A program made the position numbers and the translations under genes. From Thiothrix fructosivorans (GTDB lineage Bacteria; Pseudomonadota; Gammaproteobacteria; Thiotrichales; Thiotrichaceae): a DNA stretch of 64,000 nt. Positions 1 to 64,000 of this stretch are shown here, piece by piece. Each line of letters starts with the position of its first letter. Positions within the stretch are counted from its first letter, which is position 1. Below the pieces are notes generated by a model, which saw only the letters and a list, made by a program, of their open reading frames with translations, searched no databases and was not told the origin of the DNA. The stretch is from positions 248,001-312,000 of the forward strand of contig NZ_JAFMPM010000006.1 in assembly GCF_017349355.1 (NCBI RefSeq), read 5' to 3'.

Positions 1-227
1 TTCTCCCGTAACAAGGCTTTGCGATTAATGCTGAGATCGTCACGCCCACTGCTATAACGCCCGAACATAGGTTCACCCAGCTCATAGGGTGTCGGGCGGT
101 TTTCGTAACGGGAAAGTTTCTCGCAGACAGCTTCACGGATAAAATTCGACAACGAAATACCTTCAAACTGCAAACGCTGCCGCAGGCTTTCCTCTACCGA
201 TTTATCCAGACGAATCGAAATACTCAT
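1..227 (-). CDS. Ribbon-helix-helix DNA-binding protein, probable antitoxin (3' end outside window)
   Basis: The reading frame starts at the ATG at 225-227 and runs off the window, so about 75 residues are visible. It begins MSISIRLDKSVEESLRQRLQ and continues with GISLSNFIREAV: a short basic beta strand followed by two helices, the pattern of CopG/RelB/DinJ-like ribbon-helix-helix proteins. Such proteins bind DNA as dimers and usually repress their own toxin-antitoxin operon. An operator-like palindrome lies 12-42 bp upstream of the start codon, which fits autoregulation. A toxin gene would be expected just beyond the window edge and cannot be seen. Confidence 0.72.
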   Translation of the reverse strand, partial: MSISIRLDKSVEESLRQRLQFEGISLSNFIREAVCEKLSRYENRPTPYELGEPMFGRYSSGRDDLSINRKALLRE

Positions 228-239
228 GGTGATACCCCC

Positions 240-267
240 TGTAATACAGATGTACTACAAGTGTAGT
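240..267. promoter_or_regulatory. Palindromic operator candidate upstream of the RHH gene
   Basis: There are two neighbouring inverted repeats. TGTA-A-TACA lies at 240-248. ACTACA-AG-TGTAGT lies at 254-267 and has perfect 6-bp arms. They sit just upstream of the minus-strand start at 227 and share the TGTA/TACA half-site. RHH antitoxins typically bind tandem short palindromes at their own promoter. The function is inferred from position and symmetry only. Confidence 0.5.
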
Positions 268-322
268 TCGCTGACATGCTGGCAATCAAGTAAAAATGAT
301 CCAGCCCAGCGGCACAGGTAAA

Positions 323-991
323 TTACGCGCCCATCATCCCCCGACACGCCTCATACCACCGCCCAAACGCCGGATTCGTCACAGCGGCTGTTTCCAAAAT
401 CCCCATGCCTTGCGCGGAACGCAACACGCCAAACACGCTGGTATCCACCAAACCCGGTTGTTCACCCGCATAAAAGTCTTTGCCAGCTAACCCCTTATCA
501 ACCCAATGCGCTAAAGCAGTTTGAAATTCGGCAGCAGGATTCTGAATAGTGTGTTTCAGCTTCATTTTATTGGCGACACGCGGCATCACCATTGCACCGA
601 CCAGCCGCACGAAGAAACGCTTAACCGCGCCATCCTTACTCCCCGTCATCACCAAACCAAGGTTGTGAAACGACTTGCCAATGTTAGGGTGAATCAAGGG
701 GGGCAAGTAATGCACCAAGGTGTTATCCACCCAAGCCTGCCATTCGTCATCCTGCGGAGCAGGCAATAAATGCGCGTAGTTGTCATTCAAGTAATGCACA
801 ATCGCACTGGATTCGACCACAATTTCCGCGTCATCTTTCAGCACGGGGACTTTTTTATGGTCGGTGAAATCCAGCTCTTTCATCCCAAACGGGGTCACTT
901 CCACCACGTCATACGGGATCTTGGTGTAGTTGAGGAAGGCTTTTACTTTCCAGCAAAACGGGCAGGAATTGAATTGGTACAGGGTTATCAT
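323..991 (-). CDS. Glutathione S-transferase-like protein with CPFC redox motif
   Basis: The 222-residue protein starts with a thioredoxin/glutaredoxin fold: MITLYQFNSCPFC puts a CxxC motif at residues 10-13. KVPVL (the cis-proline loop) and an ESS motif near residue 60 follow, both typical of glutathione-binding N-terminal domains. The rest is a helical GST C-terminal domain. The arrangement resembles prostaglandin-E-synthase-2-like or Grx2-like cytosolic enzymes, which use glutathione for thiol chemistry; the substrate is unknown. It is transcribed away from hisI, with about 95 bp between the two starts. No strong Shine-Dalgarno precedes the ATG. Confidence 0.75.
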   Translation of the reverse strand: MITLYQFNSCPFCWKVKAFLNYTKIPYDVVEVTPFGMKELDFTDHKKVPVLKDDAEIVVESSAIVHYLNDNYAHLLPAPQDDEWQAWVDNTLVHYLPPLIHPNIGKSFHNLGLVMTGSKDGAVKRFFVRLVGAMVMPRVANKMKLKHTIQNPAAEFQTALAHWVDKGLAGKDFYAGEQPGLVDTSVFGVLRSAQGMGILETAAVTNPAFGRWYEACRGMMGA

Positions 992-1041
992 GTGTCGTTT
1001 ATTTCATCATAGTCAGGGATGGGTCACATCCTACAACATGC

Positions 1042-1050
1042 TGGTATACT
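1042..1050 (+). promoter_or_regulatory. Possible extended -10 promoter element for hisI
   Basis: TGGTATACT matches an extended -10 box (TGn followed by TATACT) about 36 bp before the hisI start, in the gap between divergent genes. No convincing -35 box was found, which extended -10 promoters can lack. Confidence 0.35.
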
Positions 1051-1085
1051 CGCACCACTAACTGACTGCCGAAACAGGAATTTCC

Positions 1086-1472
1086 ATGACATTGACCGAA
1101 ACCCTCGACGCCCTCAAATACAACAGCGATGGCTTGATCCCCGCGATTGCCCAGCAATTCGACACGCACGAAGTGCTAATGATGGCGTGGATGAATCGTG
1201 CCAGTATTGCGGAAACACTGGAAACGGGGCGGGTGTGCTATTGGTCACGTTCGCGCAATAAGTTCTGGCGCAAGGGCGAATCGTCGGGGCAGATGCAGGT
1301 GTTGAAGGAATTCCGCTTTGACTGTGATGCCGACACGCTGTTGCTGCTGGTCGATCAGACCGGGCCTGCTTGCCATACCGGACGGCGTTCGTGCTTCTAC
1401 AATAAGGTGGAAGGCGATCAAGTGATTATTGACCGCGATGTGTTGATTGACCCTAAAACGCTGTACGCTTGA
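1086..1472 (+). CDS. hisI: Phosphoribosyl-AMP cyclohydrolase
   Basis: This enzyme opens the adenine ring of phosphoribosyl-AMP, the third step of histidine synthesis. The 128-residue protein has the family landmarks: VLMMAWMN near the N-terminus, YWSRSRNKFWRKGESSG in the middle, the metal-binding DCDAD motif, and the cysteines in ACHTGRRSC that bind zinc. It is the monofunctional form without a fused HisE domain. AGGA lies 7 bp before the ATG. Its TGA stop overlaps the ATG of the next gene (TGATG), so the two are probably co-translated, although no histidine link to the exporter is known. Confidence 0.93.
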   Translation: MTLTETLDALKYNSDGLIPAIAQQFDTHEVLMMAWMNRASIAETLETGRVCYWSRSRNKFWRKGESSGQMQVLKEFRFDCDADTLLLLVDQTGPACHTGRRSCFYNKVEGDQVIIDRDVLIDPKTLYA

Positions 1473-2206
1473 TGGACGTTTGGCAGTATGCCGCTGCAAC
1501 GGCGATTGTGGTGCTGGCGTATTTTATTCGCGGCATTACGGGGTTTGGGTCGGGGTTAATTGCGGTGCCGTTGCTGGCGTTGTTTCTGCCGTTAACCTTC
1601 GTTGTGCCGCTGATTTTGCTGCTGGACTTCACCGCGTCGTTAGTCATGGGCGGGCTGGATTTGAAACGGGTGCAATGGCGTGAAGTGGGTATGTTGATTC
1701 CCTTCAGCTTGATCGGGGTGATTGTCGGCACGCAATTGCTGGTGAATTTGCCGCTTACACCGATGTTACTGATTTTGGCGGCGTTTATTGCCGTGTTTGC
1801 GGTGCGCAGTTTGTTGAATTTGAAGGGTGAAAAGCCGGTATCGGCGTGGTGGGCAATACCGGCTTCGTTCACGGGCGGTACGGTGGGCGGGCTGTTTGGC
1901 ACAGGTGGGCCGCCGTATGTGATTTATTTGAATCACCGGATTCAGGATAAAACATTGTTGCGTGCGACGTTTTCGGCACTGTTTTTTATTGAAGGTGCAG
2001 TGCGGATTGTAACGTTTTTTGTCGCTGGTTTGCTGATGGCGCAAACGGTGTGGTGGAATGCGTTGTTTGCCTTGCCCCTGATGTTGGGAGCGCTGTGGGT
2101 AGGCGGTCATGTGCATACGGGATTGACGCAAACGCACATGACGCGCCTGATTGGGGTGTTGTTATTGCTGGCTAGTTTATCGCTGACGTTGAAGGCGTTG
2201 AATTAG
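1472..2206 (+). CDS. TSUP family (TauE/SafE-type) membrane exporter
   Basis: The 244-residue, highly hydrophobic protein has about seven to eight predicted membrane segments. The N-terminal FIRGITGFGSGLIAVPLL and the mid-protein TVGGLFGTGGPPYVIYLNH are the two repeated motifs of the TSUP family. Members move sulfite, sulfoacetate and other organic or sulfur anions across the inner membrane; this substrate cannot be told from sequence. I chose the ATG at 1472, which overlaps the hisI stop, over an upstream in-frame TTG. A sulfur anion would fit the sulfur genes elsewhere in the window, but that is inference. Confidence 0.8.
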   Translation: MDVWQYAAATAIVVLAYFIRGITGFGSGLIAVPLLALFLPLTFVVPLILLLDFTASLVMGGLDLKRVQWREVGMLIPFSLIGVIVGTQLLVNLPLTPMLLILAAFIAVFAVRSLLNLKGEKPVSAWWAIPASFTGGTVGGLFGTGGPPYVIYLNHRIQDKTLLRATFSALFFIEGAVRIVTFFVAGLLMAQTVWWNALFALPLMLGALWVGGHVHTGLTQTHMTRLIGVLLLLASLSLTLKALN

Positions 2207-2221
2207 TGTCAGCACCCCAAC

Positions 2222-2890
2222 CTATAAAATCTCAATACGCGGTGGTTTACGTTCGACAATATCCAACACCAAATGCAGCAATTCATCGGGGCGATTGGTG
2301 ATGCCAAATGCGCCCAGCGGCACGCCGTCCTGCACATTGAAATTACCCACGTAAAACAAAGCCGGTAGCGTGGGATGATGATCGTGCAGCGTTTGCAAGG
2401 TCGCTAAACCATTCGATTGCCCTTCAGAGCGAGCAATATCCGAGATCAGCAAATCGAAATGCCCCATGCGCAAATGCCCTAGCGCATCGCCCACCGCTGT
2501 TACCGTTTCGACTTCCACCCCCAATTGTTGGAACAAACGAATTTCGTTCGCGAGCGTATCGGGGCGATCATCCAGCCACAGCACGCGCCGTTCGCGTAAC
2601 ACATCCCGATTGCGGCGCAAGCGCTGTACCATTTGGGTTTTATCGGAATCTGCCACTTCCACATGCCAATGCGGATTTTTGTGCGCAACTTTGAGGACAT
2701 CCTCAAAAGCCCGTTCCACGTAGCGCAAATCGCTCGCCGTATCCTGCACTTGCTGCGCGTAATAACCCGCCAGCGTTTGGCGTGAATGCAGGTCATACCA
2801 CAAAAATAGCGCGATAAATGCGCCGATGACCCATAAAAAAGACGGTATTATTTTGACGATTTCCAGCCAAAAGTTCTGATTCTCTAACAT
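2222..2890 (-). CDS. Membrane-anchored receiver-domain (CheY-like) protein
   Basis: The 222-residue protein starts with one membrane helix (about residues 9-31, IIPSFLWVIGAFIALFLWY). A short helical linker follows, then a C-terminal receiver fold from about residue 100: RRVLWLDDRP supplies the acidic pair and LLISDI the likely phospho-acceptor aspartate. The lysine expected late in true receivers is not obvious; the strand reads LPALFYVGNF and then GAFGITNRP. There is no output domain. Tethering a receiver to the membrane by an N-terminal helix is unusual. It may be a degenerate or ligand-sensing receiver. No partner kinase is adjacent. Confidence 0.6.
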   Translation of the reverse strand: MLENQNFWLEIVKIIPSFLWVIGAFIALFLWYDLHSRQTLAGYYAQQVQDTASDLRYVERAFEDVLKVAHKNPHWHVEVADSDKTQMVQRLRRNRDVLRERRVLWLDDRPDTLANEIRLFQQLGVEVETVTAVGDALGHLRMGHFDLLISDIARSEGQSNGLATLQTLHDHHPTLPALFYVGNFNVQDGVPLGAFGITNRPDELLHLVLDIVERKPPRIEIL

Positions 2891-2969
2891 GCCTAGCCCC
2901 CGCGAGACGTTTTAGCCCTTCTATGTTGAAAATTCTAACATTTAAACGGTACGAATTGGCAGATATTTG

Positions 2970-3001
2970 GCATTGACGCACCGTGACAATGCGCGTTTAA
3001 T
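2970..3001 (+). promoter_or_regulatory. nadM promoter with overlapping inverted repeat
   Basis: A -35 box TTGACG (2973-2978) and a -10 box TTTAAT (2996-3001) are separated by exactly 17 bp. This predicts a transcription start near 3008, right at the foot of the leader hairpin. An inverted repeat GCATTG...CAATGC (2970-2975 and 2987-2992) overlaps the -35 box and spacer and could be a repressor site. The NrtR-type regulators of nadM operons are known precedents, but this site was not matched to their consensus. Confidence 0.6.
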
Positions 3002-3009
3002 CATAAACA

Positions 3010-3054
3010 GCTTGGATAGACCAAGCTCAACCATTCTCAGTAAGGAGCTTACTG
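3010..3054 (+). promoter_or_regulatory. nadM leader: candidate structured RNA with sequestered ribosome-binding site
   Basis: Two hairpins fill the 5' leader. The first is GCTTGG-ATAGA-CCAAGC (3010-3026), six perfect pairs. CTCAAC follows. The second is TCAGTAAG-GAG-CTTACTGA (3037-3055), eight perfect pairs, and it buries the Shine-Dalgarno AAGGAG in its stem and loop, two bases before the ATG. The same first hairpin core and the CTCAAC motif recur before nadV. The arrangement suggests translational control, for example by an NAD-related ligand, but no known riboswitch class was recognised. Confidence 0.5.
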
Positions 3055-3056
3055 AC

Positions 3057-4088
3057 ATGTTCAAACCTGATTTTGATTTTCTGGTCTTCATTGGTCGTTT
3101 CCAACCGTTTCATACGGGTCATCAAGCCGTGGTGGAAACCGCGTTGCAACGTGCCGAGCGCGTGATTGTGCTGGTCGGTTCGAGTTGCCAGCCGCGTACT
3201 TTGCGGAATCCGTGGACATTTACCGAACGTGAAACGTTTATCCGTGCCACGTTTCCTGAAACAGGCGAACGTTTGATGCTTGCGCCATTGCTGGATGATA
3301 CCTACAACGAGCAAGGCTGGATTACCCGTGTGCAACAATCCGTACACGGCATTACGTGCCGTTTCCCGCCCAAAGTTGGCAGTGCCGCGCCGCGTATCGG
3401 CCTGATTGGGCATAGCAAAGACCACAGTTCCTATTACCTGTCGATGTTTCCGCAATGGCAATCGGTCGCAGTGGAAAACGTGCGAGGGGTATCGTCTACG
3501 CCGTTGCGTGAACAGTATTTCCAACGGGGTGCTGCAAATGGCGAGATGCCGCCAGCGGTGCAAAACTGGCTGGAAACCTTCCGCGAATCTGACACCTTTC
3601 AGCACATTGCTAGCGAGTGGGAATTCGTTAACCAGTACCGCAAAGGTTGGGAAGCCGCACCCTACGCGCCGACGTTTGTTACCGTGGATGCAGTGGTGGT
3701 GCAAGCCGGACACATCTTGCTGATCGAACGCAAAGCTCGCCCCGGCAAAGGGCAATGGGCATTACCCGGCGGTTTCCTTGACCCGCACGAAAAGCTGCGC
3801 GATGCCGTCATCCGCGAATTGCGCGAAGAAACCCGCATCAAAGTGCCTGCACCCGTATTGGCGGGGTCGATTGTGAAAGAGCAAGTATTTGACGATCCGT
3901 ATCGTTCGGCACGAGGGCGCACCATTACCCATGCGTTCCTGATTGAACTTAAAGCGGATGCGCACGGCTTGCCGAAAGTGAAAGGTGGCGATGATGCGCA
4001 GCACGCTTTCTGGATGCCGTTGGGCGATCTCGATCCCGAACGGCTGTTTGAAGACCATTTCCAGATCATCAAAACGATGATTGGGTAA
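3057..4088 (+). CDS. nadM: Bifunctional nicotinamide-nucleotide adenylyltransferase / Nudix hydrolase
   Basis: The 343-residue cytosolic protein joins two domains. Residues 1-180 are an archaeal-type NMN adenylyltransferase: IGRFQPFHTGHQ carries the HxGH nucleotidyl-transfer motif at 19-22, and VSSTPLR is the late phosphate-binding motif. Residues 205-340 are a Nudix domain with the box GFLDPHE...RELREE; the usual glycine near its end is replaced (ETRI). The family makes NAD from NMN and ATP and hydrolyses ADP-ribose, or uses the Nudix part as a sensor. The ATG at 3057 has AAGGAG nine bases upstream; an upstream in-frame ATG at 2967 overlaps the promoter and was rejected. It leads the NAD operon. 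Confidence 0.92.
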   Translation: MFKPDFDFLVFIGRFQPFHTGHQAVVETALQRAERVIVLVGSSCQPRTLRNPWTFTERETFIRATFPETGERLMLAPLLDDTYNEQGWITRVQQSVHGITCRFPPKVGSAAPRIGLIGHSKDHSSYYLSMFPQWQSVAVENVRGVSSTPLREQYFQRGAANGEMPPAVQNWLETFRESDTFQHIASEWEFVNQYRKGWEAAPYAPTFVTVDAVVVQAGHILLIERKARPGKGQWALPGGFLDPHEKLRDAVIRELREETRIKVPAPVLAGSIVKEQVFDDPYRSARGRTITHAFLIELKADAHGLPKVKGGDDAQHAFWMPLGDLDPERLFEDHFQIIKTMIG

Positions 4089-4104
4089 CTATTCTCTCTC
4101 TCCA

Positions 4105-4147
4105 CGCTGGATAGACCGGCGTTTAACTCAACACAGGAGGATTTCCT
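4105..4147 (+). promoter_or_regulatory. nadV leader: second copy of the NAD-leader hairpin
   Basis: In the 59-bp nadM-nadV gap, CGCTGG-ATAGA-CCGGCG (4105-4121) forms six pairs, one of them G-U. Compared with the nadM leader, the loop ATAGA and the inner GG/CC are identical. Three outer pairs are swapped compensatorily (G-C to C-G, C-G to G-C, U-A to C-G). CTCAAC recurs at 4127-4132. The Shine-Dalgarno AGGAGG can pair weakly with TCCT (4135-4138 with 4144-4147). The compensatory changes argue for an RNA element rather than a DNA operator. Confidence 0.5.
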
Positions 4148-5530
4148 ATGTTCACTAACTTGATTCTCAACACTGACAGCTACAAAGCCAGCCACTTTTT
4201 GCAATACCCGGCAGGGACGCAAGTGGTGTCATCCTACATCGAGTCACGCGGTGGGCAATTCCCGCAAACGTTGTTCTTTGGCTTGCAGGCGTTCATCAAG
4301 GAATACCTGCTCAAACCTGTCACCACGGCGGATATTGATGAAGCAGAGGCATTATTTGCCGCGCACGGTGTGCCATTTTTCCGCCAAGGCTGGGAACAGA
4401 TTGTGCAGCAATACGGCGGTTTTTTGCCGATTGAAATCCAAGCGTTACCCGAAGGCATGGTTGCTCCGACCGGCAACGCGCTGGTGCAAATCCGCAATAC
4501 TGACCCGCAAGCGTTTTGGTTGACATCGTATCTGGAAACGGCGTTGCTGCGGGCGGTGTGGTATCCGACCACCGTTGCCACGTTGTCGTGGCAGGTGAAG
4601 CAAAGTATTCGCCAATCCCTTGAAAATACTTGCGACAATCCGGTGGCAGAATTGCCGTTCAAGTTGCATGATTTTGGCGCACGCGGGGTGTCTTCGCACG
4701 AATCCGCAGCCCTCGGCGGTATGGCGCACTTGGTCAATTTCATGGGTGGCGATACGGTCGTGGCATTACTAGCTGCACGTAAATATTACGGTGCGGACAT
4801 GGCAGGCTTTTCGATTCCGGCGGCAGAACATTCCACCATCACGGCATGGGGACGCGCAGGCGAAGCCGATGCTTACGCCAATATGCTGCAACAATTCGGG
4901 CAAGCGGGGAAATTGCTCGCGGTCGTCTCCGATTCCTACGACATTTACCACGCCGTTTCCGAGATTTGGGGCAGGCAATTGCGGGCGCAAGTCGAAAACA
5001 GCGGCGCAACCGTGGTGATTCGCCCCGATTCCGGTGTGCCGGAAGACATCGTGCCGGAAGTACTGGAACGTTTGTATGCCGCATTCGGCGGGCACGTGAA
5101 CAGCAAGGGTTATAAGGTATTGAGCGATTGCGTGCGCGTGATTCAGGGCGATGGGGTGGATGTGGATTCCATCGGCGTGATTTTGCAACGCATTCAACAG
5201 GCGGGTTTTTCTACCGAAAATGTCGCGTTTGGCATGGGTGGCGGGCTATTGCAGAAGGTCAATCGCGATACCTTGCGCTTTGCGATGAAGGCTTCGGCGA
5301 TGCAAATCAATGGCGCGTGGCGCGATGTGTATAAGCAGCCGGTGACGGATTCCGGCAAGCATTCCAAGCGTGGGCGGCTCGCGGTGATTAGGGATGCGGG
5401 CGTGCTCAAAACGATTCGTGAAGATGCGCTGTCGTGGGAAAGCAATTTGTTGCGCCCTGTGTTCCGCAACGGTGAGTTGTTGGTGGATGATGGTTTTGAT
5501 GTGATTCGCACTCGGAGCAACCAAGAATGA
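4148..5530 (+). CDS. nadV: Nicotinamide phosphoribosyltransferase (NAMPT/NadV)
   Basis: The enzyme makes NMN from nicotinamide and PRPP, feeding the adenylyltransferase encoded just upstream, so the pair recycles nicotinamide to NAD in two steps. The 460-residue length is typical of bacterial NadV. Landmarks are NTDSYKASH at the N-terminus, HDFGARGVSSHESA, PAAEHSTITAWGR, VVSDSYDIYHAVSEIWG, the PRPP/phosphate region VIRPDSGVPED, and FGMGGGLLQKVNRD. AGGAGG lies seven bases before the ATG. The stop overlaps the ATG of the following, disrupted gene (ATGA), indicating an operon. Confidence 0.94.
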   Translation: MFTNLILNTDSYKASHFLQYPAGTQVVSSYIESRGGQFPQTLFFGLQAFIKEYLLKPVTTADIDEAEALFAAHGVPFFRQGWEQIVQQYGGFLPIEIQALPEGMVAPTGNALVQIRNTDPQAFWLTSYLETALLRAVWYPTTVATLSWQVKQSIRQSLENTCDNPVAELPFKLHDFGARGVSSHESAALGGMAHLVNFMGGDTVVALLAARKYYGADMAGFSIPAAEHSTITAWGRAGEADAYANMLQQFGQAGKLLAVVSDSYDIYHAVSEIWGRQLRAQVENSGATVVIRPDSGVPEDIVPEVLERLYAAFGGHVNSKGYKVLSDCVRVIQGDGVDVDSIGVILQRIQQAGFSTENVAFGMGGGLLQKVNRDTLRFAMKASAMQINGAWRDVYKQPVTDSGKHSKRGRLAVIRDAGVLKTIREDALSWESNLLRPVFRNGELLVDDGFDVIRTRSNQE

Positions 5531-5658
5531 ATTATATAGAAATTCCGAATACTGGCGAGGCTATTGGAGAATCTGTATTTCTTGCGGGTGGCATTACCGG
5601 CTGTCGAGATTGGCGAGCGGAGGTCGTGGCACAACTGATGGATAGCAATCTAACCGTT
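5527..5658 (+). pseudogene. Nucleoside 2-deoxyribosyltransferase-like gene, 5' fragment (split by TnpB element)
   Basis: This frame begins inside the nadV stop and encodes ESVFLAGGITGCRDWRAEV, the N-terminal signature of the nucleoside deoxyribosyltransferase-like family often found beside nadV. The family reading stops making sense after SNLTV at about 5658, where the transposon end begins; the frame then terminates at 5701-5703. The continuation (FNPLRPNFPIDDP) resumes at 7045. The fragment is probably not functional. Confidence 0.85.
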
Positions 5659-5760
5659 CCTTTAAACTTATACAAACTTAACCAAGGTCAAGTTTGCGGT
5701 TAAATTCCTGCTTCATTGGGGCTGGTTTCACCTTCGGTTTGCACCGAGAGCCAGCGCCTT
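5659..5760 (-). ncRNA. Probable omega RNA (reRNA) overlapping the tnpB 3' end
   Basis: TnpB nucleases use a guide RNA transcribed from the element's right end. Here the tnpB 3' end and right end contain nested hairpins. On the minus strand, TCGGT-GCAA-ACCGA (plus 5734-5747) lies inside a GCTGG/CCAGC outer stem (5721-5725 with 5751-5755), followed by the hairpin at 5675-5694. The guide would be read from the flank below 5659, that is, from the deoxyribosyltransferase-like gene fragment. The extent is inferred by analogy with known TnpB systems. Confidence 0.4.
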
Positions 5761-6886
5761 CCCCTCCACAGGCAGACACCGTGGAACTCACGGCATATTT
5801 TTCCAAATTTTTGGCGGCATTGATGTCACGGTCATGGACTACACCACAAAGGGGGCAAGTCCATTCACGTACCGACAGCGGCAGCTTGTCCACTTTATGC
5901 CCACAGCCAGAAGCAGAACACGTCTTGCTGGAGGCAAAAAACCGATCAGCCACCACGACCACCGCACCCCGCCTATCGGCTTTGTATTCCAGTTGCCGCC
6001 GGAACTCGAAAAATCCCATATCACTGATCGCACGGGATAAATGGCGGTTTTTCACCATGCCTGACACGTTCAAATCTTCAATGCCGACGGTGTGGAAACG
6101 GCGGGTCAAATCCGTGGTGAGTTGGTGCAAACTGTTTTGGCGGATGTTGGCGATACGTGCGTGAAGTTTTGCCAACTTCTGTTTCGCCTTGTGGCGGTTG
6201 GCACTGCCTTTGACTTTGCGTGACAAGCTGCGGGATAGCCGTTGTAGGCGGGAAAGCAAGGCTTTATGCGGTTTCGCTCCGACCACTTTTTCCCCCGTTG
6301 ACAGGGTTGCCAGTGCAGATACGCCCAAATCCACCCCCACCGTGCCTTGGTTTTCGGCAGGCGGGAGGTGGTTTTGATCCGTATCCACGGTGATGCTGGC
6401 AAACCACTGATCAGCGTTGCGGGAAACCGTGGCAGAGAGGATTTTACCGGAAAAGCGTAACGTTTCCCGCATCCGTACTAACCCAAGGTTGGGAATGCGG
6501 ATGCGGGATGCGTCGATAGCAAACTGGTCGTTGGTGAGGGTGAAACTGTCGCGGCTTTTGCCTTTCTTTTTGAATTGCGGGTACTTGGCACGTCCTGCAA
6601 AGAAGTTTTTGAAGGCTGCGCCGAGTTGGATAATTGCCATTTGCGGGGCATTTTTGGTGACTTCCAGCATCCACGGGAATTGTTCGCGCTTGATGCTGTT
6701 GAGTTGGCGACGTAGCAACATCTGGTTGGGCTTTGGCTGGCTGTTGTCTTCCTTCCACGCCGCGTATTGGATTTGCCATTCCGCCAATGCCCAGTTGTAG
6801 GCAAACCGCGCTGTACCTGCGGCTTTCGCCAAGTACGTGGCTTGCTTATTGTTGGGGTTGAGGCGGATTTTGTGGCTGATAATCAT
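5678..6886 (-). CDS. tnpB: TnpB, RNA-guided endonuclease of IS200/IS605 family
   Basis: The 402-residue protein looks intact. It has an N-terminal helix-turn-helix region (MIISHKIRLNPNNKQ) and a RuvC-like nuclease with all three acidic positions: aspartate in GVDLGVSA, glutamate in VGIEDLNVSG and aspartate in HDRDINAAKN. The zinc ribbon uses TCSASGCG and CPLC. The family cuts DNA guided by an omega RNA and helps the element persist after transposition. It lies opposite to the operon it interrupts. With catalytic residues and right-end hairpins both preserved, it may be active. Long ORFs on the plus strand here are shadows. Confidence 0.92.
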   Translation of the reverse strand: MIISHKIRLNPNNKQATYLAKAAGTARFAYNWALAEWQIQYAAWKEDNSQPKPNQMLLRRQLNSIKREQFPWMLEVTKNAPQMAIIQLGAAFKNFFAGRAKYPQFKKKGKSRDSFTLTNDQFAIDASRIRIPNLGLVRMRETLRFSGKILSATVSRNADQWFASITVDTDQNHLPPAENQGTVGVDLGVSALATLSTGEKVVGAKPHKALLSRLQRLSRSLSRKVKGSANRHKAKQKLAKLHARIANIRQNSLHQLTTDLTRRFHTVGIEDLNVSGMVKNRHLSRAISDMGFFEFRRQLEYKADRRGAVVVVADRFFASSKTCSASGCGHKVDKLPLSVREWTCPLCGVVHDRDINAAKNLEKYAVSSTVSACGGEGAGSRCKPKVKPAPMKQEFNRKLDLG

Positions 6887-6901
6887 GGCAAACAGAATGC
6901 A

Positions 6902-6957
6902 GCACGGTGTGATAGTTGTCTAGTCATCCGTGCTTTTGCTGCTATCCTTTACGGATA
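6902..6957. repeat. Left-end hairpins of the TnpB element
   Basis: GCACGG (6902-6907) pairs with CCGTGC (6928-6933). TATCC-TTTAC-GGATA (6943-6957) forms a second hairpin. Both lie between the tnpB start and the left junction, where IS200/IS605 elements carry subterminal hairpins. Farther out, 6970-7004 resembles 5659-5695 in a gapped way (CCTTTA...TAACCAA...AAGTTTGC), so the two ends share sequence. Confidence 0.45.
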
Positions 6958-7044
6958 AACGGCACTACGCCTTTATAAACCTAACCAAAATGATGAAGTT
7001 TGCATAGATTTAGATAGATTTTATGGTAACTGTTTCAAACCCTG

Positions 7045-7353
7045 TTTAACCCACTGCGCCCGAATTTCCCCATTGATGATCCTTCAGCCTCGGTCTTTCA
7101 AATTCAATGGGAGCATGAATATTTACGCAAAGCCACCGCGATTCTATTTTGGTTTCCAGCAGAAACACTTTGCCCGATTACGCTATACGAATTGGGTGCG
7201 TGGTCAATGACGACGAAACCGTTGTTTGTGGGTGTGCATCCCGATTACGCCCGCATCGCCGATGTGGAATTGCAAACGCGGCTAGTGCGTCCTGATGTTG
7301 AAATTGTGTATTCTGTTCAAGCACTTGCCGCACAACTGCGTCATTTGATGTGA
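7045..7353 (+). pseudogene. Nucleoside 2-deoxyribosyltransferase-like gene, 3' fragment
   Basis: The frame TTT AAC CCA onward encodes FNPLRPNFPIDDPSAS, then ILFWFPAETLCPITLYELGA and FVGVHPDYARIADVELQT, ending at a TGA at 7351. This is the C-terminal two-thirds of the deoxyribosyltransferase-like family and joins in register to SNLTV of the 5' fragment. It has no start or ribosome-binding site of its own, and in-frame stops lie just upstream. Apart from the insertion, the coding sequence shows no damage, so the disruption may be recent. Confidence 0.85.
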
Positions 7354-7375
7354 TTCGCACAAGGAGTAATCAAGC

Positions 7376-8497
7376 TTGAAGCACACCCATACCCCCAAAC
7401 ACTACCAAGGTAGCTCGGAACAATTAGCCGAGGAAATCGGCGACTTGTTTTACGATTCACTTGCGGATTTATTGCACTTACTGAGTGAAAAACTCCATCG
7501 GGATGCGAATGCTGACCTCGCACGGCAACGCTTCAAGCTGGGTGGGCATTTGAAAGAATGCAGCCTGCACTTGGAACGCGCCTCCCGCGAAATTCAGCAA
7601 GCGTGGCAGATTTGCGAACCGCATGTGCCGCAAAAATACCAGCGCCCCACATCGCATAACGTCAATGACAAGCGCATTGAGCGCGTGCGCGTGGCACAGG
7701 AAACCTTGAGCATTTTGCAAGCTGGGCATTACATCAATAGCCAAGGCAAACGCATCGACATCGCTGCTGCGATGCAACGCACTCAGCAACTGACCCGCTT
7801 GTATACGCCTGATGAACAGCTACGCTTGCCGCTTGCCCAAGCCGCCGCAACCACAGTAGAGGTGGTGAATGAAACCACCTTGGCAGGAGCGCAACGCCTG
7901 TATAACACCCAGCAATTTCAAAAAATTGGCGTGTTAAATTTTGCCTCGGCGAAACATCCAGGCGGTGGTTTTCTGGGGGGTAGCCAAGCGCAGGAAGAAA
8001 GTTTGGCACGCAGCAGCACGCTGTACGCCAGCCTGCAACAGTGTCCCGCTTATTACGCGCATCATCAGCATGTTGAACGCAGCTTGTTGTATAGCGATCA
8101 TGTGATTTATTCACCGCAATGCGTAGTGTTTCGCCATGACGACGGGCAATTGCTCGACACACCGTATACGGTGGATTTCATCACCAGTGCTGCTCCCAAT
8201 CGTGGTTCAATGGCACGCAATGAGCCGAAGAGTTTAGGCAATATCAACGCGGTGTTAGCGCAACGTATCGCGCATTTTCTGGAAGTTGCCGCCGAGCAAG
8301 GCTGTGATGCATTGGTATTGGGGGCATGGGGATGCGGAGTGTTTGGTAATGACCCTGAATACATCGCCGCCCTATTTGCAGCGTATTTGGGCGACAATGG
8401 GCGTTATGCACACGCTTTCCAGCATATCAGCTTTTCGATTCCAGCCAACGCGACCATGCTAGTGAATCTCCGTGCGTTTGAGTTAGCTTTTACCTGA
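7376..8497 (+). CDS. Bacterial-type poly(ADP-ribose) glycohydrolase (TIGR02452 / DUF2263) with N-terminal helical domain
   Basis: Residues 160-373 are a macrodomain-like PARG fold. [20 protein letters not shown] places the GGG loop at 196-198 and the catalytic QEE at 206-208, the signature of microbial PARG enzymes that release ADP-ribose from modified proteins. Residues 1-95 are an alpha-helical domain that I recall as a separate small protein in related NAD operons, so this looks like a fusion. The start is TTG with AAGGAG nine bases upstream; no ATG fits. It is the last gene of the NAD operon. Released ADP-ribose could be handled by the Nudix domain of NadM and the nicotinamide by NadV. 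Confidence 0.82.
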
Positions 8498-8504
8498 ACC
8501 ATTT

Positions 8505-8519
8505 CTGCTACCATAGCAG
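8505..8519 (+). other. Hairpin abutting the yidD start codon
   Basis: CTGCTA-CCA-TAGCAG is a perfect 6-bp inverted repeat ending two bases before the yidD ATG. No Shine-Dalgarno is present between the upstream gene and this ATG, so either translation is coupled or leaderless, or the hairpin controls initiation. The meaning is unclear. Confidence 0.35.
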
Positions 8520-8520
8520 C

Positions 8521-8775
8521 ATGAAACACCTCCTCATCGCCATCATCCGCTTCTACCAATTGTTCCTCAGCCCGCTGCTGGGGAGCAATTGCCGCTTCTA
8601 CCCCACCTGTTCGCACTACGCCAAAGCCGCCATTGAGCAACACGGCGCACTCAAAGGCAGTTGGCTTGCGATCCGGCGCATTGGGCGTTGCAACCCCTGG
8701 CACGAAGGTGGCGAAGATCCCGTCCCTGAATGCTGCACTTGCACAACACACCCCAAGAAACCGACCGAACGCTAG
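8521..8775 (+). CDS. yidD: Membrane protein insertion efficiency factor YidD
   Basis: The 84-residue protein has the YidD pattern: an amphipathic N-terminus ([20 protein letters not shown]), [11 protein letters not shown], and the [15 protein letters not shown] ending. The family assists YidC-dependent membrane insertion at the inner membrane. It usually sits in the rpmH-rnpA-yidD-yidC cluster; here it is separated from those genes and follows the PARG gene by 23 bp. No Shine-Dalgarno was found. Confidence 0.93.
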
Positions 8776-8846
8776 CACGTTCATCTGCCTAAGGTTTACA
8801 AGCCGATACCTGACCGCTACCCTTTTAAAAAAACTGAGTAAAGCGC

Positions 8847-10514
8847 ATGTCAGAATCACAACTGGTTGACCTTGTAGTCGTTGGGCATACCTCCGAAAAA
8901 TCCGTCGAAACACTGGTGCGGGACATCCTCACCCTGCTGAACGACCACAGCGCCCACCTCGAATTCAAGCTATCCGATGCGCTGCTGTTTAATAACGGCA
9001 TGGTGTCTATTCGCGATAATATCGGCACAGACGAAGCACAAGCGATTAGCCAAAAGCTCAGCACATTAGGCGTGCAATGTCTCCTACGCCCCACGCTACA
9101 AATCGTCCCCAAAGACCTCGAAACAGACGATACCAGCGAGGCAGCAACGTACACCTGCCCAGCTTGCGGTCACAAACAAGCCAAGCTCAAAACCAGCAAC
9201 ATTGGACGGATGGATGCGTGCGAAGCCTGTGGCATTGTCGGTGAACGCTACCAAAAAAAGCAGCGTTTCCAACAAGTGGTTCAAAGTGAAAGCCAGCGCA
9301 ATGATAACGACCGCGCCAAACGCATCCGCGAAGTCTTAGAACGTGCCAAACTCGACGAAGAAGCCATGTTGCAACAAGAGGCACGTAAACACCTCGGTCT
9401 TGCTGAAAAACCCGATAACATCGGCATCAAAATCGCGGGCGTGGTCGCCGCTTTCAGCATCGCTTTTGGTGGTTTGTATTACTACAACCAACCCACTCCC
9501 GCAGAATTAGCGCAACAAGCAGAAATAGCCGCCAAAGCCCAAGCCGATAAAGAAGCAGCCCAATCCGCCGCACTCGACAAAGCCGTGGAAAAAGCCAATG
9601 CTATCAGCGAAAAATTAGGCAATATGCCAGCGTCTGAGCCAAGTGAAACCACCACAGCAGCAACGCCCGAATCCGCCGCAGACACTACCGCAGCCAGCGA
9701 AACCCAAATCACCGCAGCGCTCAAAGCCGATACGCAAGCACCCGAAACACCCGTGGCAGCCACCGAAAAGAAAGTCCAAACCGATGTTTCTGCAAGCGCT
9801 ATATCAGAAATGGAAGGTCAACAATTAACGCCAATGCGCTTCCAAATCAGCCAAGAAGAACACACCGAAAACCGCCGCCGTATCCAACAATTGCTGAAAT
9901 TGGATGAGGTTGATCTCACCGAAACGCTGATCACCCGCACGCAAGAAGCTTACCCACGCACCCTGCTGCTGCTAGACATTGCCGAGTGGCAATTGCAGCA
10001 ACAAAAAACAGAAAATGCCCGCCAAACCATTGCCCGCATTCAGCAAGAACTCACCCAAACCCAAGACATCACCCAGCAAGCCCTGATTCTCGGTGCAATC
10101 AGCAAAGCGCATTTACTGTTGGATGAGTGGGAACAAGGTGGCAAAAGCCTGCAACAAGCTATCGTGAAAGCCAGTGAATTAACCCCACTCGCCGCACAAA
10201 TGAATCTGTTAATTCGCATCGCCAACGAACAAGCCCTATTCGGCAACCAAATCGCCGCCCGCCAAGTGCTAGAATCAGCAACTACCCTCAGCGCAAAACT
10301 ACCGGAAGGGGTTGAACCGCGTTCCAGCAGTTTCGTGCAACTTGCCTCCGGTTACGCCATGCTGACCGACTTTGCCGAAGCCAACAAATGCTTACCCAAG
10401 ATTGAAGATTCTGGTAAACGGCAAAAACTCGTCGAATTCATCGACAAACTGCAACACCGTGTCGAACAGGTACGCGCAGAATACTTACAAACCGCCCAAA
10501 CCACTCCGCCTTAA
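8847..10514 (+). CDS. Zinc-ribbon membrane protein with Ala-rich linker and helical-repeat C-terminus; function unknown
   Basis: I do not recognise this 555-residue protein as a named family. Its parts are: an N-terminal alpha/beta domain (1-90); a zinc ribbon with CPACGH near 107-112 and CEACG near 128-132; a charged helical linker; one membrane helix (about 194-213, IAGVVAAFSIAFGGLYYY); an Ala/Thr/Glu-rich, probably periplasmic stretch (215-320); and a C-terminal helical-repeat region (340-550) that reads like TPR or SEL1-type units. It begins 71 bp after yidD and converges with tpm, overlapping its end by four bases. A scaffold or stress-sensing role is possible but unsupported. Confidence 0.6.
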   Translation: MSESQLVDLVVVGHTSEKSVETLVRDILTLLNDHSAHLEFKLSDALLFNNGMVSIRDNIGTDEAQAISQKLSTLGVQCLLRPTLQIVPKDLETDDTSEAATYTCPACGHKQAKLKTSNIGRMDACEACGIVGERYQKKQRFQQVVQSESQRNDNDRAKRIREVLERAKLDEEAMLQQEARKHLGLAEKPDNIGIKIAGVVAAFSIAFGGLYYYNQPTPAELAQQAEIAAKAQADKEAAQSAALDKAVEKANAISEKLGNMPASEPSETTTAATPESAADTTAASETQITAALKADTQAPETPVAATEKKVQTDVSASAISEMEGQQLTPMRFQISQEEHTENRRRIQQLLKLDEVDLTETLITRTQEAYPRTLLLLDIAEWQLQQQKTENARQTIARIQQELTQTQDITQQALILGAISKAHLLLDEWEQGGKSLQQAIVKASELTPLAAQMNLLIRIANEQALFGNQIAARQVLESATTLSAKLPEGVEPRSSSFVQLASGYAMLTDFAEANKCLPKIEDSGKRQKLVEFIDKLQHRVEQVRAEYLQTAQTTPP

Positions 10515-11164
10515 TGCGGGGTCAGCACGTACACTTTTTCGTCCAATTGGGTTAACCCCCGCTGGCGAAAATTAGGCGAATCGTCCAACGCATCGACCAC
10601 CAGCAAGCGTATTACTGTAAACGTTTGCTCATAAAACTCGCGTACTTCCGCTTCATGCACCGCAAACGGTGGACCGTGCATCACGCTTTGATCGTATTCA
10701 AGCGTCACCAGCAACGTCTGCACAGGTGGCAAAATCGCGATCAGGTGTTGCGCATATTGCACCCGCATGTCAGGCGGCAGCGCAATCAACGACGCACGGT
10801 CAAACACACCCGCACATTCCGCCACATCCGCCGCGCTCAGTTGGAAAAAATCACCGCACAAAATGACTAAGCCATCGCATTCCCAGCGCTCAAACGCACC
10901 GTGTTGTGTCACGCTCGGTTCTAAAGCGTTTTCGGCAAAGAAATCGCGTACGGCAATCGCACTCAGTTCCACACCTAAGACGTTAAAGCCTTGTGAACGC
11001 AACCACAGCATGTCACGGCTTTTGCCACACAAGGGCACAAAAATCTGGCTACCCGCCGGTGCGCGTATCTGCTCCCAGAATGCCTGTAAGTGGCTGTTAA
11101 TCTCAGGTTGATGAAACCCGATTTGGTTTAGCTCCCACCGTTCGTGCCAAAAATTTGCTTGCAT
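10511..11164 (-). CDS. tpm: Thiopurine S-methyltransferase family protein
   Basis: The SAM-dependent methyltransferase is about 217 residues, normal for bacterial TPMT, which methylates thiopurines and, in bacteria, tellurite or selenite. Landmarks are FWHERWELNQIGFHQPEIN, the SAM-binding VPLCGKSRDMLWL, VLGVELSAIAVRDFF and VFDRASLIALPPDMR. Two ATGs are possible; the one at 11164 has AGGGA nine bases upstream, whereas 11173 abuts it, so the shorter start is preferred. It overlaps the end of the upstream XRE regulator, which suggests co-transcription. Confidence 0.88.
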   Translation of the reverse strand: MQANFWHERWELNQIGFHQPEINSHLQAFWEQIRAPAGSQIFVPLCGKSRDMLWLRSQGFNVLGVELSAIAVRDFFAENALEPSVTQHGAFERWECDGLVILCGDFFQLSAADVAECAGVFDRASLIALPPDMRVQYAQHLIAILPPVQTLLVTLEYDQSVMHGPPFAVHEAEVREFYEQTFTVIRLLVVDALDDSPNFRQRGLTQLDEKVYVLTPH

Positions 11165-11438
11165 AGTGTTCATTCCCTGCCTGTAAATGCCCTAAATCAA
11201 TCACTGTATCAGGGCTGGCTGTTCCCTCAAAATATAAACGTAGCAACTGCATAGGCGTGGTTTCCAACGCATCCGCCAAACGAATCATGGTCGAGAGTTT
11301 AGCATCGTTAACGTCTCCACTGAGGAATCGATACCACGTTTGGCGAGAAATATCGGCGCGGCGAGCGGTTTCTGATTTAGACATCCCCAACATGGCGACG
11401 CGGCTTTCCAAATAATTAGCAAGATCTTTTGCTGACAT
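11103..11438 (-). CDS. XRE-family transcriptional regulator
   Basis: The 111-residue protein begins MSAKDLANYLESRVAMLG and contains a helix-turn-helix of the Cro/CI type (MSKSETARRADISRQTWYRFLSGD) at about residues 20-45. A short C-terminal tail ends near the tpm start. AGAGGGG precedes the chosen ATG at 11438; an in-frame extension upstream has no ribosome-binding site. It overlaps tpm by about 60 bp on the same strand, so it may regulate its own operon with tpm. Confidence 0.78.
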   Translation of the reverse strand: MSAKDLANYLESRVAMLGMSKSETARRADISRQTWYRFLSGDVNDAKLSTMIRLADALETTPMQLLRLYFEGTASPDTVIDLGHLQAGNEHYASKFLARTVGAKPNRVSST

Positions 11439-11555
11439 GAGTGCCCCTCTGGCTCTGTTTTGTTGTAACGATCCTTTCAGATTGTGTCGCACCAAAAGCG
11501 CAAAATGTTCACATCTATCATCCAAAAAATAGATTTTTCTGATAGTAACGTCAAA

Positions 11556-12713
11556 CTATTGTAAGACCACCGTATAGGCTAACGGCGCTTTTGCGCCACC
11601 GCGCTCCACCGCCACCTGCACCGCATCGCCCACCTGACGCTGCGCCAGCGCTAATTTCAAGTCCGCCATGGTGTGTAATTCCTGATTATCCACTCGCGCC
11701 AACCGATCCCCTTGTTGCAACCCTGCTTTGCTCGCCGCGCTGTTTTTATCCAGTGCCGTAATGTGTAAGCCGTTGTCTTGCGTATCCAATAACACCCCCA
11801 ATTTACCGGAAGGCGGTAACGTCAGCGATGTGCTGGCTAATACCTGATCGACCGTACCGGAAGGCAATGCGGGTATATCACTGCTCGCCAGTGTCAGCAG
11901 TTTCGCTTGTGGCATATGCCGTGCCACATCCGCCGGAATCCCCGCATCATTGCTAATATGCCCCACGCCCGCCAACACCACCATCTGATGCTGCGGATGC
12001 TTTTCAAGGTAACGTACCGCCTGTTGCGCCATCGTTTCCTCCCAAATCCGCTGTACCAACAAGAAGTTCTCGAACTGTTGTTTGTCATCAGAATGCACCG
12101 CAAAAATCTTCTTTAACTGCTGGCGATAAGCAGCGGAAGGCGGATGAATCACGGCGGGCAACTGCGCCCGTTCCGTCGCCGTCAATGCCTCCAAGCCACC
12201 TTTAGAGACTTTGCGGGTTAATTCTACTGGCGCATTCAATGCCACTACCGGCAAACGGTTGGCTTTGGCGTATGCCAAAATCGGGCGCAATTGGCGGAAA
12301 TCGTAGCCCCAACGCTCGTAATATTCGCTCTGACGCAAAAAGGCGGTTTCGTCGATTTTCCCCGCTAGAAAGTCATTCACAGCACCTTGAAACGGCTGCT
12401 GAAACCATTCCACACCAATCGCAATGTTGGGATTTTTTTGGTGTAATGCCTGCAATACCGCCAACTGATTGAGGTGATGGTCGTAACGATCGTGTATTTC
12501 GCCGACAAATACCACACGGTTTTGCGGCAACGCCGCCAATACAGAGGCAGCAAGTGGCTGCTTTTCGACGTAAGCCAACGCATCCGCCAAGCCTGTGTCT
12601 GGCACGGTATCGGCTTGCGTATGCAACGGCAAGACACTCGCCATGCCGCAACACAGCGCCAACACGATCCAGCTAACCTGATGAGAAAACCTTGTATGTC
12701 TATTCTGAAACAT
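11556..12713 (-). CDS. Secreted ChaN-like protein with C-terminal PDZ domain
   Basis: The protein is about 385 residues. An N-terminal signal (FSHQVSWIVLALCCGMASVL) is followed by a ChaN/haem-binding uptake domain: VVFVGEIHDRYDHHLNQ, GVEWFQQPFQ and VVLAGVGHISND, the last two carrying the histidine and acidic positions typical of the family. A PDZ domain occupies roughly the last 90 residues (LGVLLDT...SAASKAGLQQGDRLARVD). ChaN proteins are linked to iron or haem uptake, and PDZ fusions suggest protein binding in the periplasm. The ATG at 12713 has AGGA upstream; its 5' end overlaps that of the divergent M1 peptidase. Confidence 0.75.
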   Translation of the reverse strand: MFQNRHTRFSHQVSWIVLALCCGMASVLPLHTQADTVPDTGLADALAYVEKQPLAASVLAALPQNRVVFVGEIHDRYDHHLNQLAVLQALHQKNPNIAIGVEWFQQPFQGAVNDFLAGKIDETAFLRQSEYYERWGYDFRQLRPILAYAKANRLPVVALNAPVELTRKVSKGGLEALTATERAQLPAVIHPPSAAYRQQLKKIFAVHSDDKQQFENFLLVQRIWEETMAQQAVRYLEKHPQHQMVVLAGVGHISNDAGIPADVARHMPQAKLLTLASSDIPALPSGTVDQVLASTSLTLPPSGKLGVLLDTQDNGLHITALDKNSAASKAGLQQGDRLARVDNQELHTMADLKLALAQRQVGDAVQVAVERGGAKAPLAYTVVLQ

Positions 12714-14690
12714 CTTGTTGTCCTGTTTATCTTGTATTTGCCTGCGCTCGCCGCAGCAGACGATTTGCCTGTCTTGCATCATACCCTGCGCCTCACGCCC
12801 GATGTTAAAACAGGTGACTTGCAGGTGGAAGATACCGTGCGCGTACCCGACAGTTTGCGTGTCAATGGGCAGTTTGCATTTACCTTGGGCGCAGCATTTA
12901 CGCTGGAAGCAGCACAGCCCCAGCCCGCGACTAACCGCTATAGTATTTCACTTAATGCGACACAGCGGGAAATCACACTTAAATACCGTGGTAGGCTGAC
13001 CTCCACGCCCGATTGCGCATGGCTCACCCAAGCCTGTGTGTTATTGAATGACAAGGGAATTTACCTCGACGGTAACAGCCAATGGTATGCACAAGCAAGC
13101 AATGCACTGCATACGTTTACGCTAAAAACCACCTTGCCAGAGGGTTGGGTAAGCCTCAGCCAAGGCCAACAAAGCGCTGATGGCTGGGCAGAAACGCAGC
13201 CACAAGACAGCATTTACCTCCTGGCAGGCAAGTTCCACGTCTACCAACAAGCAGGCAAACACGCCACCGCGCTGGTGTATTTACAGGAAAAAGACGACGC
13301 ACTCGCGCAACGTTACCTGCAAACCACCGACCAGTATTTGGCGGAGTATTCCAAACTGCTCGGCGCTTACCCCTACGCCAAATTTGCCACGGTGGAAAGC
13401 TTCTGGGAAACGGGTTGGGGAATGCCGTCGTTCACCCTGCTGGGGTCACGGGTGATGCGCTTACCGTTTATTTTGCACTCGTCGTTTCCGCATGAAATTT
13501 TGCATAACTGGTGGGGTAATAGCGTGTATGTCGATGCCAGCCAAGGCAATTGGACAGAAGGCTTGACCGCGTATCTCGCCGATCAACGTATCAAAGCGCA
13601 AGTGGGCGAAGGCGCGGAATACCGCCGTAGCGGCTTGCAGAAATACGCCACGTTTGTGGGTACGCAAGATGATTTCCCGCTGACCCATTTCCGTAGCCGT
13701 CACGATGACACCACGCAAGCGATTGGCTACAACAAGTCGCTGATGCTATTTCACATGCTGCGCCAACAGAACGGCGATAAAGCGTTTTATGCGGGATTGC
13801 AGCAGTTTTACGCGGCGTATCGCTTTAAAACGGCGACATTTGGTAATTTGCTGGATAGCTTGCAGGCGGATAAAACCTTCCGGCAGACGTGGTTGGAAGG
13901 CACAGGTGCGCCGAGCTTGAGCATTGCCGCACACACATTAACGCAAGAGACTAAAGGCTACCGTTTGCAACTAACGTTGCAACAAGGGCAACGTGGCAAA
14001 GCGTTTCCGCTGGCGATTCCGGTGCGTAGCCGTTTCGCGAGGGAGCAAGCGGAACGCACCGACATCTTGCAGATGACGCAAGCCACGCAAACGTTTGAAC
14101 TGGCGTTCCCCGTCAAACCGGTGCAAGTGGCAGTTGACCCCGATTTTGACCTATTCCGCTTGCCGGATGCGGCGGAAATGCCTGCCACTATCGGCGTTAT
14201 GAACGGTAAGGGCGACAAAACCTACGTGCTGTCGCGCAAAACCGATGAAGCGATGCAGTTGGCGTGGCAAAGCTGGCTGGATGCGTTGAAAGCGCGTGAT
14301 CCGACCTTGCGGGTGCAATACGACGATGCGCCCTTGCCGGATACGGGAACGGTGATTTTGCTGGGCGGCGACAATGCAGCGCTGCAAAGCTTACTGGAAC
14401 GTGCCAAGCAACCGTTCCGCATGACAGATGCTGCGTTTACCCTTAATAGCGTGAATTACACTTGTGGGCTGCATACGCTGGCACTGGGTTTGCGGGCGGG
14501 GCAACAAAACATCGTGTTGCTGGATGCTACCAGCCCCGATGGTTTGGATAAGCTGCTGGCAAAACTGCCGCATTACGGCAAATACAGCTATCTGGTGTTC
14601 AATAGTGCAACAGGTGAAAACGTCGCGAAGGGGCAGTGGGAGGTGACAGATTCACCCTTGGTCGTGGATTTTTCCACTCATCGCCCCTAA
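12681..14690 (+). CDS. Secreted M1-family metallopeptidase
   Basis: The protein of about 669 residues has an N-terminal signal (ILKHLVVLFILYLPALAAAD). The zinc site is FPHEILHNWWGN followed by WTEG: the HExxH motif and the third ligand glutamate. The preceding GWGMPSFTLLGS resembles the M1 exopeptidase loop. Family members clip N-terminal residues; this one would act in the periplasm or at the cell surface. The C-terminal 200 residues are not a recognised domain. The start may be 12681 or 12696; neither has a clear Shine-Dalgarno. It overlaps the start of the divergent ChaN-like gene by up to 33 bp. Confidence 0.8.
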   Translation: MRKPCMSILKHLVVLFILYLPALAAADDLPVLHHTLRLTPDVKTGDLQVEDTVRVPDSLRVNGQFAFTLGAAFTLEAAQPQPATNRYSISLNATQREITLKYRGRLTSTPDCAWLTQACVLLNDKGIYLDGNSQWYAQASNALHTFTLKTTLPEGWVSLSQGQQSADGWAETQPQDSIYLLAGKFHVYQQAGKHATALVYLQEKDDALAQRYLQTTDQYLAEYSKLLGAYPYAKFATVESFWETGWGMPSFTLLGSRVMRLPFILHSSFPHEILHNWWGNSVYVDASQGNWTEGLTAYLADQRIKAQVGEGAEYRRSGLQKYATFVGTQDDFPLTHFRSRHDDTTQAIGYNKSLMLFHMLRQQNGDKAFYAGLQQFYAAYRFKTATFGNLLDSLQADKTFRQTWLEGTGAPSLSIAAHTLTQETKGYRLQLTLQQGQRGKAFPLAIPVRSRFAREQAERTDILQMTQATQTFELAFPVKPVQVAVDPDFDLFRLPDAAEMPATIGVMNGKGDKTYVLSRKTDEAMQLAWQSWLDALKARDPTLRVQYDDAPLPDTGTVILLGGDNAALQSLLERAKQPFRMTDAAFTLNSVNYTCGLHTLALGLRAGQQNIVLLDATSPDGLDKLLAKLPHYGKYSYLVFNSATGENVAKGQWEVTDSPLVVDFSTHRP

Positions 14691-14814
14691 TGCTACGGAT
14701 GTCGTGAATGGGCATTTCTATTCATTTTTCTTATGAGAAACTACTTTCAACAAATCAGGAACGACCTGATCTTGGTAACAGATTTTTTCTCTCGATTCTC
14801 TTGTAGATGGATTT

Positions 14815-14843
14815 AGCCGGGCAATTGCCCGGCTTTCTTTTTG
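14815..14843. terminator. Intrinsic terminator between convergent genes
   Basis: AGCCGGGC-AATT-GCCCGGCT is an 8-bp perfect stem followed by TTTCTTTTT on the plus strand, ending transcription of the M1 peptidase gene. It lies 14 bases before the end of the convergent DsrE gene. Upstream, ATCAGG-AACGA-CCTGAT (14754-14770) is a weaker hairpin of unknown role. Confidence 0.85.
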
Positions 14844-14857
14844 GCTACAAGGGTTAC

Positions 14858-15295
14858 CTAAAAGGCAAACAAGTTAACATCGGGCTGTAATAATACATCA
14901 GCGACCGCAGCCGGTTCCGCTTGTGTTACACCGTCAATCACATCGGTCATGGATGCGCCTTTGTTTGGCAAATACAAGGGGCACACCTGCACATTAACGC
15001 CTTCCTTAATCAGGTTCTTCAGCAACATTTGGGGGGATTTCTTTTGTGGTTCCAGAATGACTTCCTGTGAATTCTTGAGAGCCAAATCACCACCCGCGCT
15101 GCACAGCAGCACTTGCACGCTTTTACCTTTTTTCAATGTTTGCGTTGACAACACCATTGCCATCATTTGAGTTTGCGGGTCAGGCGTTGTCACTACCACG
15201 AACAAACCTTTCACTTCATCACTAGCATTGGCAGCTACGGGTAAAGAAACCATCATGCTGATCAGTAAGGAACGAATAAGTGATTTAAATTTCAT
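14858..15295 (-). CDS. Secreted DsrE/DsrF-like family protein
   Basis: The 145-residue protein has an N-terminal signal (SLIRSLLISMMVSLPVAANA) and a DsrE-like alpha/beta fold: GLFVVVTTPDPQTQMMAMVLS, VQVLLCSAGGDLAL and VNVQVCPLYLPNKG. The cysteines in LLCSAGG and VQVCPLY are candidates for sulfur binding. DsrE relatives carry or relay sulfur; a periplasmic copy fits a sulfur oxidiser. AAGGAG nine bases before the ATG at 15295 sets the start. It is alone between convergent and same-strand units. Confidence 0.75.
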   Translation of the reverse strand: MKFKSLIRSLLISMMVSLPVAANASDEVKGLFVVVTTPDPQTQMMAMVLSTQTLKKGKSVQVLLCSAGGDLALKNSQEVILEPQKKSPQMLLKNLIKEGVNVQVCPLYLPNKGASMTDVIDGVTQAEPAAVADVLLQPDVNLFAF

Positions 15296-15465
15296 GACAT
15301 TTTCTCCTTGTAAAAGACATCTGAAACTGTCGAATAACGCCACCATCCTCGTTTGATCATCCTGCCTTTATTAATTCTACTGTTATTATGATAATGGATG
15401 TCTTGGCATTAACCGATGATAAATATCAGGTCAGGATAATTAAGATTCCCAATCTCCTACTGCGA

Positions 15466-16206
15466 TTACATCGCCCGATGCAACCAGCGAATCTTCAACA
15501 AATCGCTAAACATGCGAAGCGAATCCTTGATCGGGTCAACCTTGGAACCGTCCATGTGTTCCCACTTCACCGCCACTTCCTTGATTTTGAAGCCTTGCTT
15601 GCGGGCAATGTACAAATGCTCCACGTCAAACCCAAACCCGTAAATCCGCTGCAATAACGCAATCCGCTGCGCCGCTTCCCGCCGATATGCCTTAAACCCA
15701 CACTGCGTATCCTTAATCCCCGGCACGGACAGTGTGCGTACCGCCATATTAAAGATCAAACTCATCGCATCGCGATACCACGGCTTTTTTTCCACCTCGG
15801 AATCCGCCAGTTTGCGCGAACCAATCACTACATCGAAACCTTGCGCAAAATACGGCAGCAGCTTCTCGATTTCCTCAATCGGGGTGGAAAGATCAGCATC
15901 GCTAAACAGCACAATGTCACCGGATGCCTTGATCATGCCGCGTGCAATCGAAAAGCCTTTACCGACGTTTTTGATGTTTTCCATCAACTGGCCTTCCTCC
16001 TGCTCCTTGGTTTCCTTGCCGTAGATGTCGATGAATTTCACCACTTCGGTCGTCAAATCGCGGCTGCCATCGTCTACCACAATGATTTCGCTGCGGTACG
16101 ACTGTTGCGACAGGTAATCTTTCACCTTGTACAGCGAATCGGCAATCCGGCTTTGCTCGTTGTACGCCGGAATGATAATGGACAGGTAAGGTCGTTCGTT
16201 ATTCAT
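15466..16206 (-). CDS. Family 2 glycosyltransferase, dolichyl/undecaprenyl-phosphate glucosyltransferase type
   Basis: The 246-residue cytosolic or membrane-associated GT-A enzyme has SIIIPAYNEQSRI, EIIVVDDGSRD and the metal-binding FSDADLSTP, followed by KDTQCGFKAYRREAA, typical of the dolichyl-phosphate beta-glucosyltransferase group. It would charge a polyprenyl phosphate with a sugar at the inner membrane. Its start overlaps the end of the upstream SMR gene, making it the last gene of a five-gene operon. The sugar cannot be told from sequence. Confidence 0.85.
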   Translation of the reverse strand: MNNERPYLSIIIPAYNEQSRIADSLYKVKDYLSQQSYRSEIIVVDDGSRDLTTEVVKFIDIYGKETKEQEEGQLMENIKNVGKGFSIARGMIKASGDIVLFSDADLSTPIEEIEKLLPYFAQGFDVVIGSRKLADSEVEKKPWYRDAMSLIFNMAVRTLSVPGIKDTQCGFKAYRREAAQRIALLQRIYGFGFDVEHLYIARKQGFKIKEVAVKWEHMDGSKVDPIKDSLRMFSDLLKIRWLHRAM

Positions 16207-16597
16207 GATTATTTGCCTTTGTCGGAGTTGCCACCAGCGCCACGCCCAGCATGATCAGCACAATTCCCGCTGTTTTTCCCAACGTGAATGACTCGCCAAT
16301 CCGGGGCCACAGCACCGCGCCTAAATACACCAAAATATACCCCACACTCAGTAAAGGGTACGCCACGCTCAGTTCAAAATGCCCAAGCACATAAATCCAC
16401 ACCAGCATTGCTATGCCGTAACACACAATGCCCGCCATCACCCACAGCACGCCAAACCACTGTTCAGTGCTCACTGAGCCAGATTGCAACGCCGGGAAAA
16501 ACGCCGCCAGCGCCCCCACCGACTGCATTCCTGCCTTCATGAACAATTGCCCCAATGCGCCGCAAATAATGGACGTTGCCATCAGCAACCATTTCAT
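16199..16597 (-). CDS. Small DMT/SMR-type membrane protein, candidate lipid-linked sugar flippase subunit
   Basis: The 132-residue protein has four predicted membrane helices, from MKWLLMATSIICGALGQLFMKAG to GKTAGIVLIMLGVALVATP. The GHFELSVAYPLLSVGYILV stretch is typical of ArnE/ArnF and EamA-like half transporters. The start at 16597 is chosen because the upstream frame is non-hydrophobic shadow sequence. It overlaps its neighbours on both sides by 4-8 bp. It is paired with a paralogue, as in ArnE-ArnF, which flips an undecaprenyl-linked aminosugar; the role here is inferred. Confidence 0.75.
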   Translation of the reverse strand: MKWLLMATSIICGALGQLFMKAGMQSVGALAAFFPALQSGSVSTEQWFGVLWVMAGIVCYGIAMLVWIYVLGHFELSVAYPLLSVGYILVYLGAVLWPRIGESFTLGKTAGIVLIMLGVALVATPTKANNHE

Positions 16598-16959
16598 AAC
16601 ACGCCCCCCACCAGTAGCGAGATGCCCGCCATAATGAACGCCGTCCCCAGCCAACGGCGCGGCGGAATGGTTTCGTGAAACAGCCAACGTGCCGCCAGCA
16701 TGACCACCACGTAGCCCATGCTCAACATCGGGTAAGCGACGCTCAATTCCAGCTTGCCCAACACCACCAGCCACAACAACAAGCCCGTGCCGAGAAAGAA
16801 AATGCTCAGCAAAATATTGCGCTTCAATAACAGTTGCAGCGGCGAACCGTTATGCGTTGCCAAATCCTGTGCCGCGAGTTTCTGGAAAATTTGCGCAGCA
16901 CTGCTGCACCCAATCGACACGACCAGCAACACGTAAACCCACACGGGAACGTTAGCCAT
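16594..16959 (-). CDS. Second small DMT/SMR-type membrane protein, flippase partner
   Basis: The 121-residue, four-helix protein is a paralogue of the next gene: LGKLELSVAYPMLSMGYVVVM aligns with GHFELSVAYPLLSVGYILV there. AGGAG lies eight bases before the ATG at 16959, inside the end of the GH31 gene, whose TGA overlaps this ATG. Two adjacent half-transporters suggest a heterodimer. Confidence 0.75.
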   Translation of the reverse strand: MANVPVWVYVLLVVSIGCSSAAQIFQKLAAQDLATHNGSPLQLLLKRNILLSIFFLGTGLLLWLVVLGKLELSVAYPMLSMGYVVVMLAARWLFHETIPPRRWLGTAFIMAGISLLVGGVL

Positions 16960-19448
16960 CACTTTTTCTCCTGCGCTGCATAGCGAATCTCGACATGGTG
17001 CGCCTGCTTGGCTGCCAACGCTGGCAAGCGCACACTCAAGGTATTGGAATTGCTGCGTTGCCAACCGAAGCCGGATTTGTCGGCAGCTTGCACCGGCTTG
17101 CCATCCACCGTAACCGTTTCGACCGGCGCAATTTCTGCCAGCACCAACTGTACCTCACGCTGCTCCGGTGCGCCTTGAAAGTCACCTTGCGCCGCTTCGA
17201 TCCAAACATGCTGAAGGTTAGCATCGCGCTGTTGGCGGATGCGGGTGGTGCGAACTTTGCCTTGTGTATACGCTGTGGTTTCGCCATCGTCTTCATACAC
17301 AGTGAATTCGCTGGCTTGGCTGTGTGGGAAGATTTTCAGCTTCAGCAGTGTGGGTTTATCCATGCTGCCCAGCTTGCGCCCAAAAGCATCGACACTGCCA
17401 TCGCCCACCTCCAGCAACGGCAGAATCGCCCCCGCCCGCGCATACAACGGCAAGCGGTACAACTTATCGTGGAACAACGGCACCTCTTCCAACCATGCGC
17501 CTTTGCTGCTTTGCCATGCGTGGCTGTGGTAATCAAACCATTCGCCTTTGGGCAGGTAAACCCGCATCGACTTGCTATTCGGGTGGGTTTCCAACGCTGC
17601 CAACAACTTGTCGCCGATCAGTTTTTGCGCCCCCATGCCGCGCAAGGTCGGGTCGGATTCGTCGGCATAAATGGCTGGCGCAATGATCGGATCGCCCACC
17701 CGATTCGCTCGGTGCGCCAGCGAATAATAGTAAGGAATCAGCTCATACCGCAGTCGCGCATTGGCACGATTGCTGGCAAGATCACCCACCTTATCCGGCG
17801 CAGTAGCGTAGCAATTGCACACATTATCCGCGTGCGGACGCAACGGCAGATCAATCAATGCTGACACCGCAAACCAGCGCGTGTACAACTTCTCGTATTC
17901 CTCCGGCGTACCCGTGAACGAATTGCGATAAAACCCACCCGCATCCGAGCCGAAATAATCCACGCCCGACAAGCTCATCTGCATCTGTGCATTCAAATGC
18001 GCCGCAAGGTTGTCCAGCCGTGCCGGAATATCCCCCGACCACATGCCCGCACCGTAACGCTGCATCCCCGCTCCACCAGCGCGAGACAACATAAACGGGC
18101 GTTGCTGGCTGTGATGACGTTGGTAGCCATCGAAAATCGACTGATGCCACAGCACGTTATACAAATTGTGCAAATCAGAATGCGTGGTTTTACCAGGCGT
18201 AAAGCCGTGGTAAACCGCATCGGCGGCAAAATCCATCGGTTCGCCCAAATCCGTCCAATGCCCAAGAATCCCCATATCTACGAGTGCTTGGCGCTTGGTA
18301 TCGTGCCAGTAAGCGCCTGCGTCGGGGTTACTCCAGTCAATCATCCCACCCTTGCCCCACCACGGTTTTTTTGCCAGATACACCGGCTTCCCGTCGGGCT
18401 GTTTCACCAGAAAGCCTTTATCCTGCAACGCTTGGTGTTCCGGCAGACCGCGACTGATGTAGGATTCTTCAATCAGCATCAAGCCAATATGCTGCTTTGC
18501 CAGCGCCTTAATCTTGCCCGCAGGATCAGGGAAATGGCTTTCATCCCATGTCAGTTTGCCCATGCTGCTGTTTTCGGAATTGTCGCGGATGCCACCGAAC
18601 CACTGTAAATCCATCACCATGCCATCCAGCGGAAAGCCATTGTTCTGCAAGGATTGGCTTACCCCATCCAGTTCCGCCCAATCGTCGTAACCAAACTCCG
18701 ATACCCACAACCCAAACAACTTACGATTGGGAATCAGTGGTTTGCCCACCAATTGCATGTAACCGCGCCGCAAATCCGCCAGCGATTCACCTACGCGGAA
18801 ATAGAAGCGCAAATCGTCACCGCCCTTCACACCTACCTTGAACGGATCGCCTTGAAAACTCCAGTTTTGCGGGTAACTGTTATCCAAAAATAATGACCAC
18901 GGGGTAGCGTCTTTACCGAGTGCATACAAAATCGGGAATTGGGTATTACCGACCAAACCGCCTTTGGCATCCACCAATTGGTTGCCGTATTTGCTACCCG
19001 CGACTCGCGTGCCACGTTGCAACCAATCGCCGTCGGTTGTCCCCGGTGCAGGATGTTGTTGCCCCAAACCGTAAAGCTGCTCGGTGTTGCCCTTAGCCAG
19101 TGCCAGTGTAAAGCTGTTATTTTCACCTGTACCGGGGCACAGTTTGGTGACAGCGCGTTGCTGGCGTTTGTCGTAAATGCTCAAGCACAGGGATGTGCTA
19201 TCCAACGTGAGGCGCAAGCGGGCGGTTTCGGTGCTGCTTGGCAATGGCTTGAGTTTGTCGGTCAACACATACGGGCTGGCTGGGAATACGGGTTTGTCAC
19301 ACTGTTCACCTGTGCGATAACTGGCGCGTAGCAAACCACTTTCCAGCCATTCTACCTCCAGACATTCCTGCCCGACACGCGCACTCAGTGGCGCGGCGTT
19401 GGCAGCGCCAGTCCACAGTAACAATAACGGTAACAGGCTACGTTTCAT
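16959..19448 (-). CDS. Secreted glycoside hydrolase family 31 alpha-glycosidase
   Basis: The 829-residue protein has a signal peptide (SLLPLLLLWTGAANA). GH31 core motifs follow: GLWVSEFGYDDW, DGMVMDLQWFGG, the nucleophile region GHWTDLGEPMDF, and the acid/base region AGMWSGDIPARLDNL, then GVDYFGSDAGGFY. A C-terminal beta domain follows the barrel. The family cleaves alpha-glycosides (glucose, xylose, sulfoquinovose); the specificity is open. A secreted glycosidase inside an operon for lipid-linked sugar transfer is odd and may trim or recycle the surface glycan. It is not a cytosolic sugar-catabolism context. Confidence 0.88.
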   Translation of the reverse strand: MKRSLLPLLLLWTGAANAAPLSARVGQECLEVEWLESGLLRASYRTGEQCDKPVFPASPYVLTDKLKPLPSSTETARLRLTLDSTSLCLSIYDKRQQRAVTKLCPGTGENNSFTLALAKGNTEQLYGLGQQHPAPGTTDGDWLQRGTRVAGSKYGNQLVDAKGGLVGNTQFPILYALGKDATPWSLFLDNSYPQNWSFQGDPFKVGVKGGDDLRFYFRVGESLADLRRGYMQLVGKPLIPNRKLFGLWVSEFGYDDWAELDGVSQSLQNNGFPLDGMVMDLQWFGGIRDNSENSSMGKLTWDESHFPDPAGKIKALAKQHIGLMLIEESYISRGLPEHQALQDKGFLVKQPDGKPVYLAKKPWWGKGGMIDWSNPDAGAYWHDTKRQALVDMGILGHWTDLGEPMDFAADAVYHGFTPGKTTHSDLHNLYNVLWHQSIFDGYQRHHSQQRPFMLSRAGGAGMQRYGAGMWSGDIPARLDNLAAHLNAQMQMSLSGVDYFGSDAGGFYRNSFTGTPEEYEKLYTRWFAVSALIDLPLRPHADNVCNCYATAPDKVGDLASNRANARLRYELIPYYYSLAHRANRVGDPIIAPAIYADESDPTLRGMGAQKLIGDKLLAALETHPNSKSMRVYLPKGEWFDYHSHAWQSSKGAWLEEVPLFHDKLYRLPLYARAGAILPLLEVGDGSVDAFGRKLGSMDKPTLLKLKIFPHSQASEFTVYEDDGETTAYTQGKVRTTRIRQQRDANLQHVWIEAAQGDFQGAPEQREVQLVLAEIAPVETVTVDGKPVQAADKSGFGWQRSNSNTLSVRLPALAAKQAHHVEIRYAAQEKK

Positions 19449-19456
19449 GGGTATCC

Positions 19457-20965
19457 TTACTTAAACAAGGCGTCGTCAGCCGTGGCAATACGCGGGGGAT
19501 TCGTGCGCTTATACAGCTCCAGCGTCCCCTGATTTTGGCGACTCATGACTTGCGAGGTTTGCCACGGAATGTCCAAGACTTTTTCGTAACCACGGCTCAG
19601 CATCACTCCCCGTAAATCCTGATTGGCTTTGGGTTGAATCAGGTTATTGAGGAAAACATAAGTGAACTTGCTATCCCATACTGCTTCAACAGCATCTTTC
19701 TTCTCGTATTTACCGTCCCTATTGTTATCCATCCAGCCCAGTTCTTTGATGCGGTTTTGTGGCAATTTGCCGAAGGTGGCGTATCGCATCAGGTAAGGGT
19801 CTTCGCTGGCAATAGTGGTGGTGTCATCCAAAGGCTGGGTTGCCATTGCTGCAATAATCGGGCGCACATCGGGGTAAGCCTGTTCCATATCTTGCAACAA
19901 GCCGTAGTTCCACCAGCCCATGCCCACGATCAGCGCTGCGGCGATTGCTTGTGCTGCCCATTGGTAGTTAAAACGTTGCAAGACCTGCCACAAAAACCAC
20001 GCCATGACGGGCATAAGGAAAAACAGTGCATACACCAAGTGCTTAAACAGCGAGATCATGTTCTGCCCCTGCAAGTGGTAAGCCGCCAAGGGCAATGCAA
20101 AGACCAACGTCCCCAGTACAATCAATGTCGGACGCTCACGCAAGGCGTGCCCACGTAAACGCACTACCTGCCACCCCAATGCCAGCCCCCACAGCAACAA
20201 TGGCAATGCCAAATACAAGATTTCCATTTGCAAAATAAACGCATAATTGGAATTTGCACCGTGCGTTCCCTTGATCTGGATAGTGTACAAGCCCTGCAAA
20301 TCCTGCCAATGCCAACCAGCATACGCCCCCAGCACCAGCGTCATGCCTAAGCCAAACAACATCCCGACTACAGGTGATAACCACAACGCTAATAATGTCA
20401 GTAACGGCACATACACCACCACGATGTACTTGCTCGTCACCGCCAAAGCACACAATACCACCGCCCCCAGCAAGGCTGGGTAACGCATCTTGCCTTGCCG
20501 TTGACAAGCCGCCAACAGCGGTGCAAGGGACAAGCTGAAAAACGCCAGCGCAATAATGTCGTAAGTGGCAAAACGGCTAATGAAAATATGCGCCGCCTGC
20601 ATTGCCAGCAATGCCACACTCAACCACGCCACCGCGATGGACTGATACAACTGGTACACCAAGCGATACATGCCCCACAATGACAGCAAGCCAAACAAGG
20701 CTGCGACAGCACGCGCCCCTTCTAACCCACCCAAGGCTTCACCCACGCCTAGGATATACCAATTCAAATTTGAGCCGAAAATATAGAAATACGTCCCCCA
20801 AGCGTGACCTGCCAGCAATTGCTTGCTGACAAATAAATAATCGTATTCGTCGATATGCCCACCATTAAAACTCAGCATCAGGCGCAAGGCAGCAGAAAAA
20901 ACGACACCACACATCACGACGAGGAGGAACAAAGACGGCATCTTGCTAGGCTTCTGGATTGCCAC
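19457..20965 (-). CDS. Integral membrane GT-C glycosyltransferase (PMT/ArnT-like)
   Basis: The 502-residue protein has about ten membrane helices. The first periplasmic loop contains GGHIDEYDYLFVSK, in which the acidic DE pair matches the catalytic site of GT39/GT83 enzymes. These use polyprenyl-phosphate sugars to modify lipids, polysaccharides or proteins outside the inner membrane. It is the first gene of the operon with GH31, two flippase-like subunits and the GT2, so sugar charging, flipping and transfer are all represented. The acceptor is unknown. Confidence 0.8.
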   Translation of the reverse strand: MAIQKPSKMPSLFLLVVMCGVVFSAALRLMLSFNGGHIDEYDYLFVSKQLLAGHAWGTYFYIFGSNLNWYILGVGEALGGLEGARAVAALFGLLSLWGMYRLVYQLYQSIAVAWLSVALLAMQAAHIFISRFATYDIIALAFFSLSLAPLLAACQRQGKMRYPALLGAVVLCALAVTSKYIVVVYVPLLTLLALWLSPVVGMLFGLGMTLVLGAYAGWHWQDLQGLYTIQIKGTHGANSNYAFILQMEILYLALPLLLWGLALGWQVVRLRGHALRERPTLIVLGTLVFALPLAAYHLQGQNMISLFKHLVYALFFLMPVMAWFLWQVLQRFNYQWAAQAIAAALIVGMGWWNYGLLQDMEQAYPDVRPIIAAMATQPLDDTTTIASEDPYLMRYATFGKLPQNRIKELGWMDNNRDGKYEKKDAVEAVWDSKFTYVFLNNLIQPKANQDLRGVMLSRGYEKVLDIPWQTSQVMSRQNQGTLELYKRTNPPRIATADDALFK

Positions 20966-21103
20966 AGGCTTTCTCCCTTGGCTTATTTTTATAGAGCATA
21001 ATGGGTTTGGGTAGCACCGTATGGCGGCACACGCTTGCTTACGATCATCCTAATCAATAATATGGATTAACGCGATATAAAAACTGATAAATGGCGGTAT
21101 ACC

Positions 21104-22333
21104 ATGACCACAGCAACCCTACGAGTCTCACGCGCTTTCACCGACCTCATTCCCACACGTTGGGCATACCCTGACACGGGTGCTACCCGCGACTTACGCC
21201 TCGACTTCATGCGCGGCTTTGTTATTCCCCTACTATTTGCTAGCCACTTTGATTACTTTTCGCTGCTGATGTTTATCGGTTGGGAACGTCTCGGTGTGGT
21301 TTCCACAGCGGAGATTTTCGTTATCCTCTCTGGCATCGTAGTGGGCATGGTCTACGGCAAAAAAGTGAAACGTGACGGGTTGTCGGCGGTGATGCCGGGG
21401 CTAATCCAGCGCTCGGTGGATTTGTACCGTATTAGCGTGGTCATGATTTTGCTGGTTGCCGCCATCCGCTTTATTCCGTGGATTGACAGCAGCATTATTA
21501 CCACGTTTTACGACGCGCCCCTCAATCTGACTTACCAACTGTATCCCGCGCGGGATGCAAACATTTCCGAAGTCATCAGCAAAGCCTTGCTACTGCAAAT
21601 TGGCCCGCACCAGTTTCAGATCATTGGCATGTACGTGGTCATGTTCATCCTCTTCACCCCCGTGGTGTTTTTCATGCTTGCTAAACAGAAAGTGGGCTTG
21701 CTGCTGGGATTAAGCTGGGTCATCTACGCGATTCATTACGGTGCACCGTTCCAATCGTTACGCCCAACCGGAGCGCAGTTTGAATACGCTTTCCCCATCA
21801 TGGCCTGGCAATTGATTTATGTGCATGGCGTGGTGGCGGGGTATTACAAGCAAGAATTGTTGGCGTTTTTCAGTACTGAATGGGGTAAACGCTTGATTTA
21901 CGTGTGCATAGTGTTGTCGCTGGGCTTTCTGGTGTTTACGTGGCATCACGCCCTGCCACACATTCCGCAGTGGATTTCACTGCACCTAATCTCAGCGGAA
22001 ACGTTCAACTATTGGAACGATAACTACTTTCTCAAAAGCAAAATTGGCATCGGGCGGCTGCTCAACACGGTGGTGCTGTTCGTGGCGATGTACGCACTAA
22101 TGACACGTTGCTGGCAACCGCTGAATCGAGCATTGGGGTGGTTTTTCATTCCACTAGGGCAAGCATCGCTGTATGTTTTTTTCATCCACATCTTCCTGTT
22201 GCTGGCAGTGGCAAATACACCGTTACCCGGTTACAACGATTTCTGGATCAATACCGCGCTTCATGCCGGATTATTAGCACTGGTATGGGTCATGGTGAAA
22301 AAAGAATTCTTGTTTAAATGGATTCCGCATTGA
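21104..22333 (+). CDS. OpgC-type membrane protein
   Basis: The 409-residue protein has about ten membrane helices and the OpgC-domain pattern: RDLRLDFMRGFVIPLLFASH near the start, AEIFVILSGIVVGMVYG, and GQASLYVFFIHIFLLLA near the end. OpgC proteins are acyltransferase-3-like and decorate osmoregulated periplasmic glucans with succinyl groups. No opgG or opgH is present in the window, so the acceptor may be another envelope glycan, possibly the product of the divergent neighbouring operon (inference). About 140 bp separates the two starts. Confidence 0.8.
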   Translation: MTTATLRVSRAFTDLIPTRWAYPDTGATRDLRLDFMRGFVIPLLFASHFDYFSLLMFIGWERLGVVSTAEIFVILSGIVVGMVYGKKVKRDGLSAVMPGLIQRSVDLYRISVVMILLVAAIRFIPWIDSSIITTFYDAPLNLTYQLYPARDANISEVISKALLLQIGPHQFQIIGMYVVMFILFTPVVFFMLAKQKVGLLLGLSWVIYAIHYGAPFQSLRPTGAQFEYAFPIMAWQLIYVHGVVAGYYKQELLAFFSTEWGKRLIYVCIVLSLGFLVFTWHHALPHIPQWISLHLISAETFNYWNDNYFLKSKIGIGRLLNTVVLFVAMYALMTRCWQPLNRALGWFFIPLGQASLYVFFIHIFLLLAVANTPLPGYNDFWINTALHAGLLALVWVMVKKEFLFKWIPH

Positions 22334-22343
22334 GCGGGCGAGC

Positions 22344-23030
22344 TTAGGCACAGAAACGATAACCTACGCCGGTTTCTGTCAACAAATGCAGGGGAATGGT
22401 TGGATCGGTTTCCAGCTTTTGGCGTAATCGACCAATGTAAATGCGCACATAATGCCCGTCTTCGGAATGCCCCGCGCCCCAGACTTCGCGCAATAATTGC
22501 CGTTGGGTTAAGACTTTGCCGGGTTGTGCCATGAGGACAGTCAATAAATGGTATTCGCGGGGCGTGAGATGAATGGTTTTGCCCTCGCGTGACACACAGC
22601 GTTTAGCGCGATCAACAATCACCTGACTGAATTGAATAATAGCAAAACCATCTTCTGGACGTTTATCGCGCCTGCGTTTCAGCGCCCTTAAACGCGCTAG
22701 CAACTCAGCAACCCCAAAGGGCTTAATGACGTAATCATCCGCACCGGCATCCAGTGTGGCTACTTTTTCAGCCTCTTGAGTGCGGGCAGATAACACTAAA
22801 ACGGGAACATCCGACCAATCACGTAAGGTGTGAATAAAACTAAGCCCATCAGCATCGGGCAGACCCAAATCGAGAATAACCAGCCCCGGGCGGTATTCAC
22901 CCGCTAAAGCTAAGCCACTCGCAACGGTCGACGCTTCCAATGTCTTGTAGCCTTCGGCTTCTAGCATGATCCGTAACACTTGGCGAATACGGGTATCATC
23001 CTCAACGATCAGAATGGCATTATTGTTCAT
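22344..23030 (-). CDS. OmpR-family response regulator, KdpE-like
   Basis: The receiver domain has the acidic pair in LIVEDDTRIRQ, the phospho-acceptor in VILDLGLPDADG, and the lysine in DDYVIKPFG. A winged-helix DNA-binding domain follows (LTPREYHLLTVLMAQPGKV, then VRIYIGRLRQKLE). The overall pattern is closest to KdpE, but no kdpFABC or kdpD is visible; a kinase could lie elsewhere. I use the ATG at 23030; GTG codons at 23039 (AAGGGG five bases upstream) and 23045 are alternatives. Confidence 0.82.
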   Translation of the reverse strand: MNNNAILIVEDDTRIRQVLRIMLEAEGYKTLEASTVASGLALAGEYRPGLVILDLGLPDADGLSFIHTLRDWSDVPVLVLSARTQEAEKVATLDAGADDYVIKPFGVAELLARLRALKRRRDKRPEDGFAIIQFSQVIVDRAKRCVSREGKTIHLTPREYHLLTVLMAQPGKVLTQRQLLREVWGAGHSEDGHYVRIYIGRLRQKLETDPTIPLHLLTETGVGYRFCA

Positions 23031-23067
23031 CTGGCTCACTATCACCCCTTATGACGACGCTTACAAG

Positions 23068-23097
23068 AAAAACCCCCGTACAAGACGGGGGTTTTTT
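23068..23097 (-). terminator. Intrinsic terminator after actP
   Basis: AACCCCCGT-acaag-ACGGGGGTT is a 9-bp stem, with T runs on both strands. On the minus strand it ends the DUF485-actP transcript before the response-regulator gene. Confidence 0.85.
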
Positions 23098-23119
23098 CTA
23101 GCTAAGGCAATGGGAAGCC

Positions 23120-25150
23120 TTAATGGGCTTGCGCCCCTTCTGCATTGATACCGGTGTTCTGACGAACATACAGCTCATCCCACATCTCATCTGAGCGGCG
23201 GTCACGCGTGAACAGTGACAACAGAATCGTCACTAAGAAGCCGATTGGAATGGAAAGCAAACCTGGGTTTTTCAACATAAACCACGGTTTTTCCAAGCCC
23301 ATCATGCTGGTAGTTTGACCTTCAAATTTCTTCAAGTCGCCTTCTGCAGCGGTGATGGATTTTTCCAGACCCGCAATTTCCTTGGTTTTCGCGGCTTTCG
23401 CTGCGTCATCCGTCAGCGTTGCCAGATCCGCTTGCGCTTTCGCCAGCTTCTCTTTAGCGCCTGGAACGGCTGGCTTTTCAGGAGCAGCTTTCACTTCTTT
23501 CTTACAAGCAGCATCAGCAAACAACTCGCAAGAGAAGCCCCATTGTGCCGGTGCTGCTTCTTTCGCTACGACTAATGGCGTACCTTCCAGCACTTTCTTC
23601 GCATCCGCGAGTTTCGCCAATGGGTAAGTCATGTTCGGAGACAGCATTACCAACAGAATCGCAGAACCCGCACCCGCTAACATACCCCCAACGATACCGT
23701 AGGTATTCGCCTTCTTCCAATACAGCGTCAGGAAGACCGCTGGCAAGTTAGAAGATGCCGCCACCGCAAACGCCAGTGCCACCAAGTGAGCAACGTTTTG
23801 ACCTTTCGCCGCGATACCAACGTAGATAGCTAATGCACCCACGATAACCGTCGCAACACGCGCTGCGGTGATTTGCTCTTTCGCTGTGGCATGTTCGCCA
23901 CGGATAACGCCAACGTACAAGTCATGTGACATTGCAGAAGCAGAAGCCAATACCAGACCCGCTACTACCGCAACGATGGTAGCAAAAGCAACCGCTGAGA
24001 CGAATGCTAGGAACAAGTTACCCAAGTAAGAATCAGCACCACCACCAACGAACTGTGCCAGCAAAGGTGCAGCCATGTTGCCGCCTTTATCCAAAGCCAT
24101 GATAGCATTAGGCGTTACGTTCATCGCCGCGCCTAGACCCAAGAACAGGGTCAGAACGTAGAAGCCACCGATGATCGCCATCGCCCAGATAACAGATGTC
24201 CGTGCATCTTGTGCTGTCGGTACAGTGAAGAAGCGCATCAGGATGTGTGGCATACCCGCCGTACCCAGAACCAACGCCATCCCTAAGGAGATTTGGTCGA
24301 TAGGGCTTTTCAGGTACAAACCCGGTTCTAAGAAGCGTTGACCCAGTTCAGCCGGTGTCATGTTAGTAGCAGCATCACCAATCAATTTAGCGACTTGCTT
24401 TTGAATGTCAGGATTGTCAACGGCTGCTTGCAAGAAGCCGGGGAAGGAGAAGCCGTATTGACCCCAAGTGAACACTACCAGCAGGATAGACGCTGTTACC
24501 AGCAGAATAGCCTTAATAATTTGTACCCAAGTAGTGGCTTTCATGCCGCCGAATACCACATAAGTCAGCATCAAGATGCCTACTGCGATAACGGACACTT
24601 CATAGTCGATACCGATCAGGGTTTTAACCAGAACGCCGCCGCCTACCATTTGAGCCGTCAGGTAGAAGGTGGAAACCGTTACGGTAGAAATCGCTGCAAC
24701 CACTTTTGAGGCTTTCGGGTTGTTACGGAAGGCAAGGATGTCGCCCAACGTGTACTTCCCGATATTCCGGCAGGGTTCTGCAATCACCAACAATACGGTG
24801 ATGTACGCGACCAACCAGCCTACGGAGTACATGAAACCATCATAACCATACAGGGAGATCAGACCCGCGATACCCAAGAAGGAAGCGGCTGACAGGTAGT
24901 CACCTGCAATAGCCCAACCATTTTGGATACCGGTAACGGAACGACCCGCTGCGTAGAAGTCAGCCGCAGAGGATGTCTGCTTGGCAGCGCGGTATGTCAC
25001 ATACATGGTCATACCGATGATCAGACCAAACACCAAGAAGGTCAGCCATTTGAATTTATCGGCAACAGCACCACCTTCAGCAAAGGCGGTTTGGCTTGCT
25101 AACAAGCCTAGCAATAGGGCGATTGAGCCTGCCCAAAACGTTTTCTTCAT
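23120..25150 (-). CDS. actP: Sodium:acetate symporter ActP-like, with large C-terminal insertion
   Basis: The 676-residue sodium:solute symporter begins with a signal-like helix (SIALLLGLLASQTAFAEGG), followed by the ActP core: AADFYAAGRSVTGIQNGWAI, AGDYLSAASFLGIAGLISLYG and LGTAGMPHILMRFF. Typical ActP is about 550 residues. The excess comes mainly from an insertion near residues 525-625 rich in Lys, Ala and Glu, predicted to be a coiled coil (AKAQADLATLTDDAAKAAKT), before the last membrane helix. It follows its DUF485 partner gene by 11 bp, the usual yjcH-actP pairing. Acetate or another short carboxylate is the likely substrate. Confidence 0.85.
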   Translation of the reverse strand: MKKTFWAGSIALLLGLLASQTAFAEGGAVADKFKWLTFLVFGLIIGMTMYVTYRAAKQTSSAADFYAAGRSVTGIQNGWAIAGDYLSAASFLGIAGLISLYGYDGFMYSVGWLVAYITVLLVIAEPCRNIGKYTLGDILAFRNNPKASKVVAAISTVTVSTFYLTAQMVGGGVLVKTLIGIDYEVSVIAVGILMLTYVVFGGMKATTWVQIIKAILLVTASILLVVFTWGQYGFSFPGFLQAAVDNPDIQKQVAKLIGDAATNMTPAELGQRFLEPGLYLKSPIDQISLGMALVLGTAGMPHILMRFFTVPTAQDARTSVIWAMAIIGGFYVLTLFLGLGAAMNVTPNAIMALDKGGNMAAPLLAQFVGGGADSYLGNLFLAFVSAVAFATIVAVVAGLVLASASAMSHDLYVGVIRGEHATAKEQITAARVATVIVGALAIYVGIAAKGQNVAHLVALAFAVAASSNLPAVFLTLYWKKANTYGIVGGMLAGAGSAILLVMLSPNMTYPLAKLADAKKVLEGTPLVVAKEAAPAQWGFSCELFADAACKKEVKAAPEKPAVPGAKEKLAKAQADLATLTDDAAKAAKTKEIAGLEKSITAAEGDLKKFEGQTTSMMGLEKPWFMLKNPGLLSIPIGFLVTILLSLFTRDRRSDEMWDELYVRQNTGINAEGAQAH

Positions 25151-25161
25151 ATGTGTCTCCC

Positions 25162-25476
25162 TTACTTGATCAGGCTAGAATCGCGGACAATTTCCGCAGC
25201 CATTGCATCGAAATCGCGGTTAGCACGACGCGCATAAATAGCCGCAATTGTCCACGCGACAATGAACTCGGATAACGCAAACAAGATGCCCACGTTCATT
25301 GGTCCCCAAACCTTAATTTTAAACAGCTCAGGATAGTAAGCCGCCCCAATCGGTAGTAGGAAGTAATAGATGGTTGAAATAGCCATCAGACTCCACAAGA
25401 ATGTTGTCTTTCTCTTGTGTAATGCCTGAAAGCGGGGATCACGATCAATCGCGGCCCAGTTAATGTTTGATGACAT
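25162..25476 (-). CDS. DUF485 membrane protein (YjcH-like)
   Basis: The 104-residue protein has two membrane helices (about 28-50 and 60-85) and the family start WAAIDRDPRFQALHKRKTTF. DUF485 proteins are nearly always encoded upstream of actP-type symporters and probably assist them. GGAGGAG lies 10-16 bases before the ATG. Confidence 0.88.
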   Translation of the reverse strand: MSSNINWAAIDRDPRFQALHKRKTTFLWSLMAISTIYYFLLPIGAAYYPELFKIKVWGPMNVGILFALSEFIVAWTIAAIYARRANRDFDAMAAEIVRDSSLIK

Positions 25477-25578
25477 AATTATGAGACTCCTCCATTTGCA
25501 AAAAACGCTGCGAAACTAATGCTAGCTACGACACAAATATGTATGAAAAATAAGCTGTAAACCAAAACCATTTCTCAT

Positions 25579-25590
25579 ATTGTCGACAAT
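25579..25590. promoter_or_regulatory. Perfect 12-bp palindrome upstream of the acetate symporter operon
   Basis: ATTGTCGACAAT is self-complementary and lies 103 bp before the DUF485 start, inside a 282-bp gap with no other gene. Its TTGT-N2-ACAA form resembles operators of GntR/FCD-type carbon-source regulators. The regulator is not in the window. A related half-site (TTTGTCGA) occurs again near 25653. Confidence 0.4.
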
Positions 25591-25758
25591 TTATTATCAG
25601 ATGAACCAACAATGCGCGTTTACACCGCAGATTTATCCCTTCGCAAGGTAAATTTGTCGATCATGTCAATAATGTCATCTGATCTGTAAAAAAGGTGTAA
25701 ACAAGCCAAGAGGATCAGTGCAAAAGTTGCGGGAAGAAAACAGGTGAGAATGAGCCTA

Positions 25759-26673
25759 TCAACCCAACGACATTAGCCAGAGTAGCCCTAGCCAAACCGT
25801 CAAATGCAGCCATGCTGCCCAACGATACCGAGCAGCAAGGGTAGCAGGAAGAATATTCGTAATCAGAAACAACTGCCCAGTACGTGCGCCATCCATCAGA
25901 TGCGTACCCGGTGCACGTTGTTGTTCGCGGATGTCATCATTAACCCACTGTTCAGCAGCCTGACGTACCGTCTGCCACTCCTCAGCGTCAATTTGACCAT
26001 TGCCATCGGCATCAAAATTGTGCAGCAATTGATGGCGGTCGCGTTTCCACTCAGCCAGCACTGCCGCTACGCGCTCGCGCCGTTCCAGCGGCAGATTATC
26101 ACCCCGTTGGGTATACAACTCACCCAACACATACAACGTCTGACCGGGGTAAATGGCTTTCAGCCAAGAAAAATGCGTATCAGCGGGGCGCGTCACGATT
26201 TCAGCGTGAGCAGGATACAGCAAACACTGTCCTTTGCCGTCATCCAACACAAACGGTGCAGCGTCGATATAACCCGGCAACCACACCGTCACGGGTAAAT
26301 GCGGTAAGCCACGGCAACTTTCGCCATCCGGCAATGCCGCTTTGCCCTGCAATTCCACATAACCTTGCGCACCACTGCTCAGACGCGAGGTTGGCGTATC
26401 CACAATCAAGCGGTAACGGCGAAACAGCCCTAGTGCAAACCACAGGCTAAGCGTGGCAGGCAGCAACAACCAGTGCAGCTCTGCATAACGTTGCACCCCG
26501 AAACAAACACCCATCCAGACAATCGCAAAACGGGGCGCAGCCGTCAGATTCATCAAACCACCACGCCGCAACACCGCTAACCGCTGGTTTTCAATTACCT
26601 GATACGCGTTCAAACCACCCGCATCACTGCTTAGCGCTAACTCAGGAAGTAAAGTGTGCAGCCACGTCCACAT
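25759..26673 (-). CDS. Membrane protein with GIDE-like domain and EF-hand
   Basis: The 304-residue protein has membrane segments near 50-80 and at the C-terminus (AAWLHLTVWLGLLWLMSLG). The central region (about 100-185, including QTLYVLGELYTQRGD) resembles the GIDE/BAM domain of MUL1-type proteins, often found beside LemA. Between them, FDADGNGQIDAEEW near residues 218-231 is a complete calcium-binding EF-hand loop, which is rare in bacteria. The 5' end overlaps lemA by 32 bp, so the two are co-expressed. The function is unknown; calcium-sensitive envelope signalling is speculation. Confidence 0.65.
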   Translation of the reverse strand: MWTWLHTLLPELALSSDAGGLNAYQVIENQRLAVLRRGGLMNLTAAPRFAIVWMGVCFGVQRYAELHWLLLPATLSLWFALGLFRRYRLIVDTPTSRLSSGAQGYVELQGKAALPDGESCRGLPHLPVTVWLPGYIDAAPFVLDDGKGQCLLYPAHAEIVTRPADTHFSWLKAIYPGQTLYVLGELYTQRGDNLPLERRERVAAVLAEWKRDRHQLLHNFDADGNGQIDAEEWQTVRQAAEQWVNDDIREQQRAPGTHLMDGARTGQLFLITNILPATLAARYRWAAWLHLTVWLGLLWLMSLG

Positions 26674-27217
26674 CGCTGGTTTCCTCGGCAGTAAAACTCA
26701 TCAGACGAAACCGCTTAAAGCTGAACGCTTTAGCAAGAATCACGTCAGGAAACTGTGCAATACGCGTGTTATTGATCGCTGCCGAATCGTTGTAGAACTC
26801 CCGCCGATCCGCAAGGCTGTCTTCTAACCCCGTAATGCGTTCGCGCAAATGCTGAAACGAATCACTGGCTTTCAGTTCAGGGTAGGCTTCCGCCACTGCA
26901 AACAAGTTACCCAAACCGACCCGCAAGGCGTTTTCCGCCGCACCCAATGCGCCCATATTGCCGGACTGCATCGCACTGGCAACGCGATTACGTGCCTCCA
27001 TGACTTTTTGCAGTGTTTCCTGCTCGTACTGCATGTGTTGCTTGCATACAGCAACTAATTTAGGCAATTCGGCATTGCGCTGCTTGAGCAAGACATCGGT
27101 ATTGCTCCACGCCTTTTCGGTATTGTTTTTGAGCACGACCAGTTGGTTGTAGAGCAAGATACCCCACAGCACACCACCACCTAACAGGGAAACAAAAATG
27201 AGGAGTCCAGTATTCAT
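26642..27217 (-). CDS. lemA: LemA family protein
   Basis: The 191-residue protein has one N-terminal membrane helix (LIFVSLLGGGVLWGILLYN) and a four-helix coiled region typical of LemA: LKNNTEKAWSNTDVLLKQR, ENALRVGLGNLFAVAEAYPE and REFYNDSAAINNTRIAQFPD. LemA proteins are widespread membrane-anchored proteins of unclear role, often next to GIDE-domain proteins as here. Confidence 0.88.
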   Translation of the reverse strand: MNTGLLIFVSLLGGGVLWGILLYNQLVVLKNNTEKAWSNTDVLLKQRNAELPKLVAVCKQHMQYEQETLQKVMEARNRVASAMQSGNMGALGAAENALRVGLGNLFAVAEAYPELKASDSFQHLRERITGLEDSLADRREFYNDSAAINNTRIAQFPDVILAKAFSFKRFRLMSFTAEETSDVDVAAHFTS

Positions 27218-27335
27218 GGCATTATTTTTATCAATGGTTTATCGAGGTAATCCCAGTCTAGCAGCTAGCCCTACCCCAACCAACGTGGTATAGATAAGTG
27301 GTTATCATCTGAGCAAAAATTAGGAGAAGGTGTGT

Positions 27336-27878
27336 ATGCGTACTGTCTTGAAATATGGGTTGGCTTTGCTGTGTTTACTACCGATACTCGGCTATGCTGC
27401 CGATCAATTTCCCGCCCAACAAAGTTTCGCAGGACAAGCATTAAATTTGAATGGCAAAGGCATCCGTTCCAAAGCTTTTTTTAACCTTTACAACGCTGGT
27501 TTGTATTTGCAAGCAAGCAATAGTGATGCCGCCGCCATTCTCACTTCTGATCAACCCAGTGCAGTACGGCTCGAAATCACCTCATCCATGATCACTAGCC
27601 GGGTGCTAGAAGACGCGGTGCGGGAAGGTTTCAAATATTCTAATCCTGACCCCGCCCTGCAACCCCGTATTGAAAAACTCATCAGTGTGTTTAAAGAAGA
27701 AATCAAAGAAGGCGATATCTACGATTTCGTCTACAAACCGACCAATATGAGCATTATCAAGAACGGCAAAGCCGCCGCCACGATTGCCGGACACGACTTC
27801 AAGCAAGCCCTGTACGGCATCTGGATCGGCAACAAGCCCGTGCAAGCGAGCTTGAAAAAAGCCTTACTGGGGCAATAA
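27336..27878 (+). CDS. Secreted chalcone isomerase-like domain protein
   Basis: The 180-residue protein has a signal peptide (GLALLCLLPILGYAADQ) and a chalcone-isomerase-like fold: LNLNGKGIRSKAFFNLYNAGLYL, a central EI(T)SSMITSRVL helix, and GHDFKQALYGIWIGNKPVQASLKKALLG at the end (given in part). Bacterial members are periplasmic and have no known isomerase activity. AGGAG nine bases before the ATG at 27336 rules out the upstream GTG. Confidence 0.82.
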   Translation: MRTVLKYGLALLCLLPILGYAADQFPAQQSFAGQALNLNGKGIRSKAFFNLYNAGLYLQASNSDAAAILTSDQPSAVRLEITSSMITSRVLEDAVREGFKYSNPDPALQPRIEKLISVFKEEIKEGDIYDFVYKPTNMSIIKNGKAAATIAGHDFKQALYGIWIGNKPVQASLKKALLGQ

Positions 27879-27882
27879 GCAC

Positions 27883-30039
27883 TCAGCCTTTACGCTGGGC
27901 ATCAATCACCGATGACAATTGCAGCAGCTTTTCAAGCACATCACCGAGCTGCTGCACATCACGGATTTCCAGCGTAAAGTCCATCACCGTTAAACACGGG
28001 TCGTTAGTCGCACGGATATTCAGGCTATGAATATTAACCTTTTCCTTGGCAAGTAAACTCGCCACATCCCCCAAAACGCCTAACTTATTGTAACTTAACA
28101 CGGTAATATCCACCGCATACGCAGCGGCGGCATGTGTCCCCCAATCAACTTCGATCATGCGCTCTTCGCGTTCCTTGCGCAGATTAGCAAGGTCGGGGCA
28201 ATCTGCCCGATGCACAATGACCCCACGCCCTTGCGACAAATACCCCACAATCGCATCACCATTCACCGGATGGCAACACGTCGCCATACGGCTGTAGATT
28301 TTGCTGACACCGCGCACCGCCACGTCACTGGTCAGCGCATCAGGGCTACCTGTTTTACGCAGCTTGAATTCCGACTCGTGCGCACTTAACAGGAAGTTGC
28401 GTATTTGTGCCGCCGAAATTTCCCCACGCCCCACCGCAATCAACAACTCGCGCTCATTGCTACGGTTAAACTGCTGGAGCAATTCCGCGTAATCCAGTTT
28501 AGGGAGATTCAGCAAATGGCGTTCTTTTTCGAGGATGCGTTCGCCATCCTTGAGGTTACGCTCATGATTTTGCTGGCTAAACCACGAACGGACTTTTTGG
28601 CGCGTGCTGACCGAACGCACGAAACCCAATTCCGGCTTCATCCAATCCTGACGCGGCTGTTCATTGCGGCTGGTGATAATGTCCACCTGTTCGCCGTTTT
28701 TCAGCACGTAATTGAGCGGCACAATGCTGCCGTTCACCTTAGCACCACGGCAACGATGCCCGACGCTGGTATGCACATGGTAAGCAAAGTCGATCGGAGT
28801 TGAGCCTTTCGGCATATCAATGATTCTGCCCTTGGGCGTGATCACGAAAACCCGATCGGTAAACACTTCCGTGCGGAAATCTTCCAGCAAATCACTATCG
28901 CTGTCGTTCGCATCCAGCAAGCGGCGCATCGAATTGATCGCCTCGCTCATCGCTTTGTCTTGCTTGCCGCCTTCCTTGTAATGCCAGTGCGCCGCAACGC
29001 CTAACTCCGCAAAGCGGTGCATCTCGCGGGTACGGATTTGCACTTCGACGTACTTGCCTTCAGGGCCCAGCACCACGGTGTGGATGGATTGGTAGCCGTT
29101 GGGTTTTTTATTGGCAATGTAATCGTCGTATTCTTCGGGGATATGCCGCCATTCATCATGCACCACATCCAGCGTTTGGTAGCAAATGCTGGAATTTTCC
29201 ACAATCACCCGTACTGCTCGCAGGTCGTACAGCTCATCAATCGGAATGTTTTTGCGACTGAGCTTTTTCCAAATGCTATACAAATGCTTGGGGCGACCGA
29301 ATACCTCGCCTTTGATACCTTGCTTTGCCAATAACTCTTTGAGAATGTGGATGAAATCGGCAATGTATTGCTCACGCTCAATACGCTTGCCTGCCAAGGA
29401 TTTGGCGACTTCTTTATATGTCGTGGGATGCAGGAAGCGGAACGACAAGTCTTCCAATTCCCATTTGACTTGGCTAATGCCTAAACGACTGGCAAGCGGC
29501 GCATACAAATCCATACTCTGGCGTGCCACGCAACGGTGCAAATCGGTTAGCTCTTCACGCGCCAATAAGCGTAAATATTGCAGATTCCACGCCAGCTTGA
29601 TCAAAACAGCACGAATGTCTTTGACCATCGCCATCAACATACGCCACAATTGTTCGCCTTGCTCTTGGCGCGAACTGCGCGGGTCAGTGTTTTCCACGCA
29701 ATCGCGGAAACCTTGTAGGTTGCGAATGTCTTCGCACAGCCGCCGCGTGGCTTGCCCGTAGCGTTGTTCCACATCATCCAACGTCAGAATGGGCTGGAAA
29801 CGGTTATCACACAGCAAGGCTGCCATTAGGGTGGTTTGATCGACATCCAGATGCCGCAGAATTTCGGCAACCTCTAAGCTGGACGGTTGTAAGCTGTCGG
29901 TAGAGGGTGGGAATTGCAATAGGTCGTCAATGATTTGACCTAACTGGTAGAAATCGTGGTCGTTATCGGATACCCAAAAACGTTCAATCCACGCCTGCCG
30001 AGTCCGAGACTCGGTATCACTGGTTCGGCTATGTCGCAT
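27883..30039 (-). CDS. relA: GTP pyrophosphokinase RelA
   Basis: The enzyme makes (p)ppGpp in amino-acid starvation, on the ribosome. The 718-residue protein has an N-terminal HD-like domain that lacks the HD pair, a synthetase domain (YDLRAVRVIV, GYQSIHTVV), a TGS domain (FVITPKGRIIDMPKGSTPID) and a C-terminal ACT domain. The EYDD motif at the synthetase site marks the synthesis-only RelA class rather than SpoT (RxKD). The ATG at 30039 has AGGAGG ten bases upstream; the longer frame lacks one. Confidence 0.95.
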   Translation of the reverse strand: MRHSRTSDTESRTRQAWIERFWVSDNDHDFYQLGQIIDDLLQFPPSTDSLQPSSLEVAEILRHLDVDQTTLMAALLCDNRFQPILTLDDVEQRYGQATRRLCEDIRNLQGFRDCVENTDPRSSRQEQGEQLWRMLMAMVKDIRAVLIKLAWNLQYLRLLAREELTDLHRCVARQSMDLYAPLASRLGISQVKWELEDLSFRFLHPTTYKEVAKSLAGKRIEREQYIADFIHILKELLAKQGIKGEVFGRPKHLYSIWKKLSRKNIPIDELYDLRAVRVIVENSSICYQTLDVVHDEWRHIPEEYDDYIANKKPNGYQSIHTVVLGPEGKYVEVQIRTREMHRFAELGVAAHWHYKEGGKQDKAMSEAINSMRRLLDANDSDSDLLEDFRTEVFTDRVFVITPKGRIIDMPKGSTPIDFAYHVHTSVGHRCRGAKVNGSIVPLNYVLKNGEQVDIITSRNEQPRQDWMKPELGFVRSVSTRQKVRSWFSQQNHERNLKDGERILEKERHLLNLPKLDYAELLQQFNRSNERELLIAVGRGEISAAQIRNFLLSAHESEFKLRKTGSPDALTSDVAVRGVSKIYSRMATCCHPVNGDAIVGYLSQGRGVIVHRADCPDLANLRKEREERMIEVDWGTHAAAAYAVDITVLSYNKLGVLGDVASLLAKEKVNIHSLNIRATNDPCLTVMDFTLEIRDVQQLGDVLEKLLQLSSVIDAQRKG

Positions 30040-30074
30040 CTTAACGATGCCTCCTTTTTGCCAAATAGTTATCG

Positions 30075-30761
30075 TTATAGTCGTGCCACCACCGCCTCCA
30101 ATTGCGCAAGATTGTCGATGATGGCATCCGGTTTTTGCCCACCTACCCATGCTTGGTGGTCAGGGTTAAACCAAACGGTGCGCCAACCTGCTCCGGCTGC
30201 CCCCTGAATATCCCGCAATGGATCATCACCGACATAAACCGCCTGATGCGGCAGAATGTCTACTTGCGCCAAGGCTTGCTGAAAAATCGCCGGATGCGGT
30301 TTGGCGACACCGGCTTGCGCCGCGCTGTGTACGAATTGGAACAAATGCCCCACGCCGATGTGGTGGACACTGGCGTTACCATTGCTGATCACACCGAGCA
30401 AAAAGCGAGCTGACAATGCCTCCAACACCGTCAACGCCCCTTCAAAGAAGGTCACTTCATTCCGCGCCAACCAAAACACCTCAAAGCCTTGCTCAACTAA
30501 GTGTTCTGCTGGGTAAGCGTGTTCTATCGCCAGCGTTGCCAACCAATCTTTACGTAAACGGGTCAGATTATAGTGCAATTCAGGGTATTGCTGCATGTAG
30601 TTCATGCGCTTTTTCACGAGTTCTTCAGGGGTATAAGCGGTGGTAATGCGTGGGTAGTGCGTTTGCAGCCACGTATAAAAACGCTGCTCGGCGTGAACAA
30701 TCACGGGCTTACATGCCCACAACGTGTCGTCAAGGTCAAAAGCAATACAACGGATAGTCAT
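30075..30761 (-). CDS. HAD-superfamily phosphatase, YigB-like
   Basis: The 228-residue protein has the four HAD motifs: CIAFDLDDTLW (nucleophile aspartates), VISNGN, a lysine in GVAKPHPAIF, and YVGDDPLRDIQGAAGAG. A C1-type helical cap lies between motifs one and two. YigB-type enzymes dephosphorylate FMN precursors and sugar phosphates. The ATG at 30761 is preferred to an upstream TTG. It lies 35 bp before the relA start on the same strand. Confidence 0.85.
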   Translation of the reverse strand: MTIRCIAFDLDDTLWACKPVIVHAEQRFYTWLQTHYPRITTAYTPEELVKKRMNYMQQYPELHYNLTRLRKDWLATLAIEHAYPAEHLVEQGFEVFWLARNEVTFFEGALTVLEALSARFLLGVISNGNASVHHIGVGHLFQFVHSAAQAGVAKPHPAIFQQALAQVDILPHQAVYVGDDPLRDIQGAAGAGWRTVWFNPDHQAWVGGQKPDAIIDNLAQLEAVVARL

Positions 30762-30793
30762 GATGAAACTCAATGCTTGCAGTAGAATACAGG

Positions 30794-30805
30794 GCTAATA
30801 TTAGC
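30794..30805. promoter_or_regulatory. Palindrome in the HAD-lipase divergent gap
   Basis: GCTAATATTAGC is a perfect 12-bp palindrome in the 75-bp gap between divergent genes, about 32 bp from either start. An operator is possible; no known consensus was matched. Confidence 0.3.
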
Positions 30806-30836
30806 ACTAGCTAACAAACAAGAATGAGAGGGTTAC

Positions 30837-31652
30837 ATGAAAAACCGTGATTGGATAATACTGGCTATCAGCCTGCTGTTATTCCCAACAACGTTATGGG
30901 CGCAAACCGTGGTATTGGTGCACGGTTTCCAAGGCAATGGCATGGATTGGCGCGAGGATGGCATCACGCAAACCTTGCAACAGCAGGGCTTTGTGGATGG
31001 CGGCGACCTTATCTTCACGCCACGCGGCATCTACAATCCGCTGCCGACAGCCGTTTTTCCCACCAAACCCGCACGCATGGTTTACACGCTGGAATTGCCG
31101 CCGCGTGCGCCTATCTTGCAACAAGCGCAATGGCTGAACCTGTATTTGCAGCAGATTTACGCACAACGCCAAGAACCACTCACGCTGGTCGGGCATTCGG
31201 CAGGCGGGTTGGTGGCACGGAGCTGGTTGGTGCAATATGCCAGTGTGCCCGTGGATACGCTGATTACGATTGCCACGCCACATCTGGGTACACCTCGCGC
31301 CAATATGGCTAGCGCTGCAACCAACACGCCGATGACGCTGCTTGCCGAGGCAATGGGCTTCAACGAGTGGACGGAAGAAGCGCAAGATTTATACCGCGAC
31401 ATGCGCACCGAAGAACCGGGGCGTTTCTTGTATTGGTTAAATCACCAACCGCACCCAGCGATTCGCTACGTAGCCGTTGCTCGTGACGACAAACCGCGCC
31501 CTGACCAATTTGATTTTGTGGTGCCGACGTACAGCCAGAATATGAATAACGTGTTTGCGCTGGCGGGTAAAGCGGAATATTGGGTGAGTGGCGATGGGCA
31601 TTCGCTGGATAGTGAAGATGGTTTGCTGCTGGCACGGCTATTGTCACGCTAA
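30837..31652 (+). CDS. Secreted alpha/beta hydrolase, lipase-like
   Basis: The 271-residue protein has a signal peptide (WIILAISLLLFPTTLWA) and an alpha/beta hydrolase fold. VVLVHGFQGNG is the oxyanion loop and LTLVGHSAGGLVAR carries the nucleophile serine. IATPHLGTP is typical of PGAP1/lipase relatives, and GDGHSLDSEDG holds the likely catalytic histidine. It probably hydrolyses lipids or esters in the periplasm or outside the cell. AGAGGG precedes the ATG. Confidence 0.8.
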   Translation: MKNRDWIILAISLLLFPTTLWAQTVVLVHGFQGNGMDWREDGITQTLQQQGFVDGGDLIFTPRGIYNPLPTAVFPTKPARMVYTLELPPRAPILQQAQWLNLYLQQIYAQRQEPLTLVGHSAGGLVARSWLVQYASVPVDTLITIATPHLGTPRANMASAATNTPMTLLAEAMGFNEWTEEAQDLYRDMRTEEPGRFLYWLNHQPHPAIRYVAVARDDKPRPDQFDFVVPTYSQNMNNVFALAGKAEYWVSGDGHSLDSEDGLLLARLLSR

Positions 31653-31753
31653 AAACCAGTCTTCCCGCGTCTACTACCACTGTTCGCACTGGCTATTAGC
31701 AAGACGCACCACAGGTGATAGCGTGCACTTATGTTAAACCTTGAGTTTTTTGC

Positions 31754-32872
31754 ATGAGCGCCACCACTATCCTGTCTGCGTATTACCGGCACAAACACGG
31801 CGGCTTTACCACCCGCCTGTACGGTGCCTACCGCGCCTTGGATGCAGCAGGTTATCAAGTCATTTACGTTGCCACCGAAAAATTGCCGGTCGAGGGTGAA
31901 AACATCCACCCCGTGATTTTACCGATGCGCTCCCGCCCCAACTCACTGTGGTATTGGCCGGAATTTTACCTTCGTGCCGCCCGTGAATTACGCCGCCTCA
32001 CCCGCGAACATCGCGTCAAACAACACCTCATGTTTTCTTTTTTCTACGCCAGCCTGTCGATTCTCGCGGGTCGGGGTTTAGGGGTAAAAACACTCACGTT
32101 TGTGCGCGGCGATGACGTATTCGATGCTGCCAAAAAACGCTTTGCTCGCCCACGCATCTGGGTGCACAGCCTGTTGGAAAAGCTCGGAATGCGCTATTCG
32201 TATCAGGTGATTACCACCAACGCCAGCATGAAAGCCAGCATCAATGCCCGTTCCGGCGGGGAACACAAAACCACCAGTTTACCCAATCACATTACCACGC
32301 AAGCCCTCGCCATCCCTCGCCCCAATATCCGCACCGACACCATTCGGATTGCCACTGTCTCGGTCTTGAATCCGCGCAAAAATTTGCTGCTAGTCTTACA
32401 AGCCCTGCGTCACCTGCCCACCACGCAACGCTGGGAATATGTACTGATCGGCAGCGACAATAGCGGCAAAGATTATCTCGGCGAATTGCAAGCCTTCACC
32501 GCGCAAGCAGGCTTAACCGACCGCGTGCAATTCCTCGGCTGGCGTGATGATGTCCCCAATATCCTGCAAACCTGCCATCTGTTGCTCTTGCCTACGCTGC
32601 ACGAAGGTTCACCCAACGCGCTGCTCGAAGCAATGGGTTACGGTCTACCCTGCCTTGCCAGCCGCATTCCCGAAATTCACGAAGTCTTGCCCGATGACGA
32701 ATTGTTGTTTGACCCGCACGACCCCGCCGAATTAGCCCGCAAATTACAACGCTTTCTACAACTCCCCGGTTATGCGGGCGTGCTGCAAGCCAAAACCGCG
32801 CAATGCACGGCGCGTTACCGTTTCGATTGGGATCAGCGTCTCGTCGCTATCGTTGACGATGCCAATGGCTAA
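31754..32872 (+). CDS. Family 4 (GT-B) glycosyltransferase
   Basis: The 372-residue protein has the GT-B layout. The N-terminal half begins ATTILSAYYRHKHGGFTTRL. The nucleotide-sugar-binding C-terminal half has ATVSVLNPRKNLLLVLQALR and the family motif LPTLHEGSPNALLEAMGYG, with the glutamate pair used by retaining GT4 enzymes. It starts the exopolysaccharide block, and its stop overlaps the flippase start. The substrate cannot be assigned. Confidence 0.85.
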   Translation: MSATTILSAYYRHKHGGFTTRLYGAYRALDAAGYQVIYVATEKLPVEGENIHPVILPMRSRPNSLWYWPEFYLRAARELRRLTREHRVKQHLMFSFFYASLSILAGRGLGVKTLTFVRGDDVFDAAKKRFARPRIWVHSLLEKLGMRYSYQVITTNASMKASINARSGGEHKTTSLPNHITTQALAIPRPNIRTDTIRIATVSVLNPRKNLLLVLQALRHLPTTQRWEYVLIGSDNSGKDYLGELQAFTAQAGLTDRVQFLGWRDDVPNILQTCHLLLLPTLHEGSPNALLEAMGYGLPCLASRIPEIHEVLPDDELLFDPHDPAELARKLQRFLQLPGYAGVLQAKTAQCTARYRFDWDQRLVAIVDDANG

Positions 32873-34361
32873 AAGCTACGCCAGCGCCACCCTCATTCGC
32901 TTGCTGGCGATTGCACTCAACGCGGTTGGTGCATTGCTATTACTGCCGTTTGTGCTCAACGCCTTGGGTGCAAATGACTTCGGTATCTGGGCAATGGCGA
33001 CCTCCATTACCGGCTATTTGCTGCTATTGGATTTTGGGATTGCGTTGGCGTGTACGCGTTATTTGTCTATCCATGCGGCTGATCAAGCAGGTTGGCGGCG
33101 CACTTTCAGCAGTTCCCTATTACTATCGCTCGGTTTAACCGCCGTCTTAGGTGTCGCGGCACTCGCCGTGCAAGGCTTAGTGTACAGCGGCATTTTGCCC
33201 AACACTGCCCAACCTGTTCCCGATGTCATCACGCTATTGCTGGTCGAAGTCGCGTTGTCGATTCCCTTACGCTTATACCAAAGCATCTTACGGGCGGAAG
33301 TACGCTACACCGAGATTGGCTGGTTTGAAATCATCCGCATTGTGCTGCGCTTGCTGGGCATCCCTGTGCTGCTGTGGTTGGGTGGCGGTTTAATCACGAT
33401 TTTGGTGTACGCCTCGTGCATCAATATACTGTTTTTTGCGCTGATGATGCTCAGCGTGTACCGCCGTGATCGCACATTTTACATCGACTGGCAAGCGCTC
33501 GATTGGCTACACCTGCGCGAACTACTCAGCTTCAGCCGCTATGCCGCCATGACCCAAGTTGCCGAATTCTTCAAATACCGCACGGATAATGTGTTGGTCG
33601 GGCTATTGCTGAGCGTAGGCGCAGTCGCACCGTATGCCATTATGGTCGTGGTGATTGATATGCTTACCCAAATTTTGATGCGCTTTCAAAGCTATTGGGA
33701 CACCATCATTATGCGCCATGCCGGTGAGCAACGCCTCGCCAGTGCATTGGATACCACTCTAAAATCCCTGCAAATTGGCGTAGCACTCGCTTTACTCGCC
33801 ACCTTCAATACGGGGTTCATTGGCAAACATTTTTTACGCCTCTGGGTCGGAGAAGCATATACCGATCTTGCTGTACCGCTAACCCTGTTTACCCTGATCT
33901 TATTAGGGCTTGCGGTGCAACTCGCCACGTCACCGTATTTCAATGCACTGGGCAAACAACGCCTCAATGCAGGCTTGGCTTTAGCGGAAATTCTGCTCAA
34001 GCTGGCATTGCTACTCCCGCTGGTGCATCTGTGGTCAGCGCAAGGCGTGATCGGGGCAAGCGTGCTCGCAGCCAGCGCCGTCGCACTTATGCGCCTCCAC
34101 GTTCTGGCTGGCATGGTGCAATGCTCACTGACCCATCTGGCGGGCATAATTCTCTGCCGCTTATCGCCCGTTTTACTGCTTTTAAGTGTGTTATTGAGTG
34201 TAACAGGCGTATTACACATCTGCGACACCAGCGCCTTCCTGCAAATGGCGGTGATTTTCATGCTACAAGGCAGTGCCCTGCTATTTTTCGTCAAAAAACC
34301 ACTTTATACGCGTCATCCCGTGCTTAACGCCATTTGTCCACGCTCCCATAGCGGCGACTGA
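32859..34361 (+). CDS. Polysaccharide flippase (Wzx/MATE-like oligosaccharide exporter)
   Basis: The protein of about 500 residues has 12 to 14 membrane helices, beginning SYASATLIRLLAIALNAVGA. The pattern LPFVLNALGANDFGIWAMA is typical of Wzx-type flippases, which carry undecaprenyl-linked repeat units to the periplasm. The start at 32859 (or the ATG at 32865) overlaps the preceding glycosyltransferase stop by 8-14 bp. Position and neighbours agree with a Wzx/Wzy-type exopolysaccharide system, although no Wzy polymerase was recognised in the window. Confidence 0.82.
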   Translation: MPMAKSYASATLIRLLAIALNAVGALLLLPFVLNALGANDFGIWAMATSITGYLLLLDFGIALACTRYLSIHAADQAGWRRTFSSSLLLSLGLTAVLGVAALAVQGLVYSGILPNTAQPVPDVITLLLVEVALSIPLRLYQSILRAEVRYTEIGWFEIIRIVLRLLGIPVLLWLGGGLITILVYASCINILFFALMMLSVYRRDRTFYIDWQALDWLHLRELLSFSRYAAMTQVAEFFKYRTDNVLVGLLLSVGAVAPYAIMVVVIDMLTQILMRFQSYWDTIIMRHAGEQRLASALDTTLKSLQIGVALALLATFNTGFIGKHFLRLWVGEAYTDLAVPLTLFTLILLGLAVQLATSPYFNALGKQRLNAGLALAEILLKLALLLPLVHLWSAQGVIGASVLAASAVALMRLHVLAGMVQCSLTHLAGIILCRLSPVLLLLSVLLSVTGVLHICDTSAFLQMAVIFMLQGSALLFFVKKPLYTRHPVLNAICPRSHSGD

Positions 34362-34411
34362 ACACATCCCCTATTGTCAAACTTAACGAAATCATTATTA
34401 ACGGGCATACC

Positions 34412-37400
34412 TTGAAAATCGCATACATCGCAATCAAAGGCATCGACCGGATTGGCGGGGTTGAAACCTATACAGTGGAACTCGGTAGAAGGTTGGTGGA
34501 TGCTGGACATCAGGTGATTGTGTATACCGCCAAAACACCTGAACATCCCACACCCTTCTATTATCAAGGGATGCGAATAATCCCACTGCGTACTTTGCCG
34601 CATAAATACTTTGAAAAAATGCTGCTAGTCATCCACGCCAGCTTGCACCAATTTTCGATCAATGGCATTGATGTCGTGCACTACCACGCCGTGGGTCCCA
34701 GCCTATTTTCATTTCTGCCACGCTTAGGCGGACGTTACACCGTGTTCCAAAGCCACGGACACGAATGGGAACGCAGTTCGTGGAATGGTTTGGCACGGCT
34801 GTTTTTCCACATTTCCGAAAAATTAACGTTTTGGTTTGCGAATGATGCCACCGCCGTTTCGCGTACTCTGCGTGAATATTACGGGAAAAAGTATCACAAG
34901 GATGTGACCTACATTCCCACTGGCATTACCCCGCGCTTGCATCCCGCCAAACTCGACAAAATTGCGCGTTATGGCGTGACCACGGGCAGTTACATCCTGT
35001 ATGTCGGGCGCTTGTCGCTGGAAAAACGCGTGCATGACCTGATTCAAGCCTACCAGCAATTGGAGCAACCCCGTGTCAAGCTGGTGATCGTCGGCAGCGC
35101 TCGCGACCAAGACCCCTATGGGACTGAATTAAAAACGCTAGCAGACACAAATCCCAATATCATTTTTACCGGCGCAGTTTATGGCGAAGCATTGGCGGAA
35201 TGGTACAACCACGCTTACGTATATGTACTGCCTTCACAAATGGAAGGCTTGCCGATTACGCTATTGGAAGCGATGAGTCTTGGCTGCTGCTGCATTGCCA
35301 GCGACATTGATGCCAATACCGAAGCATTGGATGGCAAAGGCATCTTATTCCCCACTGGCAATAGCGCCGCCTTGCGGGAACGCTTGCAAGCCGCGCTCGA
35401 CGACCCTGCACACGTCGCCGCAATTGGTACGACGCTGCACCAGCATGTCCTCAACCATTACACCTGGACACAGGTGACGCAACAATTCATTCAATTTTAC
35501 CAAAAAGCATTACCTGCTACGGTTCACAAAGGCACTGTTACCATGATGAAAGGCAACGACACCTCACCCAATGCTTACGCCACGAATAGCGTGCCTGTCG
35601 TGCATAATGCCCCGCATATCGTGCTTGCCGACCCACCGCCGGGGCGTGATTACAGTACGTATGCCACCGCCCCCAACATTCCCCTCTCACATTATTGGAG
35701 CACTTTGCGCCAACATGCGGGAGCAATCTTGCTGTCAACTGCTGCCATTACCGCGCTGATGTTGGCACTGGCAGCGTTAACCAATCCCACGTATACCGCC
35801 AAAAGCAGCGTTAAAATTGAAACGACTGCGCCCAAGTTGTTGGAATACGATGTCGATACCGCTCGCCCGCCGTCTTACATTGATGAAACGGTGTTCTACA
35901 ATACCCAGTACAAAATGCTGCGTAGCCGCGATTTAGCCACGGAAGTCATCGACACACTCGGTATCCGCGACACCTTGCTGCAAGAACGCGCCTTTAAAGA
36001 ACCCGCGTATTGGTTAATCGACCCGCTGAAATCACTGGTCGGCGACGTGCGCCATTTGTTTTCCGGCGACACAGAAGCCGTCTGGGATACCCCACAAGTC
36101 AGCGCCGAAGAGATTTTTCTGGAACACCTGACCATTAACCCCGTCAGAAATTCGCGCATTATCGACATCCATTACACTGCCACCGACCCCGCGATGGCGC
36201 GTGATGTGGTGAAAAGCATGACCGATGTTTTCGTGCAATTGCAACAACGCGGTAAGCAACAATCCGCCGAACAAGCCAAGCACTTCCTCGACAAACAGAT
36301 TGACGCAGCGCGTGACAAACTGCAAAGCAGCGAAGCCGCGATGATCCGTTATGCGCGTGCCAAAAACATCGTGGATACCAATTCGGATGAATCGATTATT
36401 GCCAAAAATTTAGCCGACATGAGCAAAGCGCACATGGCTGCCAAAGAAAAACGCATCCAAACCCAAAGCTTGTACAACAGCAAAGGCAAGCTCTCCGGCT
36501 CATTAAACGTGGATGAAAACCCGCTGATTCAAGAACACAAAAAGGAATTGGGTAAACTGGAAAGTACGTATCTCGCCAACTTAGAGCTATTCAAACCCGA
36601 CTACCCTTCCATGCTCTCGCTGCAAGAACAAATCAACAGCCGTAAGGCACTAATTGCGAAAGAAAGTGACCACATTAGCGCCAGTACTACCAACAATATG
36701 AAAGCCTCGTATGAAGCGGCGATGGCGGAAGAAAGCAAGCTGGAAAATGAAATCAAGCTGCTGGAAAAAGAGCTGCTGCAATTCCGTGACGACAGCATTG
36801 GCTACGCCAACCTCAAACGCGATGTGGACACCTCGCGCAGCCTGTACGACGGCTTATTGCAACGCCTCAAAGAAATCAGCGTGGTGGAAACGGCACAAAC
36901 CGGCAGCGTTTCTGTGGTGGATAAAGCCATTTTGCCCTCCCGCAAAGATGGCCCCAGCTACCCTAAATACGCCTTACTCGGCTTGCTCTCTGGTTTATTC
37001 CTGAGCGCGTTGGCGGTGATGATGCGTGAAACCGTGCAACCAAAAATTCGCCTCACCGCCGATTTACAAGACATTGGCGGCAAATACCAAGTGCTGCATT
37101 CCTTACCCTTCAGCAAACACTTGCGCGGCAGCACCGCCGAATTGCTGCGTAAAAACCCGAATCCAACGTGGTTGGATGCGCTGCGTTACCTGAAAACCTC
37201 ATTGGTATTGGCGAACAACGGGCGTTTTCCGCAAATTTTGCATCTGACCAGCGCGTTACCCGGTGAAGGCAAAAGCACCACGGCAGTCAACCTCGCGCTG
37301 ATGCTCGCCAACACGGGCAATAAAGTGCTGCTGATTGATGCGGATTTGCGCAAACCCACGGTTCACAAGCATCTGGAACTCGACAATAGCTACGGCTTAA

Positions 37401-37813
37401 CCCATTACTTAACGGGAACGGCGAGCGAAAGCCCGCTGACCCGGGTAAAAGGTTTGCGCCTGTTGTTTGTAATTTGTGCGGGTCCTGCTGTACCTGATCC
37501 GGTGGAAGCACTTTCCGGCACTCACATGCAAACCTTGCTGAATAAATCCCGCGAAGTGTTTGATTACGTGATTATTGATGCACCACCCGTGTTGGGCATG
37601 GCGGACTCGTTGCTGCTGGCAAACCGCGCCGACGGCACATTACTGATTGCCGCCAACAACCGTTCCAGCAAGCAAGACGTGCGTACCGCTATCGACTGTC
37701 TGGAAAAAAGCCACGGCAAGATCTTGGGGCTGGTACAAAACATGGTGCCTAACAAAACCAGTAACACTACTAGCTATTACACGGATGGACGCAGCATGAT
37801 TGCTCATGCCTGA
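34412..37813 (+). CDS. Fusion of GT4 glycosyltransferase and Wzc-type polysaccharide co-polymerase / tyrosine kinase
   Basis: One uninterrupted frame of 1133 codons encodes two usually separate proteins. Residues 1-365 are a GT-B glycosyltransferase (GIDRIGGVETYTVELG; ILYVGRLSLEKRV; LPSQMEGLPITLLEAMSLG). From about 378 there is a Wzz/Wzc chain-length domain with membrane helices near 432-452 and 850-871 and a long coiled-coil region. The kinase domain from about 900 has TSALPGEGKSTTAVNLA (Walker A), VLLIDADLRKP (Walker A') and VIIDAPPV (Walker B); only a short C-terminal Tyr-Tyr remains. The start is TTG at 34412. An internal ATG at 35543 with AAAGG upstream could also start the Wzc part alone. 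Confidence 0.82.
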   Translation: MKIAYIAIKGIDRIGGVETYTVELGRRLVDAGHQVIVYTAKTPEHPTPFYYQGMRIIPLRTLPHKYFEKMLLVIHASLHQFSINGIDVVHYHAVGPSLFSFLPRLGGRYTVFQSHGHEWERSSWNGLARLFFHISEKLTFWFANDATAVSRTLREYYGKKYHKDVTYIPTGITPRLHPAKLDKIARYGVTTGSYILYVGRLSLEKRVHDLIQAYQQLEQPRVKLVIVGSARDQDPYGTELKTLADTNPNIIFTGAVYGEALAEWYNHAYVYVLPSQMEGLPITLLEAMSLGCCCIASDIDANTEALDGKGILFPTGNSAALRERLQAALDDPAHVAAIGTTLHQHVLNHYTWTQVTQQFIQFYQKALPATVHKGTVTMMKGNDTSPNAYATNSVPVVHNAPHIVLADPPPGRDYSTYATAPNIPLSHYWSTLRQHAGAILLSTAAITALMLALAALTNPTYTAKSSVKIETTAPKLLEYDVDTARPPSYIDETVFYNTQYKMLRSRDLATEVIDTLGIRDTLLQERAFKEPAYWLIDPLKSLVGDVRHLFSGDTEAVWDTPQVSAEEIFLEHLTINPVRNSRIIDIHYTATDPAMARDVVKSMTDVFVQLQQRGKQQSAEQAKHFLDKQIDAARDKLQSSEAAMIRYARAKNIVDTNSDESIIAKNLADMSKAHMAAKEKRIQTQSLYNSKGKLSGSLNVDENPLIQEHKKELGKLESTYLANLELFKPDYPSMLSLQEQINSRKALIAKESDHISASTTNNMKASYEAAMAEESKLENEIKLLEKELLQFRDDSIGYANLKRDVDTSRSLYDGLLQRLKEISVVETAQTGSVSVVDKAILPSRKDGPSYPKYALLGLLSGLFLSALAVMMRETVQPKIRLTADLQDIGGKYQVLHSLPFSKHLRGSTAELLRKNPNPTWLDALRYLKTSLVLANNGRFPQILHLTSALPGEGKSTTAVNLALMLANTGNKVLLIDADLRKPTVHKHLELDNSYGLTHYLTGTASESPLTRVKGLRLLFVICAGPAVPDPVEALSGTHMQTLLNKSREVFDYVIIDAPPVLGMADSLLLANRADGTLLIAANNRSSKQDVRTAIDCLEKSHGKILGLVQNMVPNKTSNTTSYYTDGRSMIAHA

Positions 37814-37898
37814 GGCTATACCAAACGTGACTGTACATCACTTAACCCTGCATCAGCAGAGGCGTTACCCATTGCACTATCCGCAAAGGCAAGAATGC

Positions 37899-37976
37899 GG
37901 GGTGCGGTGATCGTGGTGGCTAATCGATTTTTTGCCTCCAGCAAGACCTGTTCTGCCCCCGATTGTGGGCATAATG
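37899..37976 (+). pseudogene. Degraded tnpB fragment
   Basis: About 78 bp match the zinc-ribbon region of the intact tnpB (minus strand near 5900-5980) at roughly 85-90% by eye. The encoded GAVIVVANRFFASSKTCSAP parallels GAVVVVADRFFASSKTCSAS. The rest of the gene is missing, and no element ends were found. It is a relic of a related element between the polysaccharide block and the MBL gene. Confidence 0.75.
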
Positions 37977-38052
37977 CTAGAATTGAAACCAATAATTGCC
38001 ATTCCAAGGTACAATCCCCTGTTTTGCAAACCTTTAGACTCAGGGCAATCTT

Positions 38053-38682
38053 ATGCAATACCTCACTATCCCTGTCACGGCTTTTCAACAGAATTGCAGC
38101 CTTATCTGGTGTGCAACCACGCGGGAATGTGCGTTTGTTGACCCCGGTGGCGATACCGATAAATTGATCGCTGCCGTTAACAAACACGGCTTGAAACCCA
38201 TCGGTGTGTTCCTAACCCACGCGCATCTGGATCACGTTGGCGGCACGTTAGCATTAGCCCAGCATTACCACATTCCGATCTCAGGGCCACACGAAGCCGA
38301 TAAATATTGGCTGGATGCGCTGCCGATGCAGGCGAAGCAGTTTGGCTTGCCGCATTGCGACGCGTTCGTGCCGGATACGTGGTTGCGCGAGGGCGATACC
38401 TTAATGGTTGGGCAGCAAACATTGGATGTGCTGCATACGCCCGGACACACGCCCGGTCACGTTGTATTGTTCCAGCGGAGCAGCGGCGTGGTGTTTGTCG
38501 GTGACGTATTGTTTAACGGTTCAATCGGGCGTAGCGATTTTCCGGGCGGGAACCATCGGCAGCTTATCGAGTCTATAAAGGTTAAGTTGTGGTCACTGGG
38601 TGATGATGTTATCGTCATTCCGGGTCACGGACCGAACACAACCATTGGCGAGGAACGCGCCCACAACCCCTTTATCCCGTAA
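38053..38682 (+). CDS. MBL-fold metallohydrolase, glyoxalase II-like (YcbL type)
   Basis: The 209-residue cytosolic protein has all MBL metal-binding motifs: LTHAHLDHVGG, VLHTPGHTPGH, VFVGDVLFNGSIGR and VIPGHGPNTT. The short length and lack of the glyoxalase II C-terminal domain fit the YcbL group of thioesterase-like enzymes. AGGG lies eight bases before the ATG. The CAP lipoprotein gene follows after 15 bp. Confidence 0.88.
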   Translation: MQYLTIPVTAFQQNCSLIWCATTRECAFVDPGGDTDKLIAAVNKHGLKPIGVFLTHAHLDHVGGTLALAQHYHIPISGPHEADKYWLDALPMQAKQFGLPHCDAFVPDTWLREGDTLMVGQQTLDVLHTPGHTPGHVVLFQRSSGVVFVGDVLFNGSIGRSDFPGGNHRQLIESIKVKLWSLGDDVIVIPGHGPNTTIGEERAHNPFIP

Positions 38683-38697
38683 TGCGAGGACGATAAA

Positions 38698-39306
38698 GTG
38701 CGTCAAGTTGTTATGATTAGCCTCACGCTATTGCTGACTGCGTGCGGCGGTTCTTCTGATTCCTCCAGCAATCCACCAGTAACGACGGCGAATACCGCGC
38801 CTACCACCACCGTGCCACTCACACCCGCTGCCGAACCCGCCGCCATGACGGGTATGTTAGAGGCACATAATCAAACCCGTGCCACCGTTGCCGTTATGCC
38901 GTTAACGTGGTCAAGCCAAATGAGCAGTTACGCGCAGGAATGGGCAACCCATCTGGCAACGAACAACGCTTGCACCATGCAGCATCGTGCCGCCGTTGGT
39001 ATGAATACCTTGGGTGTTGGAGAAAACTTGTATCGGGCAAGCCCTACAATGTGGAGTGATGGGCGCACGGAAATACAAGCCATCACGCCCGCCCAAGTAG
39101 CCAACAAGTGGGCTAGCGAAGCATCTGCCTATGATTACGCCAGCAATACGTGTGCGTCCGGTGAAATGTGTGGGCATTACACCCAGATGGTCTGGAAAAC
39201 CACCATCGAAGTGGGTTGCGGCATGGCGATTTGCCCCGATAAAGGTCAGATTTGGGTATGCAATTACAACCCGCCCGGCAACTATATCGGTATGAAACCG
39301 TATTAG
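38698..39306 (+). CDS. CAP/SCP-domain (PR-1-like) lipoprotein
   Basis: The 202-residue protein has a lipobox (LLTAC, cysteine at residue 16), a Ser/Thr/Pro-rich linker, then a CAP domain from about residue 50. Signature stretches are MLEAHNQTRATVAV, GENLYRASP, CGHYTQMVWKTTIEVGCG and WVCNYNPPGNYIG. CAP proteins are secreted and of varied function in bacteria. The start is GTG with GAGGA seven bases upstream. Extra cysteines suggest disulfides. Confidence 0.85.
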   Translation: MRQVVMISLTLLLTACGGSSDSSSNPPVTTANTAPTTTVPLTPAAEPAAMTGMLEAHNQTRATVAVMPLTWSSQMSSYAQEWATHLATNNACTMQHRAAVGMNTLGVGENLYRASPTMWSDGRTEIQAITPAQVANKWASEASAYDYASNTCASGEMCGHYTQMVWKTTIEVGCGMAICPDKGQIWVCNYNPPGNYIGMKPY

Positions 39307-39342
39307 TGCCACGAGCAATTAGCCTTATTTTTGTTGCATATT

Positions 39343-39373
39343 GTGACAATTTATTAACGGTTTTGATTATAAT
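39343..39373 (+). promoter_or_regulatory. Candidate promoter before the small Cys-rich gene and hemF
   Basis: A perfect -10 box TATAAT (39368-39373) is preceded by GTGACA (39343-39348), a one-mismatch -35 box at a somewhat long spacing of 19 bp. It lies between the CAP lipoprotein gene and the downstream small ORF. Confidence 0.5.
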
Positions 39374-39402
39374 GTCTTTTCCACTCAAGAAATCTATTCC
39401 TT

Positions 39403-39549
39403 ATGGCAAAACCGAATGTTTGCACTTGCTCCCATTGCCTGACATCTGCACGGATTATCCGTACTCCTTGGTGGAAACGCCTCTTTTCCGGCGGAAAAGC
39501 CTATTACCATTGCCGCGCTTGTGGGAATCGTTTCTGGAGTGCTGGGTAG
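39403..39549 (+). CDS. Small Cys-rich protein, possible zinc ribbon (48 aa)
   Basis: The frame MAKPNVCTCSHCLTSARIIR continues through WWKRLF to YYHCRACGNRFW and stops at 39547. Two cysteine pairs (CSHC or CTC, and CRAC) separated by about 25 residues form a plausible zinc ribbon. It lies 30 bp after a good -10 box and 49 bp before hemF. The ribosome-binding site is weak. I do not recognise the family; it could be an unannotated small gene co-transcribed with hemF. Confidence 0.45.
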   Translation: MAKPNVCTCSHCLTSARIIRTPWWKRLFSGGKAYYHCRACGNRFWSAG

Positions 39550-40515
<966 letters not shown>

Positions 40516-40543
40516 AACCTGTTTCAACCCCTAAGCGCCACAC

Positions 40544-40687
40544 TTACCAGCTTTTTTCACCGGGAGTTGGTTTGTGACCTGAGAGTTTGTAGAACTTCCA
40601 CGCCAGATAGCCCAAAAAGCCTAAAATGAACACGATGGTAAATACCGACATAAACAGAATGCCTTGGGTGCTGTCAAAAAATTGCAT
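40544..40687 (-). CDS. Small single-pass membrane protein (47 aa)
   Basis: The frame MQFFDSTQGILFMSVFTIVF continues into ILGFLGYLAWKFYKLSG and ends PTPGEKSW. One membrane helix spans about residues 10-31, followed by a basic, then polar tail. AAGGAG eight bases before the ATG is a strong ribosome-binding site, so it is very probably real. It resembles the DUF3149 group of small membrane proteins, but this is a memory match only. It lies convergent to hemF. Confidence 0.65.
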   Translation of the reverse strand: MQFFDSTQGILFMSVFTIVFILGFLGYLAWKFYKLSGHKPTPGEKSW

Positions 40688-40701
40688 GACTTTGCTCCTT
40701 G

Positions 40702-40779
40702 CTATGAAATAGGAGCTTCATCGTAAGGTGCGAGTGCGGTGGTTGCTTTGCGCGAAATCAAACTGAAATACAGTGACAT
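40702..40779 (-). CDS. Very small ORF upstream of the single-pass membrane protein (25 aa)
   Basis: The ORF MSLYFSLISRKATTALAPYD ends with EAPIS and stops just before the Shine-Dalgarno of the 47-aa gene. Preceding bases (AAGAAAG) are a weak ribosome-binding site. It could be a translated leader or chance; there is no family match. Confidence 0.25.
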   Translation of the reverse strand: MSLYFSLISRKATTALAPYDEAPIS

Positions 40780-40820
40780 AATGCTTTCTTGCTACAGGTC
40801 AAGTTTTGCAGCGTTTTGCG

Positions 40821-42050
40821 TTAACGTGCGCCTAAAGCACTCATGGTATTGATTAAACCATAGCCGTAATCTCGGTCACGCCCCGGATTGCCCAAGTCGG
40901 TTGCCGTGGCATTTAACGCTTCAGGGTTGAAGTTTGGATTCAGGGATTTCAATAAGGCGATTACACCCGTGACGTGGGCAGTGGCTAAGGATGTGCCGCT
41001 GGAAATTTGAAACGTGCCACGCGGTGCAGTGGTTAAGACGCTGACACCGGGGGCTGCCAAGTCAATGTAATCGCCCCGATTGGCACGGCTAAAGATGCTT
41101 TCACCCTTGTCCACCGCCGTTACCGCAATCACGCCGGGGAGCGCAGCGGGGTACGCTGGGGCAGCGCCAGGCCCCCCGTTTCCGGCGGAGGCGACCACGA
41201 TAATGCCTTTCTTAAGCGCGGCTGCGACCAACTTATCCACCACCGGGTCAGAGCCACCCGCAAAACTCAAGTTGAGAATATGCACGCCCCGATCTATCGC
41301 GTGCTGTAAGGCGCGTGCGACCAAACCGGAATTGCTGCGGCGTTCATCAGGATTGACAGGATTGGTGCTGAAGGCACTGATAGCGATCAATTGCGCATCG
41401 GGTGCAATGCCAATTCGCGGGTGTTTGCTGGCAATAATGCCCGCGACTTCTGTGCCGTGCAGGCGGTTGCTTTCGTCACCCGCAGGAATCAGTTCCACGC
41501 GTTGCACGTTCGTGCCAAAGGCGGTGTTGGCGATGTCGATGGGGGTGTCGATCATGCCAATAATCACGCCATCGCCGCTGGTACGTTGCCGTGCGGTTTC
41601 TGCGCCCGTCAAACCAAGGGGGTAAGTGCTAGCATCGCTACGGTTTAGGGCGGCGGTAGTGTAGAAGTTGTTGGTGCTAGCATCCACATCTTTTTCATTG
41701 GTTTTGATGGACTTCACCAGATCATAGGGGTCTTGACCATTGGTGGCAGCGGTAATCATAGTGGTATTGATCGCACCTAAGGTATCGCTGCGTTTGGCAC
41801 GTAATTTGTATTTTTTCAGTACTGCATCGGTATTTTCAGCCGGTTGCTGGCTATCGTAAGTGATGAGCATTTCATCTTTGGCGTAATCGACGCGGCGGAA
41901 TACGGGCGTTTCCACACAAATGCTGTGACTGAGATGGCAAGCAGGTGAATCGCTGGTTTTACCAATGACTTTGTATTCGGCGGAGCTACAAGCTGTCAGG
42001 GCGAGTGTGGCGGCGATTAAGAGGGACAGAGAAATAGCGTGGGATGACAT
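40821..42050 (-). CDS. Subtilisin-family (S8) serine protease lipoprotein
   Basis: The protein of about 409 residues has a lipobox (LALTACSS) and then an N-terminal region of about 110 residues, perhaps a propeptide. The S8 catalytic domain has all three catalytic positions: aspartate in GMIDTPID, histidine in NRLHGTEVAGI and serine in SSGTSLATAHV, plus the oxyanion asparagine in VVASAGNGGPG. It would act anchored to a membrane on the periplasmic or outer face. It is the last gene of an ECF sigma / anti-sigma operon, suggesting a stress or envelope function. The start at 42050 is chosen for the signal peptide. Confidence 0.88.
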   Translation of the reverse strand: MSSHAISLSLLIAATLALTACSSAEYKVIGKTSDSPACHLSHSICVETPVFRRVDYAKDEMLITYDSQQPAENTDAVLKKYKLRAKRSDTLGAINTTMITAATNGQDPYDLVKSIKTNEKDVDASTNNFYTTAALNRSDASTYPLGLTGAETARQRTSGDGVIIGMIDTPIDIANTAFGTNVQRVELIPAGDESNRLHGTEVAGIIASKHPRIGIAPDAQLIAISAFSTNPVNPDERRSNSGLVARALQHAIDRGVHILNLSFAGGSDPVVDKLVAAALKKGIIVVASAGNGGPGAAPAYPAALPGVIAVTAVDKGESIFSRANRGDYIDLAAPGVSVLTTAPRGTFQISSGTSLATAHVTGVIALLKSLNPNFNPEALNATATDLGNPGRDRDYGYGLINTMSALGAR

Positions 42051-42057
42051 AAAGTTT

Positions 42058-42801
42058 TCAATATTGGGATTCTTGACCGATAAAGGCAATCACAGTTTGA
42101 TCCTGCTGCATTTGTTGCAGAATTGAGCTGGATTGTTGTTGATCAGAGGGTTGAACGCCTTTGACTTCAATTTTGAAAAAATTGCCATCATCCGGGCCAT
42201 CCACAATACGCGCATTCCACTGGTGTAAGAAATCCCGTACCTGATGCACTTGCGCTTCCGCATGGAAGTCAACTAATAATACCAGTCCCTTAGTGACGGA
42301 GATAGCATTTTGGTCTTTGGCAACAGCGGCAGTCGTGTAAAGACTACCGACTGCTGACTGATTTGATTGGATAAACCAGCTCATAAAACCCGCTTGCACC
42401 AGTAATAACAGCGCGAACACGGCATTGGCTGGTGTGAGCCATTCAAATTTGGGTAGCAAACGGTGCAAGGATGCGGCTATGCCCTCTAACCAAACGGAGG
42501 GACGTGTGAGGGGAGGTGCGGTATGGGTGATTTTTGCACTCTCTTCTTGCCCAATGCGTTTCATCAACTTGTCCAGACGGTGGTGCGTGGTATCCATAGC
42601 GGATAGTTGCAACAAACCGGTGTTGGCGCGAATCATGCCAACTATTTTGAGTTCACGCTGATATTCGTCTTGCAACGTGGGGTGCTTGGCTAGCATCTGT
42701 TCTACTAGCTTACGTTCCGGCTCGCTTAATTTTCCAGTGATATACCAAGGCAGCAGCAAACGCGCTTCTTCAACTGGATCACCGTGTGGGTATTGGCTCA
42801 T
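42058..42801 (-). CDS. Probable transmembrane anti-sigma factor
   Basis: The 247-residue protein starts with EEARLLLPWYITGKLSEPER, resembling the cytoplasmic anti-sigma helices of RskA/FecR-like proteins but without the zinc-binding HxxxCxxC. One membrane helix is near 124-143 (ANAVFALLLLVQAGFMSWF), with a periplasmic domain behind it. It lies 23 bp after the sigma gene and just before the protease gene. The role is inferred from layout and topology. Confidence 0.68.
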   Translation of the reverse strand: MSQYPHGDPVEEARLLLPWYITGKLSEPERKLVEQMLAKHPTLQDEYQRELKIVGMIRANTGLLQLSAMDTTHHRLDKLMKRIGQEESAKITHTAPPLTRPSVWLEGIAASLHRLLPKFEWLTPANAVFALLLLVQAGFMSWFIQSNQSAVGSLYTTAAVAKDQNAISVTKGLVLLVDFHAEAQVHQVRDFLHQWNARIVDGPDDGNFFKIEVKGVQPSDQQQSSSILQQMQQDQTVIAFIGQESQY

Positions 42802-42824
42802 ACAACAATATTCTCGAATGCCAT

Positions 42825-43451
42825 TTAAATGTCAAAACCGACAATGCCTGCTTTTTCCAGTAACTGCGCGAGGCGCTTACGGGCATAAAACATGCGTGTT
42901 TTGACGGTGTTCTCGGAAATATCCAGGATATTGGCAACTTCCTTTACTGATTTATCTTCAAAATACGTTAACCTGATGACTTCACGGTGCTCTTCTGTGA
43001 GCTGATCCATTAGGCGTAACAACTGCTGTTTCATGTCATCCAATGCCAATTCCTCGTGAGGGCTGGCGGCTGGGTCAATCATGGCATCCAGTAACGACTC
43101 GTCTTCCAAGGTAAGTTCCGAGGTTTTGCGTAACCACGACACCACCTTGTTGCGGGCGATGGAATAAATCCAGGTCGATACCTTTGACCTGCCTGCAAAA
43201 TTTTCCGCTGACCGCCAAACATCAAACATGGCCTCATCCACCAAGTCGGCGGCCTGAGCAATATCGTCACGCAATACGCGAGCACAATACTTGACCAGTC
43301 TGGGCTGGTATCTCAGGTATAACTGACTGAACGCTCGCTGATCACCCTTACTAATGAGTTCCATGAGAACGTCATCACTGAGTTTACTGGTCGTTTCAAT
43401 CCGTTGTTTGCTACTTTGTGGGTGGCCTTCCATCTTCTGTGTCGCTCTCAT
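42825..43451 (-). CDS. ECF-family RNA polymerase sigma factor
   Basis: The protein of about 208 residues has sigma region 2 (LYLRYQPRLVKYCARVLRDD and the DVWRSAENFAGRSKVSTWI core) and region 4 (REVIRLTYFEDKSVKEVANI, ENTVKTRMFYARKRL). It lacks region 3, as ECF sigmas do. The start is uncertain: the ATG at 43451 or 43433. A GGAATT (minus strand, 43481-43486) 30 bp upstream could be an ECF -35 element for self-activation. Confidence 0.88.
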   Translation of the reverse strand: MRATQKMEGHPQSSKQRIETTSKLSDDVLMELISKGDQRAFSQLYLRYQPRLVKYCARVLRDDIAQAADLVDEAMFDVWRSAENFAGRSKVSTWIYSIARNKVVSWLRKTSELTLEDESLLDAMIDPAASPHEELALDDMKQQLLRLMDQLTEEHREVIRLTYFEDKSVKEVANILDISENTVKTRMFYARKRLAQLLEKAGIVGFDI

Positions 43452-43589
43452 TGCCAATTTGGTTCTAATTAATTTGGGTCAATTCCAAAAAATAATTAAT
43501 GATCTTTTTTTCACTTTTTGTTGAACCACACGCCTGATGGCTGCGACTCAGCATTAACACTACACACTCAACTAGTAATATTCAAAAGT

Positions 43590-43638
43590 TATAATACTCC
43601 CTCGCAAGTCTGGCGGGTCTTCGGATCCGCCTTTTTTT
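43590..43638 (+). terminator. Orphan promoter -10 box and terminator hairpin in the fbp leader
   Basis: TATAAT at 43590-43595 is followed 16 bases later by GGCGGGTC-TTCG-GATCCGCC (43612-43631), an 8-bp stem with one G-U pair and a UUCG loop, then seven T residues. The nearest upstream plus-strand gene is hemF, 3 kb away behind minus-strand genes. The structure therefore acts either as an attenuator of fbp or as the end of a short RNA. Confidence 0.7.
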
Positions 43639-43710
43639 ATTTACAATCCATACATCAGCATATCATAATCAACTTATATGCAATTTTTTTTCAATCACGA
43701 GAAGCTGGTT

Positions 43711-44721
43711 ATGTACCAAATTGGCACCACACTGACACAATTTATCCTAGAAGAACAACGTAAACACACGGGCGCAACCGGAGAATTCAGTTGCGTACTG
43801 AACGACGTTGCCCTTGCCTGCAAGAAAATTGCTGCATTGACGAGCAAAGGCGACCTCATCGGCGTACTGGGTTCTGCCGGTTCTGAGAACGTGCAGGGCG
43901 AAGAGCAAAAGAAAATGGACATCATCACCAACGATGTGATGATTGAAGCACTTTCCCGTGGTCATGCGGCGGCACTTGCCTCCGAAGAAATGGATGAAGT
44001 TTACCATTTGCCCGGTAATGTGCCACGCGGTCATTATCTGGTGACATTCGACCCGCTGGATGGCTCATCCAACATGGATGTGAATGTATCGGTTGGGACG
44101 ATTTTCTCCATCATCAAAGCGCCTGAAGGCGTGGAAAACCCGACCGCTGCCGATTTCATGCAGCTGGGTACCAAGCAAGTGGCGGCAGGTTACTGCTTGT
44201 ATGGCCCTTCTGCCATTATGGTCTTGACCACGGGCAAAGGCGTGAATATGTTTACGTTGGATAAAGATTGCGGCGAATTCTTGCTGACCCGCGAAGATGT
44301 GAAAATTCCTGCGGATACCAAGGAGTTTGCGATCAACGTCTCCAACCAACGTTACTGGGAACCGCCGATGCAGCGTTACATCGGTGAATGCTTGTTGGGG
44401 GTTGAAGGGCCGCGTGGTAAAGATTTCAATATGCGTTGGGTCGCGTCAATGGTGGCTGAGATTCACCGTATCCTCACCCGTGGCGGTATTTTCATCTATC
44501 CGATGGATAGCAAGATGAAAGCAGCAGGCAAAACCGGTAAGTTGCGCTTGTTGTACGAAGCTAACCCAATGGGGTTTATCGTTGAACAGGCGGGTGGTAT
44601 GGCGACTACGGCTTATTCACGCATTATGGAGCTCCAGCCGACTGATTTGCACCAGCGTGTGCCGGTGGTGATGGGTTCACGTAATGAAGTGGAACTGGTC
44701 ACGGGTTATCATAACGCCTAA
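43711..44721 (+). CDS. fbp: Class I fructose-1,6-bisphosphatase
   Basis: The gluconeogenic and Calvin-cycle phosphatase acts in the cytosol. The 336-residue protein has [38 protein letters not shown] (metal-binding aspartates), [10 protein letters not shown] and [28 protein letters not shown] is the usual start and has GAGAAG upstream; an extension of 11 codons to 43678 was rejected. Confidence 0.95.
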
Positions 44722-44728
44722 GTTAGGT

Positions 44729-44760
44729 AGGGGCGGTTTGTTTGCCGCCCCTCATTTTTT
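44729..44760 (+). terminator. Intrinsic terminator of fbp
   Basis: AGGGGCGG-tttgtttg-CCGCCCCT is a perfect 8-bp stem followed by CATTTTTT, starting eight bases after the fbp stop and ending at the convergent methyltransferase gene. Confidence 0.88.
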
Positions 44761-44761
44761 C

Positions 44762-45355
44762 CTACCGACTTTTTTCGGCATACGATACGGTGTACGACTG
44801 ACCTTGTTTGAGCTTATCGAAATTACCGAATACTTCCTTTAGATTGCGCTTCATGTACTCGCGTAAGCCGTTAATCGTCACGATATACACGCGCCCGCCC
44901 GGTTTGAGGTGGTGCTTCATGTCGTGCAATAAAATGCTCATCATTTCCTTGCCCACTTTCGCGGGTAGGTTAGACGCAATCACATCAAACCGCGCATCTT
45001 TGTCGAGGTGCTGAAAACCGTTGCTGAGCATGGCGCGGGCATTCGCGAGCTTATTCACGCCTGCGTTGCGATTTGCGTATTCGACTGCCATGAAATCCTT
45101 ATCCACCATCAAGGTTTGACCTTGTGGGGCAAGTTTTGCCATCACCAAGCCGACTGGACCATAGCCACAGCCGAGGTCAAAGCAATCATCGGTCGGGTTG
45201 ATTTTCAGGTATTTCAACAACAAATCCGTGCCGTCATCAATTTCACGCGGAGAAAAGATCCCCCACGTTGATAGAAAAGTGAAATGCTGCCCACACAGTT
45301 CCGTATCAAAACGGATGTCGTCACGCAGGCTTTTGGTGTAAGGAATATCAGCCAT
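44762..45355 (-). CDS. Class I SAM-dependent methyltransferase, RsmC-like
   Basis: The 197-residue protein carries the MTS domain: HFTFLSTWGIFSPREIDDGT, the SAM loop CFDLGCGYGPVGL, and SNLPAKVGK, a variant of the NPPF/NPPY motif of guanine-N2 rRNA methyltransferases such as RsmC and RlmG. It lacks their N-terminal half and is nearer to the short RsmC-like family. It abuts the SirB2 gene (1 bp apart) on the same strand. Confidence 0.8.
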   Translation of the reverse strand: MADIPYTKSLRDDIRFDTELCGQHFTFLSTWGIFSPREIDDGTDLLLKYLKINPTDDCFDLGCGYGPVGLVMAKLAPQGQTLMVDKDFMAVEYANRNAGVNKLANARAMLSNGFQHLDKDARFDVIASNLPAKVGKEMMSILLHDMKHHLKPGGRVYIVTINGLREYMKRNLKEVFGNFDKLKQGQSYTVSYAEKSR

Positions 45356-45733
45356 TTATAGTATTGCCGGTAAGAGGTTTTTCGCGAATAGGAAGGTGTA
45401 CGCAAACGTCGCTGCACCTACCAACCATAAGATGACCGCCGCTGCTTTGTCCAAGCCCGGTTTCAGCGCAATCACGCCCAACACCACGTACACAATCAAG
45501 CCAATCGCTTTGATAATGACAAAGTTATCAACACCGTGCGCGGTGCTCACAAACGCTAACCACAAGCCCGTGCCCAGTAAGATCAGCATCGACAGCGACG
45601 CGCTAGCAAGAGCGGCTTTGCCCGTGACGGCGGGATTATCGGTTAACATCCAGATACCCCGAATCAGGTAAAGGGCGATGGAAAGTAGCGCGACGATGGC
45701 GTGTATTTTGATGATTAAGGTGTTGGTATCCAT
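45356..45733 (-). CDS. SirB2 family membrane protein
   Basis: The 125-residue protein has four membrane helices with the family pattern IKIHAIVALLSIALYLIRGIW, GLWLAFV and LKPGLDKAAAVILWLVG. SirB2-type proteins are of unknown function. It lies 12 bp after the purK start region on the same strand and may belong to the same transcript. Confidence 0.78.
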   Translation of the reverse strand: MDTNTLIIKIHAIVALLSIALYLIRGIWMLTDNPAVTGKAALASASLSMLILLGTGLWLAFVSTAHGVDNFVIIKAIGLIVYVVLGVIALKPGLDKAAAVILWLVGAATFAYTFLFAKNLLPAIL

Positions 45734-45745
45734 GTGGTGTGTGCC

Positions 45746-46873
45746 TTATTGCAATTGTTGGAAAATGCGTCCCGCTTCTGCCAGTGCGTCGTCAAGTTGC
45801 GGCGCTAGTGTGCAGTAATGCCCCATCTTGCGAGCGGGGCGGGCTTCGTGTTTGCCGTACAAGTGTAGCTTGGTATTTGGACTTTTCAGCAAGGCTACCC
45901 ATTCTGGTTGCGTGTCGTGCCACAAATCGCCGAGCATATTGACCATGACGACGGGTGAAAGCAGTTCGGTTGCGCCGAACGGCAGTTCGCAGACCATGCG
46001 TACTTGTTGCTCGAATTGCGAGGTGATGCACGCATCGAGGGTGTAATGCCCGCTGTTGTGGGTGCGCGGTGCCATTTCATTCACCAGCAATTCGCCTTGG
46101 CGGGTGACGAAGAATTCCACGGCCATCACGCCCACAAAATCGAGTTTTTGCGCCATGCGCGTGGCGGCGGCTTGCGCGGCTGCGACGAGTGCGGCATCAA
46201 TTCGGGCGGGTACAATGCTCTGGTGCAAAATGCCATTGCGGTGTTCGTTTTCGGCAACGGGAAAACAACGCACTTCACCGCCAACACTGCGGGCGAGGAT
46301 GACCGAAATCTCACGTTCCAATTCCACCCGCTGTTCGAGCACACACGCCACACCGTGCAATTGGGCAAACGCGGCTTGCGCTTCGGCAACCGAATGCACT
46401 GTCACCTGCCCCTTGCCGTCGTAACCCATGCGGGCGGTTTTGAGAATGGCGGGAAATTGGATGCTGTGGGGTGCAGCCGCAATGTCCGCTGCGGTGTGAA
46501 TCGCCGCAAACGGCACAGGCTGCAAGCCACACGCTCGCACGAATTCCTTTTCCACAATGCGGTCTTGCGCCATTTTCACGGCATGGGCAGACGGGCGTAC
46601 TGGGCAGAACCGTGCGAGGAATTCCAACGTTTGCGCGGGAATATTCTCGAACTCGGTGGTGATCACATCGCAGCGTTGCCCGAAAGCGGTGAGTGCGTCA
46701 TCGTCATCGTAAGCGGCAATAATGTGGTCGTCAGAGAGTTGTGCGGCAGGGCTGTGAAAATCCGGTTCGAGGATAATCACGCGGTAGCCGAGGGTGCGGG
46801 CGGCGACGGTAAACATGCGTCCGAGTTGCCCGCCGCCGAGCATTCCGATGGTTGATCCGGGGAGTAGTGTCAT
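45746..46873 (-). CDS. purK: 5-(carboxyamino)imidazole ribonucleotide synthase
   Basis: The ATP-grasp enzyme carboxylates AIR in purine synthesis. The 375-residue protein starts GSTIGMLGGGQLGRMFTVAA, has ILKTARMGYDGKGQ and VLEQRVELEREISVILARS in the ATP-grasp core, and VNEMAPRTHNSGHYTLDAC near the metal site. purK usually follows purE directly; here an unrelated ATPase gene of 1.2 kb lies between them. Confidence 0.94.
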   Translation of the reverse strand: MTLLPGSTIGMLGGGQLGRMFTVAARTLGYRVIILEPDFHSPAAQLSDDHIIAAYDDDDALTAFGQRCDVITTEFENIPAQTLEFLARFCPVRPSAHAVKMAQDRIVEKEFVRACGLQPVPFAAIHTAADIAAAPHSIQFPAILKTARMGYDGKGQVTVHSVAEAQAAFAQLHGVACVLEQRVELEREISVILARSVGGEVRCFPVAENEHRNGILHQSIVPARIDAALVAAAQAAATRMAQKLDFVGVMAVEFFVTRQGELLVNEMAPRTHNSGHYTLDACITSQFEQQVRMVCELPFGATELLSPVVMVNMLGDLWHDTQPEWVALLKSPNTKLHLYGKHEARPARKMGHYCTLAPQLDDALAEAGRIFQQLQ

Positions 46874-46925
46874 AAAGTGTCGAGTAAGCTGGGGTTACGA
46901 AATAACAGATAAGGATACAGGAAAT

Positions 46926-48170
46926 TCATGCTTTCTCCACTCCCCACCACAGCGACAACGGCACGGCGAAGAGCCGTTCACCAAACGGCACGAGTTCGCG
47001 CCCGCTATACAGCACGATGCCGCGTTGAAACAGGTTGGATTCGGTTTCTTGCAAATGCCGCAAGCCTTTGAAATCTTTGCTATCTATGGTCGCGCTGGCT
47101 TTGACTTCAATACCCGTGAGTTTGCCCGCCCGATTTTCCAGCACGAAATCGACTTCTATATCGCTTTGAGTGCGGTAGTGCCATAACGATAAACGCTGGG
47201 CAGAAAATGTCAGGTGTTTGAGTAATTCACTGAGGACGAAGGTTTCGACTAGCCCGCCGAGTACATTGGGTTCGTGCTCGATGCGCTCCAACGAAGTGTG
47301 GGTAAGATACGCCAGCAAGCCGCTATCCGGCAAAAAGATTTTCGGGGCTTTCACCATGCGTTTGCCGAAATTGCGTTCCCACGCGGGGAGGCGATACACC
47401 AAAAACAGGGTTTCCAGTAAAGTGAAGTAGCGCTTCAGAGTGGATTGTGCCAAGCCGCTGGTGCGGGCAAGTTCGGCAAAATTCAGCAGTTTGGCACTGC
47501 GCGTTGCCAGCAATTGCAGCAAGTGTGGGATTTCGCTGAGTTGCTCAACGTGGGCTAACTCACGCACGTCACGGTACAAAATCGCTTGTAGGTAATTGTC
47601 GAACCATGCCGCTCGCCGCCGGGTTTGCGTGCGCCCCACGGCTTCAGGGAAACCGCCCGCCAGCAAGCGTTCCAGCAGCATGGCGCGTTCACACGGGGCG
47701 ATCGTCACGCTATCCAGTGCGCCATCGAACAGCCAATCCGCCCAGTTGAAGGTGGGGGAATGCGTAATTTCAGCACTGGAGAGCGGTAATAACGACAGCA
47801 CTTCCATGCGTCCTGCCAGTGAATCCGCCAGTGTCGGCAATAACATGACATTCGCCGAACCCGTTAGCAGGAAGCGTCCGGCTTGGCGGTCACGGTCAAC
47901 CGCTGCTTTGATGGCAAGAAATAACGCGGGGGCGCGTTGCACTTCATCCAATGCCACCTTGCCTTGCAGACCTGCGATAAATCCCGCCGGATCACTCTGT
48001 GCGGCGGCTAACACAGCATGATCATCCAGCGTCAGGTAGCGGCGCTGCTGCGTTTTTGCCAGTGTTTGCGCCAAAGTGCTTTTGCCCGTTTGACGTGCGC
48101 CATTGAGCAATACCACGGGGGTATCGGTGAGCGCTTCGTGCAGCAGTGGGGTGATGTGGCGTGTATACAT
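46926..48170 (-). CDS. AAA ATPase with DUF4143 domain
   Basis: The 414-residue protein has an N-terminal AAA domain (VVLLNGARQTGKSTLAQTLA, Walker A near residues 25-32; KVALDEVQRAP, Walker B). A winged-helix region follows, then the C-terminal DUF4143 region (YRTQSDIEVDFVLENRAG, then GIEVKAS), whose pattern is like a PD-(D/E)xK nuclease site. Such ATPases are common, sporadically distributed and of unclear function. It sits between purE and purK on the same strand, as if inserted into the purEK operon. No repeats or transposase were seen at its edges. Confidence 0.82.
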   Translation of the reverse strand: MYTRHITPLLHEALTDTPVVLLNGARQTGKSTLAQTLAKTQQRRYLTLDDHAVLAAAQSDPAGFIAGLQGKVALDEVQRAPALFLAIKAAVDRDRQAGRFLLTGSANVMLLPTLADSLAGRMEVLSLLPLSSAEITHSPTFNWADWLFDGALDSVTIAPCERAMLLERLLAGGFPEAVGRTQTRRRAAWFDNYLQAILYRDVRELAHVEQLSEIPHLLQLLATRSAKLLNFAELARTSGLAQSTLKRYFTLLETLFLVYRLPAWERNFGKRMVKAPKIFLPDSGLLAYLTHTSLERIEHEPNVLGGLVETFVLSELLKHLTFSAQRLSLWHYRTQSDIEVDFVLENRAGKLTGIEVKASATIDSKDFKGLRHLQETESNLFQRGIVLYSGRELVPFGERLFAVPLSLWWGVEKA

Positions 48171-48216
48171 AACCGTGAGTATAGCTCAGGAAAATCAGCC
48201 AGTGAGTGGTTGATTT

Positions 48217-48723
48217 TCAGTTATCCGGTGGGAGCGGCATATTCATCGCGCACTGGCGCTGTTCTTCACGGAATTGCGCCAACTTTTCCGCCAGCACCGG
48301 GTCGTTATTCGCCAACATTGCCACAGCAAATAGCGCCGCATTCGCAGCACCCGCTTCGCCAATCGCAAACGTGGCGACGGGAACACCTTTGGGCATCTGT
48401 ACAATGGAATACAGGGAGTCTATCCCGTTCAAAGCACGGCTGGTGACGGGTACGCCTAAAATCGGTAAGGTGGTTTTTGCGGCTAACATGCCGGGCAAGT
48501 GCGCTGCGCCGCCAGCACCCGCGATAATGCACTTTAGACCGCGCTCGCGAGCGGTTTCTGCGTATTCAAACAGTAAATCGGGTGTACGATGGGCGGAAAC
48601 GACGCGGTATTCATGCGCAATACCGAATTTTTCCAATTGTTCAACGGCCTTGGACATCACGTTCCAATCGCTGTTGCTACCCATGACAACCCCTACCACT
48701 ACCGCCGAATTGGGTTGAGTCAT
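48217..48723 (-). CDS. purE: N5-carboxyaminoimidazole ribonucleotide mutase
   Basis: The enzyme converts N5-CAIR to CAIR, the step after PurK. The 168-residue protein has [45 protein letters not shown] and [19 protein letters not shown], all PurE class I marks. AAGGGG lies about eight bases before the ATG at 48723. A hairpin GAAAATCA/TGATTTTC (48190-48218) follows its stop, without a T run. Confidence 0.95.
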
Positions 48724-48801
48724 GAAGCTCCCCTTATTTCTCTGCAAAATCTGATATTATAACGCGATGTACCTTTTACGCACTAACTAACCGCAACCTT
48801 A

Positions 48802-49701
48802 ATGAATACAAATAGTAACCCAAGCAGCGTTCTTGAGACGCACATCACCTCCCTGCCGTTGATTGCACGGGGCAAAGTCCGCGATATTTACGCCGTCGAT
48901 GACCAGCACATGCTGATCGTGACCACGGATCGTTTATCGGCATTCGATGTGATTATGCCGACCCCGATTCCGCAGAAGGGCGTTATCCTCACCCAAGTGG
49001 CGAATTTCTGGTTTGGCTTGCTGCATGACGTGATTCCGAATCACTTGAGCGACAAAACGCTGGATGATCTGCCGCTGACGGCGGATGAAAAAGCGCAATT
49101 GCAAGGGCGCAGCATTATCGTGAAACGCCTCAAGCCCTTGCCGGTGGAAGCGATTGTGCGCGGTTACTTGATCGGTTCTGGCTGGAAGGATTACCAGCAA
49201 ACCGGCGCAGTGTGCGGTATCGAATTACCCGCAGGTTTGCAGATGGCAGACCGTTTGCCCGAACCGATTTTCACGCCCTCCAGCAAAGCCGACGTGGGCG
49301 ATCACGACATCAATATCAGCTTTGCCGATATGCAAACCCGCATTGGCGCAGACCTCGCCGAGCAAGTGCGCAGCGTGAGTTTGGAGCTGTATCGCCAAGC
49401 GGCGGAATACGCCCTCAAACGCGGCATTATTATTGCTGACACCAAGTTCGAGTTCGGGCTGGATGCGGAGGGCAAGCTGGTATTGATCGACGAAATCCTC
49501 ACGCCCGATTCTTCACGTTTCTGGCCTGCTGATCAGTACAAACCCGGCATTAGTCCGCCATCGTTTGACAAACAATTTGTGCGGGATTATTTAGAAACGC
49601 TGGATTGGGGCAAGGTCGCGCCGGGGCCGGAATTGCCTGCGGAGATTATGGAAAAAACGGCGGCTAAGTATCGGGAAGTTGCCGACTTACTCACAAAATA
49701 A
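48802..49701 (+). CDS. purC: Phosphoribosylaminoimidazole-succinocarboxamide synthase
   Basis: The enzyme joins CAIR and aspartate, the step after PurE. The 299-residue protein is the longer form of the family, with [64 protein letters not shown] and [17 protein letters not shown]. It is divergent from purE, with about 78 bp between the starts, so purE-purK and purC may share control. Confidence 0.95.
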
Positions 49702-49730
49702 CCAAAAAACTAACAACACAGGAATAAGCC

Positions 49731-50747
49731 ATGCGCGTATTGATCACAGGGGTAGCGGGATTCATCGGGATGCACCTCGCCTTGCAATTGCTGCAACGCG
49801 GCGATGAAGTTGTTGGTATCGACAATTTCAACGATTACTACGATGTGACCTTGAAAGAACGCCGTTTGCAACGGGTGATCGACGCGGATGCGGCGGGTAA
49901 ATTCAAGTTCATTCGCTTGGATTTAGCCGACCGCGCTGGCATGGCGAAGCTGTTTGCGGAAGAAGGCTTGGATGCGGTGGTGAACCTTGCTGCGCAAGCT
50001 GGCGTGCGTTATTCCATCGACAATCCGCTGGCTTACATTGACAGTAATCTGGTGGGGTTCGGGCATATTCTGGAAGGTTGCCGTCATAACGGCGTGAAGC
50101 ATTTGGTGTATGCCTCGTCCAGTTCGGTGTACGGCGCGAATGAATCCATGCCATTTTCGGTGCATGATAATGTGGATCATCCGCTGTCACTGTATGCCGC
50201 TTCCAAGAAAGCCAATGAGTTGATGGCACACACGTATTCGCATTTGTACGGTTTACCGACCACGGGTTTACGCTTTTTCACGGTGTATGGCCCGTGGAGT
50301 CGCCCGGATATGGCGATGTTCAAATTCACTAAAGCGATTTTGGCAGGTAAGCCGATTGATGTGTTCAACTACGGCAAACACCGCCGCGATTTCACTTATA
50401 TCGACGATATTGTGGAAGGCGTGATTCGCACGCTGGATCATACCGCGACAAGCAATCCAGCATGGAGCGGGATGCAGCCTGACCCCGGTACGAGCAAAGC
50501 CCCGTGGCGCGTTTACAATATCGGCAATCAAAATCCGGTGGAGTTGATGGACTACATCCGCGCCATTGAAGATGCACTGGGCATGAAAGCCGAGCTGAAT
50601 TTGCTGCCGCTGCAACCGGGTGATGTGCCGGATACTTACGCCGATGTGGATGCGTTGGTGCAAGATGTGGGCTATCGTCCGAGTATGTCGGTTGACGAAG
50701 GGACACGCCGTTTTGTGCAATGGTACCGTGAGTACTATCAGGTTTAG
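49731..50747 (+). CDS. NAD-dependent nucleotide-sugar epimerase, UDP-glucuronate 4-epimerase type
   Basis: The 338-residue SDR enzyme begins [20 protein letters not shown] (Rossmann GxxGxxG). It has the catalytic YAASKKANE and the family marks [39 protein letters not shown] and [16 protein letters not shown], which group it with UDP-glucuronate 4-epimerases (LpsL/CapI-like). It would supply galacturonate for surface polysaccharide. It follows purC by 29 bp. Confidence 0.88.
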
Positions 50748-50767
50748 GTTGTTAAAGGGGTTTGCAG

Positions 50768-51811
50768 ATGCAGGGTACGCAACATGCGCGTTGGTTTGAC
50801 CGCTTACTGGGACGCGCCCCGGATTATGTGAGCTTTGGACTGGTGATCGTGTTTGGCTTTTTGCTGGCACGCCTAGCATGGCTATTCTTTCCCGCTGACC
50901 CTTTGGCGCTGAGCAGTACGCCTGATGCAGGGATGGGTAATAATAATCCCGTGACCCAGACGCAAAGTTTGGGCGATAAGTTAGCCAGCTACCATTTGTT
51001 TGGGCAGTATCAAGTCGATAGTACGAAACCCGTCACTGCGCCTATTCAAAACACCCAATTGGCGTTGAAACTGCAAGGCTTGTATGCCCCCGCTAAGGGC
51101 GCAGGTTTTGCGGTCATCGAAGAGGGCGGTAAGCAGTACACCTTTGGCATCGGCGAAAACATTGGCGCATCGGGGGCGGTGTTAGAGCAAGTGTTAGGCG
51201 ATCATGTCTTATTGCGGCGCAATGGTTCGTTGGAAAAGCTGGTATTGCCAAAACTAGGGCAAGGCAGTAGCCGCAGTGCGCAGGCTGGTAGCGGGAATTT
51301 GCCAACGGATTTACCCGTGCCTACACCGGACTTTGCCCCACCGCCAGCAGAAGCGGAGATGATGCCGCCGCCGGAAATGTTTACGCCGACTGACGGGGCG
51401 ATTCCGCCGCCGCAGAATGAGCAAATGCCACCACCCGAACAGCCACCCGAACAGCCACCCGAACAGCCACCAATGGTCGAGCCAGCGGCGGAGGGTGATG
51501 CAGCCAATTTAGGGGATTTCCGACAAGCCGTGCTCAATAACAATATGCGCTTGATGGAGGTCGCCAGTCCGCAACCGTATGAGCGCGATGGTAAGTTTCT
51601 CGGCTTTCAGTTAAGCCCCGGCAGCAATGTCGCGATGTTTAACCAATTAGGCTTGCAAGCAGGTGATATTGTCACCGCAGTGAATGGCACGACGCTGGAA
51701 AACCCCGCGATTGCCATGCGTTTATTGCAGGAAGCTGCCACGGCTTCACAGGTCAATTTGAACATTACCCGTAATGGTCAGGAAGTCTCGTTACCCATCA
51801 ATTTCCAGTAG
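50768..51811 (+). CDS. gspC: Type II secretion system protein GspC
   Basis: The protein of about 347 residues has an N-terminal cytoplasmic tail, a membrane helix near 20-40 (VSFGLVIVFGFLLARLAWLFF), an HR domain (LKLQGLYAPAKGAGFAVIEE, LLRRNGSLEKLVLP), a proline-rich linker and a C-terminal PDZ domain (FQLSPGSNVAMFNQLGLQAGD). GspC links the inner-membrane platform to the secretin GspD. No other gsp gene is in the window. The ATG at 50768 has AAAGGGG eight bases upstream. Confidence 0.85.
   Translation: MQGTQHARWFDRLLGRAPDYVSFGLVIVFGFLLARLAWLFFPADPLALSSTPDAGMGNNNPVTQTQSLGDKLASYHLFGQYQVDSTKPVTAPIQNTQLALKLQGLYAPAKGAGFAVIEEGGKQYTFGIGENIGASGAVLEQVLGDHVLLRRNGSLEKLVLPKLGQGSSRSAQAGSGNLPTDLPVPTPDFAPPPAEAEMMPPPEMFTPTDGAIPPPQNEQMPPPEQPPEQPPEQPPMVEPAAEGDAANLGDFRQAVLNNNMRLMEVASPQPYERDGKFLGFQLSPGSNVAMFNQLGLQAGDIVTAVNGTTLENPAIAMRLLQEAATASQVNLNITRNGQEVSLPINFQ
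51431..51466 (+). repeat. Three tandem 12-bp repeats in the gspC linker
   Basis: CCACCCGAACAG is repeated three times without change, encoding PPEQ repeats in the proline-rich hinge between HR and PDZ domains. Being in frame, copy-number change would alter linker length without disrupting the protein. Confidence 0.8.
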
Positions 51812-51847
51812 AGTCTGCGTTGCTAAGCTGTTCGCGGTAGACTAAAC

Positions 51848-52574
51848 CGTACTCACATCTGGAAGCCGATGCTGCACGAAATTGCTTCCGGCAGCATGGA
51901 TTACACGCTGCACGAAATCGACTACCTTGCCCAAGCGCATTGGCATCATTTTCGCTACCGCATTGGCGCAATGACCGGCATTGACCGTGAGCAACAACTG
52001 GTGCATGTCGCCTCCCATCAGGATGAAGATGGCAAACCTGTTACCCAAGAACGCAGCTTCCCTTACGATACGTTGGTGATTGCGATTGGCAGCCGTACCA
52101 ATGACTTCAAAATTCCGGGCGTGGCGGAACACGCGATTCAATCAGTTGCTTGTCAAACCGACCTTGCAAACAACGCGGGATGACAATGTGTTTGTGTTCG
52201 GCGATTGTGCCGCCGCCCCGTGGCTGGGCGAACCTGCCGGAACGCTGATTCCCCCTCGCGCTCAAGCAGCGCATCAACAAGCTGTGCACCTCGCCAAGCA
52301 GTTACGCCAGCGTTTAGACGGCAAACCGCTGGCGGATTTCCACTACCACGATTTTGGCTCACTGGTGTCGTTGGGAGAAAATTGGGCGGTTGGCGGGTTG
52401 ATGGGCAATCTTGCCAAGGGAACGTTGTTCGTGGAAGGCTATATTGCGCGTTTTATGTACAATATGCTCTACAAAAAGCACCAAGTGGGTCTGCACGGCT
52501 TTTGGAAAGTCGCGCTGAATTCGGTATCAGGGTTTATCCGCCGTAGCACCACGCCACGCATCAAACTGCATTAA
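51848..52574 (+). pseudogene. Type II NADH dehydrogenase (NDH-2) remnant
   Basis: The remnant begins mid-protein with THIWKPMLHEIASGSMDYTL, so the N-terminal FAD-binding part is absent. It continues to YDTLVIAIGSRTNDF and GVAEHAIQ, then jumps, with a frame change near 52145, to QLLVKPTLQTTRDDNVFVFG and runs to the normal C-terminus (GFIRRSTTPRIKLH). About 200 residues including the NADH-binding domain are missing. Two deletions make this a clear pseudogene. Confidence 0.88.
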
Positions 52575-52664
52575 CCGCATACCCAGACTTTCATGACTTT
52601 ACACAAGCGGTAGCGGGGACGAAGCGTGCTACACTGAAACAAGAACATTAGGGAGTGATGTGTC

Positions 52665-53813
52665 ATGCGCTTATCCCGTTTCTTGTTGATTGTGCCGCTC
52701 CTCGCCGCTGGCGGTTGGTGGGTTTGGCAACAACAACACCCCACCGCGTTAGACGTCAGTGCCGCTAGCGTTAGCCGTGGCGTGGTCGAATCCAGCGTTG
52801 CCAATACCCGCGCTGGTACGGTGAAAGCCTGCCGTCGTGCCAAACTCTCGCCGTCTATGGGTGGGCAGATCAGCGTACTCCCCTTTGCCGAAGGTGCTCA
52901 CGTCAACACGGGCGATGTCTTGTTACGCCTGTGGAATCACGATTTGCAAGCCAATGTGGAGGCGGCGGATAAAGGTGTGCAAGCGGCACGCTCACAACGT
53001 AGCGCGTCCTGCTTGCAAGCCGCTGAAACCCGTCGCGCTGCTGATCGCGCCAGTCGCTTACGCCAATCCGCCAGCATTTCGGTACAGGAATTGGATAAAG
53101 CTAGCACGGCGGCTGCGGTTACGGAGGCTACGTGTCAAGCCGCCGCCGCTCAAATTACCCTCACCGAAGCGCAGCTCAAAGCGACACAAGCGCAATTGGA
53201 ACGTACCGTATTGGTTGCGCCGTTTGCAGGGGTGATTGCTGACATCAATGGCGAACTCAACGAATACGTCACACCTTCGCCGCCCGGTATCCAGACCTTG
53301 CCCGTGGTGGATTTGATTGAGCCGGGGTGTTTCCTTGCCAGTGCGCCGATTGATGAAGTCGATGCGCCCAATATCAAAACGGGCTTGCCTGCCCGCATTA
53401 CCCTCGATGCTTGGCGTGGGCGTGATTTCCCCGGCAAGGTGACACGCGTCGGTTCTTACGTGATTGATCTGGAAAAACAGGCGCGGACGGTGGAAGTCGA
53501 ACTCGCGTTTGATAATCCTGCCGACCTCCAGGATTTGCTGGTCGGCTACAGCGCGGATGTGGACATTATTCTGGAAACCCGCCCCGACGTGTTACGCATC
53601 CCTACCGAAGCGTTGTTCGATAAGCACTACGTGTACGTACTCACTGATGCGGGCAAGCTGGAAAAGCGCAAGATTGGCGTGGGTTTGAGCAACTGGAGCT
53701 TTACCGAAGTCACCGATGGGGTGGCGGAAGGTGCGAGTATCGTGACCACGCCGGGGGCGGCTGGCGTTGCCGAGGGCGTGGCGGCGCAAGCGCAGGAAAC
53801 CACGGATGAATGA
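52665..53813 (+). CDS. Periplasmic adaptor (HlyD/MacA-like) of an ABC exporter
   Basis: The 382-residue protein has an N-terminal membrane anchor (FLLIVPLLAAGGWWVW), a lipoyl half-motif (GGQISVLPFAEGAHVNTGDVL), a Cys/Ala-rich helical hairpin, the second lipoyl half (VLVAPFAGVIADINGELNEY) and beta-barrel domains. It links an inner-membrane pump to an outer-membrane channel. Its stop overlaps the start of the ATPase gene (ATGAATGA), forming a four-gene operon. Confidence 0.86.
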   Translation: MRLSRFLLIVPLLAAGGWWVWQQQHPTALDVSAASVSRGVVESSVANTRAGTVKACRRAKLSPSMGGQISVLPFAEGAHVNTGDVLLRLWNHDLQANVEAADKGVQAARSQRSASCLQAAETRRAADRASRLRQSASISVQELDKASTAAAVTEATCQAAAAQITLTEAQLKATQAQLERTVLVAPFAGVIADINGELNEYVTPSPPGIQTLPVVDLIEPGCFLASAPIDEVDAPNIKTGLPARITLDAWRGRDFPGKVTRVGSYVIDLEKQARTVEVELAFDNPADLQDLLVGYSADVDIILETRPDVLRIPTEALFDKHYVYVLTDAGKLEKRKIGVGLSNWSFTEVTDGVAEGASIVTTPGAAGVAEGVAAQAQETTDE

Positions 53814-54492
53814 CGAACCCCTTATTGCCCTACGCGATGTTTGCCGCCAATTTCAGGTAGGCGATGAAACGGTACACGCGTTGGATCACGTCAGCCTCGA
53901 CATCCACGCAGGCGATTACATCAGCGTGATGGGGCCGTCGGGGTCGGGCAAATCGACTTTGCTGAATATGTTGGGTTTGCTGGATCAGACCAACGCCGGG
54001 TCTTACTGCTTTGCAGGGCGCGAACTGACTACCTTGCCAGAAGAACAACGGGCGCAAGTCCGCCGTGACAATATCGGTTTTATTTTTCAATCATTCCACC
54101 TGATCCCGCGTTTGACGGCAGCGGAAAACGTGGAATTGCCCTTGGTACTGACCGGAATGCCTGCCAGCGAACGCAAGATCAAGGTGCGTCAGGCATTGAC
54201 TGGCTTGGGGTTGGCGGATCGGGCGGATCATCGCCCCGCGCAATTGTCCGGCGGGCAGCAACAACGCGTCGCGATTGCCCGCGCTACCATTATGCACGCG
54301 CCCTTATTGCTGGCGGATGAGCCGACGGGGAATCTGGATTCGCATTCCAGCACCGAAGTGATCCGCATCCTCGAAGATTTGAACACGCAGGGGATTACCT
54401 TGGTTGTGGTGACGCACGATACGGAGATCGGCAAACGCGCACGGCGGCGTATTCGCATGGTGGATGGGCGCGTGGTCGGGGATGATGGATGA
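53806..54492 (+). CDS. ABC transporter ATPase, MacB/LolD-like
   Basis: The 228-residue protein has MGPSGSGKSTLLNMLGLLDQ (Walker A), the Q-loop in FIFQSFHLIPRLTAAEN, the signature LSGGQQQRVAIARA, and LLLADEPTGNLDS (Walker B), with a switch histidine in VVVTHD. The length and sequence fit the MacB/LolD group, with the ATPase separate from the permease. It overlaps its neighbours on both sides. Confidence 0.92.
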   Translation: MNDEPLIALRDVCRQFQVGDETVHALDHVSLDIHAGDYISVMGPSGSGKSTLLNMLGLLDQTNAGSYCFAGRELTTLPEEQRAQVRRDNIGFIFQSFHLIPRLTAAENVELPLVLTGMPASERKIKVRQALTGLGLADRADHRPAQLSGGQQQRVAIARATIMHAPLLLADEPTGNLDSHSSTEVIRILEDLNTQGITLVVVTHDTEIGKRARRRIRMVDGRVVGDDG

Positions 54493-55694
54493 AACCGCAA
54501 GACACACTGCACTTTAGCTACCAAGCCTTACGCGCTTATCCGGGGCGCACGGCGTTGATCTTGCTGGCAATGTGTATCGGCGTAGCAGCGATTATCTTGC
54601 TGACCTCGTTGGGTGAAGGGGCGCGTTTGTACGTGATTGGGCAATTCCAAGGCCTAGGCTCGAATTTGCTAATTGTATTGCCGGGGCGTTCGGAAACCAC
54701 GGGCGGTGCGCCACCAATGCTCGGCACGACCCCGCGTGATTTGACGCTGGATGATGCGTTGGCGTTGCAACGCAGCCCTGCGATTAAAGACGTTGCACCG
54801 ATTATTTTGGGAGCTGCTCCGGTGGCGTATGAATCCCGCGAGCGCGAAGTGACCATCATGGGGTCTACACCCGCGTTATTGAGTGCGCGGCAATTGGATT
54901 TGGCGTTGGGGCAATCCTTGCCCGACACCAATCCTCGTGTGGCAACGGCAGTGTGTTTGCTGGGAGAAACAGTGTGGAAAGAGCTGTTCGGCAATCGCCC
55001 CGCCTTGGGCGCATGGGTGCGAATTGGCGAATCCCGTTTCCGCGTGATCGGCGTATTAGCCGGTAAGGGGCAGTCGCTGGGGTCGGACATGAGCGATATG
55101 GTGGTGATTCCGGTGGCGAGTGCGCGGAATTTGTTTAATGCGCCGTCTTTGTTTCGCATCATTGTTACCGCGTCCAGCCAAGGGCAATTGCCTCAGGCCG
55201 AACAGGATATTGAACAGATTATTCGTCAACGCCATGACGGTGAAAATGACATTACGATCATTGCGCAAGATTCGCTGATTGGCACGTTCGACAATATTCT
55301 CGGCGCATTGACGTGGGCATTGGGCGGCATTGCCGCCATCAGCTTGATCGTGGCGGGCATTCTGATCATGAACGTGATGCTGGTGGCGGTTAGCCAGCGC
55401 AAGGCTGAAATCGGTTTGCTGAAAGCCTTGGGTGCACCCACCTCGCAAGTGTTGCGCTTGTTTTTGACTGAAGCGACCTTGTTGGCAAGTGCAGGCGGGG
55501 CGCTGGGCTTGGTATTGGGCTTGAGCGGGGTCTTGGTGTTGAATCAAGCCGTGCCGGATTTTAGTGCGCAACCTCCCTTGTGGGCATTGATTGCTTCCGT
55601 GCTGATCACGTTTTTTACGGGCTTGCTGTTCGGCAGCATTCCGGCACGACAGGCGGCACGGCTTGATCCCGTTGCCGCGTTGTCAGGGAGGTAA
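54489..55694 (+). CDS. MacB-like ABC permease (first copy)
   Basis: The 401-residue protein has the MacB topology: one N-terminal helix (ALILLAMCIGVAAIILLTSLG), a periplasmic domain of about 230 residues, then three C-terminal helices (IAAISLIVAGILIMNVMLVAV, ending RQAARLDPVAALSGR). It starts inside the ATPase stop (ATGA). Confidence 0.88.
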   Translation: MKPQDTLHFSYQALRAYPGRTALILLAMCIGVAAIILLTSLGEGARLYVIGQFQGLGSNLLIVLPGRSETTGGAPPMLGTTPRDLTLDDALALQRSPAIKDVAPIILGAAPVAYESREREVTIMGSTPALLSARQLDLALGQSLPDTNPRVATAVCLLGETVWKELFGNRPALGAWVRIGESRFRVIGVLAGKGQSLGSDMSDMVVIPVASARNLFNAPSLFRIIVTASSQGQLPQAEQDIEQIIRQRHDGENDITIIAQDSLIGTFDNILGALTWALGGIAAISLIVAGILIMNVMLVAVSQRKAEIGLLKALGAPTSQVLRLFLTEATLLASAGGALGLVLGLSGVLVLNQAVPDFSAQPPLWALIASVLITFFTGLLFGSIPARQAARLDPVAALSGR

Positions 55695-55696
55695 CG

Positions 55697-56896
55697 GTGT
55701 TATTGGCCGATTACCTGCACCTTGCCACCACCAGTATCCGCTTTAGCCGGATGCGCAGTTTTCTGACGGCGTTGGGGATTGCGGTGGGGATTGCGGCAGT
55801 GGTATTGCTGACCGCATTAGGCGGCGGGGTGCAGCACTACGTTCTCAAGCAGTTTACCCAGTTTGGAGCACACATTATTGCCATCAACCCCGGCAAAAGT
55901 TCGACCTTGGGTGTGTCGGGCGCAATGCTCAGCAATGTGCGTCCGCTGTCGATTGAGGATGCGGAGAGTTTGCGGCGGATTCAGGGTGTGCAAACGTCCG
56001 TACCCGTGGTGCAAGGCAATTCGCCCGTAGAAGCTGATAAACGAACGCGCTGGACGACGGTACTGGGGGTGAATCACGAAACCTTGGCAACCTGGCAGTT
56101 GCGCGTTGCCAGCGGGCAATTCTTGCCAGACGATGCTGCACGCCAAGCCCGCAATCTGGCGGTGATTGGCGCGAAAGTGCGGACGGAATTATTCCCCGAC
56201 AGCAATCCGCTAGGGCAAGCCATCCGCATTGGGCAGGAACGCTTTCGGGTCATCGGCGTGATGGAATCCAAAGGGCAAATTCTCGGTTTTGATATGGATG
56301 ATTCCGTGTATATTCCTGTGGCACGAGCGATGGCATTGTTTAACCGCGAAGGCTTGATGGAAATCGACGTGTTGTATCAGGCGGGGGCAAATGAGGCGGG
56401 GATTATTGCGCAAATCAAGGCATTACTGATCCAACGCCACGGCACGGAAGACGTGACCATTACCAGCCAAAGCGATATGCTGAAAACCTTGGGTTCGATT
56501 TTGGATATTCTCAAAGCGGTGGTGGCTGGGATTGGCAGCATTTCTTTGCTGGTAGGGGGCGTGGGGATTCTGACCATTATGAGCATCGCGGTGAATGAAC
56601 GCACGGGTGAAATCGGTTTGTTGCGGGCATTGGGTGCGTCACGTCAACAGGTGACACGGTTGTTTTTGCTGGAAGCCGCTGCCTTGGCGGGCTTGGGCGG
56701 CATTGCCGGATTGGTGGTGGGGATCAGCATTGCGTGGTTATTACACTTAACACTGCCTGCATTGCCGGTGCAAATCGACTGGTTATACGTGATGTTAGCA
56801 GAAGCGGTGGCGGTGGTGACAGGGTTGCTGGCAGGTTTTGCACCCGCGCAGCGAGCTTCCGCCTTACCGCCGGTGGATGCGTTGCGGCGGGAATAA
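55697..56896 (+). CDS. MacB-like ABC permease (second copy)
   Basis: The 399-residue protein is a paralogue of the previous permease: RSFLTALGIAVGIAAVVLLT at the N-terminus and SISLLVGGVGILTIMSIAVN near the C-terminus, ending RASALPPVDALRRE. The GTG start follows the previous stop by two bases with AGGGAGG upstream. Two different permeases with one ATPase suggest a heterodimeric exporter. The substrate is unknown; peptides, lipids and macrolides are precedents. Confidence 0.88.
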   Translation: MLLADYLHLATTSIRFSRMRSFLTALGIAVGIAAVVLLTALGGGVQHYVLKQFTQFGAHIIAINPGKSSTLGVSGAMLSNVRPLSIEDAESLRRIQGVQTSVPVVQGNSPVEADKRTRWTTVLGVNHETLATWQLRVASGQFLPDDAARQARNLAVIGAKVRTELFPDSNPLGQAIRIGQERFRVIGVMESKGQILGFDMDDSVYIPVARAMALFNREGLMEIDVLYQAGANEAGIIAQIKALLIQRHGTEDVTITSQSDMLKTLGSILDILKAVVAGIGSISLLVGGVGILTIMSIAVNERTGEIGLLRALGASRQQVTRLFLLEAAALAGLGGIAGLVVGISIAWLLHLTLPALPVQIDWLYVMLAEAVAVVTGLLAGFAPAQRASALPPVDALRRE

Positions 56897-56921
56897 TGAT
56901 CACTTAATTATTCTGCATAAC

Positions 56922-56949
56922 TTGACAGTTTGCCTATCTCAATTAGAAT
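56922..56949 (+). promoter_or_regulatory. Sigma-70-type promoter of the rhodanese-DsrE2 unit
   Basis: A perfect -35 TTGACA (56922-56927) is followed after 16 bp by TAGAAT (56944-56949, five of six). The predicted transcription start is near 56956, about 33 bases before the rhodanese ATG. Confidence 0.65.
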
Positions 56950-56988
56950 ATAAGTAAGTTTTAATATTTGTGGGATGTAAGGTCGTTT

Positions 56989-57321
56989 ATGTTTGGGATT
57001 CGTGAAGTTGACGCTGCTGGTTTGAAAACCTTGTTGGATTCTGGCGAAAAAGTCCGGCTGATTGATGTGCGTTCCGCCTCAGAAGTGGCGCAGGGCATTA
57101 TCGAAGGCTCTGAATTCATGCCGCTGCACACCTTGCCCTTACGCATGAACGACTTGCCGAAAGATGAAACCATCGTATTTTATTGCCGCAGCGGAGCGCG
57201 TTCGGCGCAAGCCTGCATGTTCTTGGCACAGAATACCGGCATTGACGCGGTAAATCTGCGCGGCGGGATTATCTCATGGTATCAATCAGGTATGAAGGTA
57301 GTGCTACCGAACGCTGCCTAA
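56989..57321 (+). CDS. Single-domain rhodanese (sulfurtransferase)
   Basis: The 110-residue protein is a complete rhodanese fold with LIDVRSASEVAQGIIEGS and the active-site loop FYCRSGARSAQA, whose cysteine carries persulfide sulfur. TAAGG precedes the chosen ATG; the longer in-frame start was rejected. It is followed by a DsrE2-like gene, a typical pair for cytoplasmic sulfur relay in sulfur oxidisers (often with TusA, not seen here). Confidence 0.88.
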   Translation: MFGIREVDAAGLKTLLDSGEKVRLIDVRSASEVAQGIIEGSEFMPLHTLPLRMNDLPKDETIVFYCRSGARSAQACMFLAQNTGIDAVNLRGGIISWYQSGMKVVLPNAA

Positions 57322-57411
57322 ATTAGAGAATTCTGTTATAGTGAATTCGGTATTTGAGAGAGGTGGGTCTTTATCGACCTGTGAGTTACAATTTATCATG
57401 AGACATCAAAC

Positions 57412-57876
57412 ATGAGCAAAAAGCTGGCGATCATCGCAACTAAAGGTACGTTGGATTGGGGCTACCCTCCGTTCATTCTGGCATCCACTGCGGCTGCACT
57501 CGGTTATGACGTACAGATTTTCTTCACATTTTACGGCCTGCAATTATTGAAGAAAAAACTTGACCTGCAAGTTAGCCCATTAGGCAACCCCGGTATGCCT
57601 ATGCCGTTTCCTGTGCCGGTATTGATGCAGGCGCTGCCGGGTATGCAAGCCATGATGACCTCCATGATGAAAAAGAAAATGGCGGACAAAGGCGTTGCTG
57701 ACTTAGCAGAACTGCGTGAACTGTGTCAGGAAGCGGATGTCAAATTCATCGCATGTCAGATGACCGTTGACCTGTTCGAGATGGATACCAAAGAATTTAT
57801 CAGCGACGTGGAATACGCCGGTGCTGCGATGTTCTTTGATTTCGCCGGTGATGCTGACATTTGCCTGTACATCTAA
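57412..57876 (+). CDS. DsrE2-family sulfur carrier protein
   Basis: The 154-residue protein has the DsrE2 pattern: KLAIIATKGTLDWGYPPFIL, IFFTFYGLQLLKKK, PMPFPVPVLMQALPGMQAMM, ADVKFIACQMTVDLFEM and FISDVEYAGAAMFFDFAGDA. The cysteine in IACQMT is the conserved sulfur-binding residue. The hydrophobic central stretch is consistent with membrane association. It lies 90 bp after the rhodanese gene. Confidence 0.88.
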   Translation: MSKKLAIIATKGTLDWGYPPFILASTAAALGYDVQIFFTFYGLQLLKKKLDLQVSPLGNPGMPMPFPVPVLMQALPGMQAMMTSMMKKKMADKGVADLAELRELCQEADVKFIACQMTVDLFEMDTKEFISDVEYAGAAMFFDFAGDADICLYI

Positions 57877-57902
57877 TTCCCGAAGGTTATTAGACAGTCA
57901 CT

Positions 57903-57929
57903 AAAAAGCCGGGTATATCCCGGCTTTTT
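57903..57929 (+). terminator. Intrinsic terminator after DsrE2 gene
   Basis: AAAAAGCCGGG-TATAT-CCCGGCTTTTT is an 11-bp perfect stem with a T run, ending the rhodanese-DsrE2 transcript 26 bases after the stop. Confidence 0.9.
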
Positions 57930-57947
57930 ACTTCAAGGAAGCGTACT

Positions 57948-58562
57948 ATGAAAATCATGCTCATCAGCGGTAGCCACCGCGACAACTCCCAAAGCGAAAA
58001 GGTGGCACGTTATATGGCGCAATCCTTGCTGGATCATCAGCAAGCCACTGAAACCGAAGTGTTTACCTTGGCGGGCAATCCTTTGCCACTGTGGGATGAA
58101 GGCATCTGGAACGGGGATGAGAAATGGCAAACCTTACTCAACCCTTTATCGGCAAAACTGGCATCCAGCGATGGTTTTGTCATCATTGCACCCGAATGGC
58201 ATGGGCAAGTCCCCGCCGGTTTGAAGAATTTCTTTTTATTGTGGGGTGCGGGCGAATTGGCGCATAAGCCTGCATTAATCGTGGGCGTGTCATCCTCTGA
58301 TGGTGGGGCGTATCCGGTAGCAGAGTTACGCATGAGCAGTTACAAAAATAACCGCATCTGTTACATCCCCGAACAATTAATTGTGCGCCACGTAGAAGCT
58401 GTCCTCAATGCGGAGGCGAGTAAGAATGATGCAGTGGCAGATCAGTATTTTCGTGAGCGCATCGTGTATGCAGGCGGCATTCTGAGCGCGTATGCAACCG
58501 CCCTCAAGGATGTGCGTAACTCCGGTATTACCCAGACGGACGCATTCCGTAATGGTATGTAA
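57948..58562 (+). CDS. NADPH-dependent FMN reductase-like flavoprotein
   Basis: The 204-residue flavodoxin-like protein begins MLISGSHRDNSQSEKVARYM (phosphate-binding loop for FMN) and has FVIIAPEWHGQVPAGLKNFF and VGVSSSDGGAYPVAELR, typical of the FMN_red family. AAGGA lies nine bases before the ATG. The electron acceptor is unknown. Confidence 0.82.
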   Translation: MKIMLISGSHRDNSQSEKVARYMAQSLLDHQQATETEVFTLAGNPLPLWDEGIWNGDEKWQTLLNPLSAKLASSDGFVIIAPEWHGQVPAGLKNFFLLWGAGELAHKPALIVGVSSSDGGAYPVAELRMSSYKNNRICYIPEQLIVRHVEAVLNAEASKNDAVADQYFRERIVYAGGILSAYATALKDVRNSGITQTDAFRNGM

Positions 58563-58586
58563 CCTTTTTTTCACGAGGCAACGAGC

Positions 58587-59450
58587 ATGTTGAAAACGGC
58601 GGCGATGACTCCCCAGCGGGTACTGAACCGTATCGGGCGTATGAACTATTTCCACGATGATCGGCACGCGGATCGTACTAACGAAATTCGTTGGTTGGTG
58701 GAAGAGTTCGTGGAAATTCCGGTGAAAAACCTGCCATTAGCGTTGGAAGGTTTTACGATAGTGCAACTGACTGACATGCACTTGCGCCCGTATACGCAAG
58801 TGGAACACATCCAACGGGCGGTGGAAAAAACCAATGCGCTCAAGCCGGATTTAGTGGTGTTGACGGGCGATTACGTGTGGCACGATGGTGAAGACATTCT
58901 CGACCTCGTACCCGTGTTAGCAGGGCTGAATGCGCGTTACGGTGTATTTGCGGTGATGGGCAACCATGACATCAAAACCAACCCGGTGCTGATTGAGGAA
59001 ACGTTTGCCAAACACGGCATTCCGGTATTGCGTAACGAGGGCTTGGATATTCAGCACAGCGGTGGCGTATTCCATTTGGCAGGCATTGATGATGGCTGGT
59101 TGGGGCAACCCGACATCAAAGCGACGTTGGATAAATTGCGTGGTAATAAGCCCGTAGTCTTGCTGGCGCATGAGCCGGATATGATTGATTGGTATGCCGA
59201 TGATGCGCGAATTTCGCTGCAACTCTCTGGGCATACCCATGGTGGGCAAGTCCAGCTTAAACCGGGTAAGCCGTTTATTCGTCCGTACTTGGGGCGCAAG
59301 TATGTGCAAGGTTTGTATCGCGTGAACGAATCGTGGGTATACACCAGTCGTGGCATTGGCTCGACGGGTTTGCCGATTCGGCGTAATTGTTCACCGGAAA
59401 TTACCCACGTCACTCTGGTGGCAGGGGATTATTATGTGCAAGCGGCATAA
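58587..59450 (+). CDS. Metallophosphoesterase, YaeI/YkuE-like
   Basis: The 287-residue protein has the calcineurin-like motifs: VQLTDMHLRPYTQ, VVLTGDYVWHDGED, AVMGNHDIK, VVLLAHEPDM and LQLSGHTHGGQ. These bind two metals. There is no cleavable signal; the N-terminus RMNYFHDDRHADRTNEIRWL is soluble. Relatives act on phospholipids such as UDP-diacylglucosamine. Confidence 0.88.
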   Translation: MLKTAAMTPQRVLNRIGRMNYFHDDRHADRTNEIRWLVEEFVEIPVKNLPLALEGFTIVQLTDMHLRPYTQVEHIQRAVEKTNALKPDLVVLTGDYVWHDGEDILDLVPVLAGLNARYGVFAVMGNHDIKTNPVLIEETFAKHGIPVLRNEGLDIQHSGGVFHLAGIDDGWLGQPDIKATLDKLRGNKPVVLLAHEPDMIDWYADDARISLQLSGHTHGGQVQLKPGKPFIRPYLGRKYVQGLYRVNESWVYTSRGIGSTGLPIRRNCSPEITHVTLVAGDYYVQAA

Positions 59451-59533
59451 CGCTTTATCTGAAAGCCTTGGGTAATCGGTAGGGCTGTTGGGTAAACTGT
59501 ATCGTAGATAAAAGACCTTCTGTAAGCGCAGGC

Positions 59534-59563
59534 TTGCTTGGTCATTTGGTTAGTCTGTAATAA
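59534..59563 (+). promoter_or_regulatory. Candidate promoter of the pil-chp operon
   Basis: TTGCTT (59534-59539) and TAATAA (59558-59563) are 18 bp apart, about 35 bp before the pilG start, in a 148-bp gap. The match is moderate. Confidence 0.35.
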
Positions 59564-59598
59564 TTAAAAAAACAACGAACTAGGTCAAAGTGTGAAAT

Positions 59599-60078
59599 AT
59601 GCCTGATACCCTAAATAAGACGCTCGAACGCGATCTGACCGGCCTGAAAGTCGTGGTAGTGGACGACAGCAAGACCATTCTGCGTACTGCCGAGGTTTTG
59701 CTCACTGAGCAGGGCTGTTGGGTCGTGACAGCAGGCGATGGTTTTGAATCGCTGGCAAAAATTGCCTCTTTCAAGCCCGATGTCATTTTCGTTGACATTA
59801 TGATGCCCCGTTTGGATGGGTATCAAACGTGTGCGCTGATCAAAGCCAACCGCCAATACCGTGATATACCCGTAGTGTTATTGTCGAGTAAAGACAGCAT
59901 TTTCGACATGGCGCGTGGGCGTTTAGCGGGGTCGGATAAATACCTGACCAAGCCCTTCACCAAGGAAGACCTCCTCACCGCCATTTATACGCATGTGAAA
60001 CTACCGAACGTTGCGGCTGCTGTCGTGCCTGCTGCACCTGTGGATTCAGCCCCCTTCATTGATTTAATCGACGATTAA
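59599..60078 (+). CDS. pilG: Twitching-motility response regulator PilG-like
   Basis: The 159-residue receiver-only protein has KVVVVDDSKTILRTAEVLL (acidic pair), VIFVDIMMPRLDGYQTC (phospho-acceptor) and KYLTKPFTKEDLL (lysine). It has a Pro/Ala-rich C-terminal tail. It is the first gene of a pilGHIJ-chpA order that controls type IV pilus extension in Pseudomonas. Confidence 0.88.
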   Translation: MPDTLNKTLERDLTGLKVVVVDDSKTILRTAEVLLTEQGCWVVTAGDGFESLAKIASFKPDVIFVDIMMPRLDGYQTCALIKANRQYRDIPVVLLSSKDSIFDMARGRLAGSDKYLTKPFTKEDLLTAIYTHVKLPNVAAAVVPAAPVDSAPFIDLIDD

Positions 60079-60090
60079 AGGGGTTACACC

Positions 60091-60477
60091 ATGGCAGCGC
60101 CACACATACTGATCATTGACGACTCTTTGGCTGAGACCCGTATTTTTACCGCATTGCTGGAAAAACGCGGCTTTCAGGTCAGTGTTGCCTGCAATGGTCA
60201 GGAAGGTATCCAAGTCGCGAAAGCGCGGCAGCCGGATATTATCCTGATGGATGTGGTGATGCCCTTGGTGAACGGTTTTCAAGCTACTCGTGAGCTGACG
60301 CGTTCGCCCGAAACCGCGCATATTCCGATTATCGTGTGCAGTTCCAAGTCGGCGGAAACCGATCGGGTGTGGGCGACACGTCAAGGCGCGAAAGCCTACC
60401 TCGTTAAACCCGTTGACCCTAAGCTACTGTTGGCAACCATTGCGCAGTTCATCGGCAAGGCAGATAGTCATGGTTAG
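60091..60477 (+). CDS. pilH: Twitching-motility response regulator PilH-like
   Basis: The 128-residue receiver has ILIIDDSLAETRIFTALLEK, IILMDVVMPLVNGFQATREL and AKAYLVKPVDP. The gap to pilG is 12 bp. In Pseudomonas, PilH drains phosphate from ChpA and opposes PilG. Its stop overlaps the pilI start. Confidence 0.87.
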   Translation: MAAPHILIIDDSLAETRIFTALLEKRGFQVSVACNGQEGIQVAKARQPDIILMDVVMPLVNGFQATRELTRSPETAHIPIIVCSSKSAETDRVWATRQGAKAYLVKPVDPKLLLATIAQFIGKADSHG

Positions 60478-61000
60478 CCCTTACGAACTGCTCGCAGGGT
60501 TGGCGTTACTGCGTGAAAAGAAGCGCCGCTCACATCAGCACCACACCCAAGATTTACAGGAATGGTCAGGGTTTCAGGTACACATCGGCGATTTGGTTTG
60601 CCTGATTCCGTGTGATCAGGTGGAAGAGGTGGTGACGCCCGCCAGTGTCGCGGCAGTACGCGGGGTGGCAAGTTGGATCAATGGGGTAATTTATTGCCGC
60701 GCACAATTAGTGACGCTGGTGGATGTTGCCGCGTTGTTATTGGGTAAAGAACGGGTTTCCAGCACCGGACGGGCATTCGTGGTACGCGGTGCACGGGAAT
60801 GGTTTGGTTTACAAACGGGCAGCTTTGAAGGGGTACGGCATATTTGGTCGGATACCCCCGTCTGCGCCGCTCCTCACTTGGTTAAGGGTAAAGGGCTGCA
60901 CTATATCCGCCAATGGTTGTTGTTGGATGATCAGCCGGTCGCGGTGGTGGATGCGCTCAAGCTGGTCAGCGCCTTGGAAAGCGGGGAGATTGCCGTATGA
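60470..61000 (+). CDS. pilI: CheW-like adaptor PilI
   Basis: The 176-residue protein is a CheW-type SH3-like fold: FQVHIGDLVCLIPCDQVEEV, VRGVASWINGVIYCRAQLVT and LLLDDQPVAVVDALKLV. It couples the chemoreceptor PilJ to the kinase ChpA. The ATG at 60470 lies inside the end of pilH; its stop overlaps the pilJ start. Confidence 0.86.
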   Translation: MVSPYELLAGLALLREKKRRSHQHHTQDLQEWSGFQVHIGDLVCLIPCDQVEEVVTPASVAAVRGVASWINGVIYCRAQLVTLVDVAALLLGKERVSSTGRAFVVRGAREWFGLQTGSFEGVRHIWSDTPVCAAPHLVKGKGLHYIRQWLLLDDQPVAVVDALKLVSALESGEIAV

Positions 61001-62139
61001 GCGAGCTTGCTTACCAGAGTGTGATTGGTGTGCTGCTGCTCGGTGTTATCGGCTTGGGTTGGCTGTTATGGCACTTAAAGCGCCAAGCCCATACGCAAAG
61101 TGCGGGGGAAGCACGGCAGCAACAGCAGGCGGTGTTGCGCTTGCTGGATGAAATGAGTTCGTTGGCGGATGGTGATTTGACCATGCGCGCCACGGTGACG
61201 GAAGACGTAACCGGCGCCATTGCGGACGCGGTTAACTTTGCGGTGGATGCGCTGCGGGCGTTGGTGGTGCGCATGGATATGACTTCGCACCACCTGACGG
61301 GATTTGCACAGGATGCAGAAACGCGGGTCAATAATCTGGCGGGTTCATCCTCGCGCCAAGCGCAGGAAATTGCGGTCGTCACTTCGACGATTGCTACGTT
61401 GACCAAATCCATTCAGAAAGTCTCGCGCAATGCGTCGAGTTCAGCCGACGTGGCGCGGAAGTCTTTGGATATTTCGCAAGCAGGGGCGCAAACCGTGCGG
61501 GCGACCATTGTGGACATGGGGTCGATCCGCGAAAAAATTCAAGCGACCTCGAAGCGTTTGAAGCGCTTGGGGGAAAGCTCACAGGAAGTCGGCGACATTG
61601 TGCGCCTGATGAATGACATTGCCGAACAGACTAATATTCTGGCACTGAATGCCTCGATTCAAACCAGCAGCAGTCAGGTGAATAGCGGTACGGGCAATGC
61701 GTCCAGCGGTTTCCGACGCTTGGCGGATGAAATGCAGCAATTAGCGCAACAAGCGGCAGAAGCCTCGCGCAAGATTGACGTATTGATTCGTACCATGCAG
61801 GCGGATACCAGTGAAGTGATGGCCTCGATGGAAGAAACCACGGCCAAAGTGGTCGATGGGGCGCGTAATGCCGAATTAGCAGGCGCGGCACTGGATGAAG
61901 TGGAAGACGTGACGGTGGGTTTAGCTCGCTTGATCGGCAATATCTCGGAAGCCGCCGGTAAGCAGGCGAATATGGCTGGGCAAGTGGTGAATACCATGAG
62001 CGCGATCCAAGAAATTACCCAGCAAACGGCTCGCTACAGCGAAGAAACCCGCGCACTGGTGACCGATCTCAATGCCACCGCTGCCGATTTACGCGGGGCA
62101 ATTACGGACTTCACGCTGGCTGAAGAAAAACAAAAATGA
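60997..62139 (+). CDS. pilJ: Methyl-accepting chemotaxis protein PilJ, short form
   Basis: The 380-residue protein has a single membrane helix (SVIGVLLLGVIGLGWLLWHL), a HAMP-like region (MSSLADGDLTMRATVTEDVT) and a signalling domain with the hairpin tip ARKSLD... through VRLMNDIAEQTNILALNASI. The Pseudomonas PilJ is about 680 residues; here the periplasmic ligand-binding part and the first helix are missing. The upstream overlap with pilI leaves no room for a longer start, so the shortness is real. Confidence 0.85.
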   Translation: MSELAYQSVIGVLLLGVIGLGWLLWHLKRQAHTQSAGEARQQQQAVLRLLDEMSSLADGDLTMRATVTEDVTGAIADAVNFAVDALRALVVRMDMTSHHLTGFAQDAETRVNNLAGSSSRQAQEIAVVTSTIATLTKSIQKVSRNASSSADVARKSLDISQAGAQTVRATIVDMGSIREKIQATSKRLKRLGESSQEVGDIVRLMNDIAEQTNILALNASIQTSSSQVNSGTGNASSGFRRLADEMQQLAQQAAEASRKIDVLIRTMQADTSEVMASMEETTAKVVDGARNAELAGAALDEVEDVTVGLARLIGNISEAAGKQANMAGQVVNTMSAIQEITQQTARYSEETRALVTDLNATAADLRGAITDFTLAEEKQK

Positions 62140-62149
62140 CAGGTGCAAT

Positions 62150-63976
62150 ATGATTTCGGATAAATCAAGTTTGGCTAGCCGTCTTGGATGGATCGTCAAG
62201 GATGTTGAGCAAGCCATTGAGCAAGTGCGGCAAGCGTTTGGGCGTTACACCGAAACTACGGACAAGAGTGAGTTAAGTGGCTGCCGCGAAACATGCCGCC
62301 AACTGAATGGCACATTGGAAGTCTTGGATGCCAGTGGCGTGAGTATGCTCAGTGGCGAACTCGTGCATTTGCTGGATGCGTTGATTCAAGGTCGGGTCGA
62401 CAATTTGCGAGCAGCGCAGGATGCGGTGGCGGAAGGTTTATTGCAATTGTCGGAATACCTCAAGCATTTGCAGGAAGGCTATGCCGACTTGCCGATGATT
62501 GTGTTGCCGACCTTGAACAATCTGCGGGCAGCGCGGGATGCTGATTTATTATCCGAGCATTTAGTGTTTTTGCCGCAAGACGGTCATGCTAGCGATGAAC
62601 AGATCGGCACAGCGGAATACGTGGCGTTGCCGCTGGATCGCTTGCATCAGGTGAGTACTAAGTTACGGTTTTTCTTCCAAAAAGCGCTGTTGGGTTGGTT
62701 TAAACACGAGCAGCCGCAACGCATGTTGCAAGCCGTGGGTAAAGTTACCGATAACATGATTAAGCTCAACCGTTCACAACGGGTGCGTTCGCTGTGGTGG
62801 ATTGCGTCGGGTTTAGCCGAAGCCTTGGAACAGGAGCGCTTGGAGCACGGTGTTGCGGTCAAGATGTTGCTGGGACGGTTGGAGCGCGAAATTCGCCTGT
62901 TCAGTGAAGTGGGCGAAGTCGGTTACGACAAGGGTTTGGCGGATGAATTACTGAAAAACTTGTTGTATTACGTGGGCTTGGCGGAAAACGGTGCGTCAAC
63001 CACGGATAAAGTGAAAGCCGCGTATCATTTGGATTTGTATCTGCCGCAAGGCGAAACACTGGATGAATTACGCCACTATTACACCACGCCGGGGCGCGAT
63101 ATGTGGCGGGCGGTGTCGTCTTCTGTCACCGAAGAATTACGCAGTTTGCAAGGCGTGTTGGATGCGATGCAAGACCGTGAGCGTCAGCCAGAATTGCTGG
63201 GTAAATTAGCGGATCGTACCGATAGTTTAGCCAGCACCTTGGCGATGTTGGGCTTGGGGCGTGCGTCGAGTTTAACGGCGGAATTGGTTACGGATTTGCG
63301 GGCGCGTTTAGCCAGCGGTACGGTGCAAGATTTGGAGGCGATGCTACACATTAGCACCCATTACGCCCGTTTAGAAAAAGTCTTGGGTGAATACGCCGAA
63401 ACGGGGCAGGATGTCACCGACACAATTTTCAGTCAGGATGGCGAAAACCAAGACCCCTCCGGCGAACGTTCGCTGCTCCGCACGACTTTGACCGAATTGA
63501 GCAAAGCGCAATCACGCATGGTGGCGTTTTACAAGGAAGGCTGGGCGTTTGTGTGTTTGGAAGAAGTCGCGACCTCGCTGGAAACCATCAGCGGCGCGTT
63601 GACGATGGCAAATGCCACCGAATTGTTGCCGATGGTGGATACGGCGTTGCGCTATGTGCGTGAAGATTTGTTAGTACGCAAACGTGAACCGTCGTTGGAT
63701 GAATTAGCCGTGTTTGCGGATGTGCTCACGCTGTTTGAAGCCTCGGTATCGGCGCGTTTGCATCATGACGATGACCTTGCATTGTTGCCGACGGGGTTTG
63801 CGAAGCTGCGCGAATTGGATGGTTTTAGCGATTTGAACTTGCTGGGTGAAGTCGATTTGACCGCGTTGGAAGCGGATGTTGTGGCAAAAAAAAAAGCACA
63901 ACAGCAAACACCCTCGACTTTACTGCAACGCTTACGGATGCCGCTCCAACAACCCACCGCTTACGCGATAGCTTAG
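62150..63976 (+). CDS. chpA: ChpA N-terminal part (hybrid CheA kinase), frame-interrupted
   Basis: The frame of 608 codons begins MISDKSSLASRLGWIVKDVE and matches the N-terminal region of ChpA with its Hpt-like helical bundles (SGCRETCRQLNGTLEVLDAS; GELVHLLDALIQGRVDNLRA). At 63886-63895 a run of ten A residues is followed by a tail in this frame that stops at 63974. The -1 frame continues open and family-like to the window end, so full ChpA probably needs a frameshift or one more A. CAGGTG precedes the ATG at 62150. Confidence 0.8.
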   Translation: MISDKSSLASRLGWIVKDVEQAIEQVRQAFGRYTETTDKSELSGCRETCRQLNGTLEVLDASGVSMLSGELVHLLDALIQGRVDNLRAAQDAVAEGLLQLSEYLKHLQEGYADLPMIVLPTLNNLRAARDADLLSEHLVFLPQDGHASDEQIGTAEYVALPLDRLHQVSTKLRFFFQKALLGWFKHEQPQRMLQAVGKVTDNMIKLNRSQRVRSLWWIASGLAEALEQERLEHGVAVKMLLGRLEREIRLFSEVGEVGYDKGLADELLKNLLYYVGLAENGASTTDKVKAAYHLDLYLPQGETLDELRHYYTTPGRDMWRAVSSSVTEELRSLQGVLDAMQDRERQPELLGKLADRTDSLASTLAMLGLGRASSLTAELVTDLRARLASGTVQDLEAMLHISTHYARLEKVLGEYAETGQDVTDTIFSQDGENQDPSGERSLLRTTLTELSKAQSRMVAFYKEGWAFVCLEEVATSLETISGALTMANATELLPMVDTALRYVREDLLVRKREPSLDELAVFADVLTLFEASVSARLHHDDDLALLPTGFAKLRELDGFSDLNLLGEVDLTALEADVVAKKKAQQQTPSTLLQRLRMPLQQPTAYAIA

Positions 63977-64000
63977 GCGATGACATTTTCGATATTTTCA
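63895..64000 (+). CDS. chpA: ChpA continuation in the -1 frame (runs off window)
   Basis: Starting from the end of the A run, AGC ACA ACA GCA and on encodes STTANTLDFTATLTDAAPTT and then HRLRDSLGDDIFDIF, without a stop to the window edge. The DDIFDIF ending matches the start of an Hpt domain (typically followed by IEEA) as expected in ChpA. Frame 0 ends in TAG at 63974. Confidence 0.65.

Follow-up and report, generated by a model that had tools for sequence, protein, structure and literature searches.

What do the look-alike hairpins in front of the neighbouring genes nadM and nadV of Thiothrix fructosivorans do, and what, if anything, reads them? A preliminary description of the stretch of DNA in which they lie (64,000 nucleotides, contig NZ_JAFMPM010000006.1, positions 248,001 to 312,000; called the window below) had proposed a candidate NAD-linked regulatory RNA. 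The conservation, covariation and translational anatomy of the leaders, which we followed through bacteria and phages, give that proposal good support.

Paired leader hairpins in the window

The features of the two leaders, in window coordinates, are as follows.

2973..3001, forward strand: possible nadM promoter, TTGACG-17-TTTAAT, with a predicted start at about 3008, the foot of P1 (custom scan)
3010..3026, forward strand: P1 of nadM, GCUUGG-AUAGA-CCAAGC; 7 bp counting 3009-3027
3037..3055, forward strand: P2 of nadM, UCAGUAAGGAGCUUACUGA, with the Shine-Dalgarno sequence within loop and arms
3057..4088, forward strand: nadM, bifunctional NMN adenylyltransferase / Nudix hydrolase; NF003786 above cut-off
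4105..4121, forward strand: P1 of nadV, CGCUGG-AUAGA-CCGGCG; 7 bp counting 4104-4122
4135..4147, forward strand: P2 of nadV, AGGA-GGAUU-UCCU, a weak 4-bp Shine-Dalgarno hairpin
4148..5530, forward strand: nadV, nicotinamide phosphoribosyltransferase; NAMPT_N and NAPRTase domains; NF006629 above cut-off, a model that bears the name nicotinate phosphoribosyltransferase

Each P1 in the window has an AUAGA loop on a G-C closing pair, with a P2 carrying the Shine-Dalgarno sequence downstream, and the P1 of nadV is intercistronic. The preliminary description had seen 6-bp hairpins with a GG-AUAGA-CC core before both genes; their coordinates and core were right, and each stem extends to 7 bp. It had also read the two copies correctly, with three outer pairs differing on both sides and a fourth being U-A in one and U-G in the other, and the perfect 8-bp Shine-Dalgarno hairpin that it reported before nadM is real (3037-3055). 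Two of its details stood in part. The promoter that it placed at the foot of the nadM P1 was found as TTGACG-17-TTTAAT, with similar letters in some related leaders (by eye), but a stricter promoter scan returned no promoter for nadM. The letters CTCAAC, which it had counted with the hairpins, are present in both window leaders but in only 11 of the 155 leaders with P1 described below (9 of 34 in the family loci), and were rejected as part of the motif.

Behind nadV lies an IS605 OrfB / TnpB-like transposase (5678-6886, reverse strand), and a reading frame from 5528 (FLAGGITG...) seems to resume near 7050-7350, a gene apparently split by the IS605-type element. Another ADP-ribose enzyme, a microbial-type PARG (PARG_cat_microb, TIGR02452; 7376-8497, forward strand), follows about 1.8 kb behind nadV.

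The core sequence GGATAGACC occurs twice in the window against 0.14 expected, a count that 1 of 100 shuffles reaches. Without its stem this 9-mer is not enriched genome-wide (17 copies, 21 for the reversed pattern) and was discarded as a genome-wide signal; among the 17, only the two nad copies sit on a stem longer than four pairs (by eye). Searched at E ≤ 0.5 through the 4.36 Mb genome, a covariance model whose training took in the window hairpins or close relatives of them found the nadM and nadV leaders and nothing else. Compared with shuffled sequences, the nadM leader fold gave a z of -3.2 (1/200), with a weaker value for the nadV leader (z -1.8, 9/200).

No Rfam 15 family reached its gathering threshold in the window. 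At E ≤ 10, the region 2980-4200 gave three chance-level, unrelated matches, none of them NAD+-I or NAD+-II, and a search of 18 further loci gave rRNA, tRNA and one freshwater-2, none at nad leaders. The opinion of the preliminary description that the structure is neither the nadA nor the pnuC motif is thus borne out by the unmatched NAD+-I and NAD+-II covariance models of Rfam. A freshwater-2 cis-regulatory RNA (RF02980) was seen behind nadV in a virus contig (L132:4445-4519). The element is apparently unreported: we found no title or abstract opening describing it in a literature coverage that lacks most subscription papers, which leaves novelty unproven, and the word riboswitch is absent from the main text of PMC9503650.

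P1 in bacteria and phages

Among 57 related genomes searched, 19 contain nadV, and P1 precedes the gene in 18 of these (17 with AUAGA, one with AAAGA); the sole exception, L036, is a homologue at 36% identity. Seventeen nadM leaders of the family carry P1 as well (16 scored; one with an A-A mismatch). In one genome (G004; L035 and L037), the nadV match falls into two pieces about 1.2 kb apart, as if interrupted.

We then took a wider set, made up of the best 80 nadV matches in genomes and the best 80 in virus collections, and in these best 160 nadV loci we counted 108 P1-like hairpins, compared with 17 in reversed sequence. With a strict definition of P1 (G-ANAGA-C with at least four pairs), 155 of the 315 distinct nadM and nadV leaders in the loci collected from bacteria and virus contigs were positive, compared with 48 of 12,975 background windows. 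By gene and source, the positives among distinct leaders were 52/71 (genomes) and 21/68 (virus contigs) for nadM, and 61/101 (genomes) and 21/75 (virus contigs) for nadV. G-AUAGA-C also topped a motif-blind tally of five-letter loops on stems of at least six pairs, with 45 of 146 nadM and 54 of 188 nadV leaders, the second-ranked loop reaching 5/146 and 9/188. Variant loops of the general form X-N-N-G-Y were present in 33 of the 160 leaders without strict P1, compared with 42 of 2,866 background regions, which themselves held some nad leaders; neither strict nor variant P1 was seen in 127 of the 315 leaders. The hosts of P1 include, according to their records, Thiothrix, Thalassolituus, Microbulbifer, Pseudoalteromonas, Methylococcales, Budvicia, Pragia and Campylobacterota MAGs, along with one cyanobacterial MAG contig that is possibly misbinned.

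We inspected 14 regions of named phages. Xanthomonas phage LucasX and Rhodobacter phage RcXuper each have canonical P1 upstream of nadM and of nadV, which speaks for a partner that moves together with the two genes, or for no partner at all. By eye, variant hairpins occur in Erwinia phage pEa_SNUABM_47, and one precedes nadM in both Cronobacter phage GAP32 and Mesorhizobium phage Cp1R7A-A1. No form of P1 was seen on inspection of the regions of RB43 (two), 44RR, Va3, TCU-VP03-AIR1, BUCT608, Astolliot, phiN3 and Marchewka.

Covariation and anatomy of P1 and P2

The preliminary description had tied its proposal to a covarying hairpin before orthologous genes. Such hairpins are present, and both P1 and P2 covary strongly. 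The P1 alignment contained 102 of 116 non-redundant hairpins, with the last 14 of a list that ends with the weakest stems omitted; since its members were picked by loop and pairing, bias affects the constant loop columns and the proportion of cells that are paired, but not the variety of pairs. Double-sided changes occur at seven of the eight stem pairs, in 360 cells compared with 125 after shuffling, giving a covariation score of 0.978 compared with 0.205. An A-A mismatch recurs at the fourth pair below the loop (13 of 155, for example L072:2932). For P2, we used 81 nadM leaders (75 distinct) that were picked for P1 and anchored at the Shine-Dalgarno sequence irrespective of pairing, and found 171 double-change cells compared with 50 shuffled, with a score of 0.929 compared with 0.195.

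The P2 pentaloops are mostly GGAGN or GGAUU. A pentaloop hairpin in the Shine-Dalgarno region is found in 92 of 98 nadM and 69 of 95 nadV leaders with P1, compared with 63 of 201 other Shine-Dalgarno-led ORFs, and any hairpin of at least four pairs in 98/98, 90/95 and 131/201, respectively. Such pentaloop hairpins are common in leaders without P1 too (nadM 28/41, nadV 50/81). The Shine-Dalgarno letters are paired no more often with P1 than without it (nadM 0.40 and 0.36, nadV 0.46 and 0.44), while the mean folding z of the region is -1.55 with P1 compared with -0.67 without it for nadM, and -1.03 compared with -0.70 for nadV. The distance from the end of P1 to the Shine-Dalgarno sequence has a median of 15 nt (quartiles 13-16, range 8-33; measurable in 101 of 155), and inspection by eye revealed no consistent loop-loop or loop-tail complementarity.

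Near-restriction to nadM and nadV

Applied to 34 genomes, the covariance model matched in 30 at E ≤ 0.5, and the four misses all have P1 or P1-like leaders, which shows the limited sensitivity of the model. The 58 places listed comprised 41 at nadM or nadV by position, one at an SPFH gene adjoining nadV and 16 elsewhere; two of these 16 fell under the script threshold and the other 14 looked, by eye, like coding sequence or terminator-like chance matches. A wider P1 regulon was rejected on the basis of these matches. DNA-pattern scans of virus contigs gave, among the matches listed, 11 strong hairpins followed by a Shine-Dalgarno sequence and a start codon, eight of which belong to nadM or nadV. 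In two loci, an SPFH/band-7 gene adjoining nadV has a P1 of its own (L072:4524, L091:5455). In Brevundimonas phage Marchewka, a flotillin gene lies shortly upstream of nadM, with one small gene between them.

The presence of P1 follows the pair of enzymes. NadM was found in 32 of 33 records with typed P1 on nadV, compared with 4 of 27 with P1-less nadV, the 27 being drawn from 31 loci with neither typed P1 before nadV nor an adjoining nadM, with virus records that may be fragments. The 33 comprise 24 genomes with P1 on nadV, all of which have NadM, and nine further records, of which eight do; L062, whose P1 was recognised only by eye, has NadM as well. In G430, the one record where we could find no NadM, the P1 of nadV is weak (4 bp), and the record may be incomplete. 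In two of the four NadM-bearing genomes with P1-less nadV (Microbulbifer), nadM itself carries P1 (by eye).

Later samples were chosen by homology and not for P1. In genomes with both genes, P1 was present on nadM in 5 of 7 cases (L575 typed by sequence and L578 by a widened loop pattern), the misses being the second nadM copy of G986 and L569, and on nadV in 6 of 6, L583 and L584 weakly with four pairs only. In genomes with one gene, P1 was absent from all 13 nadM leaders of nadV-less genomes (six of them already seen earlier) and from all eight nadV leaders of Campylobacterota scored as NadM-less by a search without its own positive control. A further 17 NadM-less nadV leaders (0/17 with P1) are uninformative, having been chosen for lacking P1. 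In a published survey, every NadM-containing phage examined is reported to have NadV as well (PMC9503650), which fits the link of P1 to the gene pair. In four nadV-less gammaproteobacteria (L570-L573), the Nudix box of NadM lacks the usual EE pair (RELRERVRL or RELRERLRL), a change that suggests altered or lost hydrolase activity.

A loop code matched between the two genes

Variant loops include C-AGAGA-G, G-GUAGU-C, C-AGUGA-G and G-GGAGU-C, and in Hydrogenophaga and Variovorax a GUUGA loop precedes both genes. Among 104 non-redundant two-gene loci, both leaders could be assigned a loop type in 66, one in 27 and none in 11. The type agrees within the locus in 62 of the 66, compared with 43.1 on permutation (0 of 10,000 as high), where the types were set after the leaders had been inspected, two of them (A* and F) purely from sequence, and the permutation takes no account of relatedness; where a type other than A is involved, 11 of 15 loci agree. 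The stem arms are scarcely more similar within a locus than between loci (0.29 and 0.25; 45 loci), indicating that neither leader was recently copied from the other, and in 8 of 45 loci nadM and nadV have different letters at the second loop position. Matched loop types on unrelated stems point to a shared trans-acting partner.

Proposed mechanism and alternatives

Judged by comparison of leaders across genomes, P1-P2 is a real cis-regulatory RNA element, characterised by its hairpins, its loop rule, its link to the gene pair, the matching of loop types and its near-restriction to nadM and nadV, with SPFH genes in two loci. It probably controls the output of both enzymes. The free stem, the constant pentaloop, the close Shine-Dalgarno hairpin and the matched loop changes fit a translational operator with a shared macromolecular partner, most likely a protein and perhaps NadM or NadV itself, which are the simplest candidates because P1 co-occurs with both enzymes. 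From these features we infer translational control, as well as the protein nature and identity of the partner and the direction of control.

In the model that we favour, P1 would serve as the recognition hairpin, its stem sequence being free and its pentaloop read specifically (X-N-N-G-Y, with X/Y being A/A, G/U or G/A; AUAGA in the window), and P2, shortly 3' of P1, would present the Shine-Dalgarno sequence in a small hairpin. A protein present in cells and phages equipped with the two enzymes, in the simplest case NadM or NadV, would bind P1 and change ribosome access at P2, and translation of both genes would probably be lowered when enzyme or NAD supply suffices. We give this two-hairpin operator, bound by a protein that alters the translation of both genes, a probability of roughly one half. 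A more specific version, in which NadM (or NadV) moonlights by reading the pentaloop on both messages, loop code and enzymes have drifted together and the whole circuit travels in phages along with the two genes, is tentative. The trees single out neither protein (9 loop-type changes on the NadM tree, 11 on the NadV tree), four NadM residues that had separated proteins with and without P1 failed in new genomes, where 5 of 8 proteins without P1 have both basic ones, and net charge marks neither NadM nor NadV as RNA-binding.

A metabolite of the same route could account just as well for the link to the gene pair. The main rival is a switch of the kind inferred in the preliminary description, a very small riboswitch in which P1 (with P2) would bind NAD, NMN, nicotinamide or ADP-ribose directly and the Shine-Dalgarno hairpin would report it, much as in the two-hairpin guanidine-II riboswitch; we hold it less likely than a protein partner but give it serious weight. 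Its occurrence in distant bacteria and virus contigs makes a self-contained RNA attractive, as do the link almost solely to NAD salvage genes and the two hairpins with the second at the Shine-Dalgarno sequence; against this, conservation in P1 hardly extends past the pentaloop and the pair that closes it, and the loop types are matched within a locus, a pattern that co-evolution with a metabolite could not produce but shared descent could mimic. NAD or NMN sensing should also help the NadM-less Campylobacterota, whose eight sampled nadV leaders lack P1, and it would be useful in the 23 of 27 records with P1-less nadV that show no NadM.

If the partner is a protein, it might still be a third RNA-binding protein that co-occurs with nadV and nadM and has P1 as its operator. 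Such a protein would explain the matched loop types just as well, and the tree and residue tests single out no enzyme, but it would be needed in diverse bacteria and in phages or their hosts, and we regard it as improbable. Still harder to sustain is a passive leader structure that protects the message or tunes initiation with no partner: Shine-Dalgarno hairpins do occur in nad leaders without P1, and P1 lies close to where the nadM message is predicted to start, but a passive stem needs neither a constant loop nor matched loop types nor a link to the partner gene, and the P1 of nadV is intercistronic in the window. A palindromic DNA operator, for example of NrtR, is scarcely credible even with NrtR-like Nudix regulators in 16 of 28 P1-bearing genomes tested (none above the family cut-off), as the letters of the stem vary while pairing is kept, where such an operator would hold its palindrome fixed, and P1 sits downstream of the predicted promoter and ahead of the start codon for nadM, and in the gap separating nadM from nadV for the latter.

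In the window's genome, where no full-length NrtR-like match was found, P1-P2 may be the main dedicated control of NAD genes. Were NadM or NadV to bind P1 as we propose, enzyme or NAD status would be linked to translation by NAD-salvage enzymes that regulate themselves. The element would constitute an undescribed class of cis-regulatory RNA, with 155 distinct examples in the loci collected, tied to the route from nicotinamide to NAD and carried by phages as well, with a loop code that changes between lineages yet stays matched between the two genes. It can be tested directly, as an example of either a minimal RNA that senses a metabolite or enzymes that read their own messages.

Comparison with known systems

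NAD+-I (the nadA motif, with tandem aptamer domains) and NAD+-II (the pnuC motif) are likewise leader RNAs of the NAD pathway, whose structure contains or adjoins the ribosome binding site. The pnuC motif is reported to lie upstream of pnuC in Streptococcus and to contain P1, P1a and a possible pseudoknot (PMC7749635). P1-P2 differs from both in consisting of two plain hairpins before nadM and nadV, with no Rfam match.

NrtR is a transcriptional regulator of NAD genes that responds to NAD metabolism; it resembles the present system in controlling NAD genes and differs in acting on DNA and in having no full-length homologue in the window's genome. Guanidine-II (mini-ykkC) RNAs also combine a small hairpin with a second one close to the Shine-Dalgarno sequence, and the short conserved loop is ACGR in both. 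Here, in place of two ACGR tetraloops, the P1 loop is mostly ANAGA, AUAGA being commonest, P2 holds the Shine-Dalgarno sequence in GGAGN or GGAUU loops, no Rfam match was found and the genes are unrelated.

P1-P2 can also be likened to operators bound by proteins, for instance coat-protein and boxB hairpins, CsrA sites and thymidylate synthase autoregulation. CsrA sites would have GGA in both hairpin loops, and P1, with AUAGA, lacks that core, while P2 holds GGA as most Shine-Dalgarno sequences do. With protein operators in general, P1-P2 would share a free stem with a specific short loop, an operator near the Shine-Dalgarno sequence and an enzyme binding its own message; as in autogenous operators, the P1 stem covaries freely beneath a specific loop, and the element lies close to the ribosome binding site, at that same median of 15 nt and with P2 at the Shine-Dalgarno sequence itself.
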